NCBI GenBank assembly: GCA_018262715.1
Contig: JADFDS010000043.1
Coordinates: 62,001-126,000 of the forward strand
Length of the DNA stretch: 64,000 bases
Direction: 5' to 3'
Source of the DNA: Bacteroidota bacterium
Lineage (GTDB): Bacteria > Bacteroidota > Bacteroidia > Bacteroidales > VadinHA17
Below, in pieces: positions 1-64,000 of this stretch. A program made the position numbers and the translations under genes. Position 1 is the stretch's first letter. Each line of letters begins with the position of its first letter. Below the pieces are notes generated by a model. It saw only the letters and a program-made list of their open reading frames with translations. It was not told where the DNA came from and made no database searches.

Positions 1-1
1 A

Positions 2-220
2 CGAATAAGCAATTTCCAGCAGCAGGCCCAGGTTCAGCTGCAGGAGAAGCAGGCTGAGCTTCTGAATCCCATCATCGAGAAGGCCAACAACGCTATCAAT
101 GCCGTTGCAAAGGAGGGCGGTTATATATATATATATGATGTCCGCACTCTCGTTTACGTGGATACGGTAAAGAGCACCGACATCGGTCCGCTGGTAAAGA
201 CGAAGCTGGGAATCAAATAA
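2..220 (+). CDS. OmpH/Skp-family periplasmic chaperone, C-terminal part
   Basis: Only the last 72 residues are in the window; the start lies off the left edge. The visible part opens with a Gln/Glu-rich helix (QQQAQVQLQEKQAELLNP), then IIEKANNAINAVAKEGG, a short beta segment and VKTKLGIK at the end. This is the usual end of Skp/OmpH proteins, in which long coiled-coil arms hold unfolded outer-membrane proteins in the periplasm. A (TA)7 tract at 122-136 encodes the YIYIYD segment. A hairpin follows the stop codon, then murI on the same strand. Family assignment is by pattern only, because the N-terminal half cannot be seen. Confidence 0.75.
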   Translation, partial: RISNFQQQAQVQLQEKQAELLNPIIEKANNAINAVAKEGGYIYIYDVRTLVYVDTVKSTDIGPLVKTKLGIK

Positions 221-239
221 TTAAAATGAAATCAAAGTG

Positions 240-260
240 CTGCCCGCCCCCGGCGGGCAG
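240..260 (+). terminator. Hairpin between the OmpH-like gene and murI
   Basis: Perfect 9-bp stem: 240-248 pairs with 252-260, with a CCC loop. It starts 19 bases after the OmpH-like stop and ends 17 bases before the murI start. There is only a weak T-run after it (TCTT), so termination may be partial and some read-through into murI is likely. Confidence 0.6.
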
Positions 261-277
261 TCTTACATTATAAAGTT

Positions 278-1084
278 ATGGAAGCAAGCAACCGTCCGAT
301 CGGGGTATTTGACTCAGGTGTGGGAGGGTTGACGGTGGCACAGGCCATCCGCCAGATCCTGCCCGGGGAACAGATAGTCTATTTTGGTGATACGGCACAC
401 CTGCCTTACGGCGACAAGTCAGAAGAAGCCATCAGGGGCTATTCAAGGAAGATTACCGAGTTCCTCCTCGGCTATGACGCCAAGGTGGTGCTCATTGCCT
501 GCAACTCGGCATCAGCCTCAGCGTACGAAGCTCTGCTTGCAGAATACGGCAACAGGGTCATAATCCTCGATGTGATCAACCCGGTGGTTGAGTATTGCGC
601 TTCACGCAACTTTCAGAAACTCGGAGTTATAGGCACCAAACTGACTGTTAACTCAGGCACTTACACCAGGAAACTGAAGGAGGCATCTCCCGCCACCAGC
701 GTGGTCTCGCTTGCAACACCGCTGCTTGTACCCATGATCGAGGAAGGCTTTATCTTTGATGACATCAGCAATGCCATCATCCGCACTTATCTCTCCGACC
801 AGAGGCTGAACGACATAAACGGCCTGATACTCGGATGCACACACTATCCCATCATACGTAACCAGATAAGCAAATTTTTCAACTTCAGCGTGGAGGTGGT
901 TGATTCCGCCCGTATCGTTGCAGTCAGGCTCCGGGAAATCCTCGGGGAACATAACCTGGTCAACAGGGGCAAACCGGGTGAAGACCTGTTCTTTGTATCA
1001 GACTTTACAGATTACTTTGAGAAGATTGCCAGGATGTTCTTTGAGAGCTCCATCAACCTCCGCAGGGCAGACATCTGGTCATGA
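278..1084 (+). CDS. murI: Glutamate racemase
   Basis: Cytoplasmic enzyme that converts L-glutamate to D-glutamate for peptidoglycan. The 268-residue length is normal. Diagnostic motifs are present: PIGVFDSGVGGLTV near the N-terminus with the catalytic-side Asp/Ser, IACNSASA carrying the first catalytic Cys, and LILGCTHYP carrying the second catalytic Cys. The ATG start places the family-typical PIGVFDSG segment at residue 7. The gene stands alone between the OmpH-like gene and korA on the same strand. OmpH-like genes followed by murI is a common order in Bacteroidota. Identity is confident. Confidence 0.95.
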   Translation: MEASNRPIGVFDSGVGGLTVAQAIRQILPGEQIVYFGDTAHLPYGDKSEEAIRGYSRKITEFLLGYDAKVVLIACNSASASAYEALLAEYGNRVIILDVINPVVEYCASRNFQKLGVIGTKLTVNSGTYTRKLKEASPATSVVSLATPLLVPMIEEGFIFDDISNAIIRTYLSDQRLNDINGLILGCTHYPIIRNQISKFFNFSVEVVDSARIVAVRLREILGEHNLVNRGKPGEDLFFVSDFTDYFEKIARMFFESSINLRRADIWS

Positions 1085-1164
1085 TACTTAACTAATTACC
1101 CTCCACAGATATACCGGCATATTTTTTCTGCAGGATTCCGCTGTCCGGATGAGGTTATTTGGAA

Positions 1165-1183
1165 GGTCATGACAAACATGACC
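1165..1183. promoter_or_regulatory. Inverted repeat upstream of korA
   Basis: 7-bp perfect arms (1165-1171 and 1177-1183, GGTCATG/CATGACC) separated by 5 bases, about 100 bases upstream of the chosen korA start. A second short inverted repeat (GGTGAA/TTCACC) lies near 1211-1228. No clear TAnnTTTG element was seen in 1085-1286. This could be an operator for korAB, but the size and the lack of a placed promoter keep it tentative. Confidence 0.25.
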
Positions 1184-1286
1184 AAAATCATACAGTTGTA
1201 TCAGGTTAATGGTGAACTTAGCTTCACCTTTTCAGGTTACTGTTTTATACAGGTTCTTATTTAAAATCAAATACATCACAATCATC

Positions 1287-3140
1287 ATGGGAAAAAGATC
1301 AAAGGTCATTGAGAAGGATGCGGTGGTGATCAGGTTCTCAGGCGACTCGGGAGACGGGATGCAGCTTACAGGCACCCTTTTCTCCAACACGTCGGCCCTG
1401 TTCGGACATGACATCTCCACCTTTCCTGACTATCCTGCAGAGATAAGGGCCCCGCAGGGTACCGTCGGAGGCGTCTCCGGGTTCCAGGTACACATCGGGC
1501 ACAAACTGATTAACACTCCGGGTGATTTCACCGACATTCTTGTGGCGATGAATCCCGCAGCCATCCGCGCCAATGCCAGGTGGCTGAGGAAAGGGTCCAC
1601 AATCATTTATGACTCAGATAATTTCACTGAAAAGTCGATACAGAGGGCAGGCTACAAGGCTGATCCGTTTGCAGAAGACAAGCTTGACTCTATGAACCTC
1701 ATTGCGGCGCCTATCTCCACCCTGGTGAAGGAAGCCCTCAAGGATATGGAAATTGATCCCAAAACCGTACTCAGGACGAAGAACATGTTTGCACTGGGGA
1801 TGGTTTACTGGCTCTTTGACAGCAAGCTTAAGTACACAGAGGACTTCATTGAGGAGAAATTCGGAAAGAAGCCGCTTGTGGCCGAGGCCAACAGCAAGGT
1901 GCTCAGGGCAGGCTACTACTACGGAGAGACCATTGAGGCGCTGACACCTTCATACAGGGTTGATCCCGCACCAATCAGGAAAGGCACTTACCGCAACATC
2001 AACGGCAACCAGGCCACCGCATGGGGCGTGCTTGCCGCTGCCGAGAAAGCCGGACTGAAGCTCTTCATCGGTTCATACCCCATTACCCCGGCTACCGGTG
2101 TCCTTGAGGAACTTGCTCTAAGGAAGGATATGGGCGTCAAGAGCCTCCAGGCTGAGGACGAGATCGCAGGCATATGCACCTCCATCGGAGCAAGCTTCGC
2201 AGGGCGCATGGCCGTCACATCCACATCCGGTCCCGGACTCGCACTGAAGTCTGAAGCCCTTAACCTGGCCGTGATGACTGAGCTGCCACTGGTAGTGATT
2301 GACGTTCAGCGTGGCGGACCCTCCACGGGACTGCCGACCAAAACAGAACAATCTGACCTGTGGCAGGCACTCTACGGCCGTAACGGCGAAAGCCCGGTAC
2401 CGGTCATTGCAGCCGGAACACCTTCAGACTGCTTCTGGTTCGGGTTCGAGGCTGCAAAAATTGCCGTCGAACACATGACACCGGTGATCCTCCTTACTGA
2501 CAGCTATCTGGCCAACGGCTCGGAACCTTGGAGGATACCATCAACCAAAGACCTTCCTCCCATCACTGTACCTTACGCAGTTAAAACTGACAAGGAGTTC
2601 CTCGCATACGAGAGAGACCCGGTGACACTGGCACGCAAATGGGCCATCCCCGGCACACCGGGACTGGAGCACCGTGTGGGCGGACTCGAGAAGACAGTTA
2701 AGGGGAGCGTATCATATACCCCGGAGAACCATGAATACATGGTGAAAATCCGCGACGAAAAGGTGGAACGGATTGTGAAGGAGGTGCCTGACCTGAAGGT
2801 CCTCGGAAAGAAAACAGGCGATCTGCTTGTAATCGGATGGGGCAGCAGCTACGGGCATATTACCACCGCTGTGACTGAATTGCAGCAGGAGGGATACGCA
2901 GTGTCGGCAGCCGTCTTCAACTACATCAGGCCCCTGCCTAAAAACACCGCAAAGGTGTTCGCCGGATTTGACAAACTGGTGGTTTGCGAACTGAATACAG
3001 GCCAGTTTGCCAACTACCTGAGAATGAAGCACCAGAAGTACACGTACAACCAGTACAACAAGATTCAGGGGCTCCCGTTCACTGTCAAGGAGATTAAAGA
3101 TTATTGTGTTAAACTGCTTAAGGGTAAGAAAAATGGCTGA
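1287..3140 (+). CDS. korA: 2-oxoacid:ferredoxin oxidoreductase, fused gamma-alpha subunit
   Basis: With the KorB-like beta subunit this forms an oxidoreductase that decarboxylates a 2-oxoacid, most likely 2-oxoglutarate, with CoA and ferredoxin, or runs the reductive carboxylation. About 617 residues. The N-terminal gamma domain starts with RFSGDSGDGMQLTG. The alpha (pyrimidine-binding) domain starts near residue 210 and contains GSYPITPATGVLEELA and TSTSGPGLALKSEA, then a C-terminal transketolase-like part with GWGSSYGH. I chose the ATG at 1287 (MGKRSK). An in-frame ATG at 1209 would add 26 hydrophobic residues not expected in this cytoplasmic family. The gene overlaps korB by 8 bases. Substrate (2-oxoglutarate versus another 2-oxoacid) is by family resemblance. 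Confidence 0.9.
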   Translation: MGKRSKVIEKDAVVIRFSGDSGDGMQLTGTLFSNTSALFGHDISTFPDYPAEIRAPQGTVGGVSGFQVHIGHKLINTPGDFTDILVAMNPAAIRANARWLRKGSTIIYDSDNFTEKSIQRAGYKADPFAEDKLDSMNLIAAPISTLVKEALKDMEIDPKTVLRTKNMFALGMVYWLFDSKLKYTEDFIEEKFGKKPLVAEANSKVLRAGYYYGETIEALTPSYRVDPAPIRKGTYRNINGNQATAWGVLAAAEKAGLKLFIGSYPITPATGVLEELALRKDMGVKSLQAEDEIAGICTSIGASFAGRMAVTSTSGPGLALKSEALNLAVMTELPLVVIDVQRGGPSTGLPTKTEQSDLWQALYGRNGESPVPVIAAGTPSDCFWFGFEAAKIAVEHMTPVILLTDSYLANGSEPWRIPSTKDLPPITVPYAVKTDKEFLAYERDPVTLARKWAIPGTPGLEHRVGGLEKTVKGSVSYTPENHEYMVKIRDEKVERIVKEVPDLKVLGKKTGDLLVIGWGSSYGHITTAVTELQQEGYAVSAAVFNYIRPLPKNTAKVFAGFDKLVVCELNTGQFANYLRMKHQKYTYNQYNKIQGLPFTVKEIKDYCVKLLKGKKNG

Positions 3141-4155
3141 AACAAATATTAACCACTACGCAGCGAAAGACTTCAAAAGTGATCAGGAAGTAAGATGGTG
3201 CCCGGGATGCGGTGACCACGGCATTCTGGCCTCACTTCAGAAGACTCTTGCTGAACTTGATATACCGAAGGAAAAATATGTCTTCGTATCAGGTATCGGT
3301 TGCTCTTCAAGGCTCCCGTACTACATGAATACCTACGGGTTTCACGGTATCCACGGCAGGGCAGCAGCAATAGCCACCGGCATAAAGATTGCAAACCCTG
3401 ACCTTATGGTATGGGAGATGACCGGTGACGGCGACGCACTCGCAATCGGCGGAAACCACTATATCCACGCTATAAGGCGTAACATAGACATCAAGATCAT
3501 CCTCTTCAACAACGAGATTTATGGCCTTACCAAAGGGCAGTATTCTCCCACCTCGAAAAAGGGCCTCACAACCAAAACTTCGCCATATGGCACAATAGAA
3601 GAGCCCTTCAAGATCGGGGAACTGACAATAGGCGCCAACGGACGCTTCTTCGCCCGCACGGTCGACTATAACCTGCAGCTCTCAAACGAGGTTTACAAGG
3701 AGGCGGCAAAGTTCCACGGCACGGCCGTTGTGGAGGTCATCCAGAACTGCGTCATCTTCAATGACGGAACTCATGACGCTTTCACCAGCAAGGAGAACCG
3801 CGACGACAATACCATCACTCTCCGCCATGGCGAAAAGATGATCTTTGGCAAGAACCGCGACAAGGGTATCATCCTGAAGGACCTCAAGCTGAGAGTGGTA
3901 AAGATTGGCGAGAATGGTATTACCGAGAAGGATATCCTTACCCACGATGCCCATGAGCCCAACCCGGGCATTCACTACAGGCTCGCAGGCATGTCGCTTC
4001 CTGAATACCCTGTGGCGCTTGGCGTGATAAGGGCTATCAGTGCACAGACCTATGACGCAGCCATGATGGAGCAGCATGAGCGGGTACAGGCCAGATCAAA
4101 GATCAGAACCGTGGATGAACTGCTCAGAAGCGGATCAACCTGGGAGGTGAAGTAA
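3133..4155 (+). CDS. korB: 2-oxoacid:ferredoxin oxidoreductase, beta subunit
   Basis: The TPP-binding subunit paired with KorA. The chosen start at 3133 (MAETNIN) overlaps the end of korA by 8 bases, indicating translational coupling; the in-frame ATG at 3106 would extend this overlap. About 340 residues. WCPGCGDHG supplies cluster or TPP-site cysteines, GDGDALAIGGNH is the TPP/Mg binding motif, and NNEIYGLTKGQYSPTS is the typical active-site loop of the Kor/Por beta family. No ferredoxin-domain delta subunit is encoded next to it, as expected for the two-subunit Kor type. A terminator hairpin follows about 50 bases after the stop. Confidence 0.92.
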   Translation: MAETNINHYAAKDFKSDQEVRWCPGCGDHGILASLQKTLAELDIPKEKYVFVSGIGCSSRLPYYMNTYGFHGIHGRAAAIATGIKIANPDLMVWEMTGDGDALAIGGNHYIHAIRRNIDIKIILFNNEIYGLTKGQYSPTSKKGLTTKTSPYGTIEEPFKIGELTIGANGRFFARTVDYNLQLSNEVYKEAAKFHGTAVVEVIQNCVIFNDGTHDAFTSKENRDDNTITLRHGEKMIFGKNRDKGIILKDLKLRVVKIGENGITEKDILTHDAHEPNPGIHYRLAGMSLPEYPVALGVIRAISAQTYDAAMMEQHERVQARSKIRTVDELLRSGSTWEVK

Positions 4156-4202
4156 TCACCACTGAAACGGCACCGTTGCCAGGCTCTCCCCGGTGATAAA
4201 AA

Positions 4203-4235
4203 ACAGCCGGTTCCTTAATGCAGGGGACCGGCTGT
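4203..4235 (+). terminator. Rho-independent terminator of korAB
   Basis: Stem 4203-4211 / 4227-4235 (ACAGCCGGT/ACCGGCTGT) extended by two more pairs with one mismatch. It is followed by TAATATTCTATTCTCTTTTTG. An in-frame ATG at 4218 for the next gene lies inside the loop, which is one reason to start that gene downstream at 4290. Confidence 0.75.
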
Positions 4236-4289
4236 AATATTCTATTCTCTTTTTGTTTATTTTGGTATCCGACTTTACCTGGTGCCCAG

Positions 4290-7200
4290 ATGAATGATTG
4301 CCCCGAACACAGCCCCGGCTTCACCCGTGACGTGCATGACCAGCAGGAACGCCTGAAGGAGCTGGCTTGTGTTAACCGTGCCACACAGATTATCAAGGAG
4401 AGAAAGCCTGTTGATGAGACACTCACGAACCTGGTACTCGGGCTGCCCGATGCTCTTCAGTATCCCGGTTACACGGTGGCAAGCATAAAATTCCAGGGCC
4501 GCGCATTTGAGACACCCGGCTTCACCGAAACGGAATGGAAACTTGAGCATGACTTTGAGACTATTGCGGGCAAAGGAACTGTGACAGTATGTTATACGCG
4601 GCAGTTTCTCCCTGAGGATGAAGGTCCGTTCCTGAAGGAAGAAGATGAGCTTCTGGGCAGGTTTGCCTGCCTGATCACCGGTTATGTCAACAGCATGCTG
4701 GCTGAAAACGCCCTGTCACAGGAGAGCAGGACTGAACCGAAGATGCCTCATGATCATGAAGGCAGGTCGATCAGGAAACTGTTGCAGCAATTCCTTGACA
4801 GGCACAATGCCGAAAGGGATGTTTTTCATGATCTTATGCCCTTCATGGTCAGAGAGATACTACTGGTTGCCAGCCTTTATGATGCATACTCCATAGAGGG
4901 CGAAGGGCGGTTCTCTGACTACATGCTCGGTGAATACTACCAGATGAGCCTCACAACCATCCCGCGCATCACCGGCGTATCAGGAGAGGATGAAGCCTTT
5001 TCGCGGCTTGAGGCGCGCCATTATGACATGATCATTATTATGGTAGGGGTAGACAAGAGCAACCCGATGAGCCTCTGCCGCAAGATCAAGCAGAAATACC
5101 CGTATATCCCCACTTACCTGCTTCTCAATAACCCCGGTGACATCCCCTTCGTCCAGGAACAGAAGAGTCACGGAGTGCCGTTTGACAACCTCTTCGTCTG
5201 GACAGGCGAGTCACGTGTCTTCTTCGCCATGGCGAAACTACTCGAAGACAAGGTCAATGTTGGAAATGACACCCGGAAGGGACTTACAGGGGTGATACTG
5301 ATAATCGAGGACGCCCCTGACTACTATTCCACCTACGTGCCGATGCTCTATTCCCTTGTCCTTGAGCAGACACGGATCCTCATCGAGGATGTCTCCTCCG
5401 ATGAGCTTTACAAGGTGCTTAAGCTCAGGGCCAGACCCAAGATACTGCTGGCCACCACATGGGAGGAAGCCATGGCAGTATATGCCAGGTACAAGGATAG
5501 CCTCCTCGGCGTCATCTCTGACATGCGGTTCCCGCGAAACGGTGAGCTTTACAAGATGGCCGGGCTCGAAATGCTCCGGATGATCAGGGCGGAACAGCCT
5601 AACCTGCCCACCGTGCTGCAGTCGTCAGACCCCGAAAACGCCCGCTTTGCAGCAGAACTGAAAGCCAACTTCATCAACAAGAACTCCGAAACACTGCTTC
5701 AGGATATCAAATCATTTATTACCTATTACCTCGGCTTTGGCCACTTCGTCTACCGTGACACAAAAGGCAGGCAGATTGCAATAGCCAAGTCGATGAAGGA
5801 GTTTGAGGCATTCCTCAAGACCGTTCCTGAGGATTCGCTGGTTTACCATGCAATGAAAAACCACTTCTCCCTCTGGCTGATGGCAAGAGGAGAGGTGAAG
5901 ATTGCCAAGCTCATAAACCCGGTCAAGATATCTGACTTCCAGAGCCTCAGGGAGATGAGGGAGTTCCTCCTTGACATCATCAGGAAGAGACGCCGGGAGA
6001 TGAATAAGGGCAAGGTGGTAAACTTCGACGAGTCAGTGATGGTTGACGAGTCAAACGTTGTGAGCTTTGCCGGTGGATCACTTGGAGGAAAGGGACGTGG
6101 CCTTGCATTCATCAACACCCTGATTTACAGTTTTGAGCTCGGGCGCCTGCTGCCTGGAATTAACATCAGGACGCCCTTCACGACAATTATCGGCACGGAT
6201 GAGTTCGACCAGTTCATGGATACCAACCAGCTATGGGAAACGGCAAACCGCGAAAAGGATTTCAGCGCCCTGCAGAAACAGTTCCTGGCGGGCACTCTCA
6301 GTGATGATCTCGAAAATAAACTGAGGGTATTCATCAGGCTCAATACCAAACCACTGGCGGTGAGATCGTCAAGCCTGTTCGAGGACTCGCTGAGCCAGCC
6401 CTTTTCAGGAATCTTTGGTACTTACCTCCTGCCCAATAACCACCCTGATCCGGAGGTGAGGCTGATGCAGCTCATCGGGGCCATCAAACTCGTTTTCTCC
6501 TCGATCTATTCGGACAATTCACGTATCTATTTCGAGGCCGTAAACTACAAGATAGAGCAGGAAAAGATGGCTGTGGTCATTCAGGCTGTTGTGGGAAACA
6601 GGTACGGAGATATCTTTTATCCCCATATCAGCGGCACGGCACAATCATTCAACTTCTATCCTGTAGCCAGCATGACCCCGCATGACGGCTTCGCCGTGGC
6701 GGCAGTGGGTCTGGGGCAGTATGTGCTTGACGGTGAGAGGGCTTTCAGGTTCTCTCCCGCATACCCTGCTCTTGACATTGTCTCCATCAGGGACATTACC
6801 AGGTACTCGCAGACGGAGTTTTATGCGGTCAACCTGGCCCGCAGCGAGGTTGACCTTCTCAAAGGCGAAAATGCCGGACTGGTCAAGCTTGATATCTCGA
6901 GGGCAGAAAGCGATGGCACCCTGAATCATGCTGCATCTGTATACAGTATTGATAATGAAACGCTTGCGCCGGGGCTTTCCATGCCCGGACCGCGTGTCGT
7001 CAATTTTGCAAATATCCTCAAGTATGATTATGTACCGCTGGCGAATGCACTGAAAACGGTCCTTGAGGTGGTGAGGGAAGCTTTTGGTGCACCGGTGGAG
7101 ATAGAGTATGCCGTTGACCTGAACAAGGATGAGGAGGGGAGGGCCACCTTCTACCTCCTGCAGATAAAGCCCATGGTTGGAAGCGGTGCAGGCTACAGCA

Positions 7201-7736
7201 TCGATCCTGAAAGTGTATACACCGATGATATGCTGCTGGTATCCAGAAAGAGCATGGGCAACGGGCTGGTGGAGGGAATCACGGATATCATCTATGTGGA
7301 ACCGGAAAGATTTGATAACCTGAAAACCAATGAGATGGCTGCCGAGATCGACGCCATCAACCGGCAGATGCTGGCGCAGGGAAGGAAATATGTGCTCATC
7401 GGTCCGGGCCGGTGGGGCACCAAGGACCGGTTCCTCGGGATACCTGTTGAGTGGCCGCAGATCTCAAACGCAAAGATCATAGTGGAGGTAAGCCTGCCTA
7501 ATTTCCATATAGATGCATCGCAGGGATCACACTTCTTCCATAATGTCACCTCCATGAACATCGGTTACCTGGCTGTGAACGAAGCCACGGCAGAGGGGGT
7601 CATAATGTGGGACAGGCTGAGTAAGGAGAAGGAAGTTGGTAAAGGCACCTGGTTCAGGCACATCAGGTTTCCCAAACCCCTGGTCATACGAATGGACGGC
7701 AGGCTGGGGATGGCGGTGATATCATTGGGTGTATGA
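4290..7736 (+). CDS. Receiver-like domains fused to a PEP synthase/PPDK-type ATP-grasp domain
   Basis: 1148 residues starting at MNDCPEHSP. Residues about 40-135 resemble a small sensor fold. About 230-325 looks like a degenerate receiver (HYDMIIIMVGVDKSNP). About 333-475 looks like a fuller receiver: acidic pair at 340-341, candidate phospho-Asp 411 in VISDMRFP, Ser 445/446 and Lys 464. From about 590 a PPDK_N/PEP-synthase nucleotide-binding region follows (GGKGRGLAFIN, PLAVRSSSLFEDS, QPFSGIFGTY), ending with a conserved region (GPGRWGTKDRFLGIPVEWPQI, SQGSHFFHNVTS). I could not find the swivelling phosphohistidine domain or the PEP-binding TIM barrel of true PEP synthase. It may therefore be a regulatory or phosphotransfer enzyme rather than a PEP synthase. 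Function is inferred and unproven. Confidence 0.7.
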   Translation: MNDCPEHSPGFTRDVHDQQERLKELACVNRATQIIKERKPVDETLTNLVLGLPDALQYPGYTVASIKFQGRAFETPGFTETEWKLEHDFETIAGKGTVTVCYTRQFLPEDEGPFLKEEDELLGRFACLITGYVNSMLAENALSQESRTEPKMPHDHEGRSIRKLLQQFLDRHNAERDVFHDLMPFMVREILLVASLYDAYSIEGEGRFSDYMLGEYYQMSLTTIPRITGVSGEDEAFSRLEARHYDMIIIMVGVDKSNPMSLCRKIKQKYPYIPTYLLLNNPGDIPFVQEQKSHGVPFDNLFVWTGESRVFFAMAKLLEDKVNVGNDTRKGLTGVILIIEDAPDYYSTYVPMLYSLVLEQTRILIEDVSSDELYKVLKLRARPKILLATTWEEAMAVYARYKDSLLGVISDMRFPRNGELYKMAGLEMLRMIRAEQPNLPTVLQSSDPENARFAAELKANFINKNSETLLQDIKSFITYYLGFGHFVYRDTKGRQIAIAKSMKEFEAFLKTVPEDSLVYHAMKNHFSLWLMARGEVKIAKLINPVKISDFQSLREMREFLLDIIRKRRREMNKGKVVNFDESVMVDESNVVSFAGGSLGGKGRGLAFINTLIYSFELGRLLPGINIRTPFTTIIGTDEFDQFMDTNQLWETANREKDFSALQKQFLAGTLSDDLENKLRVFIRLNTKPLAVRSSSLFEDSLSQPFSGIFGTYLLPNNHPDPEVRLMQLIGAIKLVFSSIYSDNSRIYFEAVNYKIEQEKMAVVIQAVVGNRYGDIFYPHISGTAQSFNFYPVASMTPHDGFAVAAVGLGQYVLDGERAFRFSPAYPALDIVSIRDITRYSQTEFYAVNLARSEVDLLKGENAGLVKLDISRAESDGTLNHAASVYSIDNETLAPGLSMPGPRVVNFANILKYDYVPLANALKTVLEVVREAFGAPVEIEYAVDLNKDEEGRATFYLLQIKPMVGSGAGYSIDPESVYTDDMLLVSRKSMGNGLVEGITDIIYVEPERFDNLKTNEMAAEIDAINRQMLAQGRKYVLIGPGRWGTKDRFLGIPVEWPQISNAKIIVEVSLPNFHIDASQGSHFFHNVTSMNIGYLAVNEATAEGVIMWDRLSKEKEVGKGTWFRHIRFPKPLVIRMDGRLGMAVISLGV

Positions 7737-7773
7737 TAATTGCCTGTTATCCGGGTAATTACATTATATGCAG

Positions 7774-7803
7774 GTAACGGCGGGTCTCAGACCCGCCGCT
7801 ACA
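7774..7803. repeat. Palindromic repeat, copy 1 (likely bidirectional terminator)
   Basis: About 30-bp palindrome centred near 7788, with arms of about 14 bp around a one-base loop and one outer mismatch. It lies between two convergent genes, the PPDK-like gene and fabD. The core is shared with the perfect palindromes at 24722-24750 and 26406-26434. Confidence 0.75.
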
Positions 7804-7837
7804 GAATAAGATTCGCATACCTGCCATGCATGTAACA

Positions 7838-8722
7838 TCATATCACGTCAATCGATGATGCGGCAACGTTCGGATTTATCTTCCTGATCAATCCCTGCAA
7901 CACGTTGCCCGGTCCCGCTTCAATGAATTCAGTCGCACCGTCGGCAACCATCTTCTGTACGGTCTGTGTCCACCTTACCGGTGAGGTCAGTTGTGCAATC
8001 AGGTTCGCCATAATCATATCAGGTTCCGTCACCGGCATGCCTGTCACATTCTGGTAGACGGGGCAAAGCGGGCGGTTGAAGCGTGCCTTTCGTATGGCCT
8101 CTTCCAGCTCCTTGCGGGCAGGTTCCATGCATGGCGAATGGAATCCGCCGCTCACTGACAGCGGCACGATCCGTTTTGCTCCCCTCTTCTTCAGTTCCTC
8201 CGTAGCTGCTGACACTCCTTCCATGGTGCCGGAGATCACTATCTGGCCGGGACTGTTGTAGTTGGCCGGCACCACGGTCTCGTTCAGCGCGGCACATACC
8301 TCTTCCACCACCGCATCATCCATGCCCAGCACTGCGGCCATGGTCGACGGGTTAATGCCGCATGCCTTCTGCATCGCGGAGGCCCTTCCGGCAACAAGCG
8401 CCAGTCCCTCCTCAAAGGACAGAGCTCCGGCAGCAACCAGTGCTGAAAACTCACCCAGCGAGTGGCCGGCAACCATCGCCGGTTTAAAGGCACTTCCGGC
8501 TACAGCCGTCAGTACCACCGAGTGAAGAAAAATCGCAGGCTGCGTCACACGGGTCTGCCTCAGCTCCTCGTCGGTGCCTGAAAACATGATGTCAGTTATG
8601 CGGAAGCCAAGCAGTGCGTTGGCCTTTTCAAACATATCATGCGCCACGGGAAATTTCTCATAGAGATCCTTTCCCATGCCGGGGAACTGCGCGCCCTGCC
8701 CGGGGAATACATAAGCCTTCAT
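7838..8722 (-). CDS. fabD: Malonyl-CoA:ACP transacylase
   Basis: Loads malonyl units onto acyl carrier protein for fatty-acid synthesis in the cytoplasm. About 294 residues from MKAYVFPGQGAQF, the standard FabD N-terminus. The catalytic Ser lies in AGHSLGEFSALV, the downstream active-site His is in SGGFHSPCM, and TEFIEAGPGNVLQGLI closes the fold. The open frame continues upstream to 8884 but that part overlaps folE and has no FabD homology pattern. It is the last gene of the queD-folE-fabD run; fabD starts 32 bases after the folE stop. The downstream palindrome at 7774-7803 probably ends this transcript. Confidence 0.95.
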   Translation of the reverse strand: MKAYVFPGQGAQFPGMGKDLYEKFPVAHDMFEKANALLGFRITDIMFSGTDEELRQTRVTQPAIFLHSVVLTAVAGSAFKPAMVAGHSLGEFSALVAAGALSFEEGLALVAGRASAMQKACGINPSTMAAVLGMDDAVVEEVCAALNETVVPANYNSPGQIVISGTMEGVSAATEELKKRGAKRIVPLSVSGGFHSPCMEPARKELEEAIRKARFNRPLCPVYQNVTGMPVTEPDMIMANLIAQLTSPVRWTQTVQKMVADGATEFIEAGPGNVLQGLIRKINPNVAASSIDVI

Positions 8723-8754
8723 AATTGATTCAGGTATTGTGTGAATAAATAATT

Positions 8755-9390
8755 TCAATGCAGCCTGCTGGCTATCAGGTGCATGAACTCCTCGCGCGTG
8801 TTCAGGTTCGAGAGGAAACAACCCGTGAAAGCCGAGGTTGTAGTGACCGAGTTCTGCTTCTGCACACCTCGTATCTGCATGCACATATGCTGTGCCTCAA
8901 TGACTACAGCCACACCAAGAGGTTTCAGGTTATCCTGGATGCAGTTTCGTATCTGTGTTGTCAGCCTCTCCTGCACCTGGAGCCTGGCAGCGTAGGTCTC
9001 AACCACCCTGGCTACCTTGCTCAGCCCGGTGATATAACCGTCGGGAATGTACGCCACGTGAGCCTTGCCGTGAAACGGCAGCATATGATGCTCGCACATT
9101 GAGTAAATGTCTATGTCTTTCACAATCACCATCTGCCGGTACTCCTCTTTGAAGATGGCGCTTCGCAGTATCTCTTCGGGGTCAGACTGGTACCCGCGCG
9201 TCAGGAAGCTGAGCGCCTTGGCAACGCGCTCGGGCGTCTTGAGCAACCCTTCCCTGTCAGGATCTTCTCCAAGGAGCTTGAGTATCTTGTAGTAATATCC
9301 TGCGATCTCCTCTATGACCTCAGAGTTCCATTTCTCTATCTTGTTGTAGCCGTCAGACAGCTTTCCGCTGCCGTCATTTAGTTTTTCCAT
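8755..9390 (-). CDS. folE: GTP cyclohydrolase I
   Basis: Converts GTP to 7,8-dihydroneopterin triphosphate, the entry step to folate and to 7-deazaguanine (queuosine) or biopterin-type products. 211 residues. Zn-site motifs are [20 protein letters not shown] and the second Cys in [12 protein letters not shown], with the catalytic His in those segments. [10 protein letters not shown] is the typical C-terminal strand. The start ATG lies 2 bases after the stop of the upstream queD-like gene, which implies translational coupling and a shared pterin-type pathway. Confidence 0.95.
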
Positions 9391-9392
9391 GG

Positions 9393-9803
9393 TTATCCGT
9401 AGTATTCAACATAATTATTTTCTGTCTCTTCCACCCTCACGCAATGCAGCGTAGCCCCCTCCTCTGCCAGCGGAAACTCAAGCTCATCCCATATCGCCAT
9501 GGCAAGGTTCTCGGTGGTGGCTACCTTACCTGCCATGAAGTCTGTCTCCAGGTTCATATTCTTATGGTCGAGCTTTTCGATGACCCTGTCCGTCATTATC
9601 TCCTTCAGCCTGGTGGCATTCATGAAATAACCTGTTTCATTATCGGGTTCGCCCTTCACAGTTACCTTCAGGACGTAGTTATGCCCGTGCCACAGGGGAT
9701 TGGAACACTTGCCGTAGATAATCATGTTCTCCTCGTCGGTGAGGTCAGGGCGGAACATTCTGTGTGCGGCGCTGAACCGCTCTCTTCTCGTCAGGTAGAT
9801 CAT
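9393..9803 (-). CDS. queD: 6-carboxytetrahydropterin synthase / 6-pyruvoyl-tetrahydropterin synthase family
   Basis: 136 residues. Zn ligands are visible as FSAAHRM and HGHNY. The catalytic Cys lies in [12 protein letters not shown], and the C-terminal Glu of [13 protein letters not shown] is the pterin-binding acid. The product could be 6-carboxy-tetrahydropterin (QueD, queuosine route) or 6-pyruvoyl-tetrahydropterin (PTPS). The residue spacing C-x5-HGH resembles animal-type PTPS as much as classical QueD, so the symbol is provisional. It heads the queD-folE-fabD run; the 73-base gap to divergent mqnB must hold both promoters. Confidence 0.85.
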
Positions 9804-9847
9804 ATCCGCTAAATTAATTGGTTGACCGGATCAGGGACTATTTTGTT

Positions 9848-9864
9848 CAAAAATAATATATTTA
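9848..9864. promoter_or_regulatory. Divergent promoter elements for queD operon and mqnBD
   Basis: The 73-base gap between divergent genes holds one -7-like box on each strand. On the minus strand 9848-9855 reads TATTTTTG, and on the plus strand 9857-9864 reads TATATTTA. Both fit TAnnTTTG/A and sit at plausible distances from the starts. No convincing -33 TTTG at the right spacing was found for either, so both are tentative. Confidence 0.4.
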
Positions 9865-9876
9865 TCACTCCAACTA

Positions 9877-10554
9877 ATGCTGCCTATGAACAATGCATCA
9901 AGGGATATATTTATAGCTGTGGCGCACCCCTCCGAGGAGGAGGCGGTGAGGATCGCAGCATCGAACGCCGGCTTGAGCTGTGAGATAATTGTTACCGGGG
10001 TGGGAGGGGCGGCTATGTCATGGGCGCTGCAGAAGAGGTTTGCCTCCGGCGATGCCCCATCACTGGTGATCGGAGCCGGTATTGCAGGCAGCTACGTAGA
10101 GTCAATCCGGCCGGGAACTGTTGTCACCACCTCTTCTGACTGCTTTGCCGACATGGGTGTGGATGATAACGGCAGGTTCGTTCCCCTGTTTGGTGCAGGC
10201 CTTGCCGATCCTGACAAACCACCCTTCAGCGGCGGACGGATACCCTGCAGCGGCAGGTGGTTTGATCTGGCCGTCGGGCTGATGCCTGCCGTCAGGGGCG
10301 CAACTGTCAACATGGCCTCGGGCTCACAGTCAGTCATAGATCGGATCCGCAGGGCATGGGACCCGGAGATAGAGACAATGGAGGGCGCCTGGCTGGCTTA
10401 TACCTGTGCAATGTCAGGGATACCATGGATATCTGTAAGGGCAATATCAAACATGGTGGAGCCCCGGAACATGAAGAACTGGAAGATTACAATGGCCCTT
10501 GGCAGGCTGCAGGAAAAAATGACCCTGCTCCTTGAGCTAATTGCAAAATTATGA
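9877..10554 (+). CDS. mqnB: Futalosine hydrolase
   Basis: Cleaves futalosine to dehypoxanthine futalosine (or 6-amino-6-deoxyfutalosine to the corresponding product) in the alternative menaquinone pathway. 225 residues of the purine nucleoside phosphorylase fold: VAHPSEEEAVRIA at the N-terminus, TGVGGAAMSWAL, VIGAGIAGSY, and a C-terminal MEGAWLAYTC with the active-site acid region, then RAISNMVEPRNMKNW. An ATG 9 bases inside (second Met) is an alternative start. It overlaps mqnD by 4 bases (ATGA), so the two are translated together. Confidence 0.9.
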   Translation: MLPMNNASRDIFIAVAHPSEEEAVRIAASNAGLSCEIIVTGVGGAAMSWALQKRFASGDAPSLVIGAGIAGSYVESIRPGTVVTTSSDCFADMGVDDNGRFVPLFGAGLADPDKPPFSGGRIPCSGRWFDLAVGLMPAVRGATVNMASGSQSVIDRIRRAWDPEIETMEGAWLAYTCAMSGIPWISVRAISNMVEPRNMKNWKITMALGRLQEKMTLLLELIAKL

Positions 10555-11381
10555 AACTGACACTTGGTTTTTCCCCGTGCCCCAATGACACCTTCATCTT
10601 CGAGGCAATGGTGCATGGGAGAGTAGATACGGAGGGACTGGAATTCGACTGGTTTCTGGCTGATGTTGAGGAACTTAATCGGAGGGCTGTGGAGGGCAGT
10701 GTTGACATCACCAAAATGAGCTTCCACGCATACGCCCGCACGGCGCAAAAATACCTGATACTCGATTCCGGCAGCGCCCTGGGACGCAGCAACGGCCCGC
10801 TGGTGGTGAGCCGCAGGCCTGTCATGCCTGACGAGCTTGACGATGCCCTCATTGCCATTCCCGGAAAATACACCACCGCTAACCTCCTCTTCAGCATCTT
10901 CTGGCCCGGGGCCACGCGCAAACGCGAATACCTCTTTTCGGATATCCCCGGGGCGGTGCTCTCCGGAGAAGCCGATGCAGGGCTGATCATTCACGAGACA
11001 CGCTTCACCTTCAGGTCCATGGGCCTGACAATGGTAGCTGACACCGGCGCCATGTGGGAGAAAATGACCGGGCTGCCGGTCCCGCTGGGCGGAATAGTGA
11101 TCAGTCGCAACATTGATCCTTTTGTTGCATCAAAAGTGGAGAGGGCCATACGGCGAAGCATCGAATATGCCCGGTCCAGCCCGCGGGAATCGGTTGACTT
11201 TATCAGGCAGCACGCCCGCGAGACTGACGCTGAGGTGACCCGCGAACACATAAAGTTATATGTCAACGATTTCAGCCTGTCACTGGGAGAGGAGGGACGC
11301 CGGGCCATTGAAAAGCTGTTCTCCGTGGCCCTGGAAAAAGGCGTTGCAAACCCGCTCCCGGCAAGCATATTTCTGAAATGA
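10551..11381 (+). CDS. mqnD: 1,4-dihydroxy-6-naphthoate synthase
   Basis: Converts cyclic dehypoxanthine futalosine to 1,4-dihydroxy-6-naphthoate in the futalosine route to menaquinone. 276 residues with the periplasmic-binding-protein-like fold typical of MqnA/MqnD. The N-terminus LGFSPCPNDTFIFEAMVHG is a strong MqnD signature; MSFHAYA and GLIIHETRFTF are further conserved blocks. MqnA and MqnC are not in this window. Having this route means that the MenC-like enzyme at 54742 is unlikely to act in menaquinone synthesis. Confidence 0.93.
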   Translation: MKLTLGFSPCPNDTFIFEAMVHGRVDTEGLEFDWFLADVEELNRRAVEGSVDITKMSFHAYARTAQKYLILDSGSALGRSNGPLVVSRRPVMPDELDDALIAIPGKYTTANLLFSIFWPGATRKREYLFSDIPGAVLSGEADAGLIIHETRFTFRSMGLTMVADTGAMWEKMTGLPVPLGGIVISRNIDPFVASKVERAIRRSIEYARSSPRESVDFIRQHARETDAEVTREHIKLYVNDFSLSLGEEGRRAIEKLFSVALEKGVANPLPASIFLK

Positions 11382-11442
11382 CAGGTTAAAAATCAACCTA
11401 TTTTAGTATATTTACAGGTAATTCTAAAAATCTGTCCGGATT

Positions 11443-12036
11443 ATGAAATTTGAACTACCCCCGTTGAAGTATGAAGCAGGTGACCTCGCACCGCAGTTGA
11501 GTGCAGAGACGCTTGAGTATCATCATGGCAAGCATCATCTGGCCTATGTCAATAACCTGAATAACCTTCTCCCCGGTTCCCCCTTCGAGGAGGCTACACT
11601 TGAGACTATGATCCGAAAGGCTGAAGGCGGTATTTTCAATAACGCCGCACAGGTATGGAATCATACTTTTTATTTTGCATCACTGTCGCCCACAGGCAAA
11701 CGAACACCATCGGGAACCGTGGCGAAAGCCATCGATGCCGAATATGGCTCTTTCGAAGGTTTCAGGGAGGCATTCACCAAAGCCGCCACAACGCTCTTCG
11801 GTTCAGGGTGGGCATGGCTGTGCATGAAGCCTGACGGCCGCCTGTTGATAACTCAGGAATCAAATGCCGGAAACCCGATCAGATCAGGACTAATGCCGCT
11901 TATGACGTGCGATGTGTGGGAACATGCCTATTATATTGACTACAGAAACAGACGTCCTGACTACATCAAGGCATTCTGGGAGCTGCTCGACTGGAAGGTG
12001 ATAGGAGAGCGGTACGACGAAGCACTGAAGAAATAG
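11443..12036 (+). CDS. sodB: Superoxide dismutase, Fe type or cambialistic
   Basis: Detoxifies superoxide in the cytoplasm. 197 residues. Metal ligands are the first His in YHHGKHHLAY, the His in NAAQVWNHTFY, and Asp/His in DVWEHAYYIDY. A Gln three residues before the second ligand (NAAQVWNH) and SNAGNPI instead of the Mn-type Gln region favour Fe-type chemistry; Bacteroides relatives are often cambialistic. A -7-like box TATATTTA lies at 11407-11414. Two hairpins follow the gene. Confidence 0.93.
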   Translation: MKFELPPLKYEAGDLAPQLSAETLEYHHGKHHLAYVNNLNNLLPGSPFEEATLETMIRKAEGGIFNNAAQVWNHTFYFASLSPTGKRTPSGTVAKAIDAEYGSFEGFREAFTKAATTLFGSGWAWLCMKPDGRLLITQESNAGNPIRSGLMPLMTCDVWEHAYYIDYRNRRPDYIKAFWELLDWKVIGERYDEALKK

Positions 12037-12044
12037 ACACCCGT

Positions 12045-12076
12045 CAGGCTGCCGCCATTCATTATCCGGCAGCCTG
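12045..12076 (+). terminator. Terminator hairpin after sodB, first
   Basis: Perfect 10-bp stem (12045-12054 with 12067-12076) and a 12-base loop, starting 8 bases after the sodB stop. There is no strong U-tract after it. Confidence 0.6.
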
Positions 12077-12093
12077 TTGAAAGTGATATCTGG

Positions 12094-12121
12094 CAGCCCC
12101 GGCACGGGGCTGCTTCGTTTT
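12094..12121 (+). terminator. Terminator hairpin after sodB, second
   Basis: Perfect 8-bp stem CAGCCCCG/CGGGGCTG (12094-12101, 12105-12112), a 3-base loop, then CTTCGTTTTG. This is the stronger terminator of the pair, and it sits just before the nitroreductase promoter. Confidence 0.75.
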
Positions 12122-12153
12122 GAAATCAGCGCTTTCTTTTTTCCCTATCTTTA
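12119..12153 (+). promoter_or_regulatory. Promoter of the nitroreductase gene
   Basis: The -7 box TATCTTTA at 12146-12153 fits the Bacteroidota consensus and lies 15 bases before the ATG. An upstream TTTG at 12119-12122 is 23 bases away, slightly longer than the usual 19-21. Confidence 0.5.
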
Positions 12154-12168
12154 CGCAAAATTCCGACT

Positions 12169-12741
12169 ATGAACTTCCATGACCTGATTGAAAAGACACG
12201 CACCTACAGACGGTTTGACGGTAAACATGAGATCACTGCCGATACCCTGGCTTCTCTTGTAGACCTGGCCCGCCTGTCGGCATCCGGCGCCAATCGTCAG
12301 CCACTTAAGTATATTCTTGTCACTGATCCTGTGCAACGCGAAACCCTTTACCCATGTCTCGCATGGGCCGGATATCTGACCACCTGGGAAGGGCCCGGCA
12401 ACGGAGAAAGGCCAACAGCATACATTGTGATTCTGGGTGACAAGGAGATATCAGAATCCTTTGGCGTTGACCATGGCATTGCCGCACAGAGCATTATGCT
12501 CGGAGCCACCGAAGCAGGCCTGGGAGGTTGCATCATTGCATCCGTAAAGAAGGAGAGACTGAGAGCTGCCTTCGACATCCCGAAGCAGTATGAGGTTCTG
12601 CTTGTACTGGCCCTCGGCAAACCGGTAGAAGAGGTGGTCATAGAGACCATACGCAATAACGATGTCAAATACTGGAGAGATGATAACAGCGTTCACCATG
12701 TTCCGAAGAGGACGCTTGACGAGATCATTCTGCGCAGGTAA
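12169..12741 (+). CDS. Nitroreductase-family flavoprotein
   Basis: 190-residue FMN-dependent oxidoreductase of the nitroreductase fold, cytoplasmic. The N-terminal TRTYRRFDGKHEI matches the FMN-phosphate Arg-rich start (usually RRSxRxF). SGANRQPLKYILV is the conserved substrate/FMN loop. Near the C-terminus, LGGCIIASVKKERLRAAF and VLLVLALGKPVEE are the standard GxxxCWxG-like and dimer-core segments. The physiological substrate cannot be read from sequence. The next gene overlaps its 3-prime end in another frame. Confidence 0.85.
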   Translation: MNFHDLIEKTRTYRRFDGKHEITADTLASLVDLARLSASGANRQPLKYILVTDPVQRETLYPCLAWAGYLTTWEGPGNGERPTAYIVILGDKEISESFGVDHGIAAQSIMLGATEAGLGGCIIASVKKERLRAAFDIPKQYEVLLVLALGKPVEEVVIETIRNNDVKYWRDDNSVHHVPKRTLDEIILRR

Positions 12742-13450
12742 ATCCGAACGGTCACTCCTGCTGCTCCTCGTTCTCCTCACCCTGGTTCTGCAGAGCGTAT
12801 CCGCCCAGCAGCACGGATCAATACTCTTCCATGGCGTCATCTTTGACGCCTCCACACGCCAGCCCCTGCCTGACGCACACTGGATCATCCGAAGCCGTTC
12901 CGCCGGCGCCACCGACAGCAGGGGCATGTTCTCATTCTATGCACATTATAATGATACCATAACTTTTACCTGTATCGGCTACAGGCACTACACATTGGTG
13001 GTGACTGACACCCTGCGGGCAAGAGAATATACTGCCGGGATTTACCTTCCGGGTGACACCACCATGATCCCCGCTGTGGTCGTCATCCCACGGTTAGGCA
13101 ACATCCGGGCTGAGATTATGGCTGAACGAGCATCCCCGAACCAGGATGTGATCAATGCCACCAACAATCTCAGAATGGCCGTCTACCAGGGCCTGGCCAA
13201 TCCCCCTGAACTGGGAGACCCTGCAACAAATTACGAGGTGCTCAGGCAGAAACAAAGGATGGATGCCTATAACAAGGGTCAGATCGCTTCTGACCGGATG
13301 ATCGGGCTTAGCCCGCTAACACTGATACCTTTAATATATCTGGCTGCCAAAGGCCTGCCGGAAGATCCCGAACCTCCTGCTCCGCACATCTCCGCCAGGG
13401 AGATGGATTACCTGAAGCAGGTGCATGACTCGCTGCTTATCAGGCAATAA
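12698..13450 (+). CDS. Exported protein with a carboxypeptidase-regulatory-like domain
   Basis: About 250 residues. From the ATG at 12698 the N-terminus has basic residues and then a strong hydrophobic stretch (SLLLLLVLLTLVLQSVSAQ) with an AQ-type cleavage site, so the product is exported. The mature part starts with a CarboxypepD_reg-like beta-sandwich (GVIFDASTRQPLPDAHWII, DSRGMFSFYA, FTCIGYRHYTL) of the kind common in Bacteroidota outer-envelope proteins. The C-terminal 120 residues are not recognised. The gene overlaps the nitroreductase end by 44 bases; in-frame ATGs at 12662 and 12680 would lengthen the overlap. Role unknown. Confidence 0.65.
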   Translation: MFRRGRLTRSFCAGKSERSLLLLLVLLTLVLQSVSAQQHGSILFHGVIFDASTRQPLPDAHWIIRSRSAGATDSRGMFSFYAHYNDTITFTCIGYRHYTLVVTDTLRAREYTAGIYLPGDTTMIPAVVVIPRLGNIRAEIMAERASPNQDVINATNNLRMAVYQGLANPPELGDPATNYEVLRQKQRMDAYNKGQIASDRMIGLSPLTLIPLIYLAAKGLPEDPEPPAPHISAREMDYLKQVHDSLLIRQ

Positions 13451-13479
13451 CCATCAGGCAGTAAGCAATAGTTTGACAA

Positions 13480-14391
13480 TCAACCTTTTACAAAAATCGC
13501 CTTGATAATGTGGCTTGCTATCTTCGGATTTTCCTTCAGCCTCCTGGTTGAATATCCGAACCATTTTTCCCCGAACGGGACGTAGACCCTCATGAGGTGA
13601 CCGCCGTCAACGATGCTCTGGCGCAGCTTCGGGGTGACCCCGTAAAGCATCTGGAACTCGTACATATTTTTGGGAACATTGTATTTCCTTATCAGCTCAT
13701 ATGCTCCCTCAATCAGCGGCTTGTCGTGAGTGGCAATGCCGACATATATCTTATTCCGGAACATGAATTCGAGATCCTCAAGATAGTGTTTGTTGATCTC
13801 CTCGTACTTCTTGTAGGCTATCTCAGCCGGCTCGATGTAGATGCCCTTGCAGAGACGGTAGTTGGTGGGTATCTCCGGTGTGTTCATGTCAAGCATCTTC
13901 TCCAGGTCACTGCAGGTCCGCTTCAGGTATGCCTGCACCACCAGTCCCACATTGCGCGGGAACTCTGCATGAAGACGCCTGTAAAGCTCAATCTCCAGGT
14001 CAGTGCAGGGAGAGTCTTCCATGTCAATCCTGCAGAAGTTGTTGTATGATGCTGCCTTTGCCACTATCTCGCGCATCAGCCGGTAGCATGCCTCCTTGTC
14101 AAGAAGCAGCCCGAAGCTTGTCGGCTTGAGCGAGTAATTGCCGTTTATCCCGTTTTTCTGGGTCTCCTCTATCAGGTCAAGATACTCCTGCTTGTTGGCT
14201 TCGGCCTCATCAAGCGACTTGATGAATTCTCCCAGTACGTCGAGGGTCACCCTGACACCCTGCGCGTTCAACTCACGTGAGACCCGCATGGCATCAGCCA
14301 TGGTCACTCCTGAGATATAGGCGCGTGAAAAGATCCAGATGAATTTCTTCGGGAACCAGGGCAGGATAGAGGCAATAAACTTGTTGAACAT
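13480..14391 (-). CDS. Proline dehydrogenase
   Basis: 303-residue stand-alone PRODH of the FAD-binding TIM-barrel family. It oxidises L-proline to pyrroline-5-carboxylate, passing electrons to quinone. FCRIDMEDSP, QAYLKRTCSDLE, YRLCKGIYIEP, IATHDKP, FQMLYGVTP and RVYVPFGEKWFGYSTRRLKE are the conserved blocks; the last one carries the substrate-binding Arg pair. No pyrroline-5-carboxylate dehydrogenase is in the window. It sits downstream of the multi-cofactor flavoprotein on the same strand but has its own -7 box at 14421-14428. Confidence 0.92.
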   Translation of the reverse strand: MFNKFIASILPWFPKKFIWIFSRAYISGVTMADAMRVSRELNAQGVRVTLDVLGEFIKSLDEAEANKQEYLDLIEETQKNGINGNYSLKPTSFGLLLDKEACYRLMREIVAKAASYNNFCRIDMEDSPCTDLEIELYRRLHAEFPRNVGLVVQAYLKRTCSDLEKMLDMNTPEIPTNYRLCKGIYIEPAEIAYKKYEEINKHYLEDLEFMFRNKIYVGIATHDKPLIEGAYELIRKYNVPKNMYEFQMLYGVTPKLRQSIVDGGHLMRVYVPFGEKWFGYSTRRLKENPKIASHIIKAIFVKG

Positions 14392-14420
14392 CTTTAAGTG
14401 CTTTTATTTTTTTTGGCGCT

Positions 14421-14428
14421 CAAAGATA
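14421..14428 (-). promoter_or_regulatory. Promoter -7 box of the proline dehydrogenase gene
   Basis: On the minus strand it reads TATCTTTG, an exact match to TAnnTTTG, 30 bases upstream of the ATG. The expected -33 position has TTATC rather than TTTG. The box overlaps no gene and suggests PRODH can be transcribed apart from the flavoprotein upstream. Confidence 0.55.
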
Positions 14429-14535
14429 TGAAAAAGGTTAATACCTGATAACCTGTCTGATTACTCCGGATCGCGGCTGGAGAAAAGGAATCCCCGGAGA
14501 CTATTTCCGCCGCTCGCCGGCGCTTATGGTGCCTT

Positions 14536-17500
14536 TTACTTGAAAGCCTTTTCCGGCAGCCCGTCGCCCTTGAGTGACAGCCTGCTGAAGTATGCAGGCA
14601 CCTCACGCCCCGTCAGCTTATCTACATACAGTTTCGCCAGGTACTGTCCCAGCATGAATCCCTGCCCGCGCAGCCCGAGGAAGAGACCGTGTTCAGGATC
14701 GATGTACATGCGCGGCTCAGTGTAGTAACCGCTCCAGAGCGACTGGAATCCTGCTGTTGAGAGCTCGGGAAGCCATGAGGTGAATACCTCTGACACGATC
14801 TCCATGAACTCTTTGCTGTTTATCTTCAGGTTTCTTCCCGCTTCGGCAGGATCGGCTGCAGGCGATGCACATCCAATAATCTGTCCGGTTTCACCCAGCT
14901 GTTGTCCGTATACTGCTATGAATCCTTTGTAGTTACGACGGTCTATGAGCATCGGAAGCGGGGTATTGCCCGGTCCCATCATCGGCAGTCGCCTGGTGAT
15001 GAAAGCCTGGTGCCGGACGCCGTAGGTACCGGTATATAGCCCCAGGCTGCGGGCAAACTCCTCACCATGAGCGCCCATGGCATTGATGAAGACGGGAGTC
15101 TCATACTCCACGTATTCGCCGCGGTGGTTCTGCACGGTTACGGTGTATTCGCGGCCGTTCCGGCTCACTGCCGTGACTGTGCTGTCCTCTTCTACAGCGC
15201 CTCCTGCCTTGATTCCCAGGTGTCTTATCAGGTCAATGACCCTGCCGGGCGTTGCCTGCCAGCAATCGTTGGTCAGCAGCGCCGCCCTGTAAGTCTTCTT
15301 CATCTCCGGGTTGATTCCCGGTGCAATCTTCGCCGCATAGTCGGCCGGCATCACCATTTCGCCGTCTGACCAGGCCAGAGAGGCCTCGAGCTGGCTCATC
15401 ATGGTCTCGTCATGTGCGAAGGTCACGTATTTGATTTCCCTGTAGTTTATCTCGCCGGTCTTCTGAAGCTCCCTGAACAGCTCATGGTTATGCCTTGCCA
15501 GGTCAGACAGTTCGGGTACGCTGAAGTTGGGTCTTCCCCCGGCAATGTTGCGCCATGATGATCCGCGGTCATGGTTGATGAGAACGGGTTTCATTCCGGC
15601 CTCGGCCAGGTAACGCATAAGGGCGCTGCCGGTTATTCCTCCGCCGGCAACCAGCGCTCCCACCTTCACCTTCCTGCTGTCACCCTGGGTGACAATTATC
15701 TCAGGTGTATCCTGTGGGAAGAGTTCCCCCATGGTGATCTGGTTTGAGAGAGGGGCCCTGGGAGTGGCATCACCTACAATCTCTATGCCCGCCGGTCTGA
15801 GAAGCATCGAGAGCCTCTTTATGCACCGTTTGCCGCGGCAGGGACCCATCCCGAGACGCGTTGTATGCTTGATCTCGTCAACAGATATGTATTTCCTGTC
15901 GCCGATGACCGCCATTATCTCTTCCAGCTTTACATCCTCACAGTGGCAAACATACTCCTTTGCTTCCATGCTGGCAGCAGGGGTGAAGGTCACAGGCACA
16001 GGATAGTTCTCCTTCGCGATAAAGCCCCTGGCGCTGACAATGTCCGTGCCTGCCGGTGTAATGGCTCTTACCCTTGCAACATTTGTCCTGTTGGGTTTCA
16101 TCATCACCTTCTCGATGACACCCTCGCCGACTTTCTTACCGTCATTGTCAACGAGCCAGACCTCACTGCCCTCCTCCACGAAATACTCCACGGGCAGGAA
16201 CAGCTGGTTCTTCGCGGTATTGTATCCGAAGATAGCCAGCCCGGGGCACTGGTAAACGCATGCCAGGCACCCCGTGCACTTGTCATAGTCTATTGCCGGC
16301 ACCGTGTCAGGCGACGCCTTGGTTATCGCCCCGTGGGGGCAGGCGAACTGGCACGGGTTACAGGCGAAACTGTATAGGCAGTCAATTATCACGAACGGCC
16401 TCGCTTTCATCCTTGCTTCGTCAGGCATCCACGGGTTCTCAATGATCCTTGTCGGGTGCTGCTGTGAATCAATGTATTCCTTTGATAATGAGAGATATTC
16501 GTTGTAGTTACTGCGCACGCCCATCTCCTGGATGATCTCCATGGCGGCCTGCTTACCGCGAAGCACTGCCGTGGTACCCTCACCGATCCGCATGGCGTCG
16601 CCTGCGGCGAACACCTTCGTGCCGAACACCTCGCGACCCTTGATCAGGAGCTGGTTGTCGGGGATAAGGCCTGTACATATGTTGATGGCATCAATGCCTT
16701 CGATGATCTTCTCCGTTCCCGGGACGGGGGTGAAGTTGCGGCTTTCGGCTATCACTGCCCCGCATATGCCGTCATTGGTGCTGTTGGGAATAGCCCTGAC
16801 CAGGGTGTGCGACAGGATGACCGGAATACCCAGCCTCCTCACCCTGTTGGCCTGCACCGGGAAGCCCCCCTCGTATGGCATTGCCTCTATGATGGCTTTG
16901 ACCTTCGCACCGGCCTGCATCAGCTGGTAGGAGGTGAGGTACCCGATGTTGCCGGCACCCACGGTAAGTATGTTCCTGCCCAGCAGGGTGAACTCCTGGT
17001 TCATCATTTTCTGGATCACCGCGGCGGTATAGACCCCCGGCAGGTCATCGTTGCCGAAGGCCGGCATGAAGGGGACTGCGCCGGTGGCGACGATCATATA
17101 TTGTGCGTCAACGTAAAATATCTCCCCGGTACGCATGTTCTTCGCGGCTATCCTTTTCCCCTCAAGTATATCCCATATTGTCGAGTTGAGCATGATGCCC
17201 GCGTGTGATTCCCCCGCCAGGTTCTTTGCAATGTCAAATCCCCTCATCCCGCCAAATTGCTTCTCCTTCTCGAAGAAGAAGAACTGGTGTGTCTGCATCA
17301 GGAATTGGCCGCCGATATGATCGTTGCTGTCGATCACCAGGTTAGGCACGCCATGTTTGTTAAGCATTTCCCTGGCTGCCAGCCCTGCCGGGCCGGCTCC
17401 GGCAATTGCCACGGTGGTACGGTATACCCTGCGCGTTTCGCCGTTGGCCTTCACCGCTGTTGCTGAATGGTATCCTGCAGGTATCTCGGCCACTTCCCTT

Positions 17501-17760
17501 ACGCCGTCAACCGGGGTGATGCATATGCGCCTGACCACGCCGTCAACAAGCATCTCGCATGCTCCGCACTTGCCTATGCCACACTCCAGGCTCCTGTTGC
17601 GGTTGTCAAGGCTGTGCGTATGAACAGGATAACCCGACTGGTGCAATGCGGCAGCTATCGTAAAACCCTTCATCCCCTTCACAAAAGTTCCGTTATATTT
17701 AAAGGCGGTCTCCTCGTTGCGGGGAATCTCAAGTATCGGGTGCTGTAATATTCTTGTCAT
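14536..17760 (-). CDS. Single-chain multi-cofactor amine/amino-acid dehydrogenase (HcnABC / hydroxyproline-dehydrogenase-like)
   Basis: 1074 residues from MTRILQHP. Order of domains: [2Fe-2S] domain with Cys 60, 65, 68 and 80; FAD/NAD domain beginning GAGPAG at 121 with a second dinucleotide site VGAGNIG near 267; two [4Fe-4S] sites (Cys 461, 467, 470, 474 and 495, 498, 501, 505); a BFD-type [2Fe-2S] motif (Cys 605, 607, 641, 646); then a DAO-type FAD oxidoreductase starting GGGITG near 706. In most bacteria these pieces are separate subunits (HcnA/B/C-like cyanide synthase, opine oxidase, sarcosine and hydroxyproline dehydrogenases). Proximity to PRODH suggests an imino-acid or secondary-amine substrate. 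The substrate is inference. The TTG start at 17787 is excluded by the promoter position. Confidence 0.8.
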   Translation of the reverse strand: MTRILQHPILEIPRNEETAFKYNGTFVKGMKGFTIAAALHQSGYPVHTHSLDNRNRSLECGIGKCGACEMLVDGVVRRICITPVDGVREVAEIPAGYHSATAVKANGETRRVYRTTVAIAGAGPAGLAAREMLNKHGVPNLVIDSNDHIGGQFLMQTHQFFFFEKEKQFGGMRGFDIAKNLAGESHAGIMLNSTIWDILEGKRIAAKNMRTGEIFYVDAQYMIVATGAVPFMPAFGNDDLPGVYTAAVIQKMMNQEFTLLGRNILTVGAGNIGYLTSYQLMQAGAKVKAIIEAMPYEGGFPVQANRVRRLGIPVILSHTLVRAIPNSTNDGICGAVIAESRNFTPVPGTEKIIEGIDAINICTGLIPDNQLLIKGREVFGTKVFAAGDAMRIGEGTTAVLRGKQAAMEIIQEMGVRSNYNEYLSLSKEYIDSQQHPTRIIENPWMPDEARMKARPFVIIDCLYSFACNPCQFACPHGAITKASPDTVPAIDYDKCTGCLACVYQCPGLAIFGYNTAKNQLFLPVEYFVEEGSEVWLVDNDGKKVGEGVIEKVMMKPNRTNVARVRAITPAGTDIVSARGFIAKENYPVPVTFTPAASMEAKEYVCHCEDVKLEEIMAVIGDRKYISVDEIKHTTRLGMGPCRGKRCIKRLSMLLRPAGIEIVGDATPRAPLSNQITMGELFPQDTPEIIVTQGDSRKVKVGALVAGGGITGSALMRYLAEAGMKPVLINHDRGSSWRNIAGGRPNFSVPELSDLARHNHELFRELQKTGEINYREIKYVTFAHDETMMSQLEASLAWSDGEMVMPADYAAKIAPGINPEMKKTYRAALLTNDCWQATPGRVIDLIRHLGIKAGGAVEEDSTVTAVSRNGREYTVTVQNHRGEYVEYETPVFINAMGAHGEEFARSLGLYTGTYGVRHQAFITRRLPMMGPGNTPLPMLIDRRNYKGFIAVYGQQLGETGQIIGCASPAADPAEAGRNLKINSKEFMEIVSEVFTSWLPELSTAGFQSLWSGYYTEPRMYIDPEHGLFLGLRGQGFMLGQYLAKLYVDKLTGREVPAYFSRLSLKGDGLPEKAFK

Positions 17761-17791
17761 AGGATTTGCTTTCACATTAAAATTCAACTCC

Positions 17792-17823
17792 CAAAAATAG
17801 TTCTGACACTGCCCTTATTTCAA
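17792..17823 (-). promoter_or_regulatory. Promoter of the multi-cofactor flavoprotein gene
   Basis: Minus-strand -7 box TATTTTTG (17792-17799) and a TTG (17821-17823) separated by 21 bases. The predicted start of transcription falls near 17785, leaving a leader of about 25 bases before the ATG at 17760. Confidence 0.65.
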
Positions 17824-17940
17824 TGACGGATATCAGAAGCATTCCATGATTTAATACATTTTTTTTCCTTATTTTGAAAAAAAATATCACCGCTTGCAAC
17901 CATTTTTCAGTCTCCCTTGTCTTCTCAGAGTGCTCAGCTG

Positions 17941-18495
17941 ATGATGAGTGAACAACATATCATTGATGGCTGTATCAGGCACAACAGAAATGCACAGCAG
18001 GCCCTGTGGAAACAGTACTCAGGATACCTGCTGGGCGTCTGCATGAGATACGCCACTGACCGGCCCGAGGCCGAGGATATGTTGCAGGAAGCGTTCCTGA
18101 AGATATATTTCAACGTCAGTGAGTATTCGGGCACTGGTTCTTTCAGGGGATGGCTCAGAAAGGTGACGGTAAACACGGCAATCACGTACTACCACAGGAA
18201 CCTGAGGCACAAGCACCAGGTCGACATCGATGAGTACGTCAGCACCGAGACGGGAACAGCCGGTTTCGAGGAGGATTTTTATAACGCCGAGGATCTGTGC
18301 AGGGTCCTCGCTGAACTGTCACCGGGATACAGGATGGTCTTTAACCTCTACACAATAGAGGGCTATAAGCACCATGAGATTGCAGAGATGCTTGGAATAG
18401 ACGTCAATACGTCAAAATCCCAGTATAGCAGGGCCAGGGCAATTCTGAGGAAGAAGCTCGAAGACCTGGCACGGATGAAAGGGAAATTTTCATGA
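17941..18495 (+). CDS. ECF-type RNA polymerase sigma factor
   Basis: About 184 residues. Region 2 is visible as RPEAEDMLQEAFLKIYFNVSEYSG-type sequence followed by FRGWLRKVTVNTAITYYHRN. Region 4 is LAELSPGYRMVFNLYTIEGYKHHEIAEMLGI and SKSQYSRARAILRKKL, a helix-turn-helix for -35 binding. The ATG at 17941 or 17944 is preferred over an upstream TTG at 17917. Seven bases separate it from the next gene, a single-pass membrane protein in the position of an anti-sigma factor. A PorP/SprF gene follows, so its regulon may concern type IX secretion or gliding. Confidence 0.9.
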   Translation: MMSEQHIIDGCIRHNRNAQQALWKQYSGYLLGVCMRYATDRPEAEDMLQEAFLKIYFNVSEYSGTGSFRGWLRKVTVNTAITYYHRNLRHKHQVDIDEYVSTETGTAGFEEDFYNAEDLCRVLAELSPGYRMVFNLYTIEGYKHHEIAEMLGIDVNTSKSQYSRARAILRKKLEDLARMKGKFS

Positions 18496-18502
18496 ACAGG
18501 AG

Positions 18503-19801
18503 ATGACAGAGGAACAGAAAGATAACGGTCTTGAGGATCTCTTCCGCAGCAAGCTGGAAGAGAATGAGATGGTTGCCGGCAGTGACCTGGAGGGCCGTGT
18601 TATGCGCCGCCTCGAACGGCGCGAGTTCTTCCGTTTCAATATCTCACGATTCAATTTCTATTATCTCACCGCAGCCGTGACGGCACTGACAGTTGCGGGA
18701 GTGATGATCTTTTCCGACCCTGGCGACGAGAAGGGGCCATCCGCAACGGGTGTACAGCAGGAGACTGTGACCGGGGTGACCGGTGAGGCAGTTATTGCCG
18801 GGGAAGGGGAGATTGCGATAGATGACTCTGTTCAGGCATCAGTTGCCCCGCTGACTGAAACGGCTGCAGCAACGACATCAGCCGGTGTATCCTTCGACAG
18901 GCAGCCCGACCGCGAACCGGCACTGACCTTCGGACCTCCGGCAGCGGAGACTGTAAAAGTAAGCACTATCGCCAGCAGCGGCATCACTGCAGCCTCGCCG
19001 GCAGCGTTGCCGGAAATTGAATCATCGGTTGTCTCCGGGTGCGTCCCGCTACATGTCAGCTTCGCGTGCAACGCGGAAGAAGGACATAAAATCTTATGGA
19101 ACTTTGGCGACGGGGGAACCTCATCACTCAGGAATCCTGACTACATCTATGACATACCCGGCGCTTACACTGTGACACTGACCGTCACCGACCGGAAGGG
19201 ACTCTCATCCTCGGCCGGCATTGTAATAGAGGTGCATGGCCGTCCTGAAGCCGCCTTCGAGGTACGAAAAAATGACCCGTGGAATGAGGGTGACAGGGTG
19301 GAGTTCGTGAATCTGTCCACAGAGGCGGTCGATTATCTTTGGGACTTCGGTGACGGGATTTTCTCAACACTCAAAGATCCTTCACACAGGTACGCCGATA
19401 TGGGCACATACAATGTCCGTCTGGTTGCCTGGTCAGCTGAAGGATGCGCCGATTCTGTCACGGTAAGCGACCTCTTCACCGACAGGGGAATGTACATAAG
19501 GTTTCCCAACGCATTCGTTCCCAATGAGGGAGGCCCGACAGGCGGTTACTACAACACACGTACTGACGAGGAGAGTTCCGTGTTTCACCCTGTCGCCGCA
19601 GGCATCGAAGATTACAATCTAAAAATATACAGCAAGGCCGGAATGCTGGTCTTCGAAAGCACCGAGACTGAGCTGGGATGGGATGGCTACCACAAGGGCG
19701 ATCTATGCGCTCCCGGAGTCTATGTGTGGAAGGTCCGTGGCACTTACCGGAACGGACAGAAATTTATTATGGCAGGTGATGTGACGCTTTTAAAATATTG
19801 A
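18503..19801 (+). CDS. Membrane protein with PKD repeats and CHU_C-type C-terminus, possible anti-sigma
   Basis: 432 residues. The N-terminus (about 1-50, GLEDLFRSKLEENE...RVMRRLERREFF) is charged and cytosolic in character, resembling N-termini of Bacteroidota anti-sigma-like proteins. One membrane segment follows at about 53-72. A low-complexity Ala/Thr/Glu region then leads to two PKD domains (WNFGDGGTSS and WDFGDGIFS cores), and the end is a gliding-motility-associated CHU_C-like domain (FPNAFVPNEGG, YNLKIYSKAGMLVFES, GWDGYHKGDLCAPGVYVWKV). Directly downstream of the sigma gene, it could sense envelope state and hold the sigma factor. That role is inference. No classical zinc anti-sigma motif is present. 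Confidence 0.75.
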   Translation: MTEEQKDNGLEDLFRSKLEENEMVAGSDLEGRVMRRLERREFFRFNISRFNFYYLTAAVTALTVAGVMIFSDPGDEKGPSATGVQQETVTGVTGEAVIAGEGEIAIDDSVQASVAPLTETAAATTSAGVSFDRQPDREPALTFGPPAAETVKVSTIASSGITAASPAALPEIESSVVSGCVPLHVSFACNAEEGHKILWNFGDGGTSSLRNPDYIYDIPGAYTVTLTVTDRKGLSSSAGIVIEVHGRPEAAFEVRKNDPWNEGDRVEFVNLSTEAVDYLWDFGDGIFSTLKDPSHRYADMGTYNVRLVAWSAEGCADSVTVSDLFTDRGMYIRFPNAFVPNEGGPTGGYYNTRTDEESSVFHPVAAGIEDYNLKIYSKAGMLVFESTETELGWDGYHKGDLCAPGVYVWKVRGTYRNGQKFIMAGDVTLLKY

Positions 19802-19835
19802 CTATTAGTTGGTTGTGGAAGACCTGTTAATATCT

Positions 19836-19852
19836 TGCCCATTATATGGGCA
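19836..19852 (+). terminator. Weak hairpin after the PKD protein gene
   Basis: 7-bp perfect arms TGCCCAT/ATGGGCA around a 3-base loop, about 35 bases after the stop. No U-tract. It may attenuate rather than end transcription into the PorP/SprF gene. Confidence 0.3.
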
Positions 19853-19934
19853 GATTGTTGATATAAATTGATGTAACCTTCCTGAGGTTTGGCCGTATAA
19901 TTAGCTACTTTGTGTAACTAAAATCGGATCCGGT

Positions 19935-20936
19935 TTGCCATTACGAGCTAAATATCTGACAGGTCTGCTTCTAACCTTCTCGCTTTTCGCGAATAGTCAG
20001 GACCCACAGTTCTCGCAGTTCTATGCCAACCAGCTATACCTGGCGCCGTCTTTTGCAGGAGCAACGGAAGACTACCGTCTGGCACTCAACTGGCGCAACC
20101 AGTGGCCTTCCATCCCAGGAGTATTCCACACATACAGCTTTTCATTCGACAAGGCGGTACCGAATTTCAACTCGGGAATCGGATTCCTCGCAACTTACGA
20201 CGTTGCCGGCTCCGGCGACCTGAGCACCACAAACCTGGGACTGCTCTATTCCTATGACATCCAGGTGAATGATGAATGGCATATCAGGCCCGGAGTAAAT
20301 TTCAAGTTCACCTATCTTGGCCTCGACCTCACCAAGCTGGTGTGGAACAGCCAGATAACCACCGGAGGAACGCTGCCCCCCATCACACCGCCTCCCTTTG
20401 ACAATGTTGCCGACATCGACTTCGCCGTGTCAGGACTTGCCTATAACCAGAAAACATGGGGCGGATTCAATATTGACCACCTGCTCAGACCAAAAACATC
20501 TTTCTGGGGTGAGAACACATCGGTCCCGATAAAGGTCGATCTCTTTGGCGGATTCCAGATCATAAGCCGCGGGCGCCTGAAGAAGAAACTTGAGGAAGTT
20601 TTGTCCGTTGCGGCCAATGTGATGTTCCAGGCTGACTTCTTCCAGTCGGACATCGGTGTTTACTATTACAAGAATCCTTTGGTGTTTGGCGTTTGGTACA
20701 GGGGTATTCCCTTTGCCACCTCGAAGGATGTGTCGGCCCAGGCGGGCGATGCAATCATCGGCATGCTGGGCATCAAGACCGATCAGCTGAACATAGGGCT
20801 GAGCTATGACTTTACAATCTCGAACCTAATCACATCTTCCGGTGGCGCATATGAAATCTCGCTGATATATTCGTTCACCTCATCGCAGGTTAAGCGCGGC
20901 GGAAGGATCCATGCCATCCCCTGCCCGGAATTCTGA
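19935..20936 (+). CDS. PorP/SprF-family type IX secretion-associated outer-membrane protein
   Basis: 333 residues with a signal peptide (YLTGLLLTFSLFANSQ) and the family opening QDPQFSQFYANQLYLAPSFAGA, then repeated amphipathic beta strands ending in YEISLIYSF. Members help export or anchor specific type IX secretion substrates, especially CHU_C-bearing proteins, which fits the upstream gene. The start appears to be TTG at 19935: no ATG lies between the upstream in-frame stop at 19902 and the signal peptide. Third in a possible sigma / PKD-CHU_C / PorP unit. This is one of many PorP paralogues usual in the phylum and is not necessarily a core secretion component. Confidence 0.88.
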   Translation: MPLRAKYLTGLLLTFSLFANSQDPQFSQFYANQLYLAPSFAGATEDYRLALNWRNQWPSIPGVFHTYSFSFDKAVPNFNSGIGFLATYDVAGSGDLSTTNLGLLYSYDIQVNDEWHIRPGVNFKFTYLGLDLTKLVWNSQITTGGTLPPITPPPFDNVADIDFAVSGLAYNQKTWGGFNIDHLLRPKTSFWGENTSVPIKVDLFGGFQIISRGRLKKKLEEVLSVAANVMFQADFFQSDIGVYYYKNPLVFGVWYRGIPFATSKDVSAQAGDAIIGMLGIKTDQLNIGLSYDFTISNLITSSGGAYEISLIYSFTSSQVKRGGRIHAIPCPEF

Positions 20937-21043
20937 TTCCGGCCCACGCACACCGACAGTCACCGGTCAGCATCATCCACATCCTTTCCCGGTTTTCATG
21001 ATTCCGGGCTCCAGCTCATCAACGACTGCACTTTCTGACACTC

Positions 21044-21073
21044 TTTGTCGTATTTAAAATTTATGTATGTTTG
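21044..21073 (+). promoter_or_regulatory. Promoter of the OmpH-like lipoprotein gene
   Basis: TTTG at 21044-21047, an 18-base spacer, then TATGTTTG at 21066-21073. This is an almost ideal Bacteroidota promoter. It excludes the TTG start at 21071 and supports the ATG at 21110. Confidence 0.75.
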
Positions 21074-21109
21074 TGCAACAAATTGTTGAACCATAACCTA
21101 ATTTCTGAA

Positions 21110-21715
21110 ATGAATAGAATAACTGTTGCAAGGAACACCCTGATATTGACAGTGATGGTGGCCGCGGTGATGCTCATGTCTTCCGGATGCGGCAAGAACA
21201 AGCCGGCCGGCACCGATGAGTCCGCAGTGAAGAAACAACACGGCGGAATAGCATATGTTGAACTTGATTCGGTGATTGCCAACTTTGATATGGCAAAGGA
21301 CAAATCAACTGAACTTGAGGAGAAGACGAAGAGCTCCGAGGCTGAACTCGCCTCCAAGTCGCAGGCTTTTGACCGCGATGTGAGAGACTTCCAGAACAAG
21401 GTGCAGAAGGGACTGGTTACCAGGGCCACTGCTGCCGAGATGGAGCAGACACTGCAGCAGCAGCAGCAGACACTGCTGGCAAGGCGTGACGAGATGGCTT
21501 ATAACCTCAATGAGGAATCGCTTGTCGCACAGAGGCAGGTGCTCGAGTATATCAACTCTTACCTTGTTGAGTTCAATGCTGACCGCGGATACCAGTATAT
21601 CCTGGCCAAGCAGTTCCCCGGCCCGGTGCTCTACAGCGACACCACACTTGATGTCACATCTGATGTCATCGCCGGCCTGAACGCCAAATACAGCGCCGAA
21701 AAGGCGAAGAAATAA
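21110..21715 (+). CDS. OmpH/Skp-like lipoprotein
   Basis: 201 residues. A lipoprotein signal peptide ends in LMSSGC, with the lipidated Cys near residue 25. The mature part begins IAYVELDSVIANFDMAKDKS, the standard OmpH strand, followed by a long coiled coil with a Gln run (EMEQTLQQQQQ), and closes with NADRGYQYILAKQF and VTSDVIAGLNAKYS. It is probably a periplasmic holdase for outer-membrane proteins, here anchored by lipid rather than soluble. It is distinct from the OmpH-like gene at the left edge. Its stop codon directly abuts the stop of the convergent ftsB/divIC gene. Confidence 0.88.
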   Translation: MNRITVARNTLILTVMVAAVMLMSSGCGKNKPAGTDESAVKKQHGGIAYVELDSVIANFDMAKDKSTELEEKTKSSEAELASKSQAFDRDVRDFQNKVQKGLVTRATAAEMEQTLQQQQQTLLARRDEMAYNLNEESLVAQRQVLEYINSYLVEFNADRGYQYILAKQFPGPVLYSDTTLDVTSDVIAGLNAKYSAEKAKK

Positions 21716-22171
21716 TTACTTTTTCTGTGATTTTTCCGAAGCCTGCCTGCGAGCAGGCTTCGGTGTTTTTGACACCTTCCGTTCACGCCTGATCTTCCTT
21801 TCCTGCTCGGGTGTGACGATGATGAAGAGATCCTCGTCAGGCCTTTTCATGCGGTACTGTTCACGCGCGTATTTCTCAAGGTTCTCGTTGCTGGTCCGTA
21901 GCTCATTGAGCTTGCTGCGGTCTTCCTCGATGCGGCTCATGTAGTACTCCTTCTCCTGCTGAAGCCTGCTGCGGTTTTTTATCTCGCGTACCCGCGAAAT
22001 CAGGTTGTTGGGGTCAAGCAGGATGATCCAGACGATGAAGATGAGCAGGGTAAGGATATACTTGTTCTTCATCCATGGCGGCATCCTTTCGATCAGGGCT
22101 GCCAGTGTGAACCGCTGCCAGAAATCGCCTTTCCGGCTTTTGCCGTTATCATTATTCTCCTGTGCCGTCAT
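21716..22171 (-). CDS. FtsB/DivIC-type septum formation protein
   Basis: 151 residues. A basic N-terminal region of about 35 residues leads to one membrane span (KYILTLLIFIVWIILLD) and a periplasmic coiled coil (SRLQQEKEYYMSRIEEDRSKLNEL), with the typical LEKYAREQYRMKRPDEDLFII motif of the FtsB/DivIC family. It acts at the division septum with FtsL and FtsQ. It is longer than usual because of the N-terminal extension and a basic C-terminal tail. A second Met near residue 33-37 would give a more usual length. The start overlaps the upstream carrier-protein stop by 4 bases. Confidence 0.85.
   Translation of the reverse strand: MTAQENNDNGKSRKGDFWQRFTLAALIERMPPWMKNKYILTLLIFIVWIILLDPNNLISRVREIKNRSRLQQEKEYYMSRIEEDRSKLNELRTSNENLEKYAREQYRMKRPDEDLFIIVTPEQERKIRRERKVSKTPKPARRQASEKSQKK
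21736..21763 (+). terminator. Plus-strand terminator inside the convergent ftsB/divIC coding region
   Basis: Perfect 11-bp stem (21736-21746 with 21753-21763), a 6-base loop, then TGTTTTTG. It lies 21 bases past the OmpH-like lipoprotein stop and encodes part of the basic tail of the convergent protein on the other strand. Confidence 0.75.
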
Positions 22172-22371
22172 CCTCCGCTCATAAGATAGATCACCTGCAC
22201 AGTATCACCGTCATGGATCATCTCCCGGGCATAGCTGTCGCGGTCAATAATCCGCCCGTTGATCTTAACTATCCTGAGCCGGAATGTATATTTCCTGAGC
22301 TCAAGCAGTCTCTCGACGGTAACGGTGTCGCCGTCAATGGTCATCGGTTCATTGTTAAGGGTGATCTTCAT
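22168..22371 (-). CDS. ThiS/MoaD-like ubiquitin-fold sulfur carrier
   Basis: 67 residues from MKITLNNEPM, ending IYLMSGG. The C-terminal Gly-Gly is the site of adenylation and thiocarboxylation in this family. The small beta-grasp pattern (KITLNNE, VERLLELR, RLRIVKINGRII, IHDGDTVQVI) fits ThiS and MoaD alike. A tungsten-type aldehyde oxidoreductase is divergently encoded 155 bases away, so a role in pterin-cofactor maturation is attractive, but this is inference. The start at 22371 is preferred over 22413 because the extension is encoded by short tandem repeats. Its stop overlaps the ftsB/divIC start by 4 bases. Confidence 0.8.
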   Translation of the reverse strand: MKITLNNEPMTIDGDTVTVERLLELRKYTFRLRIVKINGRIIDRDSYAREMIHDGDTVQVIYLMSGG

Positions 22372-22394
22372 GCGTGCAAAGGTATCATGCATAT

Positions 22395-22422
22395 CGCAAA
22401 TCGCAAATCCCAAATCGCAATT
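22395..22422. repeat. 7-bp tandem repeat array (CGCAAAT family)
   Basis: Four adjacent 7-mers: CGCAAAT, CGCAAAT, CCCAAAT, CGCAATT, in the divergent gap between the carrier-protein gene and the aldehyde oxidoreductase gene. The same 7-mer recurs at 42583-42603 (opposite strand) and 45233-45253. Confidence 0.8.
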
Positions 22423-22526
22423 TTAGTGCGTCTGGCAATCGGCTGCATATTGACTATTATCATTAGATTACGGATATTTATACCAGATATTTGTAATTAT
22501 CATCGGAAACAATAGAAAAACATAAT

Positions 22527-24680
22527 ATGGACATCAGCGAACTCAAGGCAAGACACAGGCTAATAAACAGGTGGAACTACAAATGGACTCCGCTTGATAA
22601 AGGCTATACCGACAAAACCCTGTACATCAACGTCGGTACCGGCGAGATGAAGGAAAAACCTGTTCCGCAGGTGATGAAGGAAAAATTCATCGGTGGAAAA
22701 GGATATGGTCTCAGGCTCCTGTGGGACGCCACCAAGCCGGATACCAGATGGGATGACCCCGAAAATGAAATTATCATATCGTCAGGCCCTGTTGGCGGCA
22801 TCACCCAGTATTCAGGCTCCGGTAAATCGCTGGTGGTTACCATCTCACCGCAGACTGACTCGGTGATGGACAGCAACGTGGGTGGCTTCTTCGGACCTTT
22901 CCTGAAGTTCTCGGGTTTCGATGCCATCGAACTGCAGGGCAAGGCCGCCAATGATGTCATTGTTTTCATCAATGGTGTGGAGCATTACATCGAGGTCTTC
23001 GAGGCGCCGGCCGAAGCCATTGACAGTCACGTGCTTACCGAGCAGCTCACCGATATGTTCGCCAATGATGAGTCTGACAGGAAGAACATAGGTATTGTTT
23101 CCACCGGCTCTGCAGCTGACAACTCGCTCATCGGCATGCTCAACTTCACTTTCTATGACAACAAGCGCAAGAAGATCAGGATGAAGCAGGCCGGCCGCGG
23201 CGGCATCGGCACCGTTTTCCGCAACAAAAAGATCAAGGCAGTCGTCTGCAAGATTCCCGGCGTAAAGGGTAATCTCAACAATGTGGTTGACCTTGAAGCC
23301 ATCCAGGAGCGCGGGCGTCGCTTCAACCGCGAGATGCGCGAGCTTGACGACAAGCAGTGCCGCATGCGCCAGGTGGGTACGGCACACCTGATGGAGATCA
23401 TGGACGACCATGATCTGCTGCCCACACACAACTACAAGTTCGGATCACATAAGGATGCCCCGAAGATCGACTCCGCAGTATGGACCTCCTTCTTCACCCA
23501 GGGCATTCCCGACGGCTGCTGGATCGGATGCAACATGGCATGTGCGAAGGCTATTGACGACTACGAGATAACCACCGGACCCTATGCAGGGCAGAAGGTG
23601 ATTGTTGACGGCCCGGAATATGAAACAGCTGCCGGCCTGGGTTCCAACGGAGGATTCTTTGATCCGCGCTATATCATTGAAACAAACTTTTACTGCGATA
23701 CCTACGGTATCTGCACCATCACCTGGGGCACAAGCCTGGCATTCATCCAGGAGTGCTATGAGAACGGCATCCTGAACAAGGAGCGCACCGGCGGCCTCGA
23801 GCTGAAATTCGGGAACATTCCTGATGCACTGGAACTTCTTCACAGGGTGTCACGCGGCGAGGGATTCGGCCTGATAGCCGGACAGGGTATCCGCCGGATG
23901 AAAAAGATTTTTACCGAAAAGGGATGGGGCGACCCGCAGTTCATGCAGGATATCGGAATGGAAAACAAAGGCCTCGAATATTCACAGTACATGTCGAAGG
24001 AGTCGCTTGCCCAGCAGGGAGGATACGCAATGACAAACAAGGGGCCCCAGCATGACGAGGCATGGCTCATCTTCATGGATATGGTCAACAACCAGATCCC
24101 GACATTCGAGAACAAGGCCGAAGCGCTTCACTACTTCCCGATGTTCCGTACCTGGTTCGGCCTGGTGGGCCTCTGCAAACTGCCATGGAACGATGTGGAG
24201 CCGGAAACCAATGCCCAGACCGATGAACCGGCAAAGGTGCCCGAGCACGTAGACAACTACGTCACCATCTACAAGTCGGTGACAGGCAGGGAGTTCGACA
24301 AGCACAGGCTGATAGAGGATTCGGAGAGGGTATATAACTTCCAGAGAGTGTTTAACATACGTCGTGGTTACGGGAGGCGCAAGGATGATGATCAGCCTTA
24401 TCGCGCATGCGGGCCCGTCACAGTGGAGGAGTATCTCTCACGGCAGGAGCGTTATGACAAGCAGATGAAGGAGAAGATTGGTGTTGACCCCGCGGGCATG
24501 AGCACTGAAGAAAAGATAAAGGTGACGAGACAGTTCCGCGAGAAGCAGTATGACCTCCTTCGCGATGCGGTCTACAAGCGCCGCGGATGGAACAACAACG
24601 GTATACCGACCATTGAGCACCTGAAGAAAATCGGAATGGATTTTCCGGAGGTGATAGAGGTGGTTGCCCCGTTGCAATAA
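22527..24680 (+). CDS. Aldehyde ferredoxin oxidoreductase family (tungsten/molybdenum bis-pterin)
   Basis: 717 residues, longer than classical AOR (about 600). Domain 1 shows FIGGKGYGLRLLWD, SSGPVGG, TISPQTDSVMDSNVGGFFGPFLK and RGGIGTVFRNKKIKAVV, the bis-pyranopterin binding blocks. A candidate [4Fe-4S] set is Cys 331, 335, 339 and 550; the first three are spaced C-x3-C-x3-C rather than the usual C-x2-C-x3-C. VDGPEYETAAGLGSN is the conserved active-site segment. It oxidises aldehydes, or reduces acids, with ferredoxin in anaerobes; some relatives are benzoyl-CoA-reductase-type subunits (BamB). The true substrate is unknown. It is divergent from a MoaD-like carrier. Confidence 0.88.
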   Translation: MDISELKARHRLINRWNYKWTPLDKGYTDKTLYINVGTGEMKEKPVPQVMKEKFIGGKGYGLRLLWDATKPDTRWDDPENEIIISSGPVGGITQYSGSGKSLVVTISPQTDSVMDSNVGGFFGPFLKFSGFDAIELQGKAANDVIVFINGVEHYIEVFEAPAEAIDSHVLTEQLTDMFANDESDRKNIGIVSTGSAADNSLIGMLNFTFYDNKRKKIRMKQAGRGGIGTVFRNKKIKAVVCKIPGVKGNLNNVVDLEAIQERGRRFNREMRELDDKQCRMRQVGTAHLMEIMDDHDLLPTHNYKFGSHKDAPKIDSAVWTSFFTQGIPDGCWIGCNMACAKAIDDYEITTGPYAGQKVIVDGPEYETAAGLGSNGGFFDPRYIIETNFYCDTYGICTITWGTSLAFIQECYENGILNKERTGGLELKFGNIPDALELLHRVSRGEGFGLIAGQGIRRMKKIFTEKGWGDPQFMQDIGMENKGLEYSQYMSKESLAQQGGYAMTNKGPQHDEAWLIFMDMVNNQIPTFENKAEALHYFPMFRTWFGLVGLCKLPWNDVEPETNAQTDEPAKVPEHVDNYVTIYKSVTGREFDKHRLIEDSERVYNFQRVFNIRRGYGRRKDDDQPYRACGPVTVEEYLSRQERYDKQMKEKIGVDPAGMSTEEKIKVTRQFREKQYDLLRDAVYKRRGWNNNGIPTIEHLKKIGMDFPEVIEVVAPLQ

Positions 24681-24721
24681 TCGAATTTCATCTGCCAACC
24701 GTGTATTCTGCATACGATGAC

Positions 24722-24750
24722 GTAGCGGCGGGTCTGAGACCCGCCGCTAC
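24722..24750. repeat. Palindromic repeat, copy 2 (likely bidirectional terminator)
   Basis: Perfect 29-bp palindrome: 14-bp arms around one base. It lies between the convergent aldehyde oxidoreductase and kamA-like genes, 41 bases from one stop and 24 from the other. Confidence 0.8.
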
Positions 24751-24774
24751 CTGCAAATGATGCAGATCATCACG

Positions 24775-26301
24775 TTATGAAGCGTAACCTGACCGCAGGA
24801 AGGCAGCCTCAATCTCATCATATGCATCCACCGGATTGGTCAGGGGCATATCCCCGTTGTTCAGCTCATAATCGAGCAACGCCGCCTTTTTTGTTTTCTC
24901 AAAGGTTGGCAACTTTGTCCGGTTGGTTGTCTCGAGGTGGTTCCCCTTTTCATCCACTATTATAATCCTCGGTACGAACACCCCCTTGCGCCCAATGAAC
25001 CGGTCCATTATGCCGACAGCCATCTCATACTCCTCCCTTGTTGCCCTGCCAAGAGCCTCGTATTTCACGATCTTCTTGTGATCCCAGGTGAGCACATTGG
25101 CAAAACTCTCGGAGATCTTGTCATCGATGTTCGTATCGAGGTTCAGGGTGTCATGCCCTGATGGCATCAGAAGCACCTTGCCGCCACCGCCCTCGATGTT
25201 GGCTGCATAACGCGGTACCGTGATACCGCTTATCCATCCCTGCAGGTGCTTCATGTAGATCTTTCCCACCTGAATGGGGGTGATAAAGTGGACTATCCCC
25301 TTTTCCTTGTGGCACTGTAGGAGGTAGTAGGGGTGGACTCCGATCCAGAACATCCGCCTGAATGTCTCTGCCAGGGTCCGGTAGTGGTCATTGACATGAT
25401 TAAGCAGCACCGTCTGGTTGCGGATAGTAAAACCATGGCCGGTGATCTTCTTCACGGCGGCGGCCAGGTCTGCCGTTACCTCCTGGTAATGGTTGATGTG
25501 GGTCATGAAGTAGACATTCTTTTCCGGCCCCTTACTGTACCTGTTCGATGCGGTCCGGATCATCTCCAGGAGCTCGTCAGTTATGAGCATCGGCAGCACC
25601 ACCGGCACCCTGGTGGCTATCCTAATGACCCGCAGGTGGGGTATGCGGCTCAGTTCTCCAAGAATGTACTTCAGCCGCCTGAAGCTGATCATCAGCGCAT
25701 CACCTCCGGTGACAAGCACCTCGTTGATGTTCCGGTTGTAACCTATGTAAAACAATCCCCTGTCAACTTCCCTGCTGTTCACGTCGGCTGTGGTGTCGAG
25801 CGATTTTGCCCGCTGGCAATGAACACAATAAGATGCGCAACTGGTGTTCTCTGCAACAAAGAGCGCCACCCTGTTCGGGTAGCGCTGATAGGCAGCACCG
25901 TAGCTGCGTGATCCTTCGCTCATGGCTCCCTCGACACCGGCGTCGGGGAACATCAGGTTGGCAGGAGTGGGGACGCTCTGCCAGAATATGGGATCGAGCC
26001 TTTTCTGCGATTTCTCTCCGAAGAATACAGGATTAAAGGGATCTTCCTGCATCAGCGAAGCGTAGTAAGGAGTGATCCTGAGCGGTTCCTTGCCTTCCTG
26101 CCGCAGCGTTCCGATAGTTCTTCTTATTTCTGATTCCTGGTGATCAGTCAGCCTGACCACCCTTTTCAACTGGTCAACAGACCTGATTGAATTCTTTCTC
26201 TGCCATCCAGCGTCATTCCACTGTTCTGGCGTTACATTTTTCCATAATTCAATAGTATTGTACTTCCGGGGACGGTAAAAGAAATCCTCGTTAAAAGTCA
26301 T
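24775..26301 (-). CDS. KamA-family radical SAM aminomutase (lysine 2,3-aminomutase-like)
   Basis: 508 residues. The radical SAM cluster motif is CASYCVHC (C-x3-C-x2-C), followed by VLVTGGDALM for SAM and PLP-side contacts. Further conserved blocks are IATRVPVVLPMLIT, VYFMTHINHYQEV, NQTVLLNHVND and HPYYLLQCHKEKGI. Family members move the amino group of lysine or glutamate from C2 to C3 using PLP. Lysine versus glutamate specificity cannot be decided here. An ATG at 26301 preceded by a strong AGGAGGT site is preferred over the GTG at 26307. No lysine-fermentation genes are adjacent. Confidence 0.85.
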   Translation of the reverse strand: MTFNEDFFYRPRKYNTIELWKNVTPEQWNDAGWQRKNSIRSVDQLKRVVRLTDHQESEIRRTIGTLRQEGKEPLRITPYYASLMQEDPFNPVFFGEKSQKRLDPIFWQSVPTPANLMFPDAGVEGAMSEGSRSYGAAYQRYPNRVALFVAENTSCASYCVHCQRAKSLDTTADVNSREVDRGLFYIGYNRNINEVLVTGGDALMISFRRLKYILGELSRIPHLRVIRIATRVPVVLPMLITDELLEMIRTASNRYSKGPEKNVYFMTHINHYQEVTADLAAAVKKITGHGFTIRNQTVLLNHVNDHYRTLAETFRRMFWIGVHPYYLLQCHKEKGIVHFITPIQVGKIYMKHLQGWISGITVPRYAANIEGGGGKVLLMPSGHDTLNLDTNIDDKISESFANVLTWDHKKIVKYEALGRATREEYEMAVGIMDRFIGRKGVFVPRIIIVDEKGNHLETTNRTKLPTFEKTKKAALLDYELNNGDMPLTNPVDAYDEIEAAFLRSGYAS

Positions 26302-26304
26302 CAG

Positions 26305-26313
26305 CACCTCCTT
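26305..26313 (-). promoter_or_regulatory. Unusually strong Shine-Dalgarno site of the kamA-like gene
   Basis: On the minus strand it reads AAGGAGGTG, with GGAGG 5 bases before the ATG at 26301. Most genes here have no recognisable SD, as is normal for Bacteroidota, so this one stands out and fixes the start. Confidence 0.7.
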
Positions 26314-26353
26314 TTTTTATGTTATTACCAATGGTATTCCACACCCTGAATAA

Positions 26354-26388
26354 CAAATATAGGATTTTTCTCCTCTTTTTAAAGAGGA
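26354..26388 (-). promoter_or_regulatory. Promoter and overlapping palindrome of the kamA-like gene
   Basis: The minus-strand -7 box TATATTTG (26354-26361) matches the consensus exactly. Upstream, 26371-26388 is a palindrome (TCCTCTTT/AAAGAGGA, 8-bp arms, 2-base centre) covering the -33 region, a plausible repressor or activator site. Confidence 0.5.
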
Positions 26389-26405
26389 ATTGTGCATAAT
26401 ACCAC

Positions 26406-26434
26406 GTAACGACGGGTCTGAGACCCGTCGTTAC
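26406..26434. repeat. Palindromic repeat, copy 3
   Basis: Perfect 29-bp palindrome related to copies 1 and 2 but with paired changes in both arms, so the stem is kept. It lies 22 bases beyond the stop of the HhH gene and upstream of the kamA-like promoter. Confidence 0.8.
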
Positions 26435-26455
26435 ATGCATGAAGGGCAGAAATTT

Positions 26456-27175
26456 CTATTTAATTTCGGTCCAGAGCCGTTCCCGCAATTCACGGAACTC
26501 ATCCCACCGGCCCTCATCAAGGAGGCGGGCCTGGTGGGGCCAGCTCTCAGGGTTGTGGATACGGTAACGCTCACCGCCGTCTTTGTCGAGTATCTCCTGG
26601 ATGTAAGGAACAGAGGTTTCTGCCAGTGCTTTCCAGGTTGTTATCCCGCGGTTGATGAGCAGCCTTGCAATCTTTGGCCCGATTCCTATCACTACCTCAA
26701 GGTCGTCAGGTCTGAACACCTCAGGTGCCACCGGCTCCTCGTGAGCCATGGCGGCCAGGGGCGTATCCGGGACAATACGGGCTTCTGCTGCCTTCAGTGC
26801 TTCGTCGTGAGCTGCCCTGAGCGCCACGGTTTCCTTCTCAAGCCTGTCTATTGTCAGTTTGAGGCTGGCGATCTCGTCGTCCATTCTGCGAGTATCCTCC
26901 CGCAGTTTTGTTTTGTCTCCCTCCAGACCGTCAATCTTTGCAGTGAGGGTGATTTTTTCATCCACTGCCAGTCTCAGCTTCGCGTCAAGCGCTGTCTTCT
27001 CCTCCTCCAGCCTGCGTATCTTCGCCTTCAGCCCTTCTATTTCCTCATCCAGTACGGCTATCCGTCTCCTGCAGCGGCCCCTTTCAAGGAGGTAACCGAT
27101 GAGGAAACCAAGCAATGCTGCCACCAGCAGCACAAATAAAATGAACAGCAGATCTGCTGTAAAACGTTCTGCCAT
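26456..27175 (-). CDS. Membrane-anchored coiled-coil protein with C-terminal helix-hairpin-helix
   Basis: 239 residues. One membrane span (DLLFILFVLLVAALLGFLIGYLL) at the N-terminus is followed by a coiled coil of about 90 residues (EEEIEGLKAKIRRLEEEKTALDAKL-like heptads). The end carries a helix-hairpin-helix: DDLEVVIGIGPKIARLLINRGITTWKALAETS and a conserved WPHQARLLDEGRWDEF tail seen in predicted flap-endonuclease-like or DUF4332-like proteins. It may bind DNA or protein partners at the envelope. Function unknown. It is the last gene of the DUF937-OmpA-HhH run, 5 bases after the OmpA gene. Open frames on the plus strand here look like shadows. Confidence 0.75.
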   Translation of the reverse strand: MAERFTADLLFILFVLLVAALLGFLIGYLLERGRCRRRIAVLDEEIEGLKAKIRRLEEEKTALDAKLRLAVDEKITLTAKIDGLEGDKTKLREDTRRMDDEIASLKLTIDRLEKETVALRAAHDEALKAAEARIVPDTPLAAMAHEEPVAPEVFRPDDLEVVIGIGPKIARLLINRGITTWKALAETSVPYIQEILDKDGGERYRIHNPESWPHQARLLDEGRWDEFRELRERLWTEIK

Positions 27176-27180
27176 GATGT

Positions 27181-27726
27181 TTAAATTATTACTTTGATTT
27201 CACTTCTTCTGTTAGCGGCTCTCCCTTCGGGCGTGCTGTTTGACGCTGCAGGTTCTGATGAACCCTTCGATGATGTCACAATCTGTTCCGCTTTTATGCC
27301 TGCGTTGACCAGGTAAGATTTTACGAATTCAGCCCTTCTGAGGCCGAGCTCTTTGTTGAATGGAGCCGTGCCCGTGATGTCAGTATGACCGGTCACCTCC
27401 ACACGGGCGGCCGGGTTATTGTCAAGCACGAGTTTCAGCTTCTTCAGATATTCATCGCTTATGCCGCTCATGTCTCCGTCGGCGGATGAGGTGGGGAAGA
27501 ATCCTTTCCCGGCTCCTGATGCAGAGAGATACTGTTTTGCCTCATTTACGGAGGCGAGGAGAAGCTGTTCAGGGGTCGGAGCCGTGGTATCCGGGGTAGC
27601 CTGGATTTCAACGGAAGGTGCGACTGCCTTCTTGCAGTCGCACCTTATCTTGCATACATACCAGTATGATGCACCGGTTATCCAGAGTACCAGGAGAACA
27701 GACAGGAAAAGTACCGGCTGTTTCAT
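27181..27726 (-). CDS. OmpA-C-like peptidoglycan-binding protein
   Basis: 181 residues. An uncleaved signal anchor or signal peptide (VLFLSVLLVLWITGASYWYVC) is followed by a short linker and an OmpA-C domain: VEVTGHTDITG, NKELGLRRAEFVKSYLVNAGI and GSSEPAASNSTPEGRAANRRSEI. The last Arg pair and the Asp in GHTD are the diaminopimelate-binding residues of the family. It presumably anchors to peptidoglycan from the periplasmic side of a membrane. It is encoded 5 bases before the HhH gene and 11 bases after the DUF937 gene, so the three form an operon. Confidence 0.85.
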   Translation of the reverse strand: MKQPVLFLSVLLVLWITGASYWYVCKIRCDCKKAVAPSVEIQATPDTTAPTPEQLLLASVNEAKQYLSASGAGKGFFPTSSADGDMSGISDEYLKKLKLVLDNNPAARVEVTGHTDITGTAPFNKELGLRRAEFVKSYLVNAGIKAEQIVTSSKGSSEPAASNSTPEGRAANRRSEIKVII

Positions 27727-27737
27727 GGTGACGCGGT

Positions 27738-28322
27738 TTACCTGCGGCGGGTGATCCCCCCGAGGATTGAACCGAGGAGGCCGCCACCCCTTGACTGGGT
27801 TGAGCTGCCGCCCTTGAGCAGGAATCCTGCCACGTCGTCAAGGATACTGCCGTCACCGTCAGCATCCAGGAGTGCACCTACACCTGAGATTCCCTTGCCA
27901 CTGGTGTCACGTTTTTTAGTAAGCGCTCCCAGTACCAGGGGTGCCAGCGCCGGGATCATCTTCATGATCGTCGAAGAATCAATGTTCATCTTCCTGGCCA
28001 GAGCCTGGGCAGCCTGCAGTCCTCCTGCATCACCCAGAAGCCCGCCCAGGTTCGGATCAACATCCTGTGCCTGTGCCTTGTTGGAAATCAGATCTTTAAT
28101 GTTGTTGAGCACGGAGGAGTCCCCATATTTGTTGAGGATGTGATCTACCCTCTCATCCCCGCCACGCGTGTCCTTTTGCTTCTTGAGACCCGCAAGAATC
28201 AGCGGCGCCAGTTGAGGGATAAGCTTCTGAACCGTGCCCTGGTCAACATTGAAGTTGCTTGACATCTGTTTTGTCACCTCAGGGCCATAGCTCTTAAGGA
28301 ATTCATCAATAAATCCTGGCAT
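27738..28322 (-). CDS. DUF937-family protein
   Basis: 194 residues with two similar halves. Each half has a KLIPQLAPLILAGLKKQKDT-type block (the second is KMIPALAPLVLGALTKKRDT) and a following DxDGDGS-like loop, with a Gly-rich tail (GGGLLGSILGGITRRR). This is the DUF937/YidB-like pattern. No signal peptide is visible, so it is probably cytosolic. In other bacteria DUF937 domains are sometimes linked to OmpA domains, which fits this operon. Function unknown. First gene of the run; its promoter is at 28388-28418. Confidence 0.8.
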   Translation of the reverse strand: MPGFIDEFLKSYGPEVTKQMSSNFNVDQGTVQKLIPQLAPLILAGLKKQKDTRGGDERVDHILNKYGDSSVLNNIKDLISNKAQAQDVDPNLGGLLGDAGGLQAAQALARKMNIDSSTIMKMIPALAPLVLGALTKKRDTSGKGISGVGALLDADGDGSILDDVAGFLLKGGSSTQSRGGGLLGSILGGITRRR

Positions 28323-28387
28323 AATTTTCGTTGTTGTTTAAGAAAGTGTTAAATATTTGCGTTAAGAAAATCCGATCAGTTAATCAC

Positions 28388-28418
28388 TAAAGATAAAAAC
28401 TCGGCGACTAAAATCAAA
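28388..28418 (-). promoter_or_regulatory. Promoter of the DUF937-OmpA-HhH operon
   Basis: Minus-strand TTTG (28415-28418), a 19-base spacer, and TATCTTTA (28388-28395). The leader before the DUF937 ATG would be about 60 bases. Confidence 0.65.
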
Positions 28419-28553
28419 ATCTTTTTTTTGCAAAACACGTGCCATTATTTGCCCTGCTAAACCTCTCGGCAAGCCCGACCTTCAGATTGATGAGCCATTC
28501 GGCGAACCGTACAGAGCCAGACCCTTGTGACAAAGAGCCGGGGCTTTCCGACC

Positions 28554-30449
28554 TTACCAGCCGAGCCTGACCACCACCCCGTCCATGGAATTGACAATCA
28601 GGCCATTGCCTTTCAACGGTACGATGTTGTTGATGAGGCATGATGAGATCCTGTGGCTCCACAGCAGCGTCCCGTTATCCCGCGAGGCACCATGTACAAT
28701 ACCTTTGTCAGAGGGAATGAAAATGATTCTGTCACGCCCTGTGATCACTCCCGGGGCAATGTCATATCCTATGTTGAAATCAGATTTCCATAATATCTCC
28801 GGGCTGTCGCCCGAAGCACTGACACCGATGACTTTGCCGTCCATCGTTTTGGCCAGCACCAGTCTCCTGTCCTCAGAGAGCCCCATCGATTCCCTGACGG
28901 TTGCTCCGCCGAGGTCGGATTGCCACAGGAGTTTCCCGGTATTGACGTCGAGACAGGCCATTTTCCTGTCTGGCGCCACCACGAACAGACGGTCTCCGGC
29001 AGCCACAGGTACGCATGCCGCAGGAGAGAGCATCCTGTTTGAATACCCGTTGTTCCATACCCACCTGGTGACTCCTGTTGCAATCTCAAGGGCATAAAGC
29101 CGGTTGTTCCATGTGCCGAAGATCAACATGTCCTTGTATATCAGCGGTATGGTCTCAACGAACCCGTTAATGTCACCGTTGGTCCAGAGCACGGAACCGC
29201 TGTTAATGTCAAGCGCATGACAGCGGCCAGACGAGCCCGCAATGAAAACACGGTCCCCGCTGATGACCGGGGAGGCCACCACCGGTTGCTGCGTGTCAAA
29301 ACTCCACAGCAGCCTGCCTCTCTTAAGGGTGAAGGCCCTTACCATGCCGTCGGCTGATACTGCAATGACTCTTTTCCCGTCGGAAGCAGGAGTGCCGTAA
29401 ATCTTTGCCCCGGTGGGGAAGGACCATTTCAAACGCCCGTTCCTGAGGGAAAGTGCCTTCACCTCACCGGCGGTGCTGGTGATGATTGCCAGCTTCCCTG
29501 TAACCAGGGTTCCGGCCCCGATGTCAGCTTTTTCCTGGAAACGCCATACTTCGCGCACCTGGCTGTACCGTTTATTCATTGAATAGTCAGGCCTCGGCCA
29601 TCTGGTGGTGTCAGCGCTGAAATCTTGCCTCTCAAGCCTTACCGAGGCCCAGGCAGGCATCGTGGCTGCACCGTGGCCGGTTGCAGCCTCCGTTCCTTCA
29701 CCTGTTCCCGGTTGCCTGACCGAAGCCATAAGCAGAGTGTCGCCCGTGATGGTCATGATATTGTATCCTCCCTGCGGATGGTTCCCGCGCAGGTTGGAAC
29801 GGCCCATGAGAGCCGGAATACCTTCGAAATTCAGAACACTGTTCGAATGACCGTGACCGCACAGGGCCAGCCTCGTATCAAGCTGCTTCAGCCTTCCGGT
29901 CAGCTCGTACCAGTTGTTCAGCCCTTCGTCAAGAGGATAGTGATTGACTGATATAATCTTCATCGCCCTGTTGGCCGGAATGCTGAGAACAGAATCAAGC
30001 CATACAATGTTTTCCCTCGGTATCTGCCCCGGACCCATCCTCATGTTCGGTCCGGAGTTGGTACCGAGAAAAAGCCAGCCGCCATGGCTGAAGGCAAAGG
30101 CCTCGCCTCCAAAGACGACGCGGAAACTGTTGGCACCGCTCTCAGACCATTTGGTGTCATGGTTGCCGGGGATGATGTACCAGGGCTTTTCAAGCCTGTC
30201 GAGGATTTCCTTTGCGAGACGCAGCTCAGCATCCGAACCGAATTCCGTCACGTCACCTGATACTATTACAAAGACAATGGAGTCAATGTCATTGATGTCT
30301 TCAACTGTCCGCCGCAGGTCTTCATCTGCGGTGTTTCCCCCTATATGGGTGTCAGTGACCAGGGCGAAGCTGAACCTGCCTGCCTGCCCGCTGAGAAACA
30401 GGGTGCTGATAAAGAGACAAAGTGAAAACAGGTATGCAAGCTTGTTCAT
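28554..30449 (-). CDS. Secreted metallophosphoesterase fused to a PQQ-type beta-propeller
   Basis: 631 residues from MNKLAYLFSLCLF, with a signal peptide ending near SGQA. Residues about 28-260 form a calcineurin-like phosphoesterase: FALVTDTHIGG, VSGDVTEFG, IIPGNHDTKW, SVNHYPLDEG and CGHGHSNSV supply the two-metal ligands. From about 330 on, PQQ-like repeats follow (LSLRNGRLKWSFPTGAKIYGTPASDG and similar), about seven blades. The product is exported and may act on phosphoester substrates in the periplasm or outside. The substrate is unknown. The ATG at 30449 places the signal peptide at the N-terminus; the longer frame adds no signal. The promoter is not clear. Confidence 0.85.
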   Translation of the reverse strand: MNKLAYLFSLCLFISTLFLSGQAGRFSFALVTDTHIGGNTADEDLRRTVEDINDIDSIVFVIVSGDVTEFGSDAELRLAKEILDRLEKPWYIIPGNHDTKWSESGANSFRVVFGGEAFAFSHGGWLFLGTNSGPNMRMGPGQIPRENIVWLDSVLSIPANRAMKIISVNHYPLDEGLNNWYELTGRLKQLDTRLALCGHGHSNSVLNFEGIPALMGRSNLRGNHPQGGYNIMTITGDTLLMASVRQPGTGEGTEAATGHGAATMPAWASVRLERQDFSADTTRWPRPDYSMNKRYSQVREVWRFQEKADIGAGTLVTGKLAIITSTAGEVKALSLRNGRLKWSFPTGAKIYGTPASDGKRVIAVSADGMVRAFTLKRGRLLWSFDTQQPVVASPVISGDRVFIAGSSGRCHALDINSGSVLWTNGDINGFVETIPLIYKDMLIFGTWNNRLYALEIATGVTRWVWNNGYSNRMLSPAACVPVAAGDRLFVVAPDRKMACLDVNTGKLLWQSDLGGATVRESMGLSEDRRLVLAKTMDGKVIGVSASGDSPEILWKSDFNIGYDIAPGVITGRDRIIFIPSDKGIVHGASRDNGTLLWSHRISSCLINNIVPLKGNGLIVNSMDGVVVRLGW

Positions 30450-30500
30450 CGACGTTCTTCTTTTGAAAGCAATATACCACGAAATCATTGAAATTCTTAA

Positions 30501-30531
30501 TTTGGTGCTGAATTCCAAAGAAGTACCTTTA
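30501..30531 (+). promoter_or_regulatory. Promoter-like element at the decayed DUF6629-like gene
   Basis: TTTG at 30501-30504, a 19-base spacer and TACCTTTA at 30524-30531. The remnant ATG at 30531 overlaps the last base of the -7 box. Either transcription starts downstream of this ATG or the match is partly chance. Confidence 0.4.
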
Positions 30532-30776
30532 TGTGTTTTTCAGCAGGTGCAAGCTTCGCCGGCAGCGCTTACCTCCTTGTAACACTTGTACCGCTATTCA
30601 TCTCCGGCATAAAGAGGATGTGGATGTTCGGGACCCTGATGGCTGCCTCATGCCTTGTGACCGGGATATTATAAAAGGAGTACCTCACCTCGATATGGTG
30701 CTTCTTTGCAGCCCTTATAAGCATCGTGATTTACTGCATTATTTCAGCAAACCCGGACAGGAAAAATTCAGACTGA
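30531..30776 (+). pseudogene. Remnant of a DUF6629-like membrane protein gene
   Basis: The frame from 30531 reads MCFSAGASFAGSAY, the hallmark N-terminus of the DUF6629 family (MCFSAxASF). It then runs directly into what look like C-terminal membrane helices (LLVTLVPLFISGIKRMW, FGTLMAASCLVTGIL), a TAA stop at 30672-30674, and after it KEYLTSIWCFFAALISIVIY in the same frame to a TGA at 30774. The family is normally over 200 residues, so the middle appears deleted and one codon has become a stop. The family call rests on recall of the N-terminal motif. A different 94-residue frame at 30533 shows no membrane pattern. Confidence 0.6.
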
Positions 30777-30824
30777 CAATATTATTTCATAGTTTTAGGG
30801 TTCATTGTATCCAATAAATCCACC

Positions 30825-33188
30825 GTGAAGAGATTCTCAATACAGGTCAAGATCGGCTTGCTGATGGTTCTGGCGGTTGCATTGCTGGCCGCCACTGGCT
30901 ACCTGGCCTACAAGAACCTCTCTTCTATTGTCAGCTCAATTAACGTTGATGTTGATCCGGGCAGAAAGCTCCTGACCATACGCGAGATATCCATGGATCT
31001 CCAGAAGGCGGAAAACAGTTTCAGGATGTACTCTGTCACCAATGATGAAAAAGACCTTCAGCCCTATTATTCAGTTATTTCCGGGATTGATGAAAAAGTC
31101 AGCAGGCTCCGGGAGGAATGCAGTGACTCCCCGCTCCTCATTACTCAGACAGACACCATTACAAAACTCATCGAAGAAAATATCTATATCTGGAATGAGC
31201 TTCTTTTCCTGAACCAGGACCACCGCGTGATTGAATACCTCATTCAACTGCCTGACAGACTGAATATCAGGACGGAGGGAGAACAGGAGGCTGAAAGGGG
31301 GATTCTAAGACGAGTCTTCAGCCGCTCCGAAAAGAACCGCATCGATGAGCAGGCTCTCCTCACTGACCTTGACAGGATTGAAAAGGAGGATCAGGCTGTC
31401 AGGGAGAAATTGAAACAGCAGGAACTCCAGTTGGCGGGCACCAGCACCAGGATCAGGGAGCAGTTTTATGACCTCACCGCCAAGATGGAATATGAGGTAT
31501 CGGAAATACTCAGTGCCAAGGCATACGAGGCAGACCTTCTTTCCGGAAGGACCTACCGCTGGCTTGCCATGTTCCTGATCTCGGGCATACTCCTGGCCAC
31601 CCTGGTGGTCTTTACAGTCACCAGGTATGCCAACAGGTCCGAAGCCTTTCGTGTCGCCCTGCAACGTTCCAGGGACGAAGCCGAAAACCTGGCAAGAACC
31701 AAGGAACAGTTCATGGCCAACATGAGTCATGAGATACGCACTCCGGTGACCTCCATAACAGGGTTTACCGAACAACTGCTTCATGAACCGCTGGATGATA
31801 ACTCCCTTGGAAAACTGAAGATAATCAGATCGTCATCCCTCCACCTTGAAAAGATAATCAATGACATACTGGATTTCTCAAAACTGCAGGAAGGGAAGAT
31901 GGTGCTGGAGGAGATTCCCTTCAGCATCGGAAGGATAACAGAGGAGGTGCATGCCATGTTCCTTGACCAGGCCAGGAAAAACAACACTGTCCTGTCGTTT
32001 TTCATTGATCAGGATACCCCCCCGGTTTTAATTGGTGATCCCTACCGGCTGAAGCAGGTTATGATCAACCTGGTCAGCAACTCTGTAAAGTTTACGGCTG
32101 GCGGCACGGTCAGGATTTCAGTTGCCGGTATTGCGAAACAACCCGGAGAAATATTGGCAGTGATGGAGTTTGCCGATACCGGGATTGGGATAGATGAGGA
32201 TAAGATCAGCATCATCTTTGAGGATTTTGCCCAGGAAGAGATGAGTACCGCGCGGAGATACGGCGGGACAGGACTTGGCCTCTCAATCGTCAGGAAGCTC
32301 GTTGACCTGATGAACGGAAAAATTGAGTTCCACAGCAGGAAGAATGAAGGAACAACGGTGAGGTGCGAGATTCCGCTCAGGGTTGGCGAACCGGAGCAAT
32401 TGACCGGGGAGACTGAGCCGGTTGCAGATGTACCCTCTGAGCTTGGCAAGCTCAGGGTGCTTATTGTTGATGACGAGGAGTACAACCGGATGCTTTTCAA
32501 AACCATTTTCAGGCGATGGGGTGTTGAATGCTCCGAAGCTCCGGATGGGAGGGCGGCCCTCGGGGTACTCGGAAGGGAAAGGTTTGACCTGGCTCTGATG
32601 GATATGCGCATGCCGGGCCTCGACGGGGCGGAAACTACAGGGTATATACGCAATGAGCTGAAGATAAGTGAATCAGAAATGCCTGTGATCTGCGTGAGTG
32701 CCGGTTTTTCCGAAGAGGATATAAGTCGTTACCGCAAATCGGGAATAAACGGTTTTCTCCGGAAACCATTCTCGGAGAAAAGCCTGGCAGAGACTATTAT
32801 GAGTGTTGCCGGCCATGGCGGCGATGAGGCAAATTCCATTACGCCGGGGATTGATCTCGGTGACCTCCGCCATATTGCCGGCGGAGATGAAAAGTTTGTA
32901 AGGGAAATGCTCGCTGCGTTCCTTGCAGATGCTGACAAAGGCATCGCTGAGATGGCCGGACTTTTACAAACAGGTGAGACCGGAAGGATAGCGGAAATAT
33001 CTCATAAACTTATCCCTAAATTCCGCCATACCGGCGCCGAAAATATGGCTTCCCTTCTGACCCGTATTGAGCAAGCTGCGAGGGATGGAGGCGATGTAAG
33101 GCAGCTTGAAATCCTTGTCAGATCACTTGTCAAAGGATTCCCGCAGGTGCGGAAAGAGATCACGGATTACCTTTATGAAAATGGCTGA
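30825..33188 (+). CDS. Hybrid sensor histidine kinase with receiver and HPt domains
   Basis: 787 residues from a GTG. Two membrane spans (about 10-28 and 246-266) flank a helical extracytoplasmic sensor of about 215 residues. HisKA has phospho-His about 302 in NMSHEIRTP, then HATPase (LVSNSVKFT, DTGIGIDED, YGGTGLGLSIV), a receiver with phospho-Asp in LALMDMRMPGLDG, and a C-terminal HPt domain with ISHKLIPKFRHTG. The signal passes His-Asp-His and probably on to the NtrC-type regulator, whose start codon overlaps this stop by 8 bases. Ligand unknown; there is no recognisable sensor family. Confidence 0.9.
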   Translation: MKRFSIQVKIGLLMVLAVALLAATGYLAYKNLSSIVSSINVDVDPGRKLLTIREISMDLQKAENSFRMYSVTNDEKDLQPYYSVISGIDEKVSRLREECSDSPLLITQTDTITKLIEENIYIWNELLFLNQDHRVIEYLIQLPDRLNIRTEGEQEAERGILRRVFSRSEKNRIDEQALLTDLDRIEKEDQAVREKLKQQELQLAGTSTRIREQFYDLTAKMEYEVSEILSAKAYEADLLSGRTYRWLAMFLISGILLATLVVFTVTRYANRSEAFRVALQRSRDEAENLARTKEQFMANMSHEIRTPVTSITGFTEQLLHEPLDDNSLGKLKIIRSSSLHLEKIINDILDFSKLQEGKMVLEEIPFSIGRITEEVHAMFLDQARKNNTVLSFFIDQDTPPVLIGDPYRLKQVMINLVSNSVKFTAGGTVRISVAGIAKQPGEILAVMEFADTGIGIDEDKISIIFEDFAQEEMSTARRYGGTGLGLSIVRKLVDLMNGKIEFHSRKNEGTTVRCEIPLRVGEPEQLTGETEPVADVPSELGKLRVLIVDDEEYNRMLFKTIFRRWGVECSEAPDGRAALGVLGRERFDLALMDMRMPGLDGAETTGYIRNELKISESEMPVICVSAGFSEEDISRYRKSGINGFLRKPFSEKSLAETIMSVAGHGGDEANSITPGIDLGDLRHIAGGDEKFVREMLAAFLADADKGIAEMAGLLQTGETGRIAEISHKLIPKFRHTGAENMASLLTRIEQAARDGGDVRQLEILVRSLVKGFPQVRKEITDYLYENG

Positions 33189-34533
33189 AACACATCTGAA
33201 GATCTTCGTTGTTGAAGACGACGAATGGTACAACAGGCTCCTGGTTCACACCCTCAGCCTGAATGCAGATTATGAGATCAGAAGCTTTAATACGGCTGCC
33301 GGTTTCCTGGAGGCCCTGCATGAAGCGCCTGACATTGTAACCCTCGATTACAGGCTGCCTGACATGAACGGCCTCGATCTCCTGAAGAAAATAAGGGAGG
33401 AGAACAGTGAGGTGCAGGTTATCCTCATTTCCGAACAGAAGGATATCGAGACGGTGGTCAGCCTGCTTAAGCTCGGGGTCTTTGACTATCTGGTAAAGAC
33501 AAATGATATCCGTGACCGGCTTCTCTTTACTGTTCAGAACATCAGGAACGGCATCGGTCTGAAGCGGGAGATAACCTCTCTTCGCCAGGAAGTGCAGAAC
33601 AAGTATATGTTCCGCAACACCATCATGGGTGAGAGTCCGGCCGTCAGGGCTGTTTTTACCCTTATGGAGAAGGCCCTTGACACCAACATCACAGTCATAC
33701 TTACGGGCGAGACCGGAACCGGGAAGGAGCTGGCAGCAAAGGCGATTCATTACAACTCAAAGCGGAAGGACAAACCATTCGTGCCAGTCAACGTAGCAGC
33801 TATACCTTCGGAACTTATTGAAAGTGAACTTTTCGGTCATGAGAAAGGAGCTTTCACAGGCGCCACATTCAGACGTACAGGCAGGTTTGAAGAGGCTGAC
33901 GGAGGCACCCTTTTCCTGGATGAAATAGGGGAGATGAATCCCGCACTGCAGGCAAAGCTGCTAAGAGCCCTACAGGAGAAGGAGTTCGTGCGGATAGGAA
34001 GCAACAAGGCCATTAAAACCGATTGCCGGATAATTGTGGCAACCAACAGAAACCTCCTGGAGGAAGTAAAAAAGGGAAACTTCCGTGAAGATCTCTATTA
34101 CAGGCTGCGCGGCCTCCCGATAGAACTCCCCCCACTGAGGGAGAGAGGCAATGACATGCTTATCCTGGCCAGTCATTTTACAGAGAGATTCTGTGCCGAA
34201 AACGGTATCCCCCTCAGGAAATTTACACAGAGTGCACAGCAAAAACTGCTCGGATACCCTTTCCCCGGAAACATCAGGGAGCTTAAATCAGTTGTTGAAC
34301 TTGCGGTCACCCTCTCAGAAAACCAAACCATCGAAACTGAAGATATAATCCTTGACCCGGGAAATCCGCTCTCCGAGATCATGAATGAGGAGCTGACGCT
34401 GCGACAGTATGAGATTAAGATCATAAAGGCCATGCTCAGGAAACATAATAACGATATCAAAGTGGTGGCCGGCAAACTCGATATCGGGATCTCCACAATC
34501 TACAGGCTCCTGAAAGAAGAGAAGCAATCATGA
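33181..34533 (+). CDS. NtrC-family sigma-54-dependent response regulator
   Basis: About 450 residues. The receiver (FVVEDDEWYN, phospho-Asp about 56 in VTLDYRLPDMNG) is followed by the AAA+ domain: Walker A GETGTGKE, the sigma-54 contact loop GAFTGA, Walker B GGTLFLDEIGEM and the Arg finger region FREDLYYRLRGLPIELPPLRER. A Fis-type HTH closes the protein (VVAGKLDIGISTIYRLLKEE). It activates RNA polymerase carrying sigma-54 from upstream sites. A sigma-54 promoter lies 120 bases downstream, with candidate binding sites between, so the likely target is the next gene. ATGs at 33175 and 33181 are both possible. Confidence 0.93.
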   Translation: MAETHLKIFVVEDDEWYNRLLVHTLSLNADYEIRSFNTAAGFLEALHEAPDIVTLDYRLPDMNGLDLLKKIREENSEVQVILISEQKDIETVVSLLKLGVFDYLVKTNDIRDRLLFTVQNIRNGIGLKREITSLRQEVQNKYMFRNTIMGESPAVRAVFTLMEKALDTNITVILTGETGTGKELAAKAIHYNSKRKDKPFVPVNVAAIPSELIESELFGHEKGAFTGATFRRTGRFEEADGGTLFLDEIGEMNPALQAKLLRALQEKEFVRIGSNKAIKTDCRIIVATNRNLLEEVKKGNFREDLYYRLRGLPIELPPLRERGNDMLILASHFTERFCAENGIPLRKFTQSAQQKLLGYPFPGNIRELKSVVELAVTLSENQTIETEDIILDPGNPLSEIMNEELTLRQYEIKIIKAMLRKHNNDIKVVAGKLDIGISTIYRLLKEEKQS

Positions 34534-34535
34534 CA

Positions 34536-34564
34536 TCTCAAAATCCTGTTTTCTCATTTTGAGA
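34536..34564 (+). terminator. Inverted repeat after the NtrC-type regulator gene
   Basis: Perfect 9-bp arms TCTCAAAAT/ATTTTGAGA with an 11-base spacer, 3 bases after the stop. It could terminate the kinase-regulator transcript. It also overlaps the first candidate activator site, so the two readings compete. Confidence 0.4.
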
Positions 34565-34585
34565 AAATAGTTCTCATATTGAACA
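34551..34585. promoter_or_regulatory. Tandem upstream activator sites for the NtrC-type regulator (candidate)
   Basis: 34551-34565 is a perfect palindrome TTCTCA-TTT-TGAGAA. 34571-34585 is a near copy, TTCTCA-TAT-TGAACA, exactly 20 bp later, so both lie on the same DNA face. They lie about 70-100 bp upstream of the sigma-54 -24/-12 element, the usual place for such sites. Confidence 0.5.
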
Positions 34586-34651
34586 TATTCGCATGATGCG
34601 ATGTTTCGTGGATGCTCTGGTTATCAATACATTATAGCTAACCACCATTCC

Positions 34652-34668
34652 CGGCACACCCTTTGCAT
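34652..34668 (+). promoter_or_regulatory. Sigma-54 (-24/-12) promoter
   Basis: CGGCACACCCTTTGCAT matches TGGCACG-N4-TTGCA except at two positions. GG (34653-34654) and GC (34665-34666) are separated by 10 bases as required. The transcription start would be near 34678, after the ATG at 34674, so the downstream gene must start at 34704. Confidence 0.7.
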
Positions 34669-34703
34669 TTTTCATGGCCGGAAAACCAATAAGAAGGAAA
34701 AAC

Positions 34704-35690
34704 ATGAAAAATGAAGAAACAACTAACCGTAATAACGCCAGCGATGACCCTTCAGGCATCAGTTATGCGGAAAACGCGCGCAGGGACGGCATTGCCAGAG
34801 GAGTCAGAACAACCGCAATCATCAGCCTGTTAATTCTCGTTGCGGCAGGCGTCGTTGCATGGCTAGGGTTCAGCAGGCACCAGGAAAAACAGCTGGCACT
34901 TATGGAAAACGAGAGGGGTACCTTCAATGAGATGCTGTCAGTTCGTGACTCAACCCTGAACGACTGGCTTCAGACGTTCACCCAGATTGAAAATGACCTC
35001 AATGCTCTCAAACAAAAAGAGAACCTTATCACAATCCGCAACTCTGATAATGTCGAATTCACTTTGACCAGGAGAGAGCAGATTCTTGGTGACATTAAGA
35101 GTATCAGCCTGCGGCTCGATGAAAACAGGAAGAAACTTGCATCCCTGAATTCCCAGCTGAAGAATTCGGGCAGGGAGATCAAAGGCCTCCGCGAAATGAT
35201 AGCAGGCCTTGAAGCCAGGATTGAGGGACATGAGAAGGAGATAGCAGCTCTTGAACAGTCTGTCACTGAAAAAGATTTAAAGATAGGTGAACTTAATACT
35301 CTCACTGCTGACCTGCAGAACACCGTTACTGCGAGGGAAGAGGTTATCACCACCCAGCAGGCAGAGATGAACAGGGCTTACATTGCCTCAGGAAGCTACA
35401 AGGACCTGAGAGATTTGGGGATTGTCTCAAAGGACGGGGGATTCCTCGGAATCGGCAGAACAGAATCACTGGTCAATGATATAGCTGACAGCCTGTTTGC
35501 CCAGATTGATATCACCCAGCTGAAATATATACCTGTGAATTCCAGGGATGCAAAACTTGTGACTGAACATCCCACAGATTCGTATCAGTTTGTCCGTGAG
35601 GATGACGGCCTTGTTGCCAGCATCGAGATCAAGGATCCTGAACGGTTCTGGAAGATATCGAGGTATGCTGTTGTAGAACTAAAAAAATAA
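34704..35690 (+). CDS. Membrane-anchored coiled-coil protein, probable sigma-54 target
   Basis: About 328 residues from MKNEETTNRN. A cytosolic N-terminal stretch of about 35 residues precedes one membrane span (TTAIISLLILVAAGVVAWLGF). A long periplasmic coiled coil follows (about 60-230, heptads through LASLNSQLKNSGREIKGLREMI), then a C-terminal globular part with YIASGSYKDLRDLGIV, GGFLGIGRTESLVNDI and IEIKDPERFWKISRYAVVELK. The C-terminal block looks conserved in Bacteroidota but I know no function for it. The start is set by the sigma-54 promoter; the upstream ATG at 34674 would precede the transcription start. It is probably the main output of the adjacent two-component system. Confidence 0.75.
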   Translation: MKNEETTNRNNASDDPSGISYAENARRDGIARGVRTTAIISLLILVAAGVVAWLGFSRHQEKQLALMENERGTFNEMLSVRDSTLNDWLQTFTQIENDLNALKQKENLITIRNSDNVEFTLTRREQILGDIKSISLRLDENRKKLASLNSQLKNSGREIKGLREMIAGLEARIEGHEKEIAALEQSVTEKDLKIGELNTLTADLQNTVTAREEVITTQQAEMNRAYIASGSYKDLRDLGIVSKDGGFLGIGRTESLVNDIADSLFAQIDITQLKYIPVNSRDAKLVTEHPTDSYQFVREDDGLVASIEIKDPERFWKISRYAVVELKK

Positions 35691-35711
35691 AGCCGGGATG
35701 ACGGTGATTCC

Positions 35712-35741
35712 TTTGGAATTTCCTTCATTACACTAATATAT
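35712..35741 (+). promoter_or_regulatory. Promoter of the candidate structured RNA
   Basis: TTTG (35712-35715), an 18-base spacer, and TAATATAT (35734-35741). The predicted start falls at the 5-prime arm of the closing helix at 35744. The -7 match is only partial. Confidence 0.4.
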
Positions 35742-35743
35742 AC

Positions 35744-35860
35744 CCCGGAACTACAGGGTTGACAATCAACGGCAGAAGTTGGGACTGAGACTATCAACTG
35801 CCGGCGAAAGCAGGAGGGAGAGTTCCGGGACCTAAAAAGACGCTGAAAGGCGTCTTATTA
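35744..35860 (+). ncRNA. Candidate structured RNA of about 115 nt, unassigned
   Basis: No credible coding frame is present. A 9-bp perfect closing helix (35744-35752 with 35821-35829) encloses a small hairpin (GTTGA-CAA-TCAAC, about 35759-35770) and a longer bulged stem (GGCA/GTTG with CAAC/TGCC, about 35771-35803). It is followed by a classic terminator at 35837-35856. The gene has a possible promoter of its own and ends before the next promoter at 35861, so it looks like an independent small RNA. It matches no riboswitch or sRNA consensus that I recall. Alternative pairings between the two ATCAAC segments could allow switching. Confidence 0.45.
35837..35860 (+). terminator. Terminator of the candidate RNA
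   Basis: Perfect 7-bp stem AAGACGC/GCGTCTT (35837-35843, 35850-35856) with a 6-base loop, then ATTATTTG. It lies directly before the -33 element of the acylase promoter. Confidence 0.65.
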
Positions 35861-35892
35861 TTTGCTTTCAGCTGAAAAATATCCTAATTTTA
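35861..35892 (+). promoter_or_regulatory. Promoter of the penicillin-acylase-family gene
   Basis: TTTG (35861-35864), a 20-base spacer, and TAATTTTA (35885-35892). It supports the ATG at 35913, with a leader of roughly 14 bases, and rules out the TTG at 35862. Confidence 0.7.
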
Positions 35893-35912
35893 GTGAAATA
35901 TTGCATCGCGGG

Positions 35913-38390
35913 ATGATCTTTGCTGTACGAATATTCCTGGCAGGAGTGGCGTTCATGGCATCTTCCCTCCCGGGTCTGTCTGAAGTGCCCGGGATCACTG
36001 ATGAAATATCAACCCGGCAATATGAAGGGACTCTGTCTCTCACAGGGCTTAATGACACCGTGATTGTATACCGTGATGAGCGGGGCATGCCGCATATTTA
36101 TGCAAAGAATGAGCATGACCTCTACATGGCAACGGGCTACATAACTGCACAGGAGAGGCTGTGGCAGATGGACCTTGTTCGCAGGAGCGCATCCGGACGC
36201 CTTGCGGAGATCTTCGGGAAGTCATTTGTACAGGCTGATATATTCTCCAGGTGCCTGCGTATCCGGGAAAAGGCGAGACAAATCATTGATAATGAAGATC
36301 CCCGTATCCTCAGTTCCCTGACAGCATATACTGACGGTGTGAATGCTTTTATCGCCTCGTGCGGAAAGCACCTGCCACTCGAGTTCAGACTTCTCTCATA
36401 CACTCCGGAGCCATGGACTCTGGAAAACATTGCCAGCATTATCGGGTTGCTGGGCTGGAATCTCGACTGCCGCAATCTTACCGCTGAACTCTATGTATAT
36501 CAGCTGGTAAGCAGGATCGGTGCCGAAAAGGCCGCTGCGCTGATACCTGACTGGCAGGCGACGGATGCTGTGGTATATCCTGATTTTGCCCTGAGTGACA
36601 GCGTCATTCTGCGTACCAGGGAGATGATATCTTCCCTGGCCGGCATTGCAGAACTCGGTGTTTCCGGATTGTCTTCCAGCAATAACTGGGCTGTATCCGG
36701 AAACAGAAGCGAGACCGGTATGCCGCTGATGTCAAATGACATGCACCTGAATCTGCCGTCGCCCGGCATATGGATGCAGATGCACCAGGTCATCCCCGGT
36801 GAACTGAATGTAACAGGAGTCCTGATCCCCGGCGCACCTTTCATCATAGCCGGGCATAACAGCTCCATAGCATGGGGAATGACCAACTTCAGGGTCGATG
36901 CCATCGACCTCTATGCCGAAAAGCTCAATCCTGACAATCCCGGCCTGTATCTTTTAAACGGTGATTGGAGGGAGATGACTAAAATGAAAGAAGTTGTGAA
37001 TATCAGGGGAGGAAAGGCAGATACGGTTACCATCTGTTTCACCCACAGAGGGCCGGTGATATCCGGTTGCATCGACACAGACGACATCTCTCCGAACCTT
37101 CAATGGATCGGGTATGATTACCTGATGGGACTTCATGGCCATGAGAATCCGGCAATCAGCATGAAGTGGTCCGGATATGACGACAGCGATGAGGTGAAAG
37201 CCGTCTGGCTGATTAACCGAGCCAGGGGATGGGACGACTTCAGGGTCGGGATCAGCCTGTTCAGGGCCATTAGCCAGAATTGCGTATATGCTGACACAAT
37301 GGGCAATATCGGGATGAGCAGCGGCGGCGGAATTCCCCTCAGAAACGGCAGCGCAATACTGATCAGAAACGGCGAAACCGATGAATATGACTGGAAAGGG
37401 TATGTTCCGTTCGATCAGATGCCCTGGGAATTCAATCCCGCTTCAGGTTATGTCTCCTCGGCAAACAACAGGATTGTGGACGATGACTATCCATGGTTCA
37501 TCAGCAACAGCTTCGAGCTGCCATACCGCATCAACCGCATCAGGACAATGATAGGGGAGAAGGAAAAGTTTGGGATTGACGACTTCTGCATGATGATCAC
37601 TGACCAGCACTCTGACCTGGCACGGCTGATGACCCCTTTGATCCTGAGGATCCGGGAAGATCATGTCCCGGTCTCACCGCTGGAGGCAGCAATGCTTGAC
37701 ACCCTCGCCGCCTGGGATTATGATATGAACCCTTCGCTTGTCTCACCAACCATTCTCGAATACTTTCGGACCAGCTTCAGGCGAAACCTCCTGGCCGATG
37801 AGCTTGGTGAGCTGTATGAGTCGATGTGGGATATCTCAGCCGAATACTACATCTACAGGTTGCTTGCGGAAGGATATGACGGGATGGTGGATGACATCAC
37901 CACGGAACGCCCCGAGACGCAGGATGATATTGTACGCCGGAGCTTTACCGAGGCGATCGCTTCCCTTGAGAAGGATTATGGCCGCCATCCGGAACACTGG
38001 AACTGGGGGAGGATACACTCTGTCACCTTTACCCATCCGCTGGGTTCCGTAAAGATACTGGGTTCGCTCCTGCATCTGAATTCCAGGAAATACCCGGTCG
38101 GGGGAAGTGATCACACTGTCTGCCCTTTCTTTACCTATAAACCAGGATTTGCTGCAGTAAACGGGGCATCAGTCAGACATATCTTCAACACAGCCGACTG
38201 GGATGCGTCACTTTCAGTGATCCCGGGAGGTATCTCGGGTGTGCCCGGAAGTGAGTTTTACCTTTCCCAGGCGGATGATTACATAGACGGGAAATTCTAT
38301 CCTGATCATTTCAGCCGCGAGGCGGTGCTCTCCTCGGTAAAATACACCCTGATGCTCATGCCTCCGCCCCAGCTTGACATCACTCACTGA
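35913..38390 (+). CDS. Penicillin-acylase-family Ntn hydrolase
   Basis: About 825 residues with a signal peptide (FAVRIFLAGVAFMASSLPGLS). The precursor is expected to cleave itself before Ser 256 in LSS-SNNWAVSG, making the N-terminal nucleophile of the beta chain. GYITAQERLWQMDLVRRSASGRLAEIFG is the typical alpha-chain opening, and IIAGHNSSIAWGMTNFRVDAIDLY and LQWIGYD are further beta-chain blocks. Family members hydrolyse amides (beta-lactam side chains, acyl-homoserine lactones, peptides) in the periplasm. The true substrate is unknown. The small gene downstream has its own promoter inside this 3-prime end. Confidence 0.9.
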   Translation: MIFAVRIFLAGVAFMASSLPGLSEVPGITDEISTRQYEGTLSLTGLNDTVIVYRDERGMPHIYAKNEHDLYMATGYITAQERLWQMDLVRRSASGRLAEIFGKSFVQADIFSRCLRIREKARQIIDNEDPRILSSLTAYTDGVNAFIASCGKHLPLEFRLLSYTPEPWTLENIASIIGLLGWNLDCRNLTAELYVYQLVSRIGAEKAAALIPDWQATDAVVYPDFALSDSVILRTREMISSLAGIAELGVSGLSSSNNWAVSGNRSETGMPLMSNDMHLNLPSPGIWMQMHQVIPGELNVTGVLIPGAPFIIAGHNSSIAWGMTNFRVDAIDLYAEKLNPDNPGLYLLNGDWREMTKMKEVVNIRGGKADTVTICFTHRGPVISGCIDTDDISPNLQWIGYDYLMGLHGHENPAISMKWSGYDDSDEVKAVWLINRARGWDDFRVGISLFRAISQNCVYADTMGNIGMSSGGGIPLRNGSAILIRNGETDEYDWKGYVPFDQMPWEFNPASGYVSSANNRIVDDDYPWFISNSFELPYRINRIRTMIGEKEKFGIDDFCMMITDQHSDLARLMTPLILRIREDHVPVSPLEAAMLDTLAAWDYDMNPSLVSPTILEYFRTSFRRNLLADELGELYESMWDISAEYYIYRLLAEGYDGMVDDITTERPETQDDIVRRSFTEAIASLEKDYGRHPEHWNWGRIHSVTFTHPLGSVKILGSLLHLNSRKYPVGGSDHTVCPFFTYKPGFAAVNGASVRHIFNTADWDASLSVIPGGISGVPGSEFYLSQADDYIDGKFYPDHFSREAVLSSVKYTLMLMPPPQLDITH

Positions 38391-38404
38391 AATGCCTATC
38401 TTTG
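38374..38404 (+). promoter_or_regulatory. Promoter inside the acylase 3-prime end
   Basis: TTG (38374-38376), a 20-base spacer, and TATCTTTG (38397-38404), an exact consensus match. The only plausible start of the next gene is ATG at 38408, so the mRNA would be leaderless or nearly so. Confidence 0.65.
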
Positions 38405-38407
38405 TGA

Positions 38408-38710
38408 ATGAGGAACTTTCAACTAAAAAAAATCGACAGAGTGAAAGAGCTTATTCACATAAGGACCGAATGCTACTCAGGCTACAGGGATGATGAGACT
38501 CCCAAGTGTTTCATGTGGCAGAACACCAGGCACGAGGTGAAGGAAGTAATGGACCGCTGGTACCAGTGGGACCCCGACCAGAAGCATCCGGTGGCAGATT
38601 ACTTCCTGGTGGAAACCGTTGCAGGTGAACAGTACATTCTGAAACATGAACTGGAGCACAACAAATGGTTTCTCTGCAGGCCCGGAGGAGAATCTGTCAG
38701 GGAGTGTTGA
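38408..38710 (+). CDS. Small uncharacterised protein
   Basis: 100 residues, no signal peptide or membrane segment. Rich in charged and aromatic residues (KCFMWQNTRHEVKEVMDRWYQWDPD, FLVETVAGEQYILKHELEHNKWFLCRPGG). The HELEHN segment looks superficially like a zinc-protease HExxH but lacks the right spacing (HELEHN is H-E-x-E-H), so I do not call it a protease. Two further Cys lie near the C-terminus. It has a strong promoter very close to its start. I do not recognise the family. It could be a stand-alone regulator or stress protein. Confidence 0.6.
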   Translation: MRNFQLKKIDRVKELIHIRTECYSGYRDDETPKCFMWQNTRHEVKEVMDRWYQWDPDQKHPVADYFLVETVAGEQYILKHELEHNKWFLCRPGGESVREC

Positions 38711-38807
38711 TTTTTATCCGTACCATCATAACCAATGTACCGGAATAATTTCTAAATTCGGGTTGTCACTGTTTTAGGTGAAAAGCTAACCCTCAAATCG
38801 TAGAATC

Positions 38808-39620
38808 ATGCAAAGTAATTTCAAAACATTTTTTCTCCTTGCTTTTCTGACTGTATTGCTTGTGGTGGCGGGCAGGCTGATAGGGGGAACCCAGGGTGCG
38901 GTGATCGCATTTGGCCTGGCCCTGATCATGAACGTAATCAGCTTTTGGTTCAGCGACAAGATTGTGCTGAAGAGGTACCGCGCACGGGAGGTGACCCGTG
39001 AGGATAACTCCAGGCTCTACTCAATTGTTGAATCGCTTGTTCAGCGGTCGGGAATGCCAATGCCAAAGGTCTATATAATCCCCGATTCGACACCCAACGC
39101 CTTTGCCACCGGCAGGAACCCGCGCCATGCCGCAGTGGCGGCCACACAGGGCATATTGACCCTGCTGAATGACCAGGAGCTTGCAGGTGTCATGGCCCAC
39201 GAGCTGACCCATGTAAAGAACCGCGATACCCTCACCAGCACTGTTGCAGCCACACTTGTAGGCGCCATCACCCTCCTGGGCCAGATGGGTCGCAGCGGCT
39301 CGGGCTCAAGTCGTAATCCTCTGGTAATCATTGGAATACTGCTTCTGCCCCTCGCCGCTATGCTGATCAGGATGGCAGTGTCACGCACCAGGGAATACTC
39401 GGCTGACGAGGGTGGGGCCAGGATGTCAGGCTATCCGTTGGGACTGGCCAATGCCCTGAACAAGCTGGGCCGCGGTGTGGCTGCCAACCCCATTGATCAT
39501 GGCAAACCTTCTGACAGCCATCTCTTTATTGTCAATCCCTTCACGGGCGGACTGCAGAGCCTGCTGAGCACCCACCCGCCAATGGCGGAGCGGATCAGGC
39601 GGCTGCAGGAAATGGGCTGA
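38808..39620 (+). CDS. htpX: M48-family membrane protease HtpX
   Basis: 270 residues. Two N-terminal membrane segments (FFLLAFLTVLLVVAGRLI and AVIAFGLALIMNVISFWFSD) are followed by the zinc site MAHELTHVKNRD and the downstream Glu ligand in REYSADEGGARMSG. Two more hydrophobic segments (TLTSTVAATLVGAITLLG, VIIGILLLPLAAMLIRM) sit in between. It degrades misfolded inner-membrane proteins with the active site on the cytosolic side. The C-terminal HPPMAERIRRLQEMG is family-typical. The promoter is not clear. Confidence 0.95.
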   Translation: MQSNFKTFFLLAFLTVLLVVAGRLIGGTQGAVIAFGLALIMNVISFWFSDKIVLKRYRAREVTREDNSRLYSIVESLVQRSGMPMPKVYIIPDSTPNAFATGRNPRHAAVAATQGILTLLNDQELAGVMAHELTHVKNRDTLTSTVAATLVGAITLLGQMGRSGSGSSRNPLVIIGILLLPLAAMLIRMAVSRTREYSADEGGARMSGYPLGLANALNKLGRGVAANPIDHGKPSDSHLFIVNPFTGGLQSLLSTHPPMAERIRRLQEMG

Positions 39621-39647
39621 TGATGTTTAACCAAATATCTCCTGACT

Positions 39648-40367
39648 GTGAAATATCTTAATCTTATCCTCTTTGCCGGTATGGTGGTAATGAACTACCT
39701 GGCGAACGCCCTGCCGCTGAACGGAAAGACAACCGGGCAGCTCTCCGATGCCTACCCCAACCTCTTCACACCGGCCGGTGTGACTTTCTCCATATGGGGA
39801 TTTATCTATATCCTGCTTCTCATTTTTTGCGTGATCCAGTTCACCACCTCTTACCAGGCAGCCATCTCGCGCATAGGATGGCTCTTTGGCTTTACCTGTG
39901 TCTTCAATGCCCTGTGGATAGTGGCCTGGCATTATGAAAGGCTGCCGCTGTCCCTCATACTGATGCTGGGACTGCTTGTATCGCTGATATGGATCAATGT
40001 GTTCATCAGGGGGCTGCCCGATGCATTTATCAAGGCGGGTTTCGGAGTCTACCTGGGATGGATATGCATTGCCACAATTGCCAATGTCAGTGCACTGCTG
40101 GTGAATTACGGGTGGGGCGGATTCGGAATCAGTGAACAGACCTGGACAATCATAATGATTTTGGTTGGCGCGGTCATCGTTTCGCTGACCATATGGAGGC
40201 TGGAGAATCCATTCATCGGACTGGCGGTTGTATGGGCATTTGCAGGGATAATGATAAAACGGCAGGCTGACAACAGGGCAATTTTCATCACTGCTGCGGT
40301 GATGATGGTTGCGGTTGCAGTGGTGCTGATGCTGGCATTCTTCCGCCGCCGGCTTTCCGGTGTATAA
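39648..40367 (+). CDS. TspO-like tryptophan-rich membrane protein
   Basis: 239 residues from a GTG (27 bases after htpX). Seven to eight predicted membrane segments. The opening LNLILFAGMVVMNYLANALPLNGKTTGQLSDAYPNLFTPAGVTFSIWGFIYILLL is characteristic of the tryptophan-rich TspO-related family common in Bacteroidota; further Trp residues cluster at helix ends. TspO homologues bind porphyrins or sterol-like ligands, but this longer subgroup has no settled function. It is probably in the cytoplasmic membrane. Short spacing suggests co-transcription with htpX. Confidence 0.75.
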   Translation: MKYLNLILFAGMVVMNYLANALPLNGKTTGQLSDAYPNLFTPAGVTFSIWGFIYILLLIFCVIQFTTSYQAAISRIGWLFGFTCVFNALWIVAWHYERLPLSLILMLGLLVSLIWINVFIRGLPDAFIKAGFGVYLGWICIATIANVSALLVNYGWGGFGISEQTWTIIMILVGAVIVSLTIWRLENPFIGLAVVWAFAGIMIKRQADNRAIFITAAVMMVAVAVVLMLAFFRRRLSGV

Positions 40368-40423
40368 CGGAGCTACAATGCCTGATCGCCTGCGGCGAAC
40401 CTCACTGTTGCCTGTTGCCCGGC

Positions 40424-41197
40424 TCAGATGAACATCCCGTCATAATCCATCCTTGGATCCGGGTGGGAAAGATCAATCACCCGGTGATAACCCGTATTTC
40501 CGTTCTTGTGCGTTGAACTCCCGGCGTTGTAGCACCTCGGGATACCCCAGACCCCGTGATAAACCCTCCCCACGGTGGTCTTGTTGCGGTGATAATGGCC
40601 GAAAAGCAGCATGTCAATCCGGTTCTCAATCACCTCCTGCAGCTTTTCGCTGTCTCGAAGATGCCTCCACAGCTTGAAATCAAACGGGTGATGGTGCATA
40701 TAGACCACCTTTTTCAGCCCGTCAAGCGAGCCACCATCAAGCAGCTCCTTCAGCCTGTCCAACTGCGCATCACCAAGCTCCCCCTCAGAGAATATACGGT
40801 CGTGCCAGTGGAGCTCCTCTGCCGTGGAATCGAGCCCGATGAAGGCCACGCCCTCAATTATGTCCAGCTTCGGGAAAACCACACCGGGATTTTTGTAGAA
40901 CCGCTCCTTAAACACCGGTACGCAGTCAGGATTTCCCATTGAGCCGGTACCATAGTCGTGGTTCCCCGGCACCAGGAGCACATTGTAGCCCAGTGATCCG
41001 AGCCTCGCGACAGACTCCATCGCCTCCTCCGCAATCAGCGGATCATTGGCGTTCTCCTCGAGGTCACCCGTTATTACGATGATATAGTTGGAGGCCGGCC
41101 GCTTCAGGAATGCAATGTTGTCAATGATTGTTCTGAAATTCTTCCCGCAGTTGCGGTAGCCGATGTGCAGGTCCGAGAGGTGGATGATCTTCTTCAT
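40424..41197 (-). CDS. Calcineurin-like metallophosphoesterase
   Basis: About 257 residues from MKKIIHLSDLHIGY (an upstream TTG at 41212 is rejected). Metal-binding motifs: SDLHIG, ITGDLEEN, LLVPGNHDYG, and MHHHPFD with LLFGHYHRNKT. The overall layout resembles CpdA-type cyclic-nucleotide or other small phosphodiesterases. It is cytosolic, with no signal peptide. Substrate unknown. It is convergent with the TspO-like gene; no strong terminator lies between the two stops. Confidence 0.85.
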   Translation of the reverse strand: MKKIIHLSDLHIGYRNCGKNFRTIIDNIAFLKRPASNYIIVITGDLEENANDPLIAEEAMESVARLGSLGYNVLLVPGNHDYGTGSMGNPDCVPVFKERFYKNPGVVFPKLDIIEGVAFIGLDSTAEELHWHDRIFSEGELGDAQLDRLKELLDGGSLDGLKKVVYMHHHPFDFKLWRHLRDSEKLQEVIENRIDMLLFGHYHRNKTTVGRVYHGVWGIPRCYNAGSSTHKNGNTGYHRVIDLSHPDPRMDYDGMFI

Positions 41198-41290
41198 GTC
41201 AGGGTGAGGCAATTAACAGGTACAAACCATAAAGGTAGCGATTTCGGCATCTTTGATCAAAACTTTTACGCGTGTCAGGCGTTTCTGAAG

Positions 41291-41298
41291 TAACTTTG
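41291..41298 (+). promoter_or_regulatory. Promoter -7 box of the cupin gene
   Basis: TAACTTTG matches the consensus exactly and is 24 bases before the ATG at 41322. The -33 position has TTTA rather than TTTG. Confidence 0.5.
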
Positions 41299-41321
41299 AG
41301 TACAGGAAATACAACAGGGTC

Positions 41322-41675
41322 ATGAAGATAAACAACAATGCCGGGATCTTCGCACCGGAGGTGCAGATGGAAGGTGCAAGCAATGTCAGGATGAAGATAC
41401 TGATTGGTCCCGATGACGGATCAGGCAACATAATCATGCGCCACTTCTTTGTTGCACCGGGAGGCAACACGCCGTTTCACAACCATAATTACGAGCATGT
41501 AATCAAGATAGAGCGCGGAAAGGGCCTCGCCGTGGATGAGAAGGGCGTGGAGCATGAGGTCACGGAGGGTCAGAGCCTTTATGTCAGGCCGGGCGACCTT
41601 CACCAGTTCAAGAATCCCTTCGGAGAAACCTTCGAGTTTCTTTGCATCATCCCCAATCCGGCAAAACTGCAATAG
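41322..41675 (+). CDS. Cupin-domain protein
   Basis: 117 residues forming one beta-barrel cupin. Motif 1 is GGNTPFHNHNYEHVIKIERGKG with the His/His/Glu metal ligands; motif 2 is VRPGDLHQFKNPFGE with the fourth ligand His. A metal (Fe, Mn or Ni) is expected. Such small cupins act as dioxygenases, isomerases or sensors, and this one cannot be assigned. It is a single-gene unit between the phosphoesterase and the AIM24-like gene, with a hairpin covering its stop codon. Confidence 0.85.
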   Translation: MKINNNAGIFAPEVQMEGASNVRMKILIGPDDGSGNIIMRHFFVAPGGNTPFHNHNYEHVIKIERGKGLAVDEKGVEHEVTEGQSLYVRPGDLHQFKNPFGETFEFLCIIPNPAKLQ

Positions 41676-41689
41676 TGCTTCACTATTGC
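41669..41689 (+). terminator. Hairpin over the cupin stop codon
   Basis: Perfect 9-bp stem GCAATAGTG/CACTATTGC (41669-41677, 41681-41689), loop CTT; includes the TAG stop. No U-tract. Confidence 0.4.
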
Positions 41690-41759
41690 CTTCCCGACAT
41701 TGCATATGCGGGATTGGCTATCCTCATGTTCCGGAGCCATGGATTGCCTGTTTTCTTAT

Positions 41760-41790
41760 TTTGTAATATGCGGGGATCGTCATAACTTCG
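41760..41790 (+). promoter_or_regulatory. Promoter of the AIM24-like gene
   Basis: TTTG (41760-41763), a 19-base spacer, and TAACTTCG (41783-41790; one mismatch). The leader before the ATG at 41817 is about 20 bases. Confidence 0.55.
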
Positions 41791-41816
41791 TTACGGAATC
41801 ATTAAAACACTGACTT

Positions 41817-42581
41817 ATGGTATCACATGAAATTGACTATCGCATCTTCGGCGACGATATCCAGTTCGTTGAGATAGAGCTTGACCCGAATGAAACAATC
41901 GTTGCCGAGGCCGGCACCATGGTATATATGGAACAGGGAATCACCTATGAGACCAGGATGGGCGATGGCGCATCACCTGACCGCGGCGTGATGGACAAGC
42001 TCTTCCAGGCAGGCTCCAGAATACTGACGGGTGAATCACTCTTCCTGACCCACTTCACCAACAAAGGTTCAATGAGGAGCAAGGTGGCCTTCGCTGCCCC
42101 TTATCCGGGATCAATCATCCCAATTGACCTCAGGAACGTCAACGGAAGCCTGATAGTTCAGAAAGACGGGTTCCTGTGTGCTGCCTTCGGCACGAAGCTG
42201 TCGGTCACACTGAACCGTAAGCTGGGAGCAGGACTGCTCGGCGGCGAGGGATTTATCCTGCAACGCGTCGAGGGCGACGGAAAAATGTTTGTTCATGCCG
42301 GGGGAACGGTGATTGAGAAGCAGCTCAGCGGGGAGACGCTGCGGATAGACACCGGCTGCATAGTAGCATATGAACCCTCCCTTGATTTTGACATCGAGAC
42401 CACCGGCAGCCTGAAGACGATGGTCTTCGGCGGCGAGGGAATTTTCCTAGCCACAATGCGCGGTACCGGGAAGGTGTGGTTGCAGAGCATGCCCATCCGC
42501 AAGCTTATCCGCGCCCTCTCACCCATGAGTTCCAACAGGGGCAAGGAGGCGCAGGGGCTGCTCGGAAACCTGTTCCAGTAG
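41817..42581 (+). CDS. TIGR00266/AIM24-family protein
   Basis: 254 residues. A beta-rich fold with repeated short strands and the family pattern: [61 protein letters not shown] and [21 protein letters not shown]. The family is widespread in bacteria and in mitochondria (AIM24) with no established biochemical role. No signal peptide or membrane span, so it is cytosolic. A 7-bp repeat array starts just after the stop codon. Confidence 0.85.
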
Positions 42582-42582
42582 A

Positions 42583-42603
42583 ATTTGCGAATTGCGATTT
42601 TGC
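42583..42603. repeat. 7-bp tandem repeat array (CGCAAAT family, reverse orientation)
   Basis: Three adjacent 7-mers ATTTGCG, AATTGCG, ATTTTGC, the reverse complement of the CGCAAAT unit at 22395 and 45233, right after the AIM24-like stop codon. Confidence 0.7.
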
Positions 42604-42666
42604 CCGCCGGGCATACAGCAGTGTATACTCAAGCCCCCTTTTTTGCGGCCTGACAGAAAATTATGC

Positions 42667-44469
42667 CTACTGCTGACTGCCGGCTGCATTGTTCCGGAGT
42701 ACCTGGCAGGTCCTGCCATAACATACCGTCTCCGGCTCACCGCGCCGCTGGAGGGAGTTGACCGGAATTGAGCTCCACGACAGCGGATCCCTGGTAGTAT
42801 AGAGATGGAAGAGATCCTCGGTCAGCAATACGTTGATATTGTAAAAATCCGACTGATATGGTCTTCGGTGCACTGCCGGGGTCACCTCTCCGCCCGTGAG
42901 CAGCGCCACGCGTGTCAGCGCCGTCTCCGCCAGGCTCACTGCCGAAGGCACAGGGTGGTCAAACCATGATGCATATATCTTTTGAAAATCATCGGCATCA
43001 GATTCAATCCAGTGGCCGGACCCGTCGCGGAATGACCTGACATATTCCGCCATGGAATCCATCGTCTCTCCCCATGACTCATCAGTCTCGTAAAGCATAG
43101 AGACTGCCAGCAGCATTGCCGCGGCATCGGAGAGGAAGTTCTGCCGGAGCATCACCCCGTCATAAAATGAATGAGCCAGTGACGAGCCGTCCCGGAAAGT
43201 TTCCAGCAGCTTACGTGTCAGCTCTGCCGCCTCAGCCTCAAGCCCGGGCATATCCAGATTGCGGCCGGCCTGGATAAACGCCACTGCTGTCAGTGCATTC
43301 AGGCCGCTGAGTATCTTGTCATCACGGAAGGGCTGGCTGCGCTGCTTCCGCGCTGCCAGAAGCTTCTCCTCAATATCATCTACCCGCCCGGCATTCTTTC
43401 TGACCAGGTGGTTCAGCCCCTCGAAGTTGCCGTCTTCTGTTACCACATACACATCGCGGAACCTTGAAAGTTCCTCCCGGGTCAGCAGCGCAGCCAGCTC
43501 CTTAAGGCTCCAGAGGTAGGTGGCACCCTCCTTATGATCTGTATCAGCATTGAAGGCCGAGACATACATCCCGTCAGCGGCAAAGGTCTCGTGAAGGCCC
43601 CTGGTGATCTTCTCTGCCATCGTAAGATAGCTCTCCCTGCCCGTCACACGGTATGCCAGCGAATAACTCCAAAGCGACATCGCCTGGTCATAAAGCATCT
43701 TCTCAAAATGAGGAATTGTCCATTCGCGGTCAACGCAGTAACGGTAGATGCCTCCCTGCAGATGGTCATTCAGTCCCCGCATCATCATCGCGTCGAGCGT
43801 CGTGGTGACCATCCGGCTGAGGGTCTCATCGGGTGAGACAGAAAGACGGTAAAGCATATAAAGCAGGGTGGAGTGGGGAGGGAATTTCTGGCCCTGGCCG
43901 AAGCCACCGTCTTCGGCATCAAAATACTCCGAGAGGCTTTCAGTCAGGCGTTCAGAATCTGCGTGAGGCGCCTCCTGCTCCGTCAGGCTGAAGGGAACAA
44001 TTCTGTCAGCCTGCTTCTCCAGAAAATCAATAACAGCCCGGGCTATATGGAGGAACGAGTACCGGTACCCTGATGTCTGAAGCGGAGCGTAGGTCAGCGC
44101 ATGAACAGGCTTAAGGTCATGTGTGAGGAAAACATTCAGCGGCCATCCCCCGCTGCCTGTCTGAGCCTGTATGAAGTTCATCATGTACTGATCGATGTCA
44201 GGCCTCTGCTCACGGTCTACCTTGATGCTGATGAAGTGATCATTGACATATTCAGCTGTCTCCGGATCGGAAAAGGCCTCCCTGGCCATCACATGACACC
44301 AGTGGCATGTGGCGTATCCCACAGAGACAAGCAGCGGCTTCTTCTCAGATGCTGCATAGGCAAGCGTTTCGCTGGTCCATTCCTGCCACCATATCGGGTT
44401 GCCTGCATGCTGTCGGAGATAGGGAGATGATGACTCTCTGAGGTTATTGCGATTGAATTGTTCCGGCAT
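42667..44469 (-). CDS. DUF255 thioredoxin-like / YyaL-type protein
   Basis: 600 residues, slightly short of the usual 670-690. The N-terminal thioredoxin-fold domain contains SPYLRQHAGNPIWWQEW, the redox-like CHWCHVM motif, VKVDREQRPDID and GSGGWPLNVFL. The rest is an (alpha/alpha)6-type region with FPPHSTLLYMLYR, GGIYRYCVDREWTIPHFEKMLYDQA and AFNADTDHKEGATYLWS. Homologues (YyaL, spermatogenesis-associated protein 20) are conserved but biochemically undefined. The gene is 22 bases downstream of the uracil-DNA glycosylase-like gene and probably co-transcribed with it. Confidence 0.88.
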   Translation of the reverse strand: MPEQFNRNNLRESSSPYLRQHAGNPIWWQEWTSETLAYAASEKKPLLVSVGYATCHWCHVMAREAFSDPETAEYVNDHFISIKVDREQRPDIDQYMMNFIQAQTGSGGWPLNVFLTHDLKPVHALTYAPLQTSGYRYSFLHIARAVIDFLEKQADRIVPFSLTEQEAPHADSERLTESLSEYFDAEDGGFGQGQKFPPHSTLLYMLYRLSVSPDETLSRMVTTTLDAMMMRGLNDHLQGGIYRYCVDREWTIPHFEKMLYDQAMSLWSYSLAYRVTGRESYLTMAEKITRGLHETFAADGMYVSAFNADTDHKEGATYLWSLKELAALLTREELSRFRDVYVVTEDGNFEGLNHLVRKNAGRVDDIEEKLLAARKQRSQPFRDDKILSGLNALTAVAFIQAGRNLDMPGLEAEAAELTRKLLETFRDGSSLAHSFYDGVMLRQNFLSDAAAMLLAVSMLYETDESWGETMDSMAEYVRSFRDGSGHWIESDADDFQKIYASWFDHPVPSAVSLAETALTRVALLTGGEVTPAVHRRPYQSDFYNINVLLTEDLFHLYTTRDPLSWSSIPVNSLQRRGEPETVCYGRTCQVLRNNAAGSQQ

Positions 44470-44491
44470 TGTGATGTTTTTCGAAATTTAA

Positions 44492-45187
44492 TCAAACCTG
44501 CCGGAACGCCTCCAGGTATTTCGCAATGTATTCATGCATCCGCTTCGAGCGGTATTGCATGATGAACCTCGGATGTTCCACTGCTATGATCCGGCCAAAG
44601 AAATTGTGCTTCGCGTTTAGCGCAATGAGGAACTTCTCATTCTTCCCGGTCCCGAGACAGAAGCAGGTGTCGGTCATCACCCCGAGTGCAATCTGCCTCC
44701 TGATGTTCTCAACCATGAATTCATATACGGCCGCGGTCAGGTCAGGCCGGTCATAGTAATTGTAGTTCTTTTCCCTGCCGCCCGGGCTGCTCTGCGTGAA
44801 CCCCAGGGGGCAAACCGAAGTGATGTAGAATTGGCTGTAGAACTTCTCCTGCCCGCCATAGGCTTTAATCATCTCATAGACAAAGACCGATGAGGGTTCA
44901 TGTGTCTGACGACCCGAATAGGGGATGCCGCACTCTGCCGTCAGCCGTTTCGTGTCAGTGAATGGCACTCCGGTGAATCCGGCGCCGAAACGGCCGGGAT
45001 TGATACCAAGAATCAGCCGCCGCGGACTGTTGTCACTGTAAAATTTCCTGTAAAATGCAGATGAAACCTGAAAGATGTAGTCATCCTCACCCCTGAAGGG
45101 ATTCATGATATTAATTCCGTCGGGCAGACTGCCCGTGAACTCCACTGTCCTGTTGAATTCAATGATCCGGTCTGCAAAGAAACGCAT
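44492..45187 (-). CDS. SMUG2-type uracil-DNA glycosylase family (DUF4918)
   Basis: 231 residues from MRFFADRIIEF. Motif A is GINPGRFGAGFTGVPFTDT with the catalytic-loop Asn/Pro; motif B region is FYITSVCPLGFT; the C-terminal EHPRFIMQYR carries the leucine-loop equivalent. The family removes uracil or related damaged bases from DNA. The frame can be extended upstream to 45244, but that part is encoded by 7-bp repeats (giving a NAKCQM-like peptide), so the start at 45187 is preferred. It is probably transcribed with the DUF255 gene. Confidence 0.82.
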   Translation of the reverse strand: MRFFADRIIEFNRTVEFTGSLPDGINIMNPFRGEDDYIFQVSSAFYRKFYSDNSPRRLILGINPGRFGAGFTGVPFTDTKRLTAECGIPYSGRQTHEPSSVFVYEMIKAYGGQEKFYSQFYITSVCPLGFTQSSPGGREKNYNYYDRPDLTAAVYEFMVENIRRQIALGVMTDTCFCLGTGKNEKFLIALNAKHNFFGRIIAVEHPRFIMQYRSKRMHEYIAKYLEAFRQV

Positions 45188-45189
45188 CT

Positions 45190-45253
45190 GGCATTTCGCA
45201 TTTGGCATTTGGCTTCTCAGCAGATCGAATTTCGCAAATCGCAAATCGCAAAT
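45190..45253. repeat. Two 7-bp tandem arrays between genes
   Basis: 45190-45210 holds three units GGCATTT, CGCATTT, GGCATTT. 45233-45253 holds three perfect CGCAAAT units. A run of CAGACCTT-like words (45257-45292) follows and forms the 3-prime end of the neighbouring HD gene. Confidence 0.75.
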
Positions 45254-45256
45254 CCC

Positions 45257-45823
45257 TCAGACCTTCAGACTTTCCGACCTTTCGACCTTCAGATACTTCC
45301 CGTACTCTTCTATCTTGGCTGCCAGCCTTGCCTCAAGGTATTCATTCGAACCATGCAAAGCCTTGAGTATCTGCTTGGCATCAAACAGGTAGTCACTGAT
45401 ATGGCCCTTGCTCCAGCTTTTCGGCGGAGCCTGCAAATTGGTGATACGGTCGGCAAGCTTGACTGCTCCCACCTCGCGCGGACACTGCCTTATTTTGGCC
45501 AGGCTGTCGGAGAGCCTGTACTCCTTGAGCAGCTTCGGATCTCCCGTGAGCGCCCAGACAGCATCGGCAATATCCTTTCCGAAAACCATCTCCAGCTCCT
45601 GGCGGGTGGTTTCCGTGTCTTCTATCGTGTCATGCAGGAGAGCCACCTGGAGAGCATAACCGAGGTCAAATCCATGGGTTTTGCGTGCAGCCATGAATAT
45701 CTCCATTGTAACATTGCTCAGGTGAACAACATACGGAATTTTAGCTCCTTTAACCTTCTGTGCGCCGTGCTTTTCCGCCGCAAATTTTATAGTCTCCTGG
45801 TAGATCGTCTGAATATCAGCCAT
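45257..45823 (-). CDS. HD-domain (p)ppGpp hydrolase-like protein (Mesh1-type)
   Basis: 188 residues from MADIQTIYQETIKFA. The HD site is spread as in RelA/SpoT hydrolase domains: KIPYVVHLSNV, ALLHDTIEDTETTRQEL, VKLADRITNL. It lacks synthetase and regulatory domains, so it is a small alarmone hydrolase of the Mesh1 kind by length. Actual activity on ppGpp is not shown. The last ten or so residues (VERSESLKV) are encoded by a CAGACCTT-type repeat also found elsewhere in the window, indicating that repeat insertion changed the C-terminus. The upstream frame to 45886 is not supported. Confidence 0.82.
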   Translation of the reverse strand: MADIQTIYQETIKFAAEKHGAQKVKGAKIPYVVHLSNVTMEIFMAARKTHGFDLGYALQVALLHDTIEDTETTRQELEMVFGKDIADAVWALTGDPKLLKEYRLSDSLAKIRQCPREVGAVKLADRITNLQAPPKSWSKGHISDYLFDAKQILKALHGSNEYLEARLAAKIEEYGKYLKVERSESLKV

Positions 45824-46006
45824 ATATGAAACACTAATTGGACCGGGTGAAGATAGTGAAAAAAATGCTGACATTTTAATTATCACAAAAAGTCATTATT
45901 CCAAACAGTCAGTGATTTTCCGGCGAAGTTGGCTGTGCTGACATCCTTCATGGCTGACATGCACTGATTTAGACTCCCTGAGCGGGCCATCTTTTTAATC
46001 CGGTAC

Positions 46007-46037
46007 TTGACATGCTTCTTCCGGTAGCCTAACTTTA
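46007..46037 (+). promoter_or_regulatory. Promoter of the exported MBL-fold gene
   Basis: TTG (46007-46009), a 20-base spacer, and TAACTTTA (46030-46037). The ATG at 46049 or 46055 follows within 20 bases. Confidence 0.65.
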
Positions 46038-46048
46038 CAGATAAGTAA

Positions 46049-46900
46049 ATGGCCATGAAAACACTGAGATTTTTTTTAGCAATTGCTGTAGCCCTCAGCC
46101 TGCAACTGAATGTATGCGGGCAGGATTACAGGTTCCCCGGGAATGCCGGGAACCTTACCACGGTGAACCGCGAAAGCGGAATCACATCCCCGGTCACCGT
46201 CACAGTGATATATGACAACTATGTTCATTCGGAAGGGATGAAGCCGGACTGGGGATACTCAATCCTAATTGAAGGACTTGATAAGACTGTGCTGTTCGAT
46301 ACCGGTACAAAGCCTGCCATCTTCAGTTCAAACTTTAAGTTGACGGGCATCGACGCCGGGTCTATTGACATCCTGGCATTTTCGCACGAACACCTCGATC
46401 ATGTGGGAGGTCTCTCTGCATTTGCTGAGATGAAGACAGGGATCCCGGCTGTCATTCCTCATTCCTTTACCCCTCCGGTTGTCTCATCCATCGTAAACGC
46501 CGGCTACATACCTCTCCTGGTCAGAGATGCCGCAATGATATGCAACAACCTGTATACATCAGGGGAATTTGATTTCGGGATTGCCGAGCAGTGTCTTGTC
46601 CTTGATACAAGGGCAGGACTCGTGGTGATGACGGGGTGTGCTCATCCGGGAATAGTGAGGATGCTCAGTGAAATCAAACAAACATTCAACAAGAACATAG
46701 TTGCCGTTTTCGGAGGCTTCCATCTTATGGACAAATCAAAAGCCGGGACGGAGGAGATTATTGCCGGTATGAAATCTCTCGGAATTGTAAGATGCGGCGC
46801 CACCCACTGTACAGGTGAAAAGCAGATTGACATGTTCCGCGAAGCGTTTGGCGAAAACTATTTTGAGCTCGGTGCCGGTAACAGGGTAATCTTCAACTGA
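46049..46900 (+). CDS. Exported metallo-beta-lactamase-fold hydrolase
   Basis: 283 residues with a signal peptide (LRFFLAIAVALSLQLNVCGQ). Zn motif 1 is FSHEHLDHVGGL; VMTGCAHPGIV gives the next ligand His; FGGFHLM and GATHCTGEKQ complete the site. The arrangement resembles the DHPPS/MptE-like subgroup of MBL proteins (annotated as dihydropterin phosphate synthases or RNase-like) rather than a beta-lactamase. The substrate is unknown. Being exported is unusual for that subgroup. It may be linked with the DCC gene 68 bases downstream. Confidence 0.85.
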   Translation: MAMKTLRFFLAIAVALSLQLNVCGQDYRFPGNAGNLTTVNRESGITSPVTVTVIYDNYVHSEGMKPDWGYSILIEGLDKTVLFDTGTKPAIFSSNFKLTGIDAGSIDILAFSHEHLDHVGGLSAFAEMKTGIPAVIPHSFTPPVVSSIVNAGYIPLLVRDAAMICNNLYTSGEFDFGIAEQCLVLDTRAGLVVMTGCAHPGIVRMLSEIKQTFNKNIVAVFGGFHLMDKSKAGTEEIIAGMKSLGIVRCGATHCTGEKQIDMFREAFGENYFELGAGNRVIFN

Positions 46901-46968
46901 ACAACCCCTGATCTGCTCCCTGAGGGTTTTCCGGGGGAACAATCAGCCATGTTTCATGTTTATCCGAT

Positions 46969-47322
46969 ATGGGCGGAACTGTTTTATATGACGGTGAGTG
47001 CAGCTTTTGCAACAGCCAGGTGAGATTCATCCGGGAGCGCGACACGCGGAACAGGTTCCGTTTCGTTCCGCTGCAATCAGATGAGGGAAGGGAGTTGTTG
47101 CGCAAAGCCGGATTACCTGAAAATGAACTTGATTCTGTTGTGTATGACAGGTCAGGGCGGCAATACCTCCGCTCATCAGCCGTTCTGGGCATTTTAAGAG
47201 ATATGGGCCGTGGATGGTCGCTGCTTTATTCTCTGGTGATTGTACCTGCCTGCATCCGTGATGTCTTCTACCGGCTCGTTGCAAGGAATCGTCACCGGCT
47301 GACTCCACGGAGCAGATCTTAG
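46969..47322 (+). CDS. DCC-family thiol-disulfide oxidoreductase (DUF393)
   Basis: 117 residues. The family opening VLYDGECSFCNSQVRFIRERD has the DxxCxxC active site with the two redox cysteines. RFRFVPLQSDEGRELL and SVVYDRSGRQYLRSSAVLGILRDMG are further conserved parts, ending with a hydrophobic helix and a basic tail. It has a thioredoxin-like fold and is predicted to be membrane-associated or cytosolic. The redox partner is unknown. Confidence 0.88.
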   Translation: MGGTVLYDGECSFCNSQVRFIRERDTRNRFRFVPLQSDEGRELLRKAGLPENELDSVVYDRSGRQYLRSSAVLGILRDMGRGWSLLYSLVIVPACIRDVFYRLVARNRHRLTPRSRS

Positions 47323-47399
47323 CAAGCTGATCATTTTCCCTGTAATTATCATGCCTGTTAAACAGGAATCTGCTTAAATTGCATCAAATTATCAAAGCC

Positions 47400-47693
47400 A
47401 TGATACTGAGTACATGCGGACTCAAATGCGATGAATGCGAGTTCTACAACAAAACCTGTTCCGGCTGCCGTAACGTTATGGGAGCCACCTTCTGGGCAAT
47501 TGAGATGATGCCCGCAAAGGTATGCCCGCTCTATGACTGCGCAGTGAACCAGCGGGGTCATAAAGATTGCGGCGAGTGCGCCGAACTTCCGTGCGCAACT
47601 TTCCTTCAGATGAAAGACCCTGCCACCTCCGACGAGGAGCACCAGCGTATGATAGGCATCAGGGTTGACTTGCTCAGGGCGACGGCCAACTGA
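47400..47693 (+). CDS. DUF3795 Cys-rich protein
   Basis: 97 residues from MILSTCGLKCDECEFYN. About nine cysteines are spread as CGLKCDECEFYNKTCSGC, then CPLYDCAV and DCGECAELPC, a metal-binding pattern typical of DUF3795. Function unknown; probably binds zinc or an Fe-S cluster. The upstream TTG at 47379 is rejected because the family motif sits immediately after the ATG at 47400. It is 23 bases from the radical SAM gene, with which it may be co-transcribed. Confidence 0.85.
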   Translation: MILSTCGLKCDECEFYNKTCSGCRNVMGATFWAIEMMPAKVCPLYDCAVNQRGHKDCGECAELPCATFLQMKDPATSDEEHQRMIGIRVDLLRATAN

Positions 47694-47716
47694 CCACCAC
47701 AGCCTCCCCGTTGACC

Positions 47717-48454
47717 ATGGAGGAGATCACCCGCAAATCGCTGCTTTACAGGAGCGGGCTGGGCTTCTGGTGCATTAACCATGTCCACGGCTGCAGCCAC
47801 GGCTGTAAATATCCGTGCTATGCCTGGATGATGGCACACTCTCACGGCAGGGTGGGAACCTATGCCGAATGGTGCAGACCTTCACTGGTCGTTAACGCCG
47901 AGGCTCTGCTCTCAAAAGAGCTGGAGCGAATGAAGTCAAAGCCCGGCAACATCCATCTGTGCCTGACGACCGATCCGTTTATGTATGGTTACCCGGAAGT
48001 GACATCCCTGACCCTGCGCATGATCGAACTGATCAACTCATATGGGATTAGTTGTTCCACCCTCACCAAGGGTGTCATGCCGGTTGACCTGGCCGACTCC
48101 ATCAGGTTCCCGGAGCAGAATTCGTACGGTATCAGCCTGGTGTCGCTCAGCGAGGAGTTCAGAAAAAAGTGGGAGCCGGGAGCTGCACCGTACAATGAAC
48201 GTATCGGCGCATTACGCGAACTGCATGATCTTGGCTGCAGCACCCTTGTGCATATCGAACCTTACCCCACACCGAACATTATTGAACAGGACCTCCGGGA
48301 ACTGCTTGATGCCGTTGACTTTGCCGATGAGATATGGTTTGGCTCCTGGAACTATAACAACCTCGCCAAACAGTACCCGGGCTTCAGGGAATTCTATGAC
48401 GAGCAGTCGGCCATCCTCAGCCGTTTCCTCTCCACCCGCCAAGACTCGCTATAG
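47717..48454 (+). CDS. Radical SAM protein, Spl/Rv2578c-like
   Basis: About 245 residues. The SAM cluster motif is HGCSHGCKYPCYAW, with cysteines spaced C-x3-C-x3-C, the form of this subfamily. HLCLTTDPFMYGYPEVTSLTLRMIELI and STLTKGVMPVDLADSI are the usual core strands, and LVHIEPYPTP and EIWFGSWNYNN are C-terminal. Substrate unknown. Such proteins are sometimes annotated as DNA-repair lyase-like, without proof. ATG at 47717 preferred over TTG at 47711. Confidence 0.85.
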   Translation: MEEITRKSLLYRSGLGFWCINHVHGCSHGCKYPCYAWMMAHSHGRVGTYAEWCRPSLVVNAEALLSKELERMKSKPGNIHLCLTTDPFMYGYPEVTSLTLRMIELINSYGISCSTLTKGVMPVDLADSIRFPEQNSYGISLVSLSEEFRKKWEPGAAPYNERIGALRELHDLGCSTLVHIEPYPTPNIIEQDLRELLDAVDFADEIWFGSWNYNNLAKQYPGFREFYDEQSAILSRFLSTRQDSL

Positions 48455-48613
48455 AATCGCCGTTGGCGGTCAGGAATTGTATGCCAATTAATCGCCGTAG
48501 GCAATAAAGCATTGTATACGCAAGGCACCCCCATCCACCCGCACCGCACTTTATTCTCCGATGGACAAAAAGACAGGAAGACCCCATATTCCCCCACCTA
48601 TCTGTAAATGACG

Positions 48614-48621
48614 TATCTTTA
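48614..48621 (+). promoter_or_regulatory. Promoter -7 box of the pectate-lyase-like gene
   Basis: TATCTTTA, exact to TAnnTTTA. It overlaps an ATG at 48621, so translation should start at the ATG at 48642, which directly precedes a signal peptide. No -33 TTTG was found. Confidence 0.5.
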
Positions 48622-48641
48622 TGCTGGATAATAGTGACCGG

Positions 48642-50162
48642 ATGAGGAGCCTGCTTCAAAAATACCTGTCAGCACTGGTGCTCATGTCAGCAGTTTCGTC
48701 TGTGGCTTCAGGACAACCCTGGTACGTGGCCACCACCGGCTCCGACTCCAACGCCGGGACACTCAGCAGCCCCTTCAAATCCATTGAAAAAGCTGTCTCG
48801 GTGGTAAAAGGCGGGGAGACAATCTATCTCCGCGGCGGCACATATAACCTGACAGCAACAATAACCCTCAGCAAGAGCGGCGCAGAGAACACGGTCATTT
48901 CAGTCATCGCATATCCCGGGGAGGTGCCTGTACTCAATTTCTCAGCACAGACACAAAGCTCCGGCAACAGGGGCCTCGTGCTGACAGGCAGCTGGTGGCA
49001 CATAAAAGGGATCAGCATCACCGGGGCAGGCGACAACGGGATGATCATCAGCGGCGGAAACAATAACCTCATCGACCAGTGCAGCTTCTATCGCAATCGC
49101 GACACGGGGTTGCAGATTGACAACGGCGCATCAGATAACCAGGTTCGCAACTGCGACTCCTACTTCAACGCCGATCCGCCTGACAACGACGATGCCGACG
49201 GCTTTGCGCCGAAGCTCACCGCCGGCAGCGGGAACAGCTTCTACGGCTGCCGCGCATGGCGCAACAGTGATGACGGCTGGGACGGATACCTCAGGGGAAC
49301 CAATGATATCACCACCACCCTCGAATATTGTTGGGCTTTTGAGAACGGATTCCTGGAAAACGGCACCGATGCCGGCGAAAATGCCAACGGCAACGGTTTC
49401 AAGATAGGAGGGAGCGATGATAAAATGCTGATGCATAACTTCATCCTGAAGAATTGTCTGGCCTTTGGCAACAAGTCGAAGGGGTTTGATCAGAACAACA
49501 ACAGGGGATCGATGACTCTCTATAACTGCACCGGCCATAATAACGGGGCAGATAATTACCGCATCAGTCAGGCACTGGCGGCCGGCAAGGCGCTTACCCT
49601 GAAGAACTGTGCCGAACTCGGGGGCAAGGTGAGCATCGGCACCTTCGCGGTGCAGGAGAAAAACAGCTGGCTGACGCCATTCGTTGTCACCACGGCCGAC
49701 TTCCGGAGCACTGATCCTTCCGGTGCCACAGGCCCGAGAAACAGTGACGGCACCCTGCCGCACATCGAATACATGCACCTCGCAGCGGGGAGTGACCTCA
49801 TTGACAGCGGGGTGGACGCAGGCCTGCCCTTCGCCGGCACGGCGCCTGACCTTGGATGCTTTGAGACAGGACTGACAGCCATCGTACCGGAATCCTCAGA
49901 TCTCCAGGTGCTATTTTATCCCAATCCTGTCACAGAAACAGGATATCTCCGTTTCACTTCTCCATCCGGAGGAAGGTGCATTGTGCGGCTTTTTGATGTG
50001 ACCGGAAATCCGGCAGCCACTATTGCGGACCTTCAGGCCGAACCTGGCGGGAACACCCTCAGGCTTGATTTCACCGGCATCCGCAAGGGCATTTATATAT
50101 ATGAGATTACAATCAACTCCGAAAGAATTTTTGTAGGCCGTCTTGCCAGGACAACCAATTAA
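48642..50162 (+). CDS. Type IX secreted right-handed beta-helix protein, PL9 pectate-lyase-like
   Basis: About 506 residues. A signal peptide (LSALVLMSAVSSVASGQ) leads to WYVATTGSDSNAGTLSSPFKSIEKAV, the typical opening of these parallel beta-helix enzymes. The central part contains NDDADGFAPKLTAGSGN and GCRAWRNSDDGWDGY, the motif of polysaccharide lyase family 9 (catalytic Lys and Ca-binding Asp residues). The C-terminus from about residue 428 (LFYPNPVTETGYLRF, GIRKGIYIYEITIN) is a type IX secretion sorting domain. Substrate (pectin or another uronate polymer) is by family only. Confidence 0.85.
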   Translation: MRSLLQKYLSALVLMSAVSSVASGQPWYVATTGSDSNAGTLSSPFKSIEKAVSVVKGGETIYLRGGTYNLTATITLSKSGAENTVISVIAYPGEVPVLNFSAQTQSSGNRGLVLTGSWWHIKGISITGAGDNGMIISGGNNNLIDQCSFYRNRDTGLQIDNGASDNQVRNCDSYFNADPPDNDDADGFAPKLTAGSGNSFYGCRAWRNSDDGWDGYLRGTNDITTTLEYCWAFENGFLENGTDAGENANGNGFKIGGSDDKMLMHNFILKNCLAFGNKSKGFDQNNNRGSMTLYNCTGHNNGADNYRISQALAAGKALTLKNCAELGGKVSIGTFAVQEKNSWLTPFVVTTADFRSTDPSGATGPRNSDGTLPHIEYMHLAAGSDLIDSGVDAGLPFAGTAPDLGCFETGLTAIVPESSDLQVLFYPNPVTETGYLRFTSPSGGRCIVRLFDVTGNPAATIADLQAEPGGNTLRLDFTGIRKGIYIYEITINSERIFVGRLARTTN

Positions 50163-50239
50163 GACTGAGAAAGCAGCCCGGTTGGCGTGGTTTTTGTTGC
50201 CTGTCATCGTGCCGGGTATCTGTTTCCGGTCTAACCTGA

Positions 50240-50941
50240 ATGCCAATGAGAAAAACCTTCGCCATCCTGACAGTGCTGGTCCTTGTTACCTCCCCCGGCC
50301 AGGCACAGGATAAAGTCAGAAAATCAGTCTTCGGCGCAAACGCCGGCGTGTCAGTCCCGATCAACGAATTTGCGTATCACACCTTCACGTATGATGCCGG
50401 ATTCGCCAGTCCCGGTCCAATGCTTGAGGCAGAGTATCTCTATTACGGAAAATTCTTCGGATTCTCTTCCAGCATCGGGTATTCCGGTTTCTTCTTCAAT
50501 GAGAATGCATACAGGTCTGAATATGATCGTACCCTCGGAGGTTATGGCACCAACGATGTTTCAGCCGGAAACTACCAGGTGATTAAGTTCCTTGCAGGAT
50601 TCACACTGAAAATCCCGGAGATAAATCATACTGAGGTCATGCTGCTCTTTCACCTCGGATACGCCGCATGCTTTCACCCTGAACTCCGGGTTACAAACTC
50701 AGAGCTTGGACTGATCAACAGCGTCGCCAGAAACAAGGGTGGAAGCCCGGTGGCAAACGCCGGCTTAAAGATAAACTACTGGCTTAATGAACGGTACGGC
50801 GTGTCACTCAACGGCAGTGTAACAACCACCGAGCCATCGTTCGGCGACGCGACAGGGCCGGGTCGTTCCTTCAATATGTTAATGAATTATACCAGTGTAA
50901 ATGTCGGTTTCATCATGAACCTTAAAACCCCCTCGCTATGA
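50240..50941 (+). CDS. Exported outer-membrane beta-barrel-like protein
   Basis: 233 residues with a signal peptide (TFAILTVLVLVTSPGQAQ). Alternating hydrophobic/aromatic strands such as LEAEYLYYGKFFGFSSSIGYSGFFF, LKINYWLNERYGVSLNGSVTT and NYTSVNVGFIMNL are typical of small outer-membrane barrels. Not assigned to a named family. ATGs at 50240 and 50246 are both possible. It overlaps the next gene by 4 bases, so the two are co-translated and may work together at the outer membrane. Confidence 0.7.
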   Translation: MPMRKTFAILTVLVLVTSPGQAQDKVRKSVFGANAGVSVPINEFAYHTFTYDAGFASPGPMLEAEYLYYGKFFGFSSSIGYSGFFFNENAYRSEYDRTLGGYGTNDVSAGNYQVIKFLAGFTLKIPEINHTEVMLLFHLGYAACFHPELRVTNSELGLINSVARNKGGSPVANAGLKINYWLNERYGVSLNGSVTTTEPSFGDATGPGRSFNMLMNYTSVNVGFIMNLKTPSL

Positions 50942-51927
50942 AAAGATCAGCATACCTTTTAATCATACCTCTCCTGCTCAGTTCATGCGCCGGCAACAGG
51001 CTCAACTACGACAAAGGTATAATCCCGCCTGTTCCGGTGAATTTTTCAACGGTGAACTCCAGCCGCGATGATTACAACTCCAACCTGCAGATCTCATGGA
51101 CCGAGATGACTTTCAGCCTGATCTTCTCGACAAACAGGAACTCAAACGGAGACAATTTCGACTTTATCGGATGCAACGGCCATATCATTTTCGACCTGAT
51201 AGAAGGAGAATTCGAAATGAATGCAATAGTGTGGGGGTCAGGACTTCTTGAGGCTGTCAACACGGATAACAACGAGCTGGGACCATATTTTACCAGTGAT
51301 TATCCCTACTTCCATTTCTATATGAAAGAGGTGGAGGACTGGCGATTCTTCTACAGCAGCGACCCGGAAGGGAACCTTGACATATTCTGCTGCAGGTATG
51401 AATTGGCCGATGATGGTTTTGATCCGTCAGGTGATCCGTTCGCCGTGACACCACTTAATACTGAGCACAATGAAGGCTACCTTTCTCTCCACCGCGGCGC
51501 TGCTGACAACAGGGAGACAGCTTACTTCATGTCTGACCGCGACGGCTCTTTCGATATCTTCGGCGCCACCGGCGAAGAGGGAAAGACGATCGATGAATCT
51601 TCATCCGTCACCGTCACGCGGTCATCGGGGCTGAGCAGCAGCGCCGATGATAAGTGTCCGTACATTTCCGGAAACGTGATGGTCTTTACCTCTGACCGCG
51701 AGGGCGGATTTGGCGGTTTTGACCTGTGGTATTCAGTCTATAACGGTCAGACATGGTCGGCGCCGGTCAATATGGGTGACCTGATAAACACGGAATATGA
51801 CGAATACCGGCCGATACTGGTTCAGAGTGGTGAGTCTTATGTAAATGACCTGATGGTGTTTTCCTCCAACCGCCCCGGCGGGAAAGGCGGTTTTGACCTG
51901 TATTACGTTGGTGTCCCAAAGAGGTAG
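50938..51927 (+). CDS. Lipoprotein with TolB-like PD40 repeats
   Basis: 329 residues. A lipoprotein signal ends in LLLSSC (Cys about 17). Several WD40/PD40-type blades follow: YFMSDRDGSFDIFGA, MVFTSDREGGFGGFDLWYSV, MVFSSNRPGGKGGFDLYYVG and an earlier FFYSSDPEGNLDIFCC. A propeller of six or so blades is likely. These proteins often bind peptidoglycan-associated or outer-membrane partners. The 4-base overlap with the barrel gene suggests a barrel-lipoprotein pair. Partner and ligand unknown. Confidence 0.8.
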   Translation: MKRSAYLLIIPLLLSSCAGNRLNYDKGIIPPVPVNFSTVNSSRDDYNSNLQISWTEMTFSLIFSTNRNSNGDNFDFIGCNGHIIFDLIEGEFEMNAIVWGSGLLEAVNTDNNELGPYFTSDYPYFHFYMKEVEDWRFFYSSDPEGNLDIFCCRYELADDGFDPSGDPFAVTPLNTEHNEGYLSLHRGAADNRETAYFMSDRDGSFDIFGATGEEGKTIDESSSVTVTRSSGLSSSADDKCPYISGNVMVFTSDREGGFGGFDLWYSVYNGQTWSAPVNMGDLINTEYDEYRPILVQSGESYVNDLMVFSSNRPGGKGGFDLYYVGVPKR

Positions 51928-51977
51928 AGCAGTTCAGTCGGCAGTCAGCTGTCAGTCTGCAGTCAAATTTGCCCCCC

Positions 51978-52115
51978 CAGACCTCAGATTGAGGAACCGC
52001 CGCCGGCGGGACCGAAATCCCGATGTCCGAAGGGTGTCGGGACCCTCAGACCTCAGATTGAGGAACCGCCGCCGGCGGGACCGAAATCCCGATGCCCGAA
52101 GGGTGTCGGGACCCT
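51978..52115. repeat. 69-bp direct tandem duplication
   Basis: Two head-to-tail 69-bp units (51978-52046, 52047-52115) differing at one base. Each unit holds short inverted repeats (CCTCA/TGAGG and TCCCGA/TCGGGA) around a GCCGCCGGCGGG core. They lie between the PD40 gene and convergent DUF1846. A 7-mer-like CAGTCGG/CAGTCAG run precedes them at about 51945-51970. Confidence 0.85.
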
Positions 52116-52147
52116 CAGACCCTCAGACCCTCAGACCTTCAGACCTT
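52116..52147. repeat. 8-bp tandem array CAGACCYT x4
   Basis: Four adjacent units CAGACCCT, CAGACCCT, CAGACCTT, CAGACCTT. The last ends one base before the DUF1846 stop codon. The same words occur at 45257-45292. Confidence 0.8.
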
Positions 52148-52148
52148 C

Positions 52149-53672
52149 TCAAGACACAAACAGGCTCTTGCTGGAATACTCCGGATCACACGTCACGTTG
52201 ACATTCAGCTTGCGCAGGCCGGCTTCATCACCCGGGGTGGGGATGTGTGTCAGGTGCACCTCGCAGCCGCGAAGCACCGTCAGCTGCTCAAGCGCTGCCT
52301 GTGCAGCGGGATTGAACAGCGCACTGATCCCCAGCAGAATCAGCGTCTCCTCCACATCCAGGCTCACCTCCTTGCCGTTGAGAATATCCTTCTTCAGGTA
52401 GGTGACCGAGTCAATGAGGGTCTTAGGCAGCAGAAGCAGGCTGTCAGGCAACCCTGCCATATGCTTCGTGGCATTGAGTATCAGGCTTGAGGCTGAATGC
52501 ATCAGGGGAGAGTTCTTGCCGGTGATGATCGTTCCGTTGCCCAGTTCAATCGCTGCTCCGCTGAAGATACCACCGTTGCCCTTGCCGCCCTTCTCCGCTT
52601 CGGCGGCAGCCCTGCGTGCCGGCATCACAACCCTGCGGTCCTCCGGCTTCGCCTTAACCTTTCCCATGATCTTCCCGGCATGCTCCAGTATCTCCTTGTC
52701 AGCCAGCCCGATGGCATACTCCACGGCACACCTGAAGTACCTTCGTATTATCTCCTGGTGCGCAGCCTCCTGGATCAGGACGTCATTTATAATTCCCGCA
52801 CTGGCACGATTGACACCCATATCGGTGGGCGACTGGTACATTGATTCACCTCCGGTAATCTTTTCAAGGATCCTCTTGAGCAGGTGAAACGCCTCGATGT
52901 CGCGGTTGTAGTTTACAACGTTCTGTCCGTACCGTTTGAGGTGATAGCTGTCAACAAGCACCTCGTCCTTAAGGTCGAGGGTGGCGGCCTCGTACGCGAT
53001 GTTCACCTTGTGGTCAAGGGGCAGATCCCAGATAGGGAAGGTCTCGAACTTGGCATAACCGGCCTTAACACCATGCCGGTACTCGTGGTAGAGGTTGCAC
53101 AGACAGGTGGCCAGCTTGCCGCTTCCCGGCCCCGGCCCCGTCACCACTACAATCGGGTGGGTGGTTTTAATATACTCGTTGGCGCCGTACCCCTCATCAC
53201 TGACAATCAGATCCACATCGGTGGGATATCCCTTCGTCGGTGTATGGGTATACACCTTTACTCCCCTGAGTTCCAGCTTGTTCCTGAAAGCCCTGGCCGG
53301 CTGCTGTCCCGTGTAACGGGTGATGACGACGGCTGTTACATCAATGCCCCACTCCCTGAAATCATCAATGGTCTTGAGCGCATCCACATCGTAGGTAATG
53401 CCGAAATCAGCCCGCACCTTCTTTCTCTCGATATCGCCGGCATGAATGCAGAGGATCACATCGATCTTTTCCTTCAGCATCTGCAGCAGCCTCATCTTGA
53501 CGTTCGGGTCGAAACCCGGAAGGACTCTCGATGCATGATAGTCATAAAGCAGCTTACCCCCGAACTCGAGGTAAAGCTTGTTGTTGAAACGCTCTACCCT
53601 CTCAAGGATGGATGCGGTCTGCTCAATGAGGTATTTCTCATTGTCAAACCCGGTATAGTATAAATCAGTCAT
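52149..53672 (-). CDS. DUF1846-family protein
   Basis: 507 residues, the normal length of this conserved but uncharacterised family. Recognisable stretches are GFDNEKYLIEQTASILERVERFNNKLYLEFGGKLLYDYHASRVLPGFDPN-like opening (shortened here), VVVTGPGPGSGKLATCLCNLYHEYRHG with a P-loop-like GPGSGK, QSPTDMGVNRA and ITGKNSPLMHSASSLILNA. No signal or membrane span. Nucleotide binding is suggested by the P-loop-like segment but function is not established. It is convergent with the PD40 gene across the repeat cluster. Confidence 0.9.
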   Translation of the reverse strand: MTDLYYTGFDNEKYLIEQTASILERVERFNNKLYLEFGGKLLYDYHASRVLPGFDPNVKMRLLQMLKEKIDVILCIHAGDIERKKVRADFGITYDVDALKTIDDFREWGIDVTAVVITRYTGQQPARAFRNKLELRGVKVYTHTPTKGYPTDVDLIVSDEGYGANEYIKTTHPIVVVTGPGPGSGKLATCLCNLYHEYRHGVKAGYAKFETFPIWDLPLDHKVNIAYEAATLDLKDEVLVDSYHLKRYGQNVVNYNRDIEAFHLLKRILEKITGGESMYQSPTDMGVNRASAGIINDVLIQEAAHQEIIRRYFRCAVEYAIGLADKEILEHAGKIMGKVKAKPEDRRVVMPARRAAAEAEKGGKGNGGIFSGAAIELGNGTIITGKNSPLMHSASSLILNATKHMAGLPDSLLLLPKTLIDSVTYLKKDILNGKEVSLDVEETLILLGISALFNPAAQAALEQLTVLRGCEVHLTHIPTPGDEAGLRKLNVNVTCDPEYSSKSLFVS

Positions 53673-53805
53673 TTAGCTCTCCCCCTGAATAATTCCGACA
53701 ACAATCAGGATCAGCTTCCAATATTAAGTAAATTTTCTTTGTATGTTGGATTCAGCCGCGACAAAAAATATTCACCGCAGGGGGTTGAAAACTTAATTGC
53801 CATGC

Positions 53806-53840
53806 GGCGAAGCTCCTGTCGCCGGGGCGAAGCTCCTGTC
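53806..53840. repeat. 20-bp direct repeat at the dioxygenase stop
   Basis: GGCGAAGCTCCTGTC occurs at 53806-53820 and 53826-53840 (period 20). The second copy reaches into the stop codon of the dioxygenase gene. Confidence 0.6.
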
Positions 53841-54684
53841 ACCCGATCTTCACCGAGGTCATCGTCAGCGATCCCCCGACAGGCTTGTCATTGAACAGTT
53901 CCACCGGTTCATCCTTCTCCTGCAATGCCAGCGAATAGAGCAAAGGGATGAAGTGCTCCGGGGTGGGAATGGCGAGCCTGAAAGCCCTGCCCTGGGCCTG
54001 GTAATTGATAAGAGGGGCATGGTCGCCCCCGAGGATGCTCTTCTTTATTGCCGCATCGGCTTCAATGGCCCAGTCATATGCATATCCCGGCGTGTTAACG
54101 TGGTCCCACGCCACCAGCCCCAGGTTATGCACCATATTGCCGCTGCCGATGATCAGCACCCCTTTCCTGCGCAGCGGCGCAATCTCACGTGCCAGGTCAT
54201 AATGCTGTTGCGGAGTCAGGTGATAGTCGAGGCTCAGCTCCACAACCGGGATATCGGCAGCGGGGTACATCCGCCTGATCACGCTCCAGGCACCATGGTC
54301 AAGACCCCAGGTTTTGTCCAGCTCGATAACCCTGTCATGCACCGTCGTGGCAGTGGTGCGTGCCAGCTCCGGACTGCCGGGCGCAGGATACTGCACCTCG
54401 TAAAGTTCGCGGGGAAACCCCCCGAAGTCGTGGATGGTCTCCGGCTTTTCCATTGCTGTTACCTTTGTTCCCTTCGACTGCCAGTGAGCCGAAACGCACA
54501 GTATGGCGGCCGGACGCGGAAGCTTGCTGCCCATCTCGCGCCATCCTGCGGCAAATTCATTCTCCTCGATGGCATTCATCGGGCTGCCGTGCCCGACGAA
54601 CAGCACGGGCATCTTCTCTGAGTGATAACCGTCACCGGCGAAACTCAGCCCCTCATCATGCATTCTTGAAAGCAATCGTGCCAT
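53839..54684 (-). CDS. ygiD: LigB-type extradiol dioxygenase (4,5-DOPA dioxygenase, YgiD-like)
   Basis: 281 residues. Opening MPVLFVGHGSPMNAI has the first metal His; AAILCVSAHWQSKGT has the second; SLDYHLTPQQHYDLAREIAPLRRKGVLIIGSGNMVHNLG and DWAIEADAAI complete the family pattern. Extradiol ring cleavage of catechol-type compounds with Zn or Fe is expected. It lies 57 bases downstream of the racemase gene on the same strand. It could be the last gene of the peptide-utilization operon, but its chemistry does not obviously fit, so I treat it as separate. Confidence 0.88.
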   Translation of the reverse strand: MARLLSRMHDEGLSFAGDGYHSEKMPVLFVGHGSPMNAIEENEFAAGWREMGSKLPRPAAILCVSAHWQSKGTKVTAMEKPETIHDFGGFPRELYEVQYPAPGSPELARTTATTVHDRVIELDKTWGLDHGAWSVIRRMYPAADIPVVELSLDYHLTPQQHYDLAREIAPLRRKGVLIIGSGNMVHNLGLVAWDHVNTPGYAYDWAIEADAAIKKSILGGDHAPLINYQAQGRAFRLAIPTPEHFIPLLYSLALQEKDEPVELFNDKPVGGSLTMTSVKIG

Positions 54685-54741
54685 AGCCGTCTTTTGTTAT
54701 TCAACAATGCAGGCCGGGAAAAGTTAAACAGGACTATTATC

Positions 54742-55851
54742 TCATGCTCTGAATACCTCTTTTCTGACTGTCACTTTTTCGAGCATCTTCATGTCTACCT
54801 CAACACCAATGCCCGGCCCTGACGGCACATCCATGGTTCCGTCACTGTTCACAACAAACTCAGGAATGACTATGTCTTCCTTATAATACCGTTTGCTGGC
54901 AGAGATATCGCCGGGAAGAATAAAATTCGGAAGAGAAGCCAGGGCAACATTTCCGGCCCGGCCGATTCCCGACTCCAGCATCCCTCCGTGCCATACGGGA
55001 ATCATCATCGAGGCACAGTAATCATGAATCAGTTTCGACTCGGTAAAACCGCCAACCCGCCCGGGCTTGATGTTTATTATCCTGCAGCTTTTCAGTTCAA
55101 TCGCAGCCCTCGTATCATCGAGTGAATGAATGCTCTCATCAAGGCAGATGGGCGTCTTTATTTCACGCTGTAGCTTTGAATGATCATAAATATCCTCGTA
55201 TCCGAGAGGCTGCTCGATCAGCGAAAGGTTGTACTCATCGAGTCTTTTGAACAGGTCAATTTCATTGAGAGTATATGCTGAGTTTGCATCCACCTGGAGG
55301 AGCAGCCGGGGGAACTCATTACGCAGAGCACTTACATACTGAATGTCATTTCCCGGGGCAATCTTGATTTTGATCCTCTTATATCCCTCTGCAAGATAAC
55401 CCTCCACCTTTTTTATCAGATCCTTCTCCGTCGGTTGTATCCCGATACTCACGCCAACATCAACCCTGTCTCTCACCCCGCCAAGCATCCGCGAAAGAGA
55501 CCTGTTCTCCGACCTGGCAAATGCATCCCACAGGGCAGCCTCCAGTCCCGCTTTTGCCATCATATGTCCTCTCACAATTGCATAGGAGGCAATAGCCTCA
55601 TCAACCCCTTTCAGATCCTTTCCCAGGATGGAGGGGATCAAAAAATCACGAAGAATATGCCAGGCGGTCTGCACTGTTTCATAAGAGTAGTAAGGAGTCC
55701 CCTCAGCAACGCTTTCACCCCAGCCGGTGATGCCTTCGCCGTCAACGCGGACAATTATGTGTTCCTCATCATACTCTGTCCCCATGGATGTGACAAACGG
55801 ACTGACCAGGACCATCTTGATGTGCCTGAGTTCTACCTGTGTGATACGCAT
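54742..55851 (-). CDS. NSAR/OSBS-type enolase-superfamily racemase
   Basis: 369 residues. The muconate-lactonizing subgroup motifs are present: KRIKIKIAPG with the catalytic Lys pair, VDANSAYT, IEQPL, CLDES and INIKPGRVGG with the second-side Lys. HGGMLESGIGRAGNVALASLPNFILPGDISAS is the signature of the N-succinylamino-acid racemase / o-succinylbenzoate synthase family. Menaquinone in this organism appears to use the futalosine route (mqnB, mqnD), so OSBS activity is unlikely to be the job. A racemase or epimerase acting on amino acids or dipeptides released by the neighbouring peptidases is more likely. This is inference from context. Confidence 0.85.
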   Translation of the reverse strand: MRITQVELRHIKMVLVSPFVTSMGTEYDEEHIIVRVDGEGITGWGESVAEGTPYYSYETVQTAWHILRDFLIPSILGKDLKGVDEAIASYAIVRGHMMAKAGLEAALWDAFARSENRSLSRMLGGVRDRVDVGVSIGIQPTEKDLIKKVEGYLAEGYKRIKIKIAPGNDIQYVSALRNEFPRLLLQVDANSAYTLNEIDLFKRLDEYNLSLIEQPLGYEDIYDHSKLQREIKTPICLDESIHSLDDTRAAIELKSCRIINIKPGRVGGFTESKLIHDYCASMMIPVWHGGMLESGIGRAGNVALASLPNFILPGDISASKRYYKEDIVIPEFVVNSDGTMDVPSGPGIGVEVDMKMLEKVTVRKEVFRA

Positions 55852-55896
55852 TTCGAGTTTTTTTAGAGTTAAGTAACAATGATGGTACCGGGCGGG

Positions 55897-57393
55897 TTAC
55901 TTTCGCGTAACCCGGAGTATCGGGAACTTGTCGTTTGCCCTGAGCAGATTAGCAAAACCCGGATATGTCACAAGACCCAGCATCGATTTGGGCTCGAGGG
56001 CAATGACTATCATATTCCCCTTTAACTGTGATGTGGGAACATATATATAATCGCTGTACTTAATCCCAGCATCGTGCTCACGCAAAGTCACCTCCGGGTT
56101 CACTATCATATCTCCCTCAAAGTCTGTTGAATCAATTGAGGAAACATCGTACTGTTCTATCCTGTAACGGTCACCGCCGGCAAAGTTTTCTGTCACAAGA
56201 GCATGTCTGGCTATCCAGGCGGTAACATCAACCAGCTCTGCGGGGATCATGTAACCGCATGGTTTCCTGACATCATACAGTGATCTGACCACAGGCCTGT
56301 AATCAATTACATTCACCACGGTATCGGTGCCTGTGGAATATGACCAGAGTGGCAGCGGAAGCGTACGGCCGTCTCTCACATGTTCATTCTGTATCGAGAC
56401 GGTTTTTCCAGCCACGCCACGTATCAGTTTTTTCCTCTCAGCAGCTACCGTTTTTTTGATTTTCCGGTAATTGTCATACGAATACTCCAGCAGTCCCCTC
56501 ATCCCCGTCATCTGTCCTTCGGCCCGGCGCCTGATGTTATCGGTAAAAAGATCCCTGCCGTTAATCCCTTCCTGGATGAATGAAAGAGTATTAAGGATGG
56601 CAAAGCTCTGCCTGCCGTCATTGATATCAAATGTGCTGTGCCTGATATAATCGATTTCCGGGGGCCCCCCGGGACTGTAAATGAAATTGGAAACATTTCT
56701 CCCGGAAAAGAATTCTTTCATAAATGGAAGAAAACTTTCATTGGATAGTCGCCTCAGTTTTTCTGAGACGTTGATATTGGTGGCAGTTCCAAGCAGTTCG
56801 TCCGAGTTGTTGCGGTAACCGTATTCTTTCCATGTCTCACCGTACGGGTAGTATTCATGAACATCCATGGTCACATCAAAATGATACTGATCGAAGAGCC
56901 GGTGCAGGGTGATGGTTTCCGGTTCAGTAAGAATCAGGTGATTGCGGTTCAGGTCAGCTTCATTGCCGTTACGGCGCTGACTTTCTTCTGATCCGTCCGG
57001 ATTCACCTGGGGCACCAGCAACAGGTCAATACGGTCAAACAGGTACCGGTTTTCAGGTTTTAAAAGTTCTGCGGCAAGGAGCAGGGCTCCCTCTTTCCCT
57101 GAATGTTCGTTTCCATGCTGCTGCGCGAAAAGGAACACCCTGATCTTCGACCTGTCTACTCCGAATACAGAGGAGGAAAACTTCATCGCATAAATGTTCC
57201 TCCCCCGGACCGAGTTCCCGGCTGCCTCAACCGTGAGAAGGCCGGAACCGGCGTCAGCCTGCCTCACGAATTCACTCAGCTCTTCATAGGACGAAGGCCT
57301 GGTAAACCCGTTTTTCTGCAAAGGTGTCTGAAAATCCTGGGCTGATACAGAGTAGCAGCCAACCAGGAAACAGAAGATGATAAGCCTGTTCAT
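55897..57393 (-). CDS. Secreted M14-family zinc carboxypeptidase
   Basis: 498 residues with a signal peptide (LIIFCFLVGCYSVSAQ). Zn ligands are the His and Glu in FAQQHGNEHSGKEG and the His in MDVHEYYPYG; DLNRNH carries the carboxylate-binding Asn-Arg pair. A C-terminal half of about 200 residues (NVIDYRPVVRSLYDV, LVTYPGFANLLRAN) follows the catalytic domain. It would trim C-terminal residues from peptides in the periplasm or outside. It lies 45 bases upstream of the racemase gene and 27 bases downstream of iadA, inside the peptide operon. The preferred C-terminal residue is unknown. Confidence 0.85.
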   Translation of the reverse strand: MNRLIIFCFLVGCYSVSAQDFQTPLQKNGFTRPSSYEELSEFVRQADAGSGLLTVEAAGNSVRGRNIYAMKFSSSVFGVDRSKIRVFLFAQQHGNEHSGKEGALLLAAELLKPENRYLFDRIDLLLVPQVNPDGSEESQRRNGNEADLNRNHLILTEPETITLHRLFDQYHFDVTMDVHEYYPYGETWKEYGYRNNSDELLGTATNINVSEKLRRLSNESFLPFMKEFFSGRNVSNFIYSPGGPPEIDYIRHSTFDINDGRQSFAILNTLSFIQEGINGRDLFTDNIRRRAEGQMTGMRGLLEYSYDNYRKIKKTVAAERKKLIRGVAGKTVSIQNEHVRDGRTLPLPLWSYSTGTDTVVNVIDYRPVVRSLYDVRKPCGYMIPAELVDVTAWIARHALVTENFAGGDRYRIEQYDVSSIDSTDFEGDMIVNPEVTLREHDAGIKYSDYIYVPTSQLKGNMIVIALEPKSMLGLVTYPGFANLLRANDKFPILRVTRK

Positions 57394-57420
57394 TTTATTA
57401 ATATCGAAGCATATGGAATA

Positions 57421-58590
57421 CTATTCATAGGTCCCTTTTTTCAATCGCTCGTAATTGCGGGTCATCATCTGTCCGCGGGAAATAAGATCAGAGATTGCAT
57501 AATCCTTGTCGAGAATCACGATGTCAGCATCTTTCCCGGGTTCAATCCTTCCCTTGTCCCTGAGCCTAAGGATTGAAGCAACGTTGGAGGTCACCACCGC
57601 AACTGCTGTTTCAAGGGGAAGATTTTCCTCTGTCACGGTATCAATCATCACCGACATGATCGATTTCGGTAATCCCATGTCCATGCTGATCAGCCTGCCC
57701 TCCCTGTCGAAGTTAGGCAGTGATCCGTTTCCGTCTGATGTCAGTGTGATATGTTCCAGCGGCACTCCGGCCGATAAAAGCTCAACGATTGCCTTCGATG
57801 GCTTGATCTCATTTTCAGGGTCATATGGGTATGAGCTGGCTGTCAGGTCAACATATCCCTTCTTCCCGTAGGCTTTTGCGTCTTCGAAAATATAGGGATT
57901 CCTGTTGCAGTGTGTCGGGAAAAACTGGGTCAGCTTCAATTCGCTGTTTTCAACAGCGTCATAAATCGGCCGGAAGGGATCCCTTGCATCACCCATGTGC
58001 ATATTGGCAATACCTGCTTTTCCTCCGAGCATGCCGCCCACCCTTGCATGTTCCACGAGACGGATAAGCTCCGCGGTGGAAGGACAGGAGCTTCTGTGAT
58101 CAGATATGGCTATTTCTCCGATTCCTATAACCTCTTCAATAAGGGCTATATCCCTTCCCACATCGCCAAGCAATGTGGGTGTGGGAACCTGGTATGAACC
58201 GGTATACATATAAGCTGATACACCCTGGGCCTTCAGCGACTTGACCTTCATCAGGACCGCTTCAAGTGATCTTGTGAACCCGTCGGTTCCCAGGCATCCT
58301 ACAACAGTTGTTATACCGCCATCGAGCATATGTGACAGCTGCATTTCCGGAGTACGGGTGGCCGGCCCACCTTCACCGCCGGCGCCGGCAACATGAACAT
58401 GGGCGTCGATAAGCCCCGGGATCACTCTCTTTCCGGTACCGTCAATGGTTATGATCTCGATACTCTTCAATGCCCTTGCGTCGATCTCATTTTCAACGGC
58501 AATGATTTTTTCTCCTGCTATAAGGATATCTTTTATGCCCAAAAAAACCGGGCTGTGCACTTCGGCATTTTTTATCAGCAGCATGTTCAT
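57421..58590 (-). CDS. iadA: Isoaspartyl dipeptidase
   Basis: 389 residues, the standard length. Amidohydrolase metal site HVHVAGAGGEGG (His 64 and 66; Glu 73 as in E. coli IadA substrate binding), SDHRSSCPS, NMHMGD, THCNRNP and TSDGNGS with the catalytic Asp and a downstream Ser. It cleaves beta-aspartyl dipeptides such as beta-Asp-Leu or beta-Asp-Arg to free amino acids. No signal peptide, so it acts in the cytoplasm after import. Two genes downstream of the exported cyanophycinase (with the YfcC gene between), it would complete degradation of beta-Asp-Arg. Identity is strong. Confidence 0.93.
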   Translation of the reverse strand: MNMLLIKNAEVHSPVFLGIKDILIAGEKIIAVENEIDARALKSIEIITIDGTGKRVIPGLIDAHVHVAGAGGEGGPATRTPEMQLSHMLDGGITTVVGCLGTDGFTRSLEAVLMKVKSLKAQGVSAYMYTGSYQVPTPTLLGDVGRDIALIEEVIGIGEIAISDHRSSCPSTAELIRLVEHARVGGMLGGKAGIANMHMGDARDPFRPIYDAVENSELKLTQFFPTHCNRNPYIFEDAKAYGKKGYVDLTASSYPYDPENEIKPSKAIVELLSAGVPLEHITLTSDGNGSLPNFDREGRLISMDMGLPKSIMSVMIDTVTEENLPLETAVAVVTSNVASILRLRDKGRIEPGKDADIVILDKDYAISDLISRGQMMTRNYERLKKGTYE

Positions 58591-58617
58591 AATCAGTTTT
58601 TTAGTAGTGAAAAACAG

Positions 58618-60222
58618 CTAGAATCCATTTAGATCCAGTGTTGCGGTCGGGAGCAGCAGCAACAGTCCGAGGATCATTAAGAACAGTATCAGGGGCCATG
58701 CCCACCTGAACCATTTTTCGTAAGGGATTTTGGCAACACCCAGCACACCGACCAGCACGGCAGAGGTGGGGGTGATCATGTTCGTTATGCCGTCGCCAAG
58801 CTGGTAAGCCACTACAGTCGCCTGCCGCGAAACCTCAATAAGGTCTGAGAACGGCGCCATGATTGGCATGGTCAGTGCTGCCTTGGCTGACCCGGAGGTC
58901 ATTACAAGATTGATCAGGGTCTGGATCCCGTACATGATACTAAGCGAGCCAAATTTACCGACATCGCTCATTGACTCTGCAATGCCGTGCAGCATCGCAT
59001 CAATGACCTTGCCGTTCTGCAATACAACAATTATTCCTCCGGCCAGACCAACTACAAGGGCAGCAGACAGAATATCCTTTACTCCGGCAATGAACAGCTC
59101 CGTAATTTTATTCGGAGAATAGCCCATTGCCGCTCCGCTCGAAAGCCCCATTACAAAAAACAGGGTTGCAATCTCCATCACGTACCAGTGATAGCCCATA
59201 ACCCCCACCAGGAGAAACAGGATGGTGAAGATGAAGATGTCAAGGATAAAGAAATGCACTGACTTGCGGAGAGCAACATAAGCTGATATCAGGAACAGCC
59301 CCGCAATAACCGGGAGAGCCGGTATTGTAAGTTTTGCCTGCCCGAAACTGATAGTCGAAACAGGATACAAAACTGCAAAGACAACCATTACAGCAAAGAG
59401 GACGATGTACACGACCCAGGCAGAGACCGGGGTTGTGTATGCTGTTTTTGTCTCCCTCTGCAGAACCATCTTCCGCCATACATCATCAAGCTCATACATA
59501 ACCGATCTTTTCGGATCACGTTTAATCCTCCTGGCGTACCATAGTACATACAATATGCCCGTCAGGGTGAGCACAACCCACATGAATATGCGGTACTCCA
59601 GGCCTGAAAACAGCGGAAGGTCAGATAATCCCTGGGCGATGCCTATGGTGAACGGATTCAGGGTTGCGCCTGCAAAACCCAGCCCGGCAGCAAAAAAACA
59701 CATGCATATCCCCACTATCGAATCATACCCCATGCTGATCGCAAGAGGCACGAAGATGATAATGAATGCGATGGTCTCTTCCGACATCCCGAACACTGAT
59801 CCGAAAAGGCTGAAGAGTATCATAAAGAGGGTAATGATGATATTGTCTATGCCCAGCCATTTTATGAACCTGAATCTCTCCAGCCGCCGGGCAACACCCA
59901 GAAAGGCAATAATTGAAACATCAATTGCCTTGCTCTCATTCATAATCCAGAACGCACCACCGATAAGCAGTATGAATATTATTATATCCGACTTGGCTAC
60001 GAATCCCTCGAACAGGGCAGAAAAAACCTGCCATGTCTGAGGATTATTTTCAACGTTCTGATATGATCCGGGGTCAATGACAGTCCTGGTAGTACCGTCA
60101 GGCATTACTTTAAGCGTCCTGGAATATTCACCTCCGTCTACGAACCAGCTGGCAGCGGCAGCCAATACAATAATAGAAAAGACAAGGACAAAAGTGTGGG
60201 GGATCTGTCTCTTTTTCGCCAT
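58618..60222 (-). CDS. YfcC-family transporter
   Basis: 534 residues with about 12 membrane segments and a periplasmic loop after the first (VDGGEYSRTLKVMPDGTTRTVIDPGSY). Conserved pieces are IIIFILLIGGAFWIMNESKAI, GMSEETIAFIIIFVPLA and GAGLGFAGATLNPFTIGIAQ-type sequence. The family is related to DcuC-like carriers and is often annotated as a basic amino-acid antiporter; actual substrates are not firmly known. In this operon it would import amino acids or dipeptides produced by the peptidases. Substrate is inference. Confidence 0.85.
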   Translation of the reverse strand: MAKKRQIPHTFVLVFSIIVLAAAASWFVDGGEYSRTLKVMPDGTTRTVIDPGSYQNVENNPQTWQVFSALFEGFVAKSDIIIFILLIGGAFWIMNESKAIDVSIIAFLGVARRLERFRFIKWLGIDNIIITLFMILFSLFGSVFGMSEETIAFIIIFVPLAISMGYDSIVGICMCFFAAGLGFAGATLNPFTIGIAQGLSDLPLFSGLEYRIFMWVVLTLTGILYVLWYARRIKRDPKRSVMYELDDVWRKMVLQRETKTAYTTPVSAWVVYIVLFAVMVVFAVLYPVSTISFGQAKLTIPALPVIAGLFLISAYVALRKSVHFFILDIFIFTILFLLVGVMGYHWYVMEIATLFFVMGLSSGAAMGYSPNKITELFIAGVKDILSAALVVGLAGGIIVVLQNGKVIDAMLHGIAESMSDVGKFGSLSIMYGIQTLINLVMTSGSAKAALTMPIMAPFSDLIEVSRQATVVAYQLGDGITNMITPTSAVLVGVLGVAKIPYEKWFRWAWPLILFLMILGLLLLLPTATLDLNGF

Positions 60223-60233
60223 TTATCAGTTCC

Positions 60234-61082
60234 TCATTTTAATATCCGGAAGCTTTCTCCCGGCAGGTAGACATCAAGTTGAATATTCCGGGCTCCCAGC
60301 AATCCGTTTTCCGATTTCGGGTCAACCGGATTCCGAAGCACCACCACCTGGGCATCCAGAACCGTGGCTGTATTGCCTTCCACGAAAATACCTGCAGGCT
60401 CGTCTATTCCCACCACCATCTGTTCAGGGTGCTCAATGCATGCGCAGACCGACCTGTTCAGGCGCTTCCGGATAATGAAATGCTGGTCAATGATCACCTT
60501 TTCAAGCATCCCGAGACCCTCTATGGTTTCAACGTTCTCCGCCTCCATAGTGGCGAACACAACATCAGCATCCGGATTTTTCAGTTCATTCCCGGTGATC
60601 ATGGTCTTGCTCATCAGTGCTGCTCCCGCGCTGGTACCGCATACCACATTTCCTTTTTCAAAGGCCTCATGGATGGCAGCCTTTATGGGAGTACCCTCAA
60701 TCGCCTCCATGAAGCGGCTCTGATCGCCTCCTGAAATAAAAACCATTCTTGCATTGCGGATGGAATCGATCCTGGCCTGTGAATATGGTTTACCCCTGAC
60801 AAAATGTAGGCCATGCACATTGTTCAGTCCCTGTTTCGTGAAATATGCAGTAGTGTAAAAAATTGCAGTATCAGGCTCTTCACTTGACATTGGAAGGATA
60901 ACACCGTACCCCCCTTTGTCCAGTCCTGATTCTGCAACTATTTTCGAAATGATGGAGGAGGAGAGGTTTCCTCCTCCGAGAATGAACAGTTTTCCTTCTT
61001 TCGGGGTTTCGCTCCGGCACGAATAACCTGCTGCGCACAATGCCGTCAGCAGCATCATGCGTACCGCTATTGATTTTAACAT
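60234..61082 (-). CDS. Exported cyanophycinase-family (S51) peptidase
   Basis: 282 residues. The N-terminal signal ends AAGYSC with a possible lipid Cys at 22, so it is exported, perhaps lipid-anchored. The catalytic Ser 151 lies in CGTSAGAALM; GGDQ at 118-121 is the substrate-side loop. IIDQHFIIRKRLNR has Asp 199, Gln 200, Arg 205, 207 and 210. That spacing matches the Asp/Gln/Arg pocket I recall for Synechocystis CphB, which binds the beta-Asp-Arg unit. This supports cyanophycinase rather than the related aspartyl dipeptidase PepE. Spacing of 11 bases to YfcC indicates an operon. Extracellular location suggests attack on external polymer. Confidence 0.85.
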   Translation of the reverse strand: MLKSIAVRMMLLTALCAAGYSCRSETPKEGKLFILGGGNLSSSIISKIVAESGLDKGGYGVILPMSSEEPDTAIFYTTAYFTKQGLNNVHGLHFVRGKPYSQARIDSIRNARMVFISGGDQSRFMEAIEGTPIKAAIHEAFEKGNVVCGTSAGAALMSKTMITGNELKNPDADVVFATMEAENVETIEGLGMLEKVIIDQHFIIRKRLNRSVCACIEHPEQMVVGIDEPAGIFVEGNTATVLDAQVVVLRNPVDPKSENGLLGARNIQLDVYLPGESFRILK

Positions 61083-61094
61083 ACAGTCTCTTTT

Positions 61095-62240
61095 TTAATC
61101 CTTCTTGCCAAATTCTATTCCGCGCGGGCTTGATCCTGATTTAACATACCAGGTCTCAATACCTGATCCGTCACGGTTCGCTCTCATGATCTTGCCCGGA
61201 GTGCGGTCACCCCAATATATCTTATCATATTCAGCTTCGTATCCAAGGCCAAATACCACCCGGCTTACCCCTGTGGCAACAGTGCTGATACCGGTACCGT
61301 CGGGGTTTGCAGATTTGATATGGATATCTCCCGAAGCCACCCACTGGTCAAAATAGATCCGGCTGCCGATAACTATGGTAGATCCTCCCTCAACCAGCGG
61401 AATTATTTCAGTCTCACCTGTCCCGTCGAGGTTCTTTGACCACAGGCCGCCATTGTAATTAACCCAATAAAGCTTACGGTTGACCTGGTCTATTGACACC
61501 CCTTCCGGGTCGCCCGAGCCCTGTCCGGTGACGAAATCCTCTTTCTGGTTAACATCAGTGTTTGACATATCCGCCCTCTGGATGCCCTCATCCGTATCCC
61601 AGTAAAGCCTGTTGCCGGCATAATCTATTGCCAGTCCGTCAGGTCCGGGCAAACCGGTCCTGAACTCGGTCAGGTTGCTTCCATCGAGATCGCAACGGTA
61701 AATGGCGCTTGCATCGTAATCACTGATGTACAGTTTTGAGTTAACCGTATCAACTGCCAGGTCATACGCATCCTGGAATGGCCCGATGGGCAGTGCGGAA
61801 AATACGGGAGCATCATCATTGAGAAAGCCGGAATATACCGTGCTTCCGTCAGTAAAGAAAGCAGGTATTCCTGTCACTTCCGAATTCAATATGACGATCT
61901 CCTCCGATTGTTGCTTTATCTCCATCGAGACATCGGTTTTGATCATCAGCGATGCCGTAAAGACCCCTGATGCGGAATACAGATGCTCCGGGCTCACATC
62001 GGTTGACCTGGTACCGTCGCCGAAATCCCAGTAATAAAATGGATTTCCGGCCTCCGCCGGGACGATGGACTCATTGGTGAAATTTACCGTGGCCGGAGCA
62101 TACCCGTTGTTGTCAACCGTGTAGGAAAAGCGGGGAACTGTGCTCGCGGGGGGAACGGGAAAGCCCTCGTCCTTGCAGCTGTTGAGCAGCAGGGAAAGTG
62201 ACAGCACTATAACAATCCGACTTACAAACTTCATTTTCAT
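61095..62240 (-). CDS. Surface lipoprotein with PKD domain and YWTD propeller
   Basis: 381 residues. A lipoprotein signal (VLSLSLLLNSC) is followed by KDEG, an acidic lipoprotein-export-like patch. A PKD domain (FYYWDFGDGTRSTD) precedes LDL-receptor-class-B-like YWTD repeats: LYWDTDEGIQRADMSN, LYWVNYNGGLWSKNLDG, IYWGDRTPGKIMRANRDG and others. It is likely surface exposed and may bind polymer, in the place of a surface glycan-binding protein of a PUL. The partner YWTD lipoprotein gene lies 124 bases upstream. Ligand unknown. Confidence 0.8.
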   Translation of the reverse strand: MKMKFVSRIVIVLSLSLLLNSCKDEGFPVPPASTVPRFSYTVDNNGYAPATVNFTNESIVPAEAGNPFYYWDFGDGTRSTDVSPEHLYSASGVFTASLMIKTDVSMEIKQQSEEIVILNSEVTGIPAFFTDGSTVYSGFLNDDAPVFSALPIGPFQDAYDLAVDTVNSKLYISDYDASAIYRCDLDGSNLTEFRTGLPGPDGLAIDYAGNRLYWDTDEGIQRADMSNTDVNQKEDFVTGQGSGDPEGVSIDQVNRKLYWVNYNGGLWSKNLDGTGETEIIPLVEGGSTIVIGSRIYFDQWVASGDIHIKSANPDGTGISTVATGVSRVVFGLGYEAEYDKIYWGDRTPGKIMRANRDGSGIETWYVKSGSSPRGIEFGKKD

Positions 62241-62319
62241 ATTTTCATTTTTTATTGGATCAGATCACCTGTTGTGGTCTGACCCGTCGACACTTCAGTC
62301 AGTAATACAGCCAGGCAGG

Positions 62320-62350
62320 CTATGCGGACCGGCGACGCCGGTCCGCATAG
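62320..62350. repeat. 31-bp perfect palindrome between the YWTD genes
   Basis: 15-bp arms around a single A. It lies 14 bases past the stop of the upstream YWTD gene and before the PKD-YWTD gene. It has the same geometry as the 29-bp palindromes elsewhere but a different arm sequence. It probably acts as an intra-operon attenuator or RNA stabiliser. Confidence 0.75.
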
Positions 62351-62364
62351 GGCCACCCGCTTTT

Positions 62365-63234
62365 CTATTTGACCAGCACAATGCCCCTCGGGCTTGAGAG
62401 CCCTGTAGCCAGGGTAACCTTTCCTGTACCGTTGAGGTTGGCTTCGTAAATCTCTCCCAGACCCCTGTCGGACCAGTACAGCTTGTCCTTCTCATAATCA
62501 ATGGCAATGCCGAAAACACGGTCATCAACATCAGCAATTGTCACAACACCGGAACCGTCAAGATTGGCCCTCTTCAGTGTCATCGAATTCTGGTCATCAA
62601 AGTAAATCTTGTTGTTCTCGGTGTCCACAAATAATGAATATCCGTATACGCCTGAGACCAGGATTGTGGGATTGGTGCCGTCAAGGTTGGCAACATACAG
62701 ATTCTCAAACCAAGCCTCATAAAAGTACAGTTTGTCGTTCTTCTCGTCAATGGCAACCGCCCTCATACTCGCTTCCTCTATTGTCACCAGTTCAGTCTGA
62801 AGGCTTGAACCATCGAGGTTTGCCCTGGAGATGTGCTCGGCGTCATCAGCCCAGTAAACCTTGTTATTGTCATGATCTATGGCAACACCGTAGGGATCAA
62901 GGATACCGGTTACTATTGATGCAAGTCCGGTACCGTCAGGCTTCATTTTCCAGATCTTGCCGTCAGGCGTGTCAGCATCATAATAATCACTGAAAAAGAG
63001 ATAGCCTGTTTCATCGTCATAGGCAATGCCGGGCCCTGACATTCCTGCCACATCCTTGACAGTTGAGAGAGTATTGGTTCCGTCGAGAACTATTTTTCCA
63101 ATGATCTCGTCGGAAGTATCCATAAAGTAAAGTGCCGGAATTACTTCAGGTTCGTCCTCTCCCTTGCACGAAACCATTAAGGTCAGTGCCGCAGCAGCAA
63201 TCAGTAAAAGAAGTTTTGTAGCTTTCATTGTCAT
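62365..63234 (-). CDS. Surface lipoprotein with YWTD propeller
   Basis: 289 residues. Lipoprotein signal LTLMVSC followed by KGEDEPE, an acidic patch suggestive of surface export. About six YWTD-type blades: VYWADDAEHISRANLDG, LYFYEAWFENLYVANLDG, IYFDDQNSMTLKRANLDG, LYWSDRGLGEIYEANLNG. No PKD domain. It is a paralogue of the next gene and lies 24 bases after the SusD stop. Probable binding protein of the SusCD system; ligand unknown. Confidence 0.8.
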   Translation of the reverse strand: MTMKATKLLLLIAAAALTLMVSCKGEDEPEVIPALYFMDTSDEIIGKIVLDGTNTLSTVKDVAGMSGPGIAYDDETGYLFFSDYYDADTPDGKIWKMKPDGTGLASIVTGILDPYGVAIDHDNNKVYWADDAEHISRANLDGSSLQTELVTIEEASMRAVAIDEKNDKLYFYEAWFENLYVANLDGTNPTILVSGVYGYSLFVDTENNKIYFDDQNSMTLKRANLDGSGVVTIADVDDRVFGIAIDYEKDKLYWSDRGLGEIYEANLNGTGKVTLATGLSSPRGIVLVK

Positions 63235-63258
63235 GTGTTTTAGTTTATCATCAAGATT

Positions 63259-64000
63259 TTAATATCCGGGATTTTGTATCATTTCAGGACTGTTGTTTGT
63301 CAGGATCTCATCGGCAGGGATGGGAAACAGTGTCTGGTTGGCCCTTGTGACATTGGGCAGCACATCTGATGCCCTCCCTGTCCTTACCAGGTCAAACCAC
63401 CGGTGCCCCTCGAAGGCAAATTCCACCCGTCTTTCCTGCTCAATGGCCAGTAACAGTTCATCTGCAGTATCGGCACCTGTAGGACCAAGATCAGCCCTGC
63501 TCCTTATCGCATTGATATCCGACCTGACTGATGTGATATTACCACCGGCCAGGCTGGCTTCAGCCTCTGCCCTTATCAGGTACATCTCTGCCAGGCGCAG
63601 GACTATTATATTATCGGAACCCTTGCTCAGGTCATTGTATTTGTTGGCATATGCCAGGGCCCCGTCATAGGCTATTGATACTGCTTTCCGTTCGTCACCC
63701 GCCTCATAGGCACTGATAAGGCTTGCGTCAGGTTCAACCTCTCTTCTTCCGTTAAGCGTTTTCGGGAAATTATACTCGGCAATTCTGTTCCTGTCAAGCT
63801 CGGTGAAATCAATCTCGAATATCGTCTCTGCTGATCCGTCAGATGCGAAGACATCCGCATAGTTTCCGGGAAGGGTGTAACCTCCGTATTTGATCACACT
63901 GTCAGCCTTTTCGCGGGCCATCGCGTAATCACCCGAATAAAGGGAGAGTCTTGCAAGAAGGGCAAGGGCAGCATATTTCGATGCCCTGGTTTTGGTTGAT
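63259..64000 (-). CDS. SusD/RagB-family lipoprotein, C-terminal part
   Basis: The frame is open to the right edge, so the N-terminus (lipoprotein signal) is missing; about 247 residues are seen. The TPR-like segment KYAALALLARLSLYSGDYAMAREKAD and the C-terminal blocks VLRLAEMYLIRAEA, ERRVEFAFEGHRWFDLVR and LFPIPADEILTN are SusD/RagB signatures. It forms the lid of a SusC TonB-dependent channel and captures oligomers at the cell surface. A susC gene is expected just beyond the right edge, upstream in transcription. This anchors the peptide-utilization operon. Confidence 0.92.
   Translation of the reverse strand, partial: STKTRASKYAALALLARLSLYSGDYAMAREKADSVIKYGGYTLPGNYADVFASDGSAETIFEIDFTELDRNRIAEYNFPKTLNGRREVEPDASLISAYEAGDERKAVSIAYDGALAYANKYNDLSKGSDNIIVLRLAEMYLIRAEAEASLAGGNITSVRSDINAIRSRADLGPTGADTADELLLAIEQERRVEFAFEGHRWFDLVRTGRASDVLPNVTRANQTLFPIPADEILTNNSPEMIQNPGY

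Follow-up and report, generated by a model that had tools for sequence, protein, structure and literature searches.

A conserved structured RNA behind a Cbp1-family gene in one genus of Bacteroidales, more plausibly an mRNA tail or a small regulatory RNA than a new riboswitch

Introduction

What is encoded by the 117-nt stretch at positions 35744–35860, which lies between a gene for a membrane-anchored coiled-coil protein and an acylase gene in an uncultured Bacteroidales genome? An earlier note on this DNA had proposed a structured RNA with its own promoter and terminator and with riboswitch-like switching. The locus was followed through related genomes, and the results favour a structured mRNA tail or a small regulatory RNA over a new riboswitch. 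Throughout, the window refers to the whole 64-kb stretch of DNA that was analysed, and all positions are counted within it. The features of the element and the gene before it are as follows.

34704–35690, + strand: gene of a Cbp1-family membrane-anchored coiled-coil protein (328 aa from the ATG at 34704)
35697–35730, + strand: hairpin H0 in the 3′ UTR (forms in six species and covaries)
35737–35743, + strand: AU-rich linker TATATAC between H0 and P1 (part of TATACCCCGGA, common to six species)
35744–35829, + strand: structured RNA body, closing helix P1 around a variable rod (conservation and pattern scan)
35837–35863, + strand: intrinsic terminator, a hairpin with a U-rich tail (consensus scan and pairing in six species)

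Results

Fold and extent of the element

The 117-nt stretch has a folding energy of −43.2 kcal/mol, compared with −27.7 on average for its dinucleotide shuffles (z −4.87), and none of 200 shuffles folds as well. The closing helix and the terminator are the source of most of this surplus; the interior of P1 alone, taken from the window sequence, is ordinary relative to its shuffles (z −1.27). All three plus-strand frames across the stretch contain stops and a long ORF is absent, in agreement with the earlier statement that there is no coding frame. The extent of about 115 nt first proposed covers the downstream part of the element, whereas the conserved structure reaches about 50 nt further upstream and spans approximately 35697–35863, beginning right behind the coding region. 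Six species share one order of parts, with H0 behind the stop codon, then the AU-rich linker TATATAC, and finally the rod closed by P1 and the intrinsic terminator. A structured RNA with its own terminator is therefore kept in all six, as had been proposed for the window sequence.

Closing helix, terminator and interior

P1 consists of 9 bp in which CCCGGAACT (35744–35752) pairs with AGTTCCGGG (35821–35829). A 9-bp inverted repeat with a loop of 50–90 nt occurs at 8 start positions in the 64-kb window; such repeats are thus not rare and P1 alone would prove nothing. Its conservation in six species lifts it above chance. The eight pairs tested hold in all six species (100% paired); one of them shows a compensatory change (A-U to U-A) and the other seven are invariant, so that the support for P1 lies mainly in the retention of both arms while the interior between them diverges.

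The terminator hairpin AAGACGCT-GAAA-GGCGTCTT (35837–35856; written whole, AAGACGCTGAAAGGCGTCTT) is followed by a T-rich tail. Across the six species 98% of its cells are paired and two pairs are changed on both sides. P1 and the terminator together comprise 16 modelled pairs, with 99% of cells formed and 7 cells changed on both sides; none of 500 shuffles reaches the same covariation, and slid versions score far lower. Conservation of helices in relatives, the absence of which the earlier note would have taken as a refutation, holds for the 9-bp closing helix and the terminator hairpin, both of which are present at the positions described and kept in six species.

The two internal stems fared differently. 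The interior sequences diverge strongly among the six species, and the inner stems of the window sequence are out of register even in G001, an 84% identical relative, with no pair-for-pair conservation between the two. All six interiors can be drawn as a rod, a shape that covariation does not demonstrate. The two ATCAAC segments (at 35765 and 35793), for which alternative pairing had been suggested, correspond to ATCAAA and ATAAAC in G001, and the duplication is absent there.

These interiors bear on a reading in which P1 and the terminator simply end the transcript or block 3′ exonucleases, the interior being a drifting spacer and no separate RNA being made. The strong sequence differences fit this reading, as does the folding of the interiors, which in all of the six species but G002 is barely better than that of shuffles. 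Nonetheless it appears improbable, because P1 and its 5′ flank hardly vary across the six species, a constancy that a generic stabilising stem does not need, and because the interior length is held at 63–71 nt.

Hairpin H0 and the AU-rich linker

Only a few bases separate the start of H0 from the stop codon of the Cbp1-family gene, so that the hairpin lies outside the coordinates first given for the element. It forms in 6 of 6 species with z values of −1.4 to −2.4. In its core three pairs are changed on both sides (U-A to G-C once and C-G to A-U twice), and its loops differ in length between species. H0 carries no real U-tract; it could be a weak terminator of the Cbp1-family gene. The linker that follows is part of an 11-bp block, TATACCCCGGA, that is invariant in the six species while its flanks vary, and TATATAC is a possible processing site or unconventional promoter.

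Distribution

A DNA search of 100 related genomes returned a single full-length homologue, which lies in the congeneric G001 (84% identity). Tracing the upstream gene through the genus located the element directly behind it in G002, G003 and G018. With the five sequences then available as the basis of a covariance model, a sixth member was found in G020 (51 bits). The RNA is thus seen in the window genome and five other species of the same genus. A pattern scan of the inverted repeat across 84,980 species recovered same-genus relatives and otherwise chance-looking matches; those in Eubacteriaceae, Sphingomonas, Robiginitalea and other taxa have neither the terminator nor the flank, apparently lie in coding DNA and were rejected. 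When a second model was run against 393 genomes of the order, all that it returned apart from the window itself were short matches resembling a terminator. Among the weak covariance hits in the family and order that were inspected, several were tRNA genes followed by a terminator of similar sequence, and the others had little in common with the element beyond its terminator. As far as seen, the element is restricted to one genus, and the covariance search did not find it in most genomes of that genus and its family.

The RNA occurs once per genome and at the same position in relatives, which rules out a repeat or mobile element; the next-best match in its own genome extends over 37 bases only (E 0.008). 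No such element lies behind the 29 distant Cbp1-family homologues examined in the order, and viral contigs contain no match to it. Rfam 15 at the gathering threshold has no match in the window, and at E 10 only chance-level matches fall in the region. The earlier note assigned this RNA to no family and proposed a covariance search of Rfam; these results agree with it.

A rod with a closing stem also resembles 6S RNA, which has a closing stem, an internal loop and a terminal hairpin, and neither 6S RNA nor Bacteroidales-1 RNA matches elsewhere in the genome. Identity with a divergent 6S RNA is nevertheless highly improbable. The body measures only about 85 nt against 179–187 model positions, most members of the genus and family lack the element, and no covariance-model similarity appears at the locus even at E 10. 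Membership in either family was rejected, with no model match at the locus or genome-wide. In this genome as a whole (G000, 98% complete), neither 6S RNA (RF00013) nor Bacteroidales-1 RNA (RF01693) was detected.

Gene neighbourhood

The upstream partner is constant. The RNA follows the Cbp1-family gene in five species and its remnant in G020, where the gene is cut to approximately its last 28 codons and fused to another frame while the RNA is retained. The sigma-54 promoter of the Cbp1-family gene is also gone from G020. The fused frame (G020, L108, 3765–4277) encodes 170 aa, of which the C-terminal ~28 residues are the Cbp1-family tail; it is apparently a gene fusion produced by deletion.

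The gene downstream of the RNA varies: an acylase in the window genome and G001, a DUF6504-like gene in G002, G003 and G018, and TspO in G020. The DUF6504-TspO segment was also inspected in five further members of the genus (G006, G010, G013, G017 and G021), and in none of them does it adjoin the Cbp1-family gene or the RNA. The acylase of the window (35862–38390) is of the penicillin-amidase type (PF01804) and stands directly behind the RNA only in the window genome and G001. In G002 the acylase is found further downstream, beside a TspO-like gene, and has therefore moved within the locus.

Promoters around the RNA

The promoter that lies just past the terminator is the following.

35861–35891, + strand: housekeeping-type promoter of the acylase gene, TTTG-N20-TAATTTT

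This promoter, TTTG-N20-TAATTTTA starting at 35861, fits the Bacteroidales housekeeping consensus described previously (PMC7366714). The promoter of the DUF6504 gene reads TATCTTTG. Upstream of the RNA, no match to the Bacteroidales consensus TAnnTTTG/TTTG was found, whereas neighbouring genes have clear ones, and a search for a sigma-54 site immediately in front of the RNA found none. Of the two promoters described in the earlier note, the downstream one thus stands, as that of the acylase, and the upstream one departs from the consensus; the first reading was probably wrong in giving the RNA a promoter of its own, for which the housekeeping consensus offers no support.

The position upstream of the acylase and the competing stems of the window sequence had suggested a riboswitch or attenuator of the acylase gene. 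Such a role is very unlikely, since the acylase follows the RNA in two of the species only and is served by a housekeeping promoter of its own past the terminator. In addition, orthologous acylases elsewhere lack the element, and G001 does not keep the ATCAAC segments. A riboswitch in general was likewise rejected: the genes behind the element are neither the same nor related, being an acylase, DUF6504 or TspO in different species, and a conserved ligand core with alternative pairing is missing from an interior that diverges even in G001. The unconserved pairing segments and the variable downstream gene with its own promoter contradict the switching proposed earlier, and the link to the acylase gives way to one with the constant upstream gene.

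The main rival to the preferred reading is a freestanding sRNA gene of about 115 nt, transcribed from an unconventional promoter around TATATAC, with H0 as the terminator of the upstream gene. The invariance of TATACCCCGGA despite varying flanks, the terminator immediately behind the body and the persistence of the RNA in G020, where most of the upstream gene has been lost, all speak for such a gene. It is nonetheless rather doubtful, given the missing TAnnTTTG/TTTG motif that neighbouring genes possess and the weak U-tail of H0; furthermore, a start 6–8 nt past TATATA would cut into the 5′ arm of P1, the best-conserved part.

The upstream module

The Cbp1-family gene is preceded by a regulatory module with the following features.

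30825–33188, + strand: hybrid histidine kinase with CHASE3, HisKA, HATPase and receiver domains (Pfam; order kept in G001, G002, G003 and G018)
33106–34533, + strand: NtrC-family response regulator with a sigma-54 interaction domain (PF00158, E 2e-71)
34555–34573 (ends approximate), + strand: palindrome TTTTCTCATTTTGAGAAAA, candidate enhancer site for the regulator
34652–34667, + strand: sigma-54 type promoter CGGCAC-N5-TTGCA of the Cbp1-family gene

The interval given for the regulator is a mechanical ORF, and its true start is probably further in. The order of kinase, regulator and Cbp1-family gene is kept in G001, G002, G003 and G018, where the regulator orthologues upstream of the Cbp1-family gene are 79–93% identical and the Cbp1-family orthologues, directly upstream of the RNA in these four species, are 73–91% identical. 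The Cbp1-family assignment is based on NCBIfam NF052320 (190 bits versus a cut-off of 90). The promoter has one mismatch to TGGCACN5TTGCW, and both its GGCAC-N5-TTGC core and the palindromic core upstream of it are conserved in five species. The segment 34555–34667, between the NtrC-type regulator and the Cbp1-family gene, is likely part of a self-contained sigma-54 circuit in an uncultured Bacteroidales. Elsewhere in the window, TGGCACGTGTTTTGCA on the minus strand (28429–28444) is a perfect match to the sigma-54 consensus and the sole exact one.

Discussion

A structured 3′ UTR and its possible product

The reading preferred here, to which about an even chance is assigned, is that the element is the structured 3′ UTR of the Cbp1-family gene (34704–35690), cleaved to an RNA of approximately 115 nt that serves in mRNA end protection or as an sRNA. 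The element tracks this gene, H0 lies near its stop codon, the downstream gene differs between species and no housekeeping promoter precedes the RNA. Further support comes from the covariation of H0, the retained pairing of P1 and the terminator, the conservation of the sigma-54 promoter and palindrome, and the presence of an RNase E/G gene. As expected of an sRNA derived from a 3′ UTR, the RNA is directly 3′ of one coding gene and conserved with it; a terminator that the mRNA could share is present, and H0 could end the mRNA earlier. Several observations count against a 3′ UTR. TATACCCCGGA is more conserved than a plain linker needs and would suit a promoter, G020 has the RNA without the gene and its sigma-54 promoter, P1 shows one compensatory pair only, and H0 is possibly a weak terminator.

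In the mechanism proposed for the 3′ UTR, the kinase and the sigma-54 regulator would switch on the conserved sigma-54 promoter, and the transcript would run through the Cbp1-family gene and stop at the terminator (35837–35863). An endonuclease, for example the RNase E/G encoded in the genome, may then cut within the AU-rich linker. Cleavage would leave a stable RNA of about 115 nt with its ends capped by P1 and the terminator, and the released RNA may either protect the mRNA end or act as an sRNA co-induced with the envelope protein.

It is put forward tentatively, as possible, that the element represents a new genus-restricted RNA family, an sRNA from the 3′ UTR of an envelope gene under two-component and sigma-54 control, and that it constitutes an independent CpxP/CpxQ-like dual output in a phylum without an obvious Hfq. 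Should the RNA be released and act in trans, it would show that a stress regulator producing one transcript with both a protein and an RNA arm has evolved in Bacteroidales too, an order where, to our knowledge, only a small number of sRNAs and no chaperone of the Hfq type are understood. Were its role confined to stabilising or terminating the mRNA, the element would be an ordinary 3′ UTR, simply uncatalogued so far.

Comparison with known systems

The element belongs to a known kind and is a new case of it, with a narrow distribution. In Enterobacterales, the CpxQ sRNA comes from the 3′ UTR of cpxP (PMC4817254; reviewed in PMC9438474). As in that system, an envelope-linked gene stands behind a two-component system, its conserved structured 3′ UTR ends in an intrinsic terminator, and RNase E/G is encoded here. 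The present locus differs in having a sigma-54-dependent regulator instead of CpxR. Hfq was not found in this genome, and a CpxQ-like role would therefore need another helper or none. The comparison is an analogy of arrangement in which no sequence relation is claimed and cleavage is only proposed for the RNA described here.

Bacteroides thetaiotaomicron, of the same order, has 21 UTR-derived sRNA candidates and no obvious Hfq, a lack that the same study gives for Bacteroides in general (PMC7366714). Whereas those candidates come from transcriptome data, the RNA described here is predicted from conservation alone. Bacteroidales-1 RNA (RF01693) and 6S RNA (RF00013) share with it the character of a compact RNA with a closing stem in Bacteroidales, but neither model matches the locus or the genome, and the present RNA is half their length.
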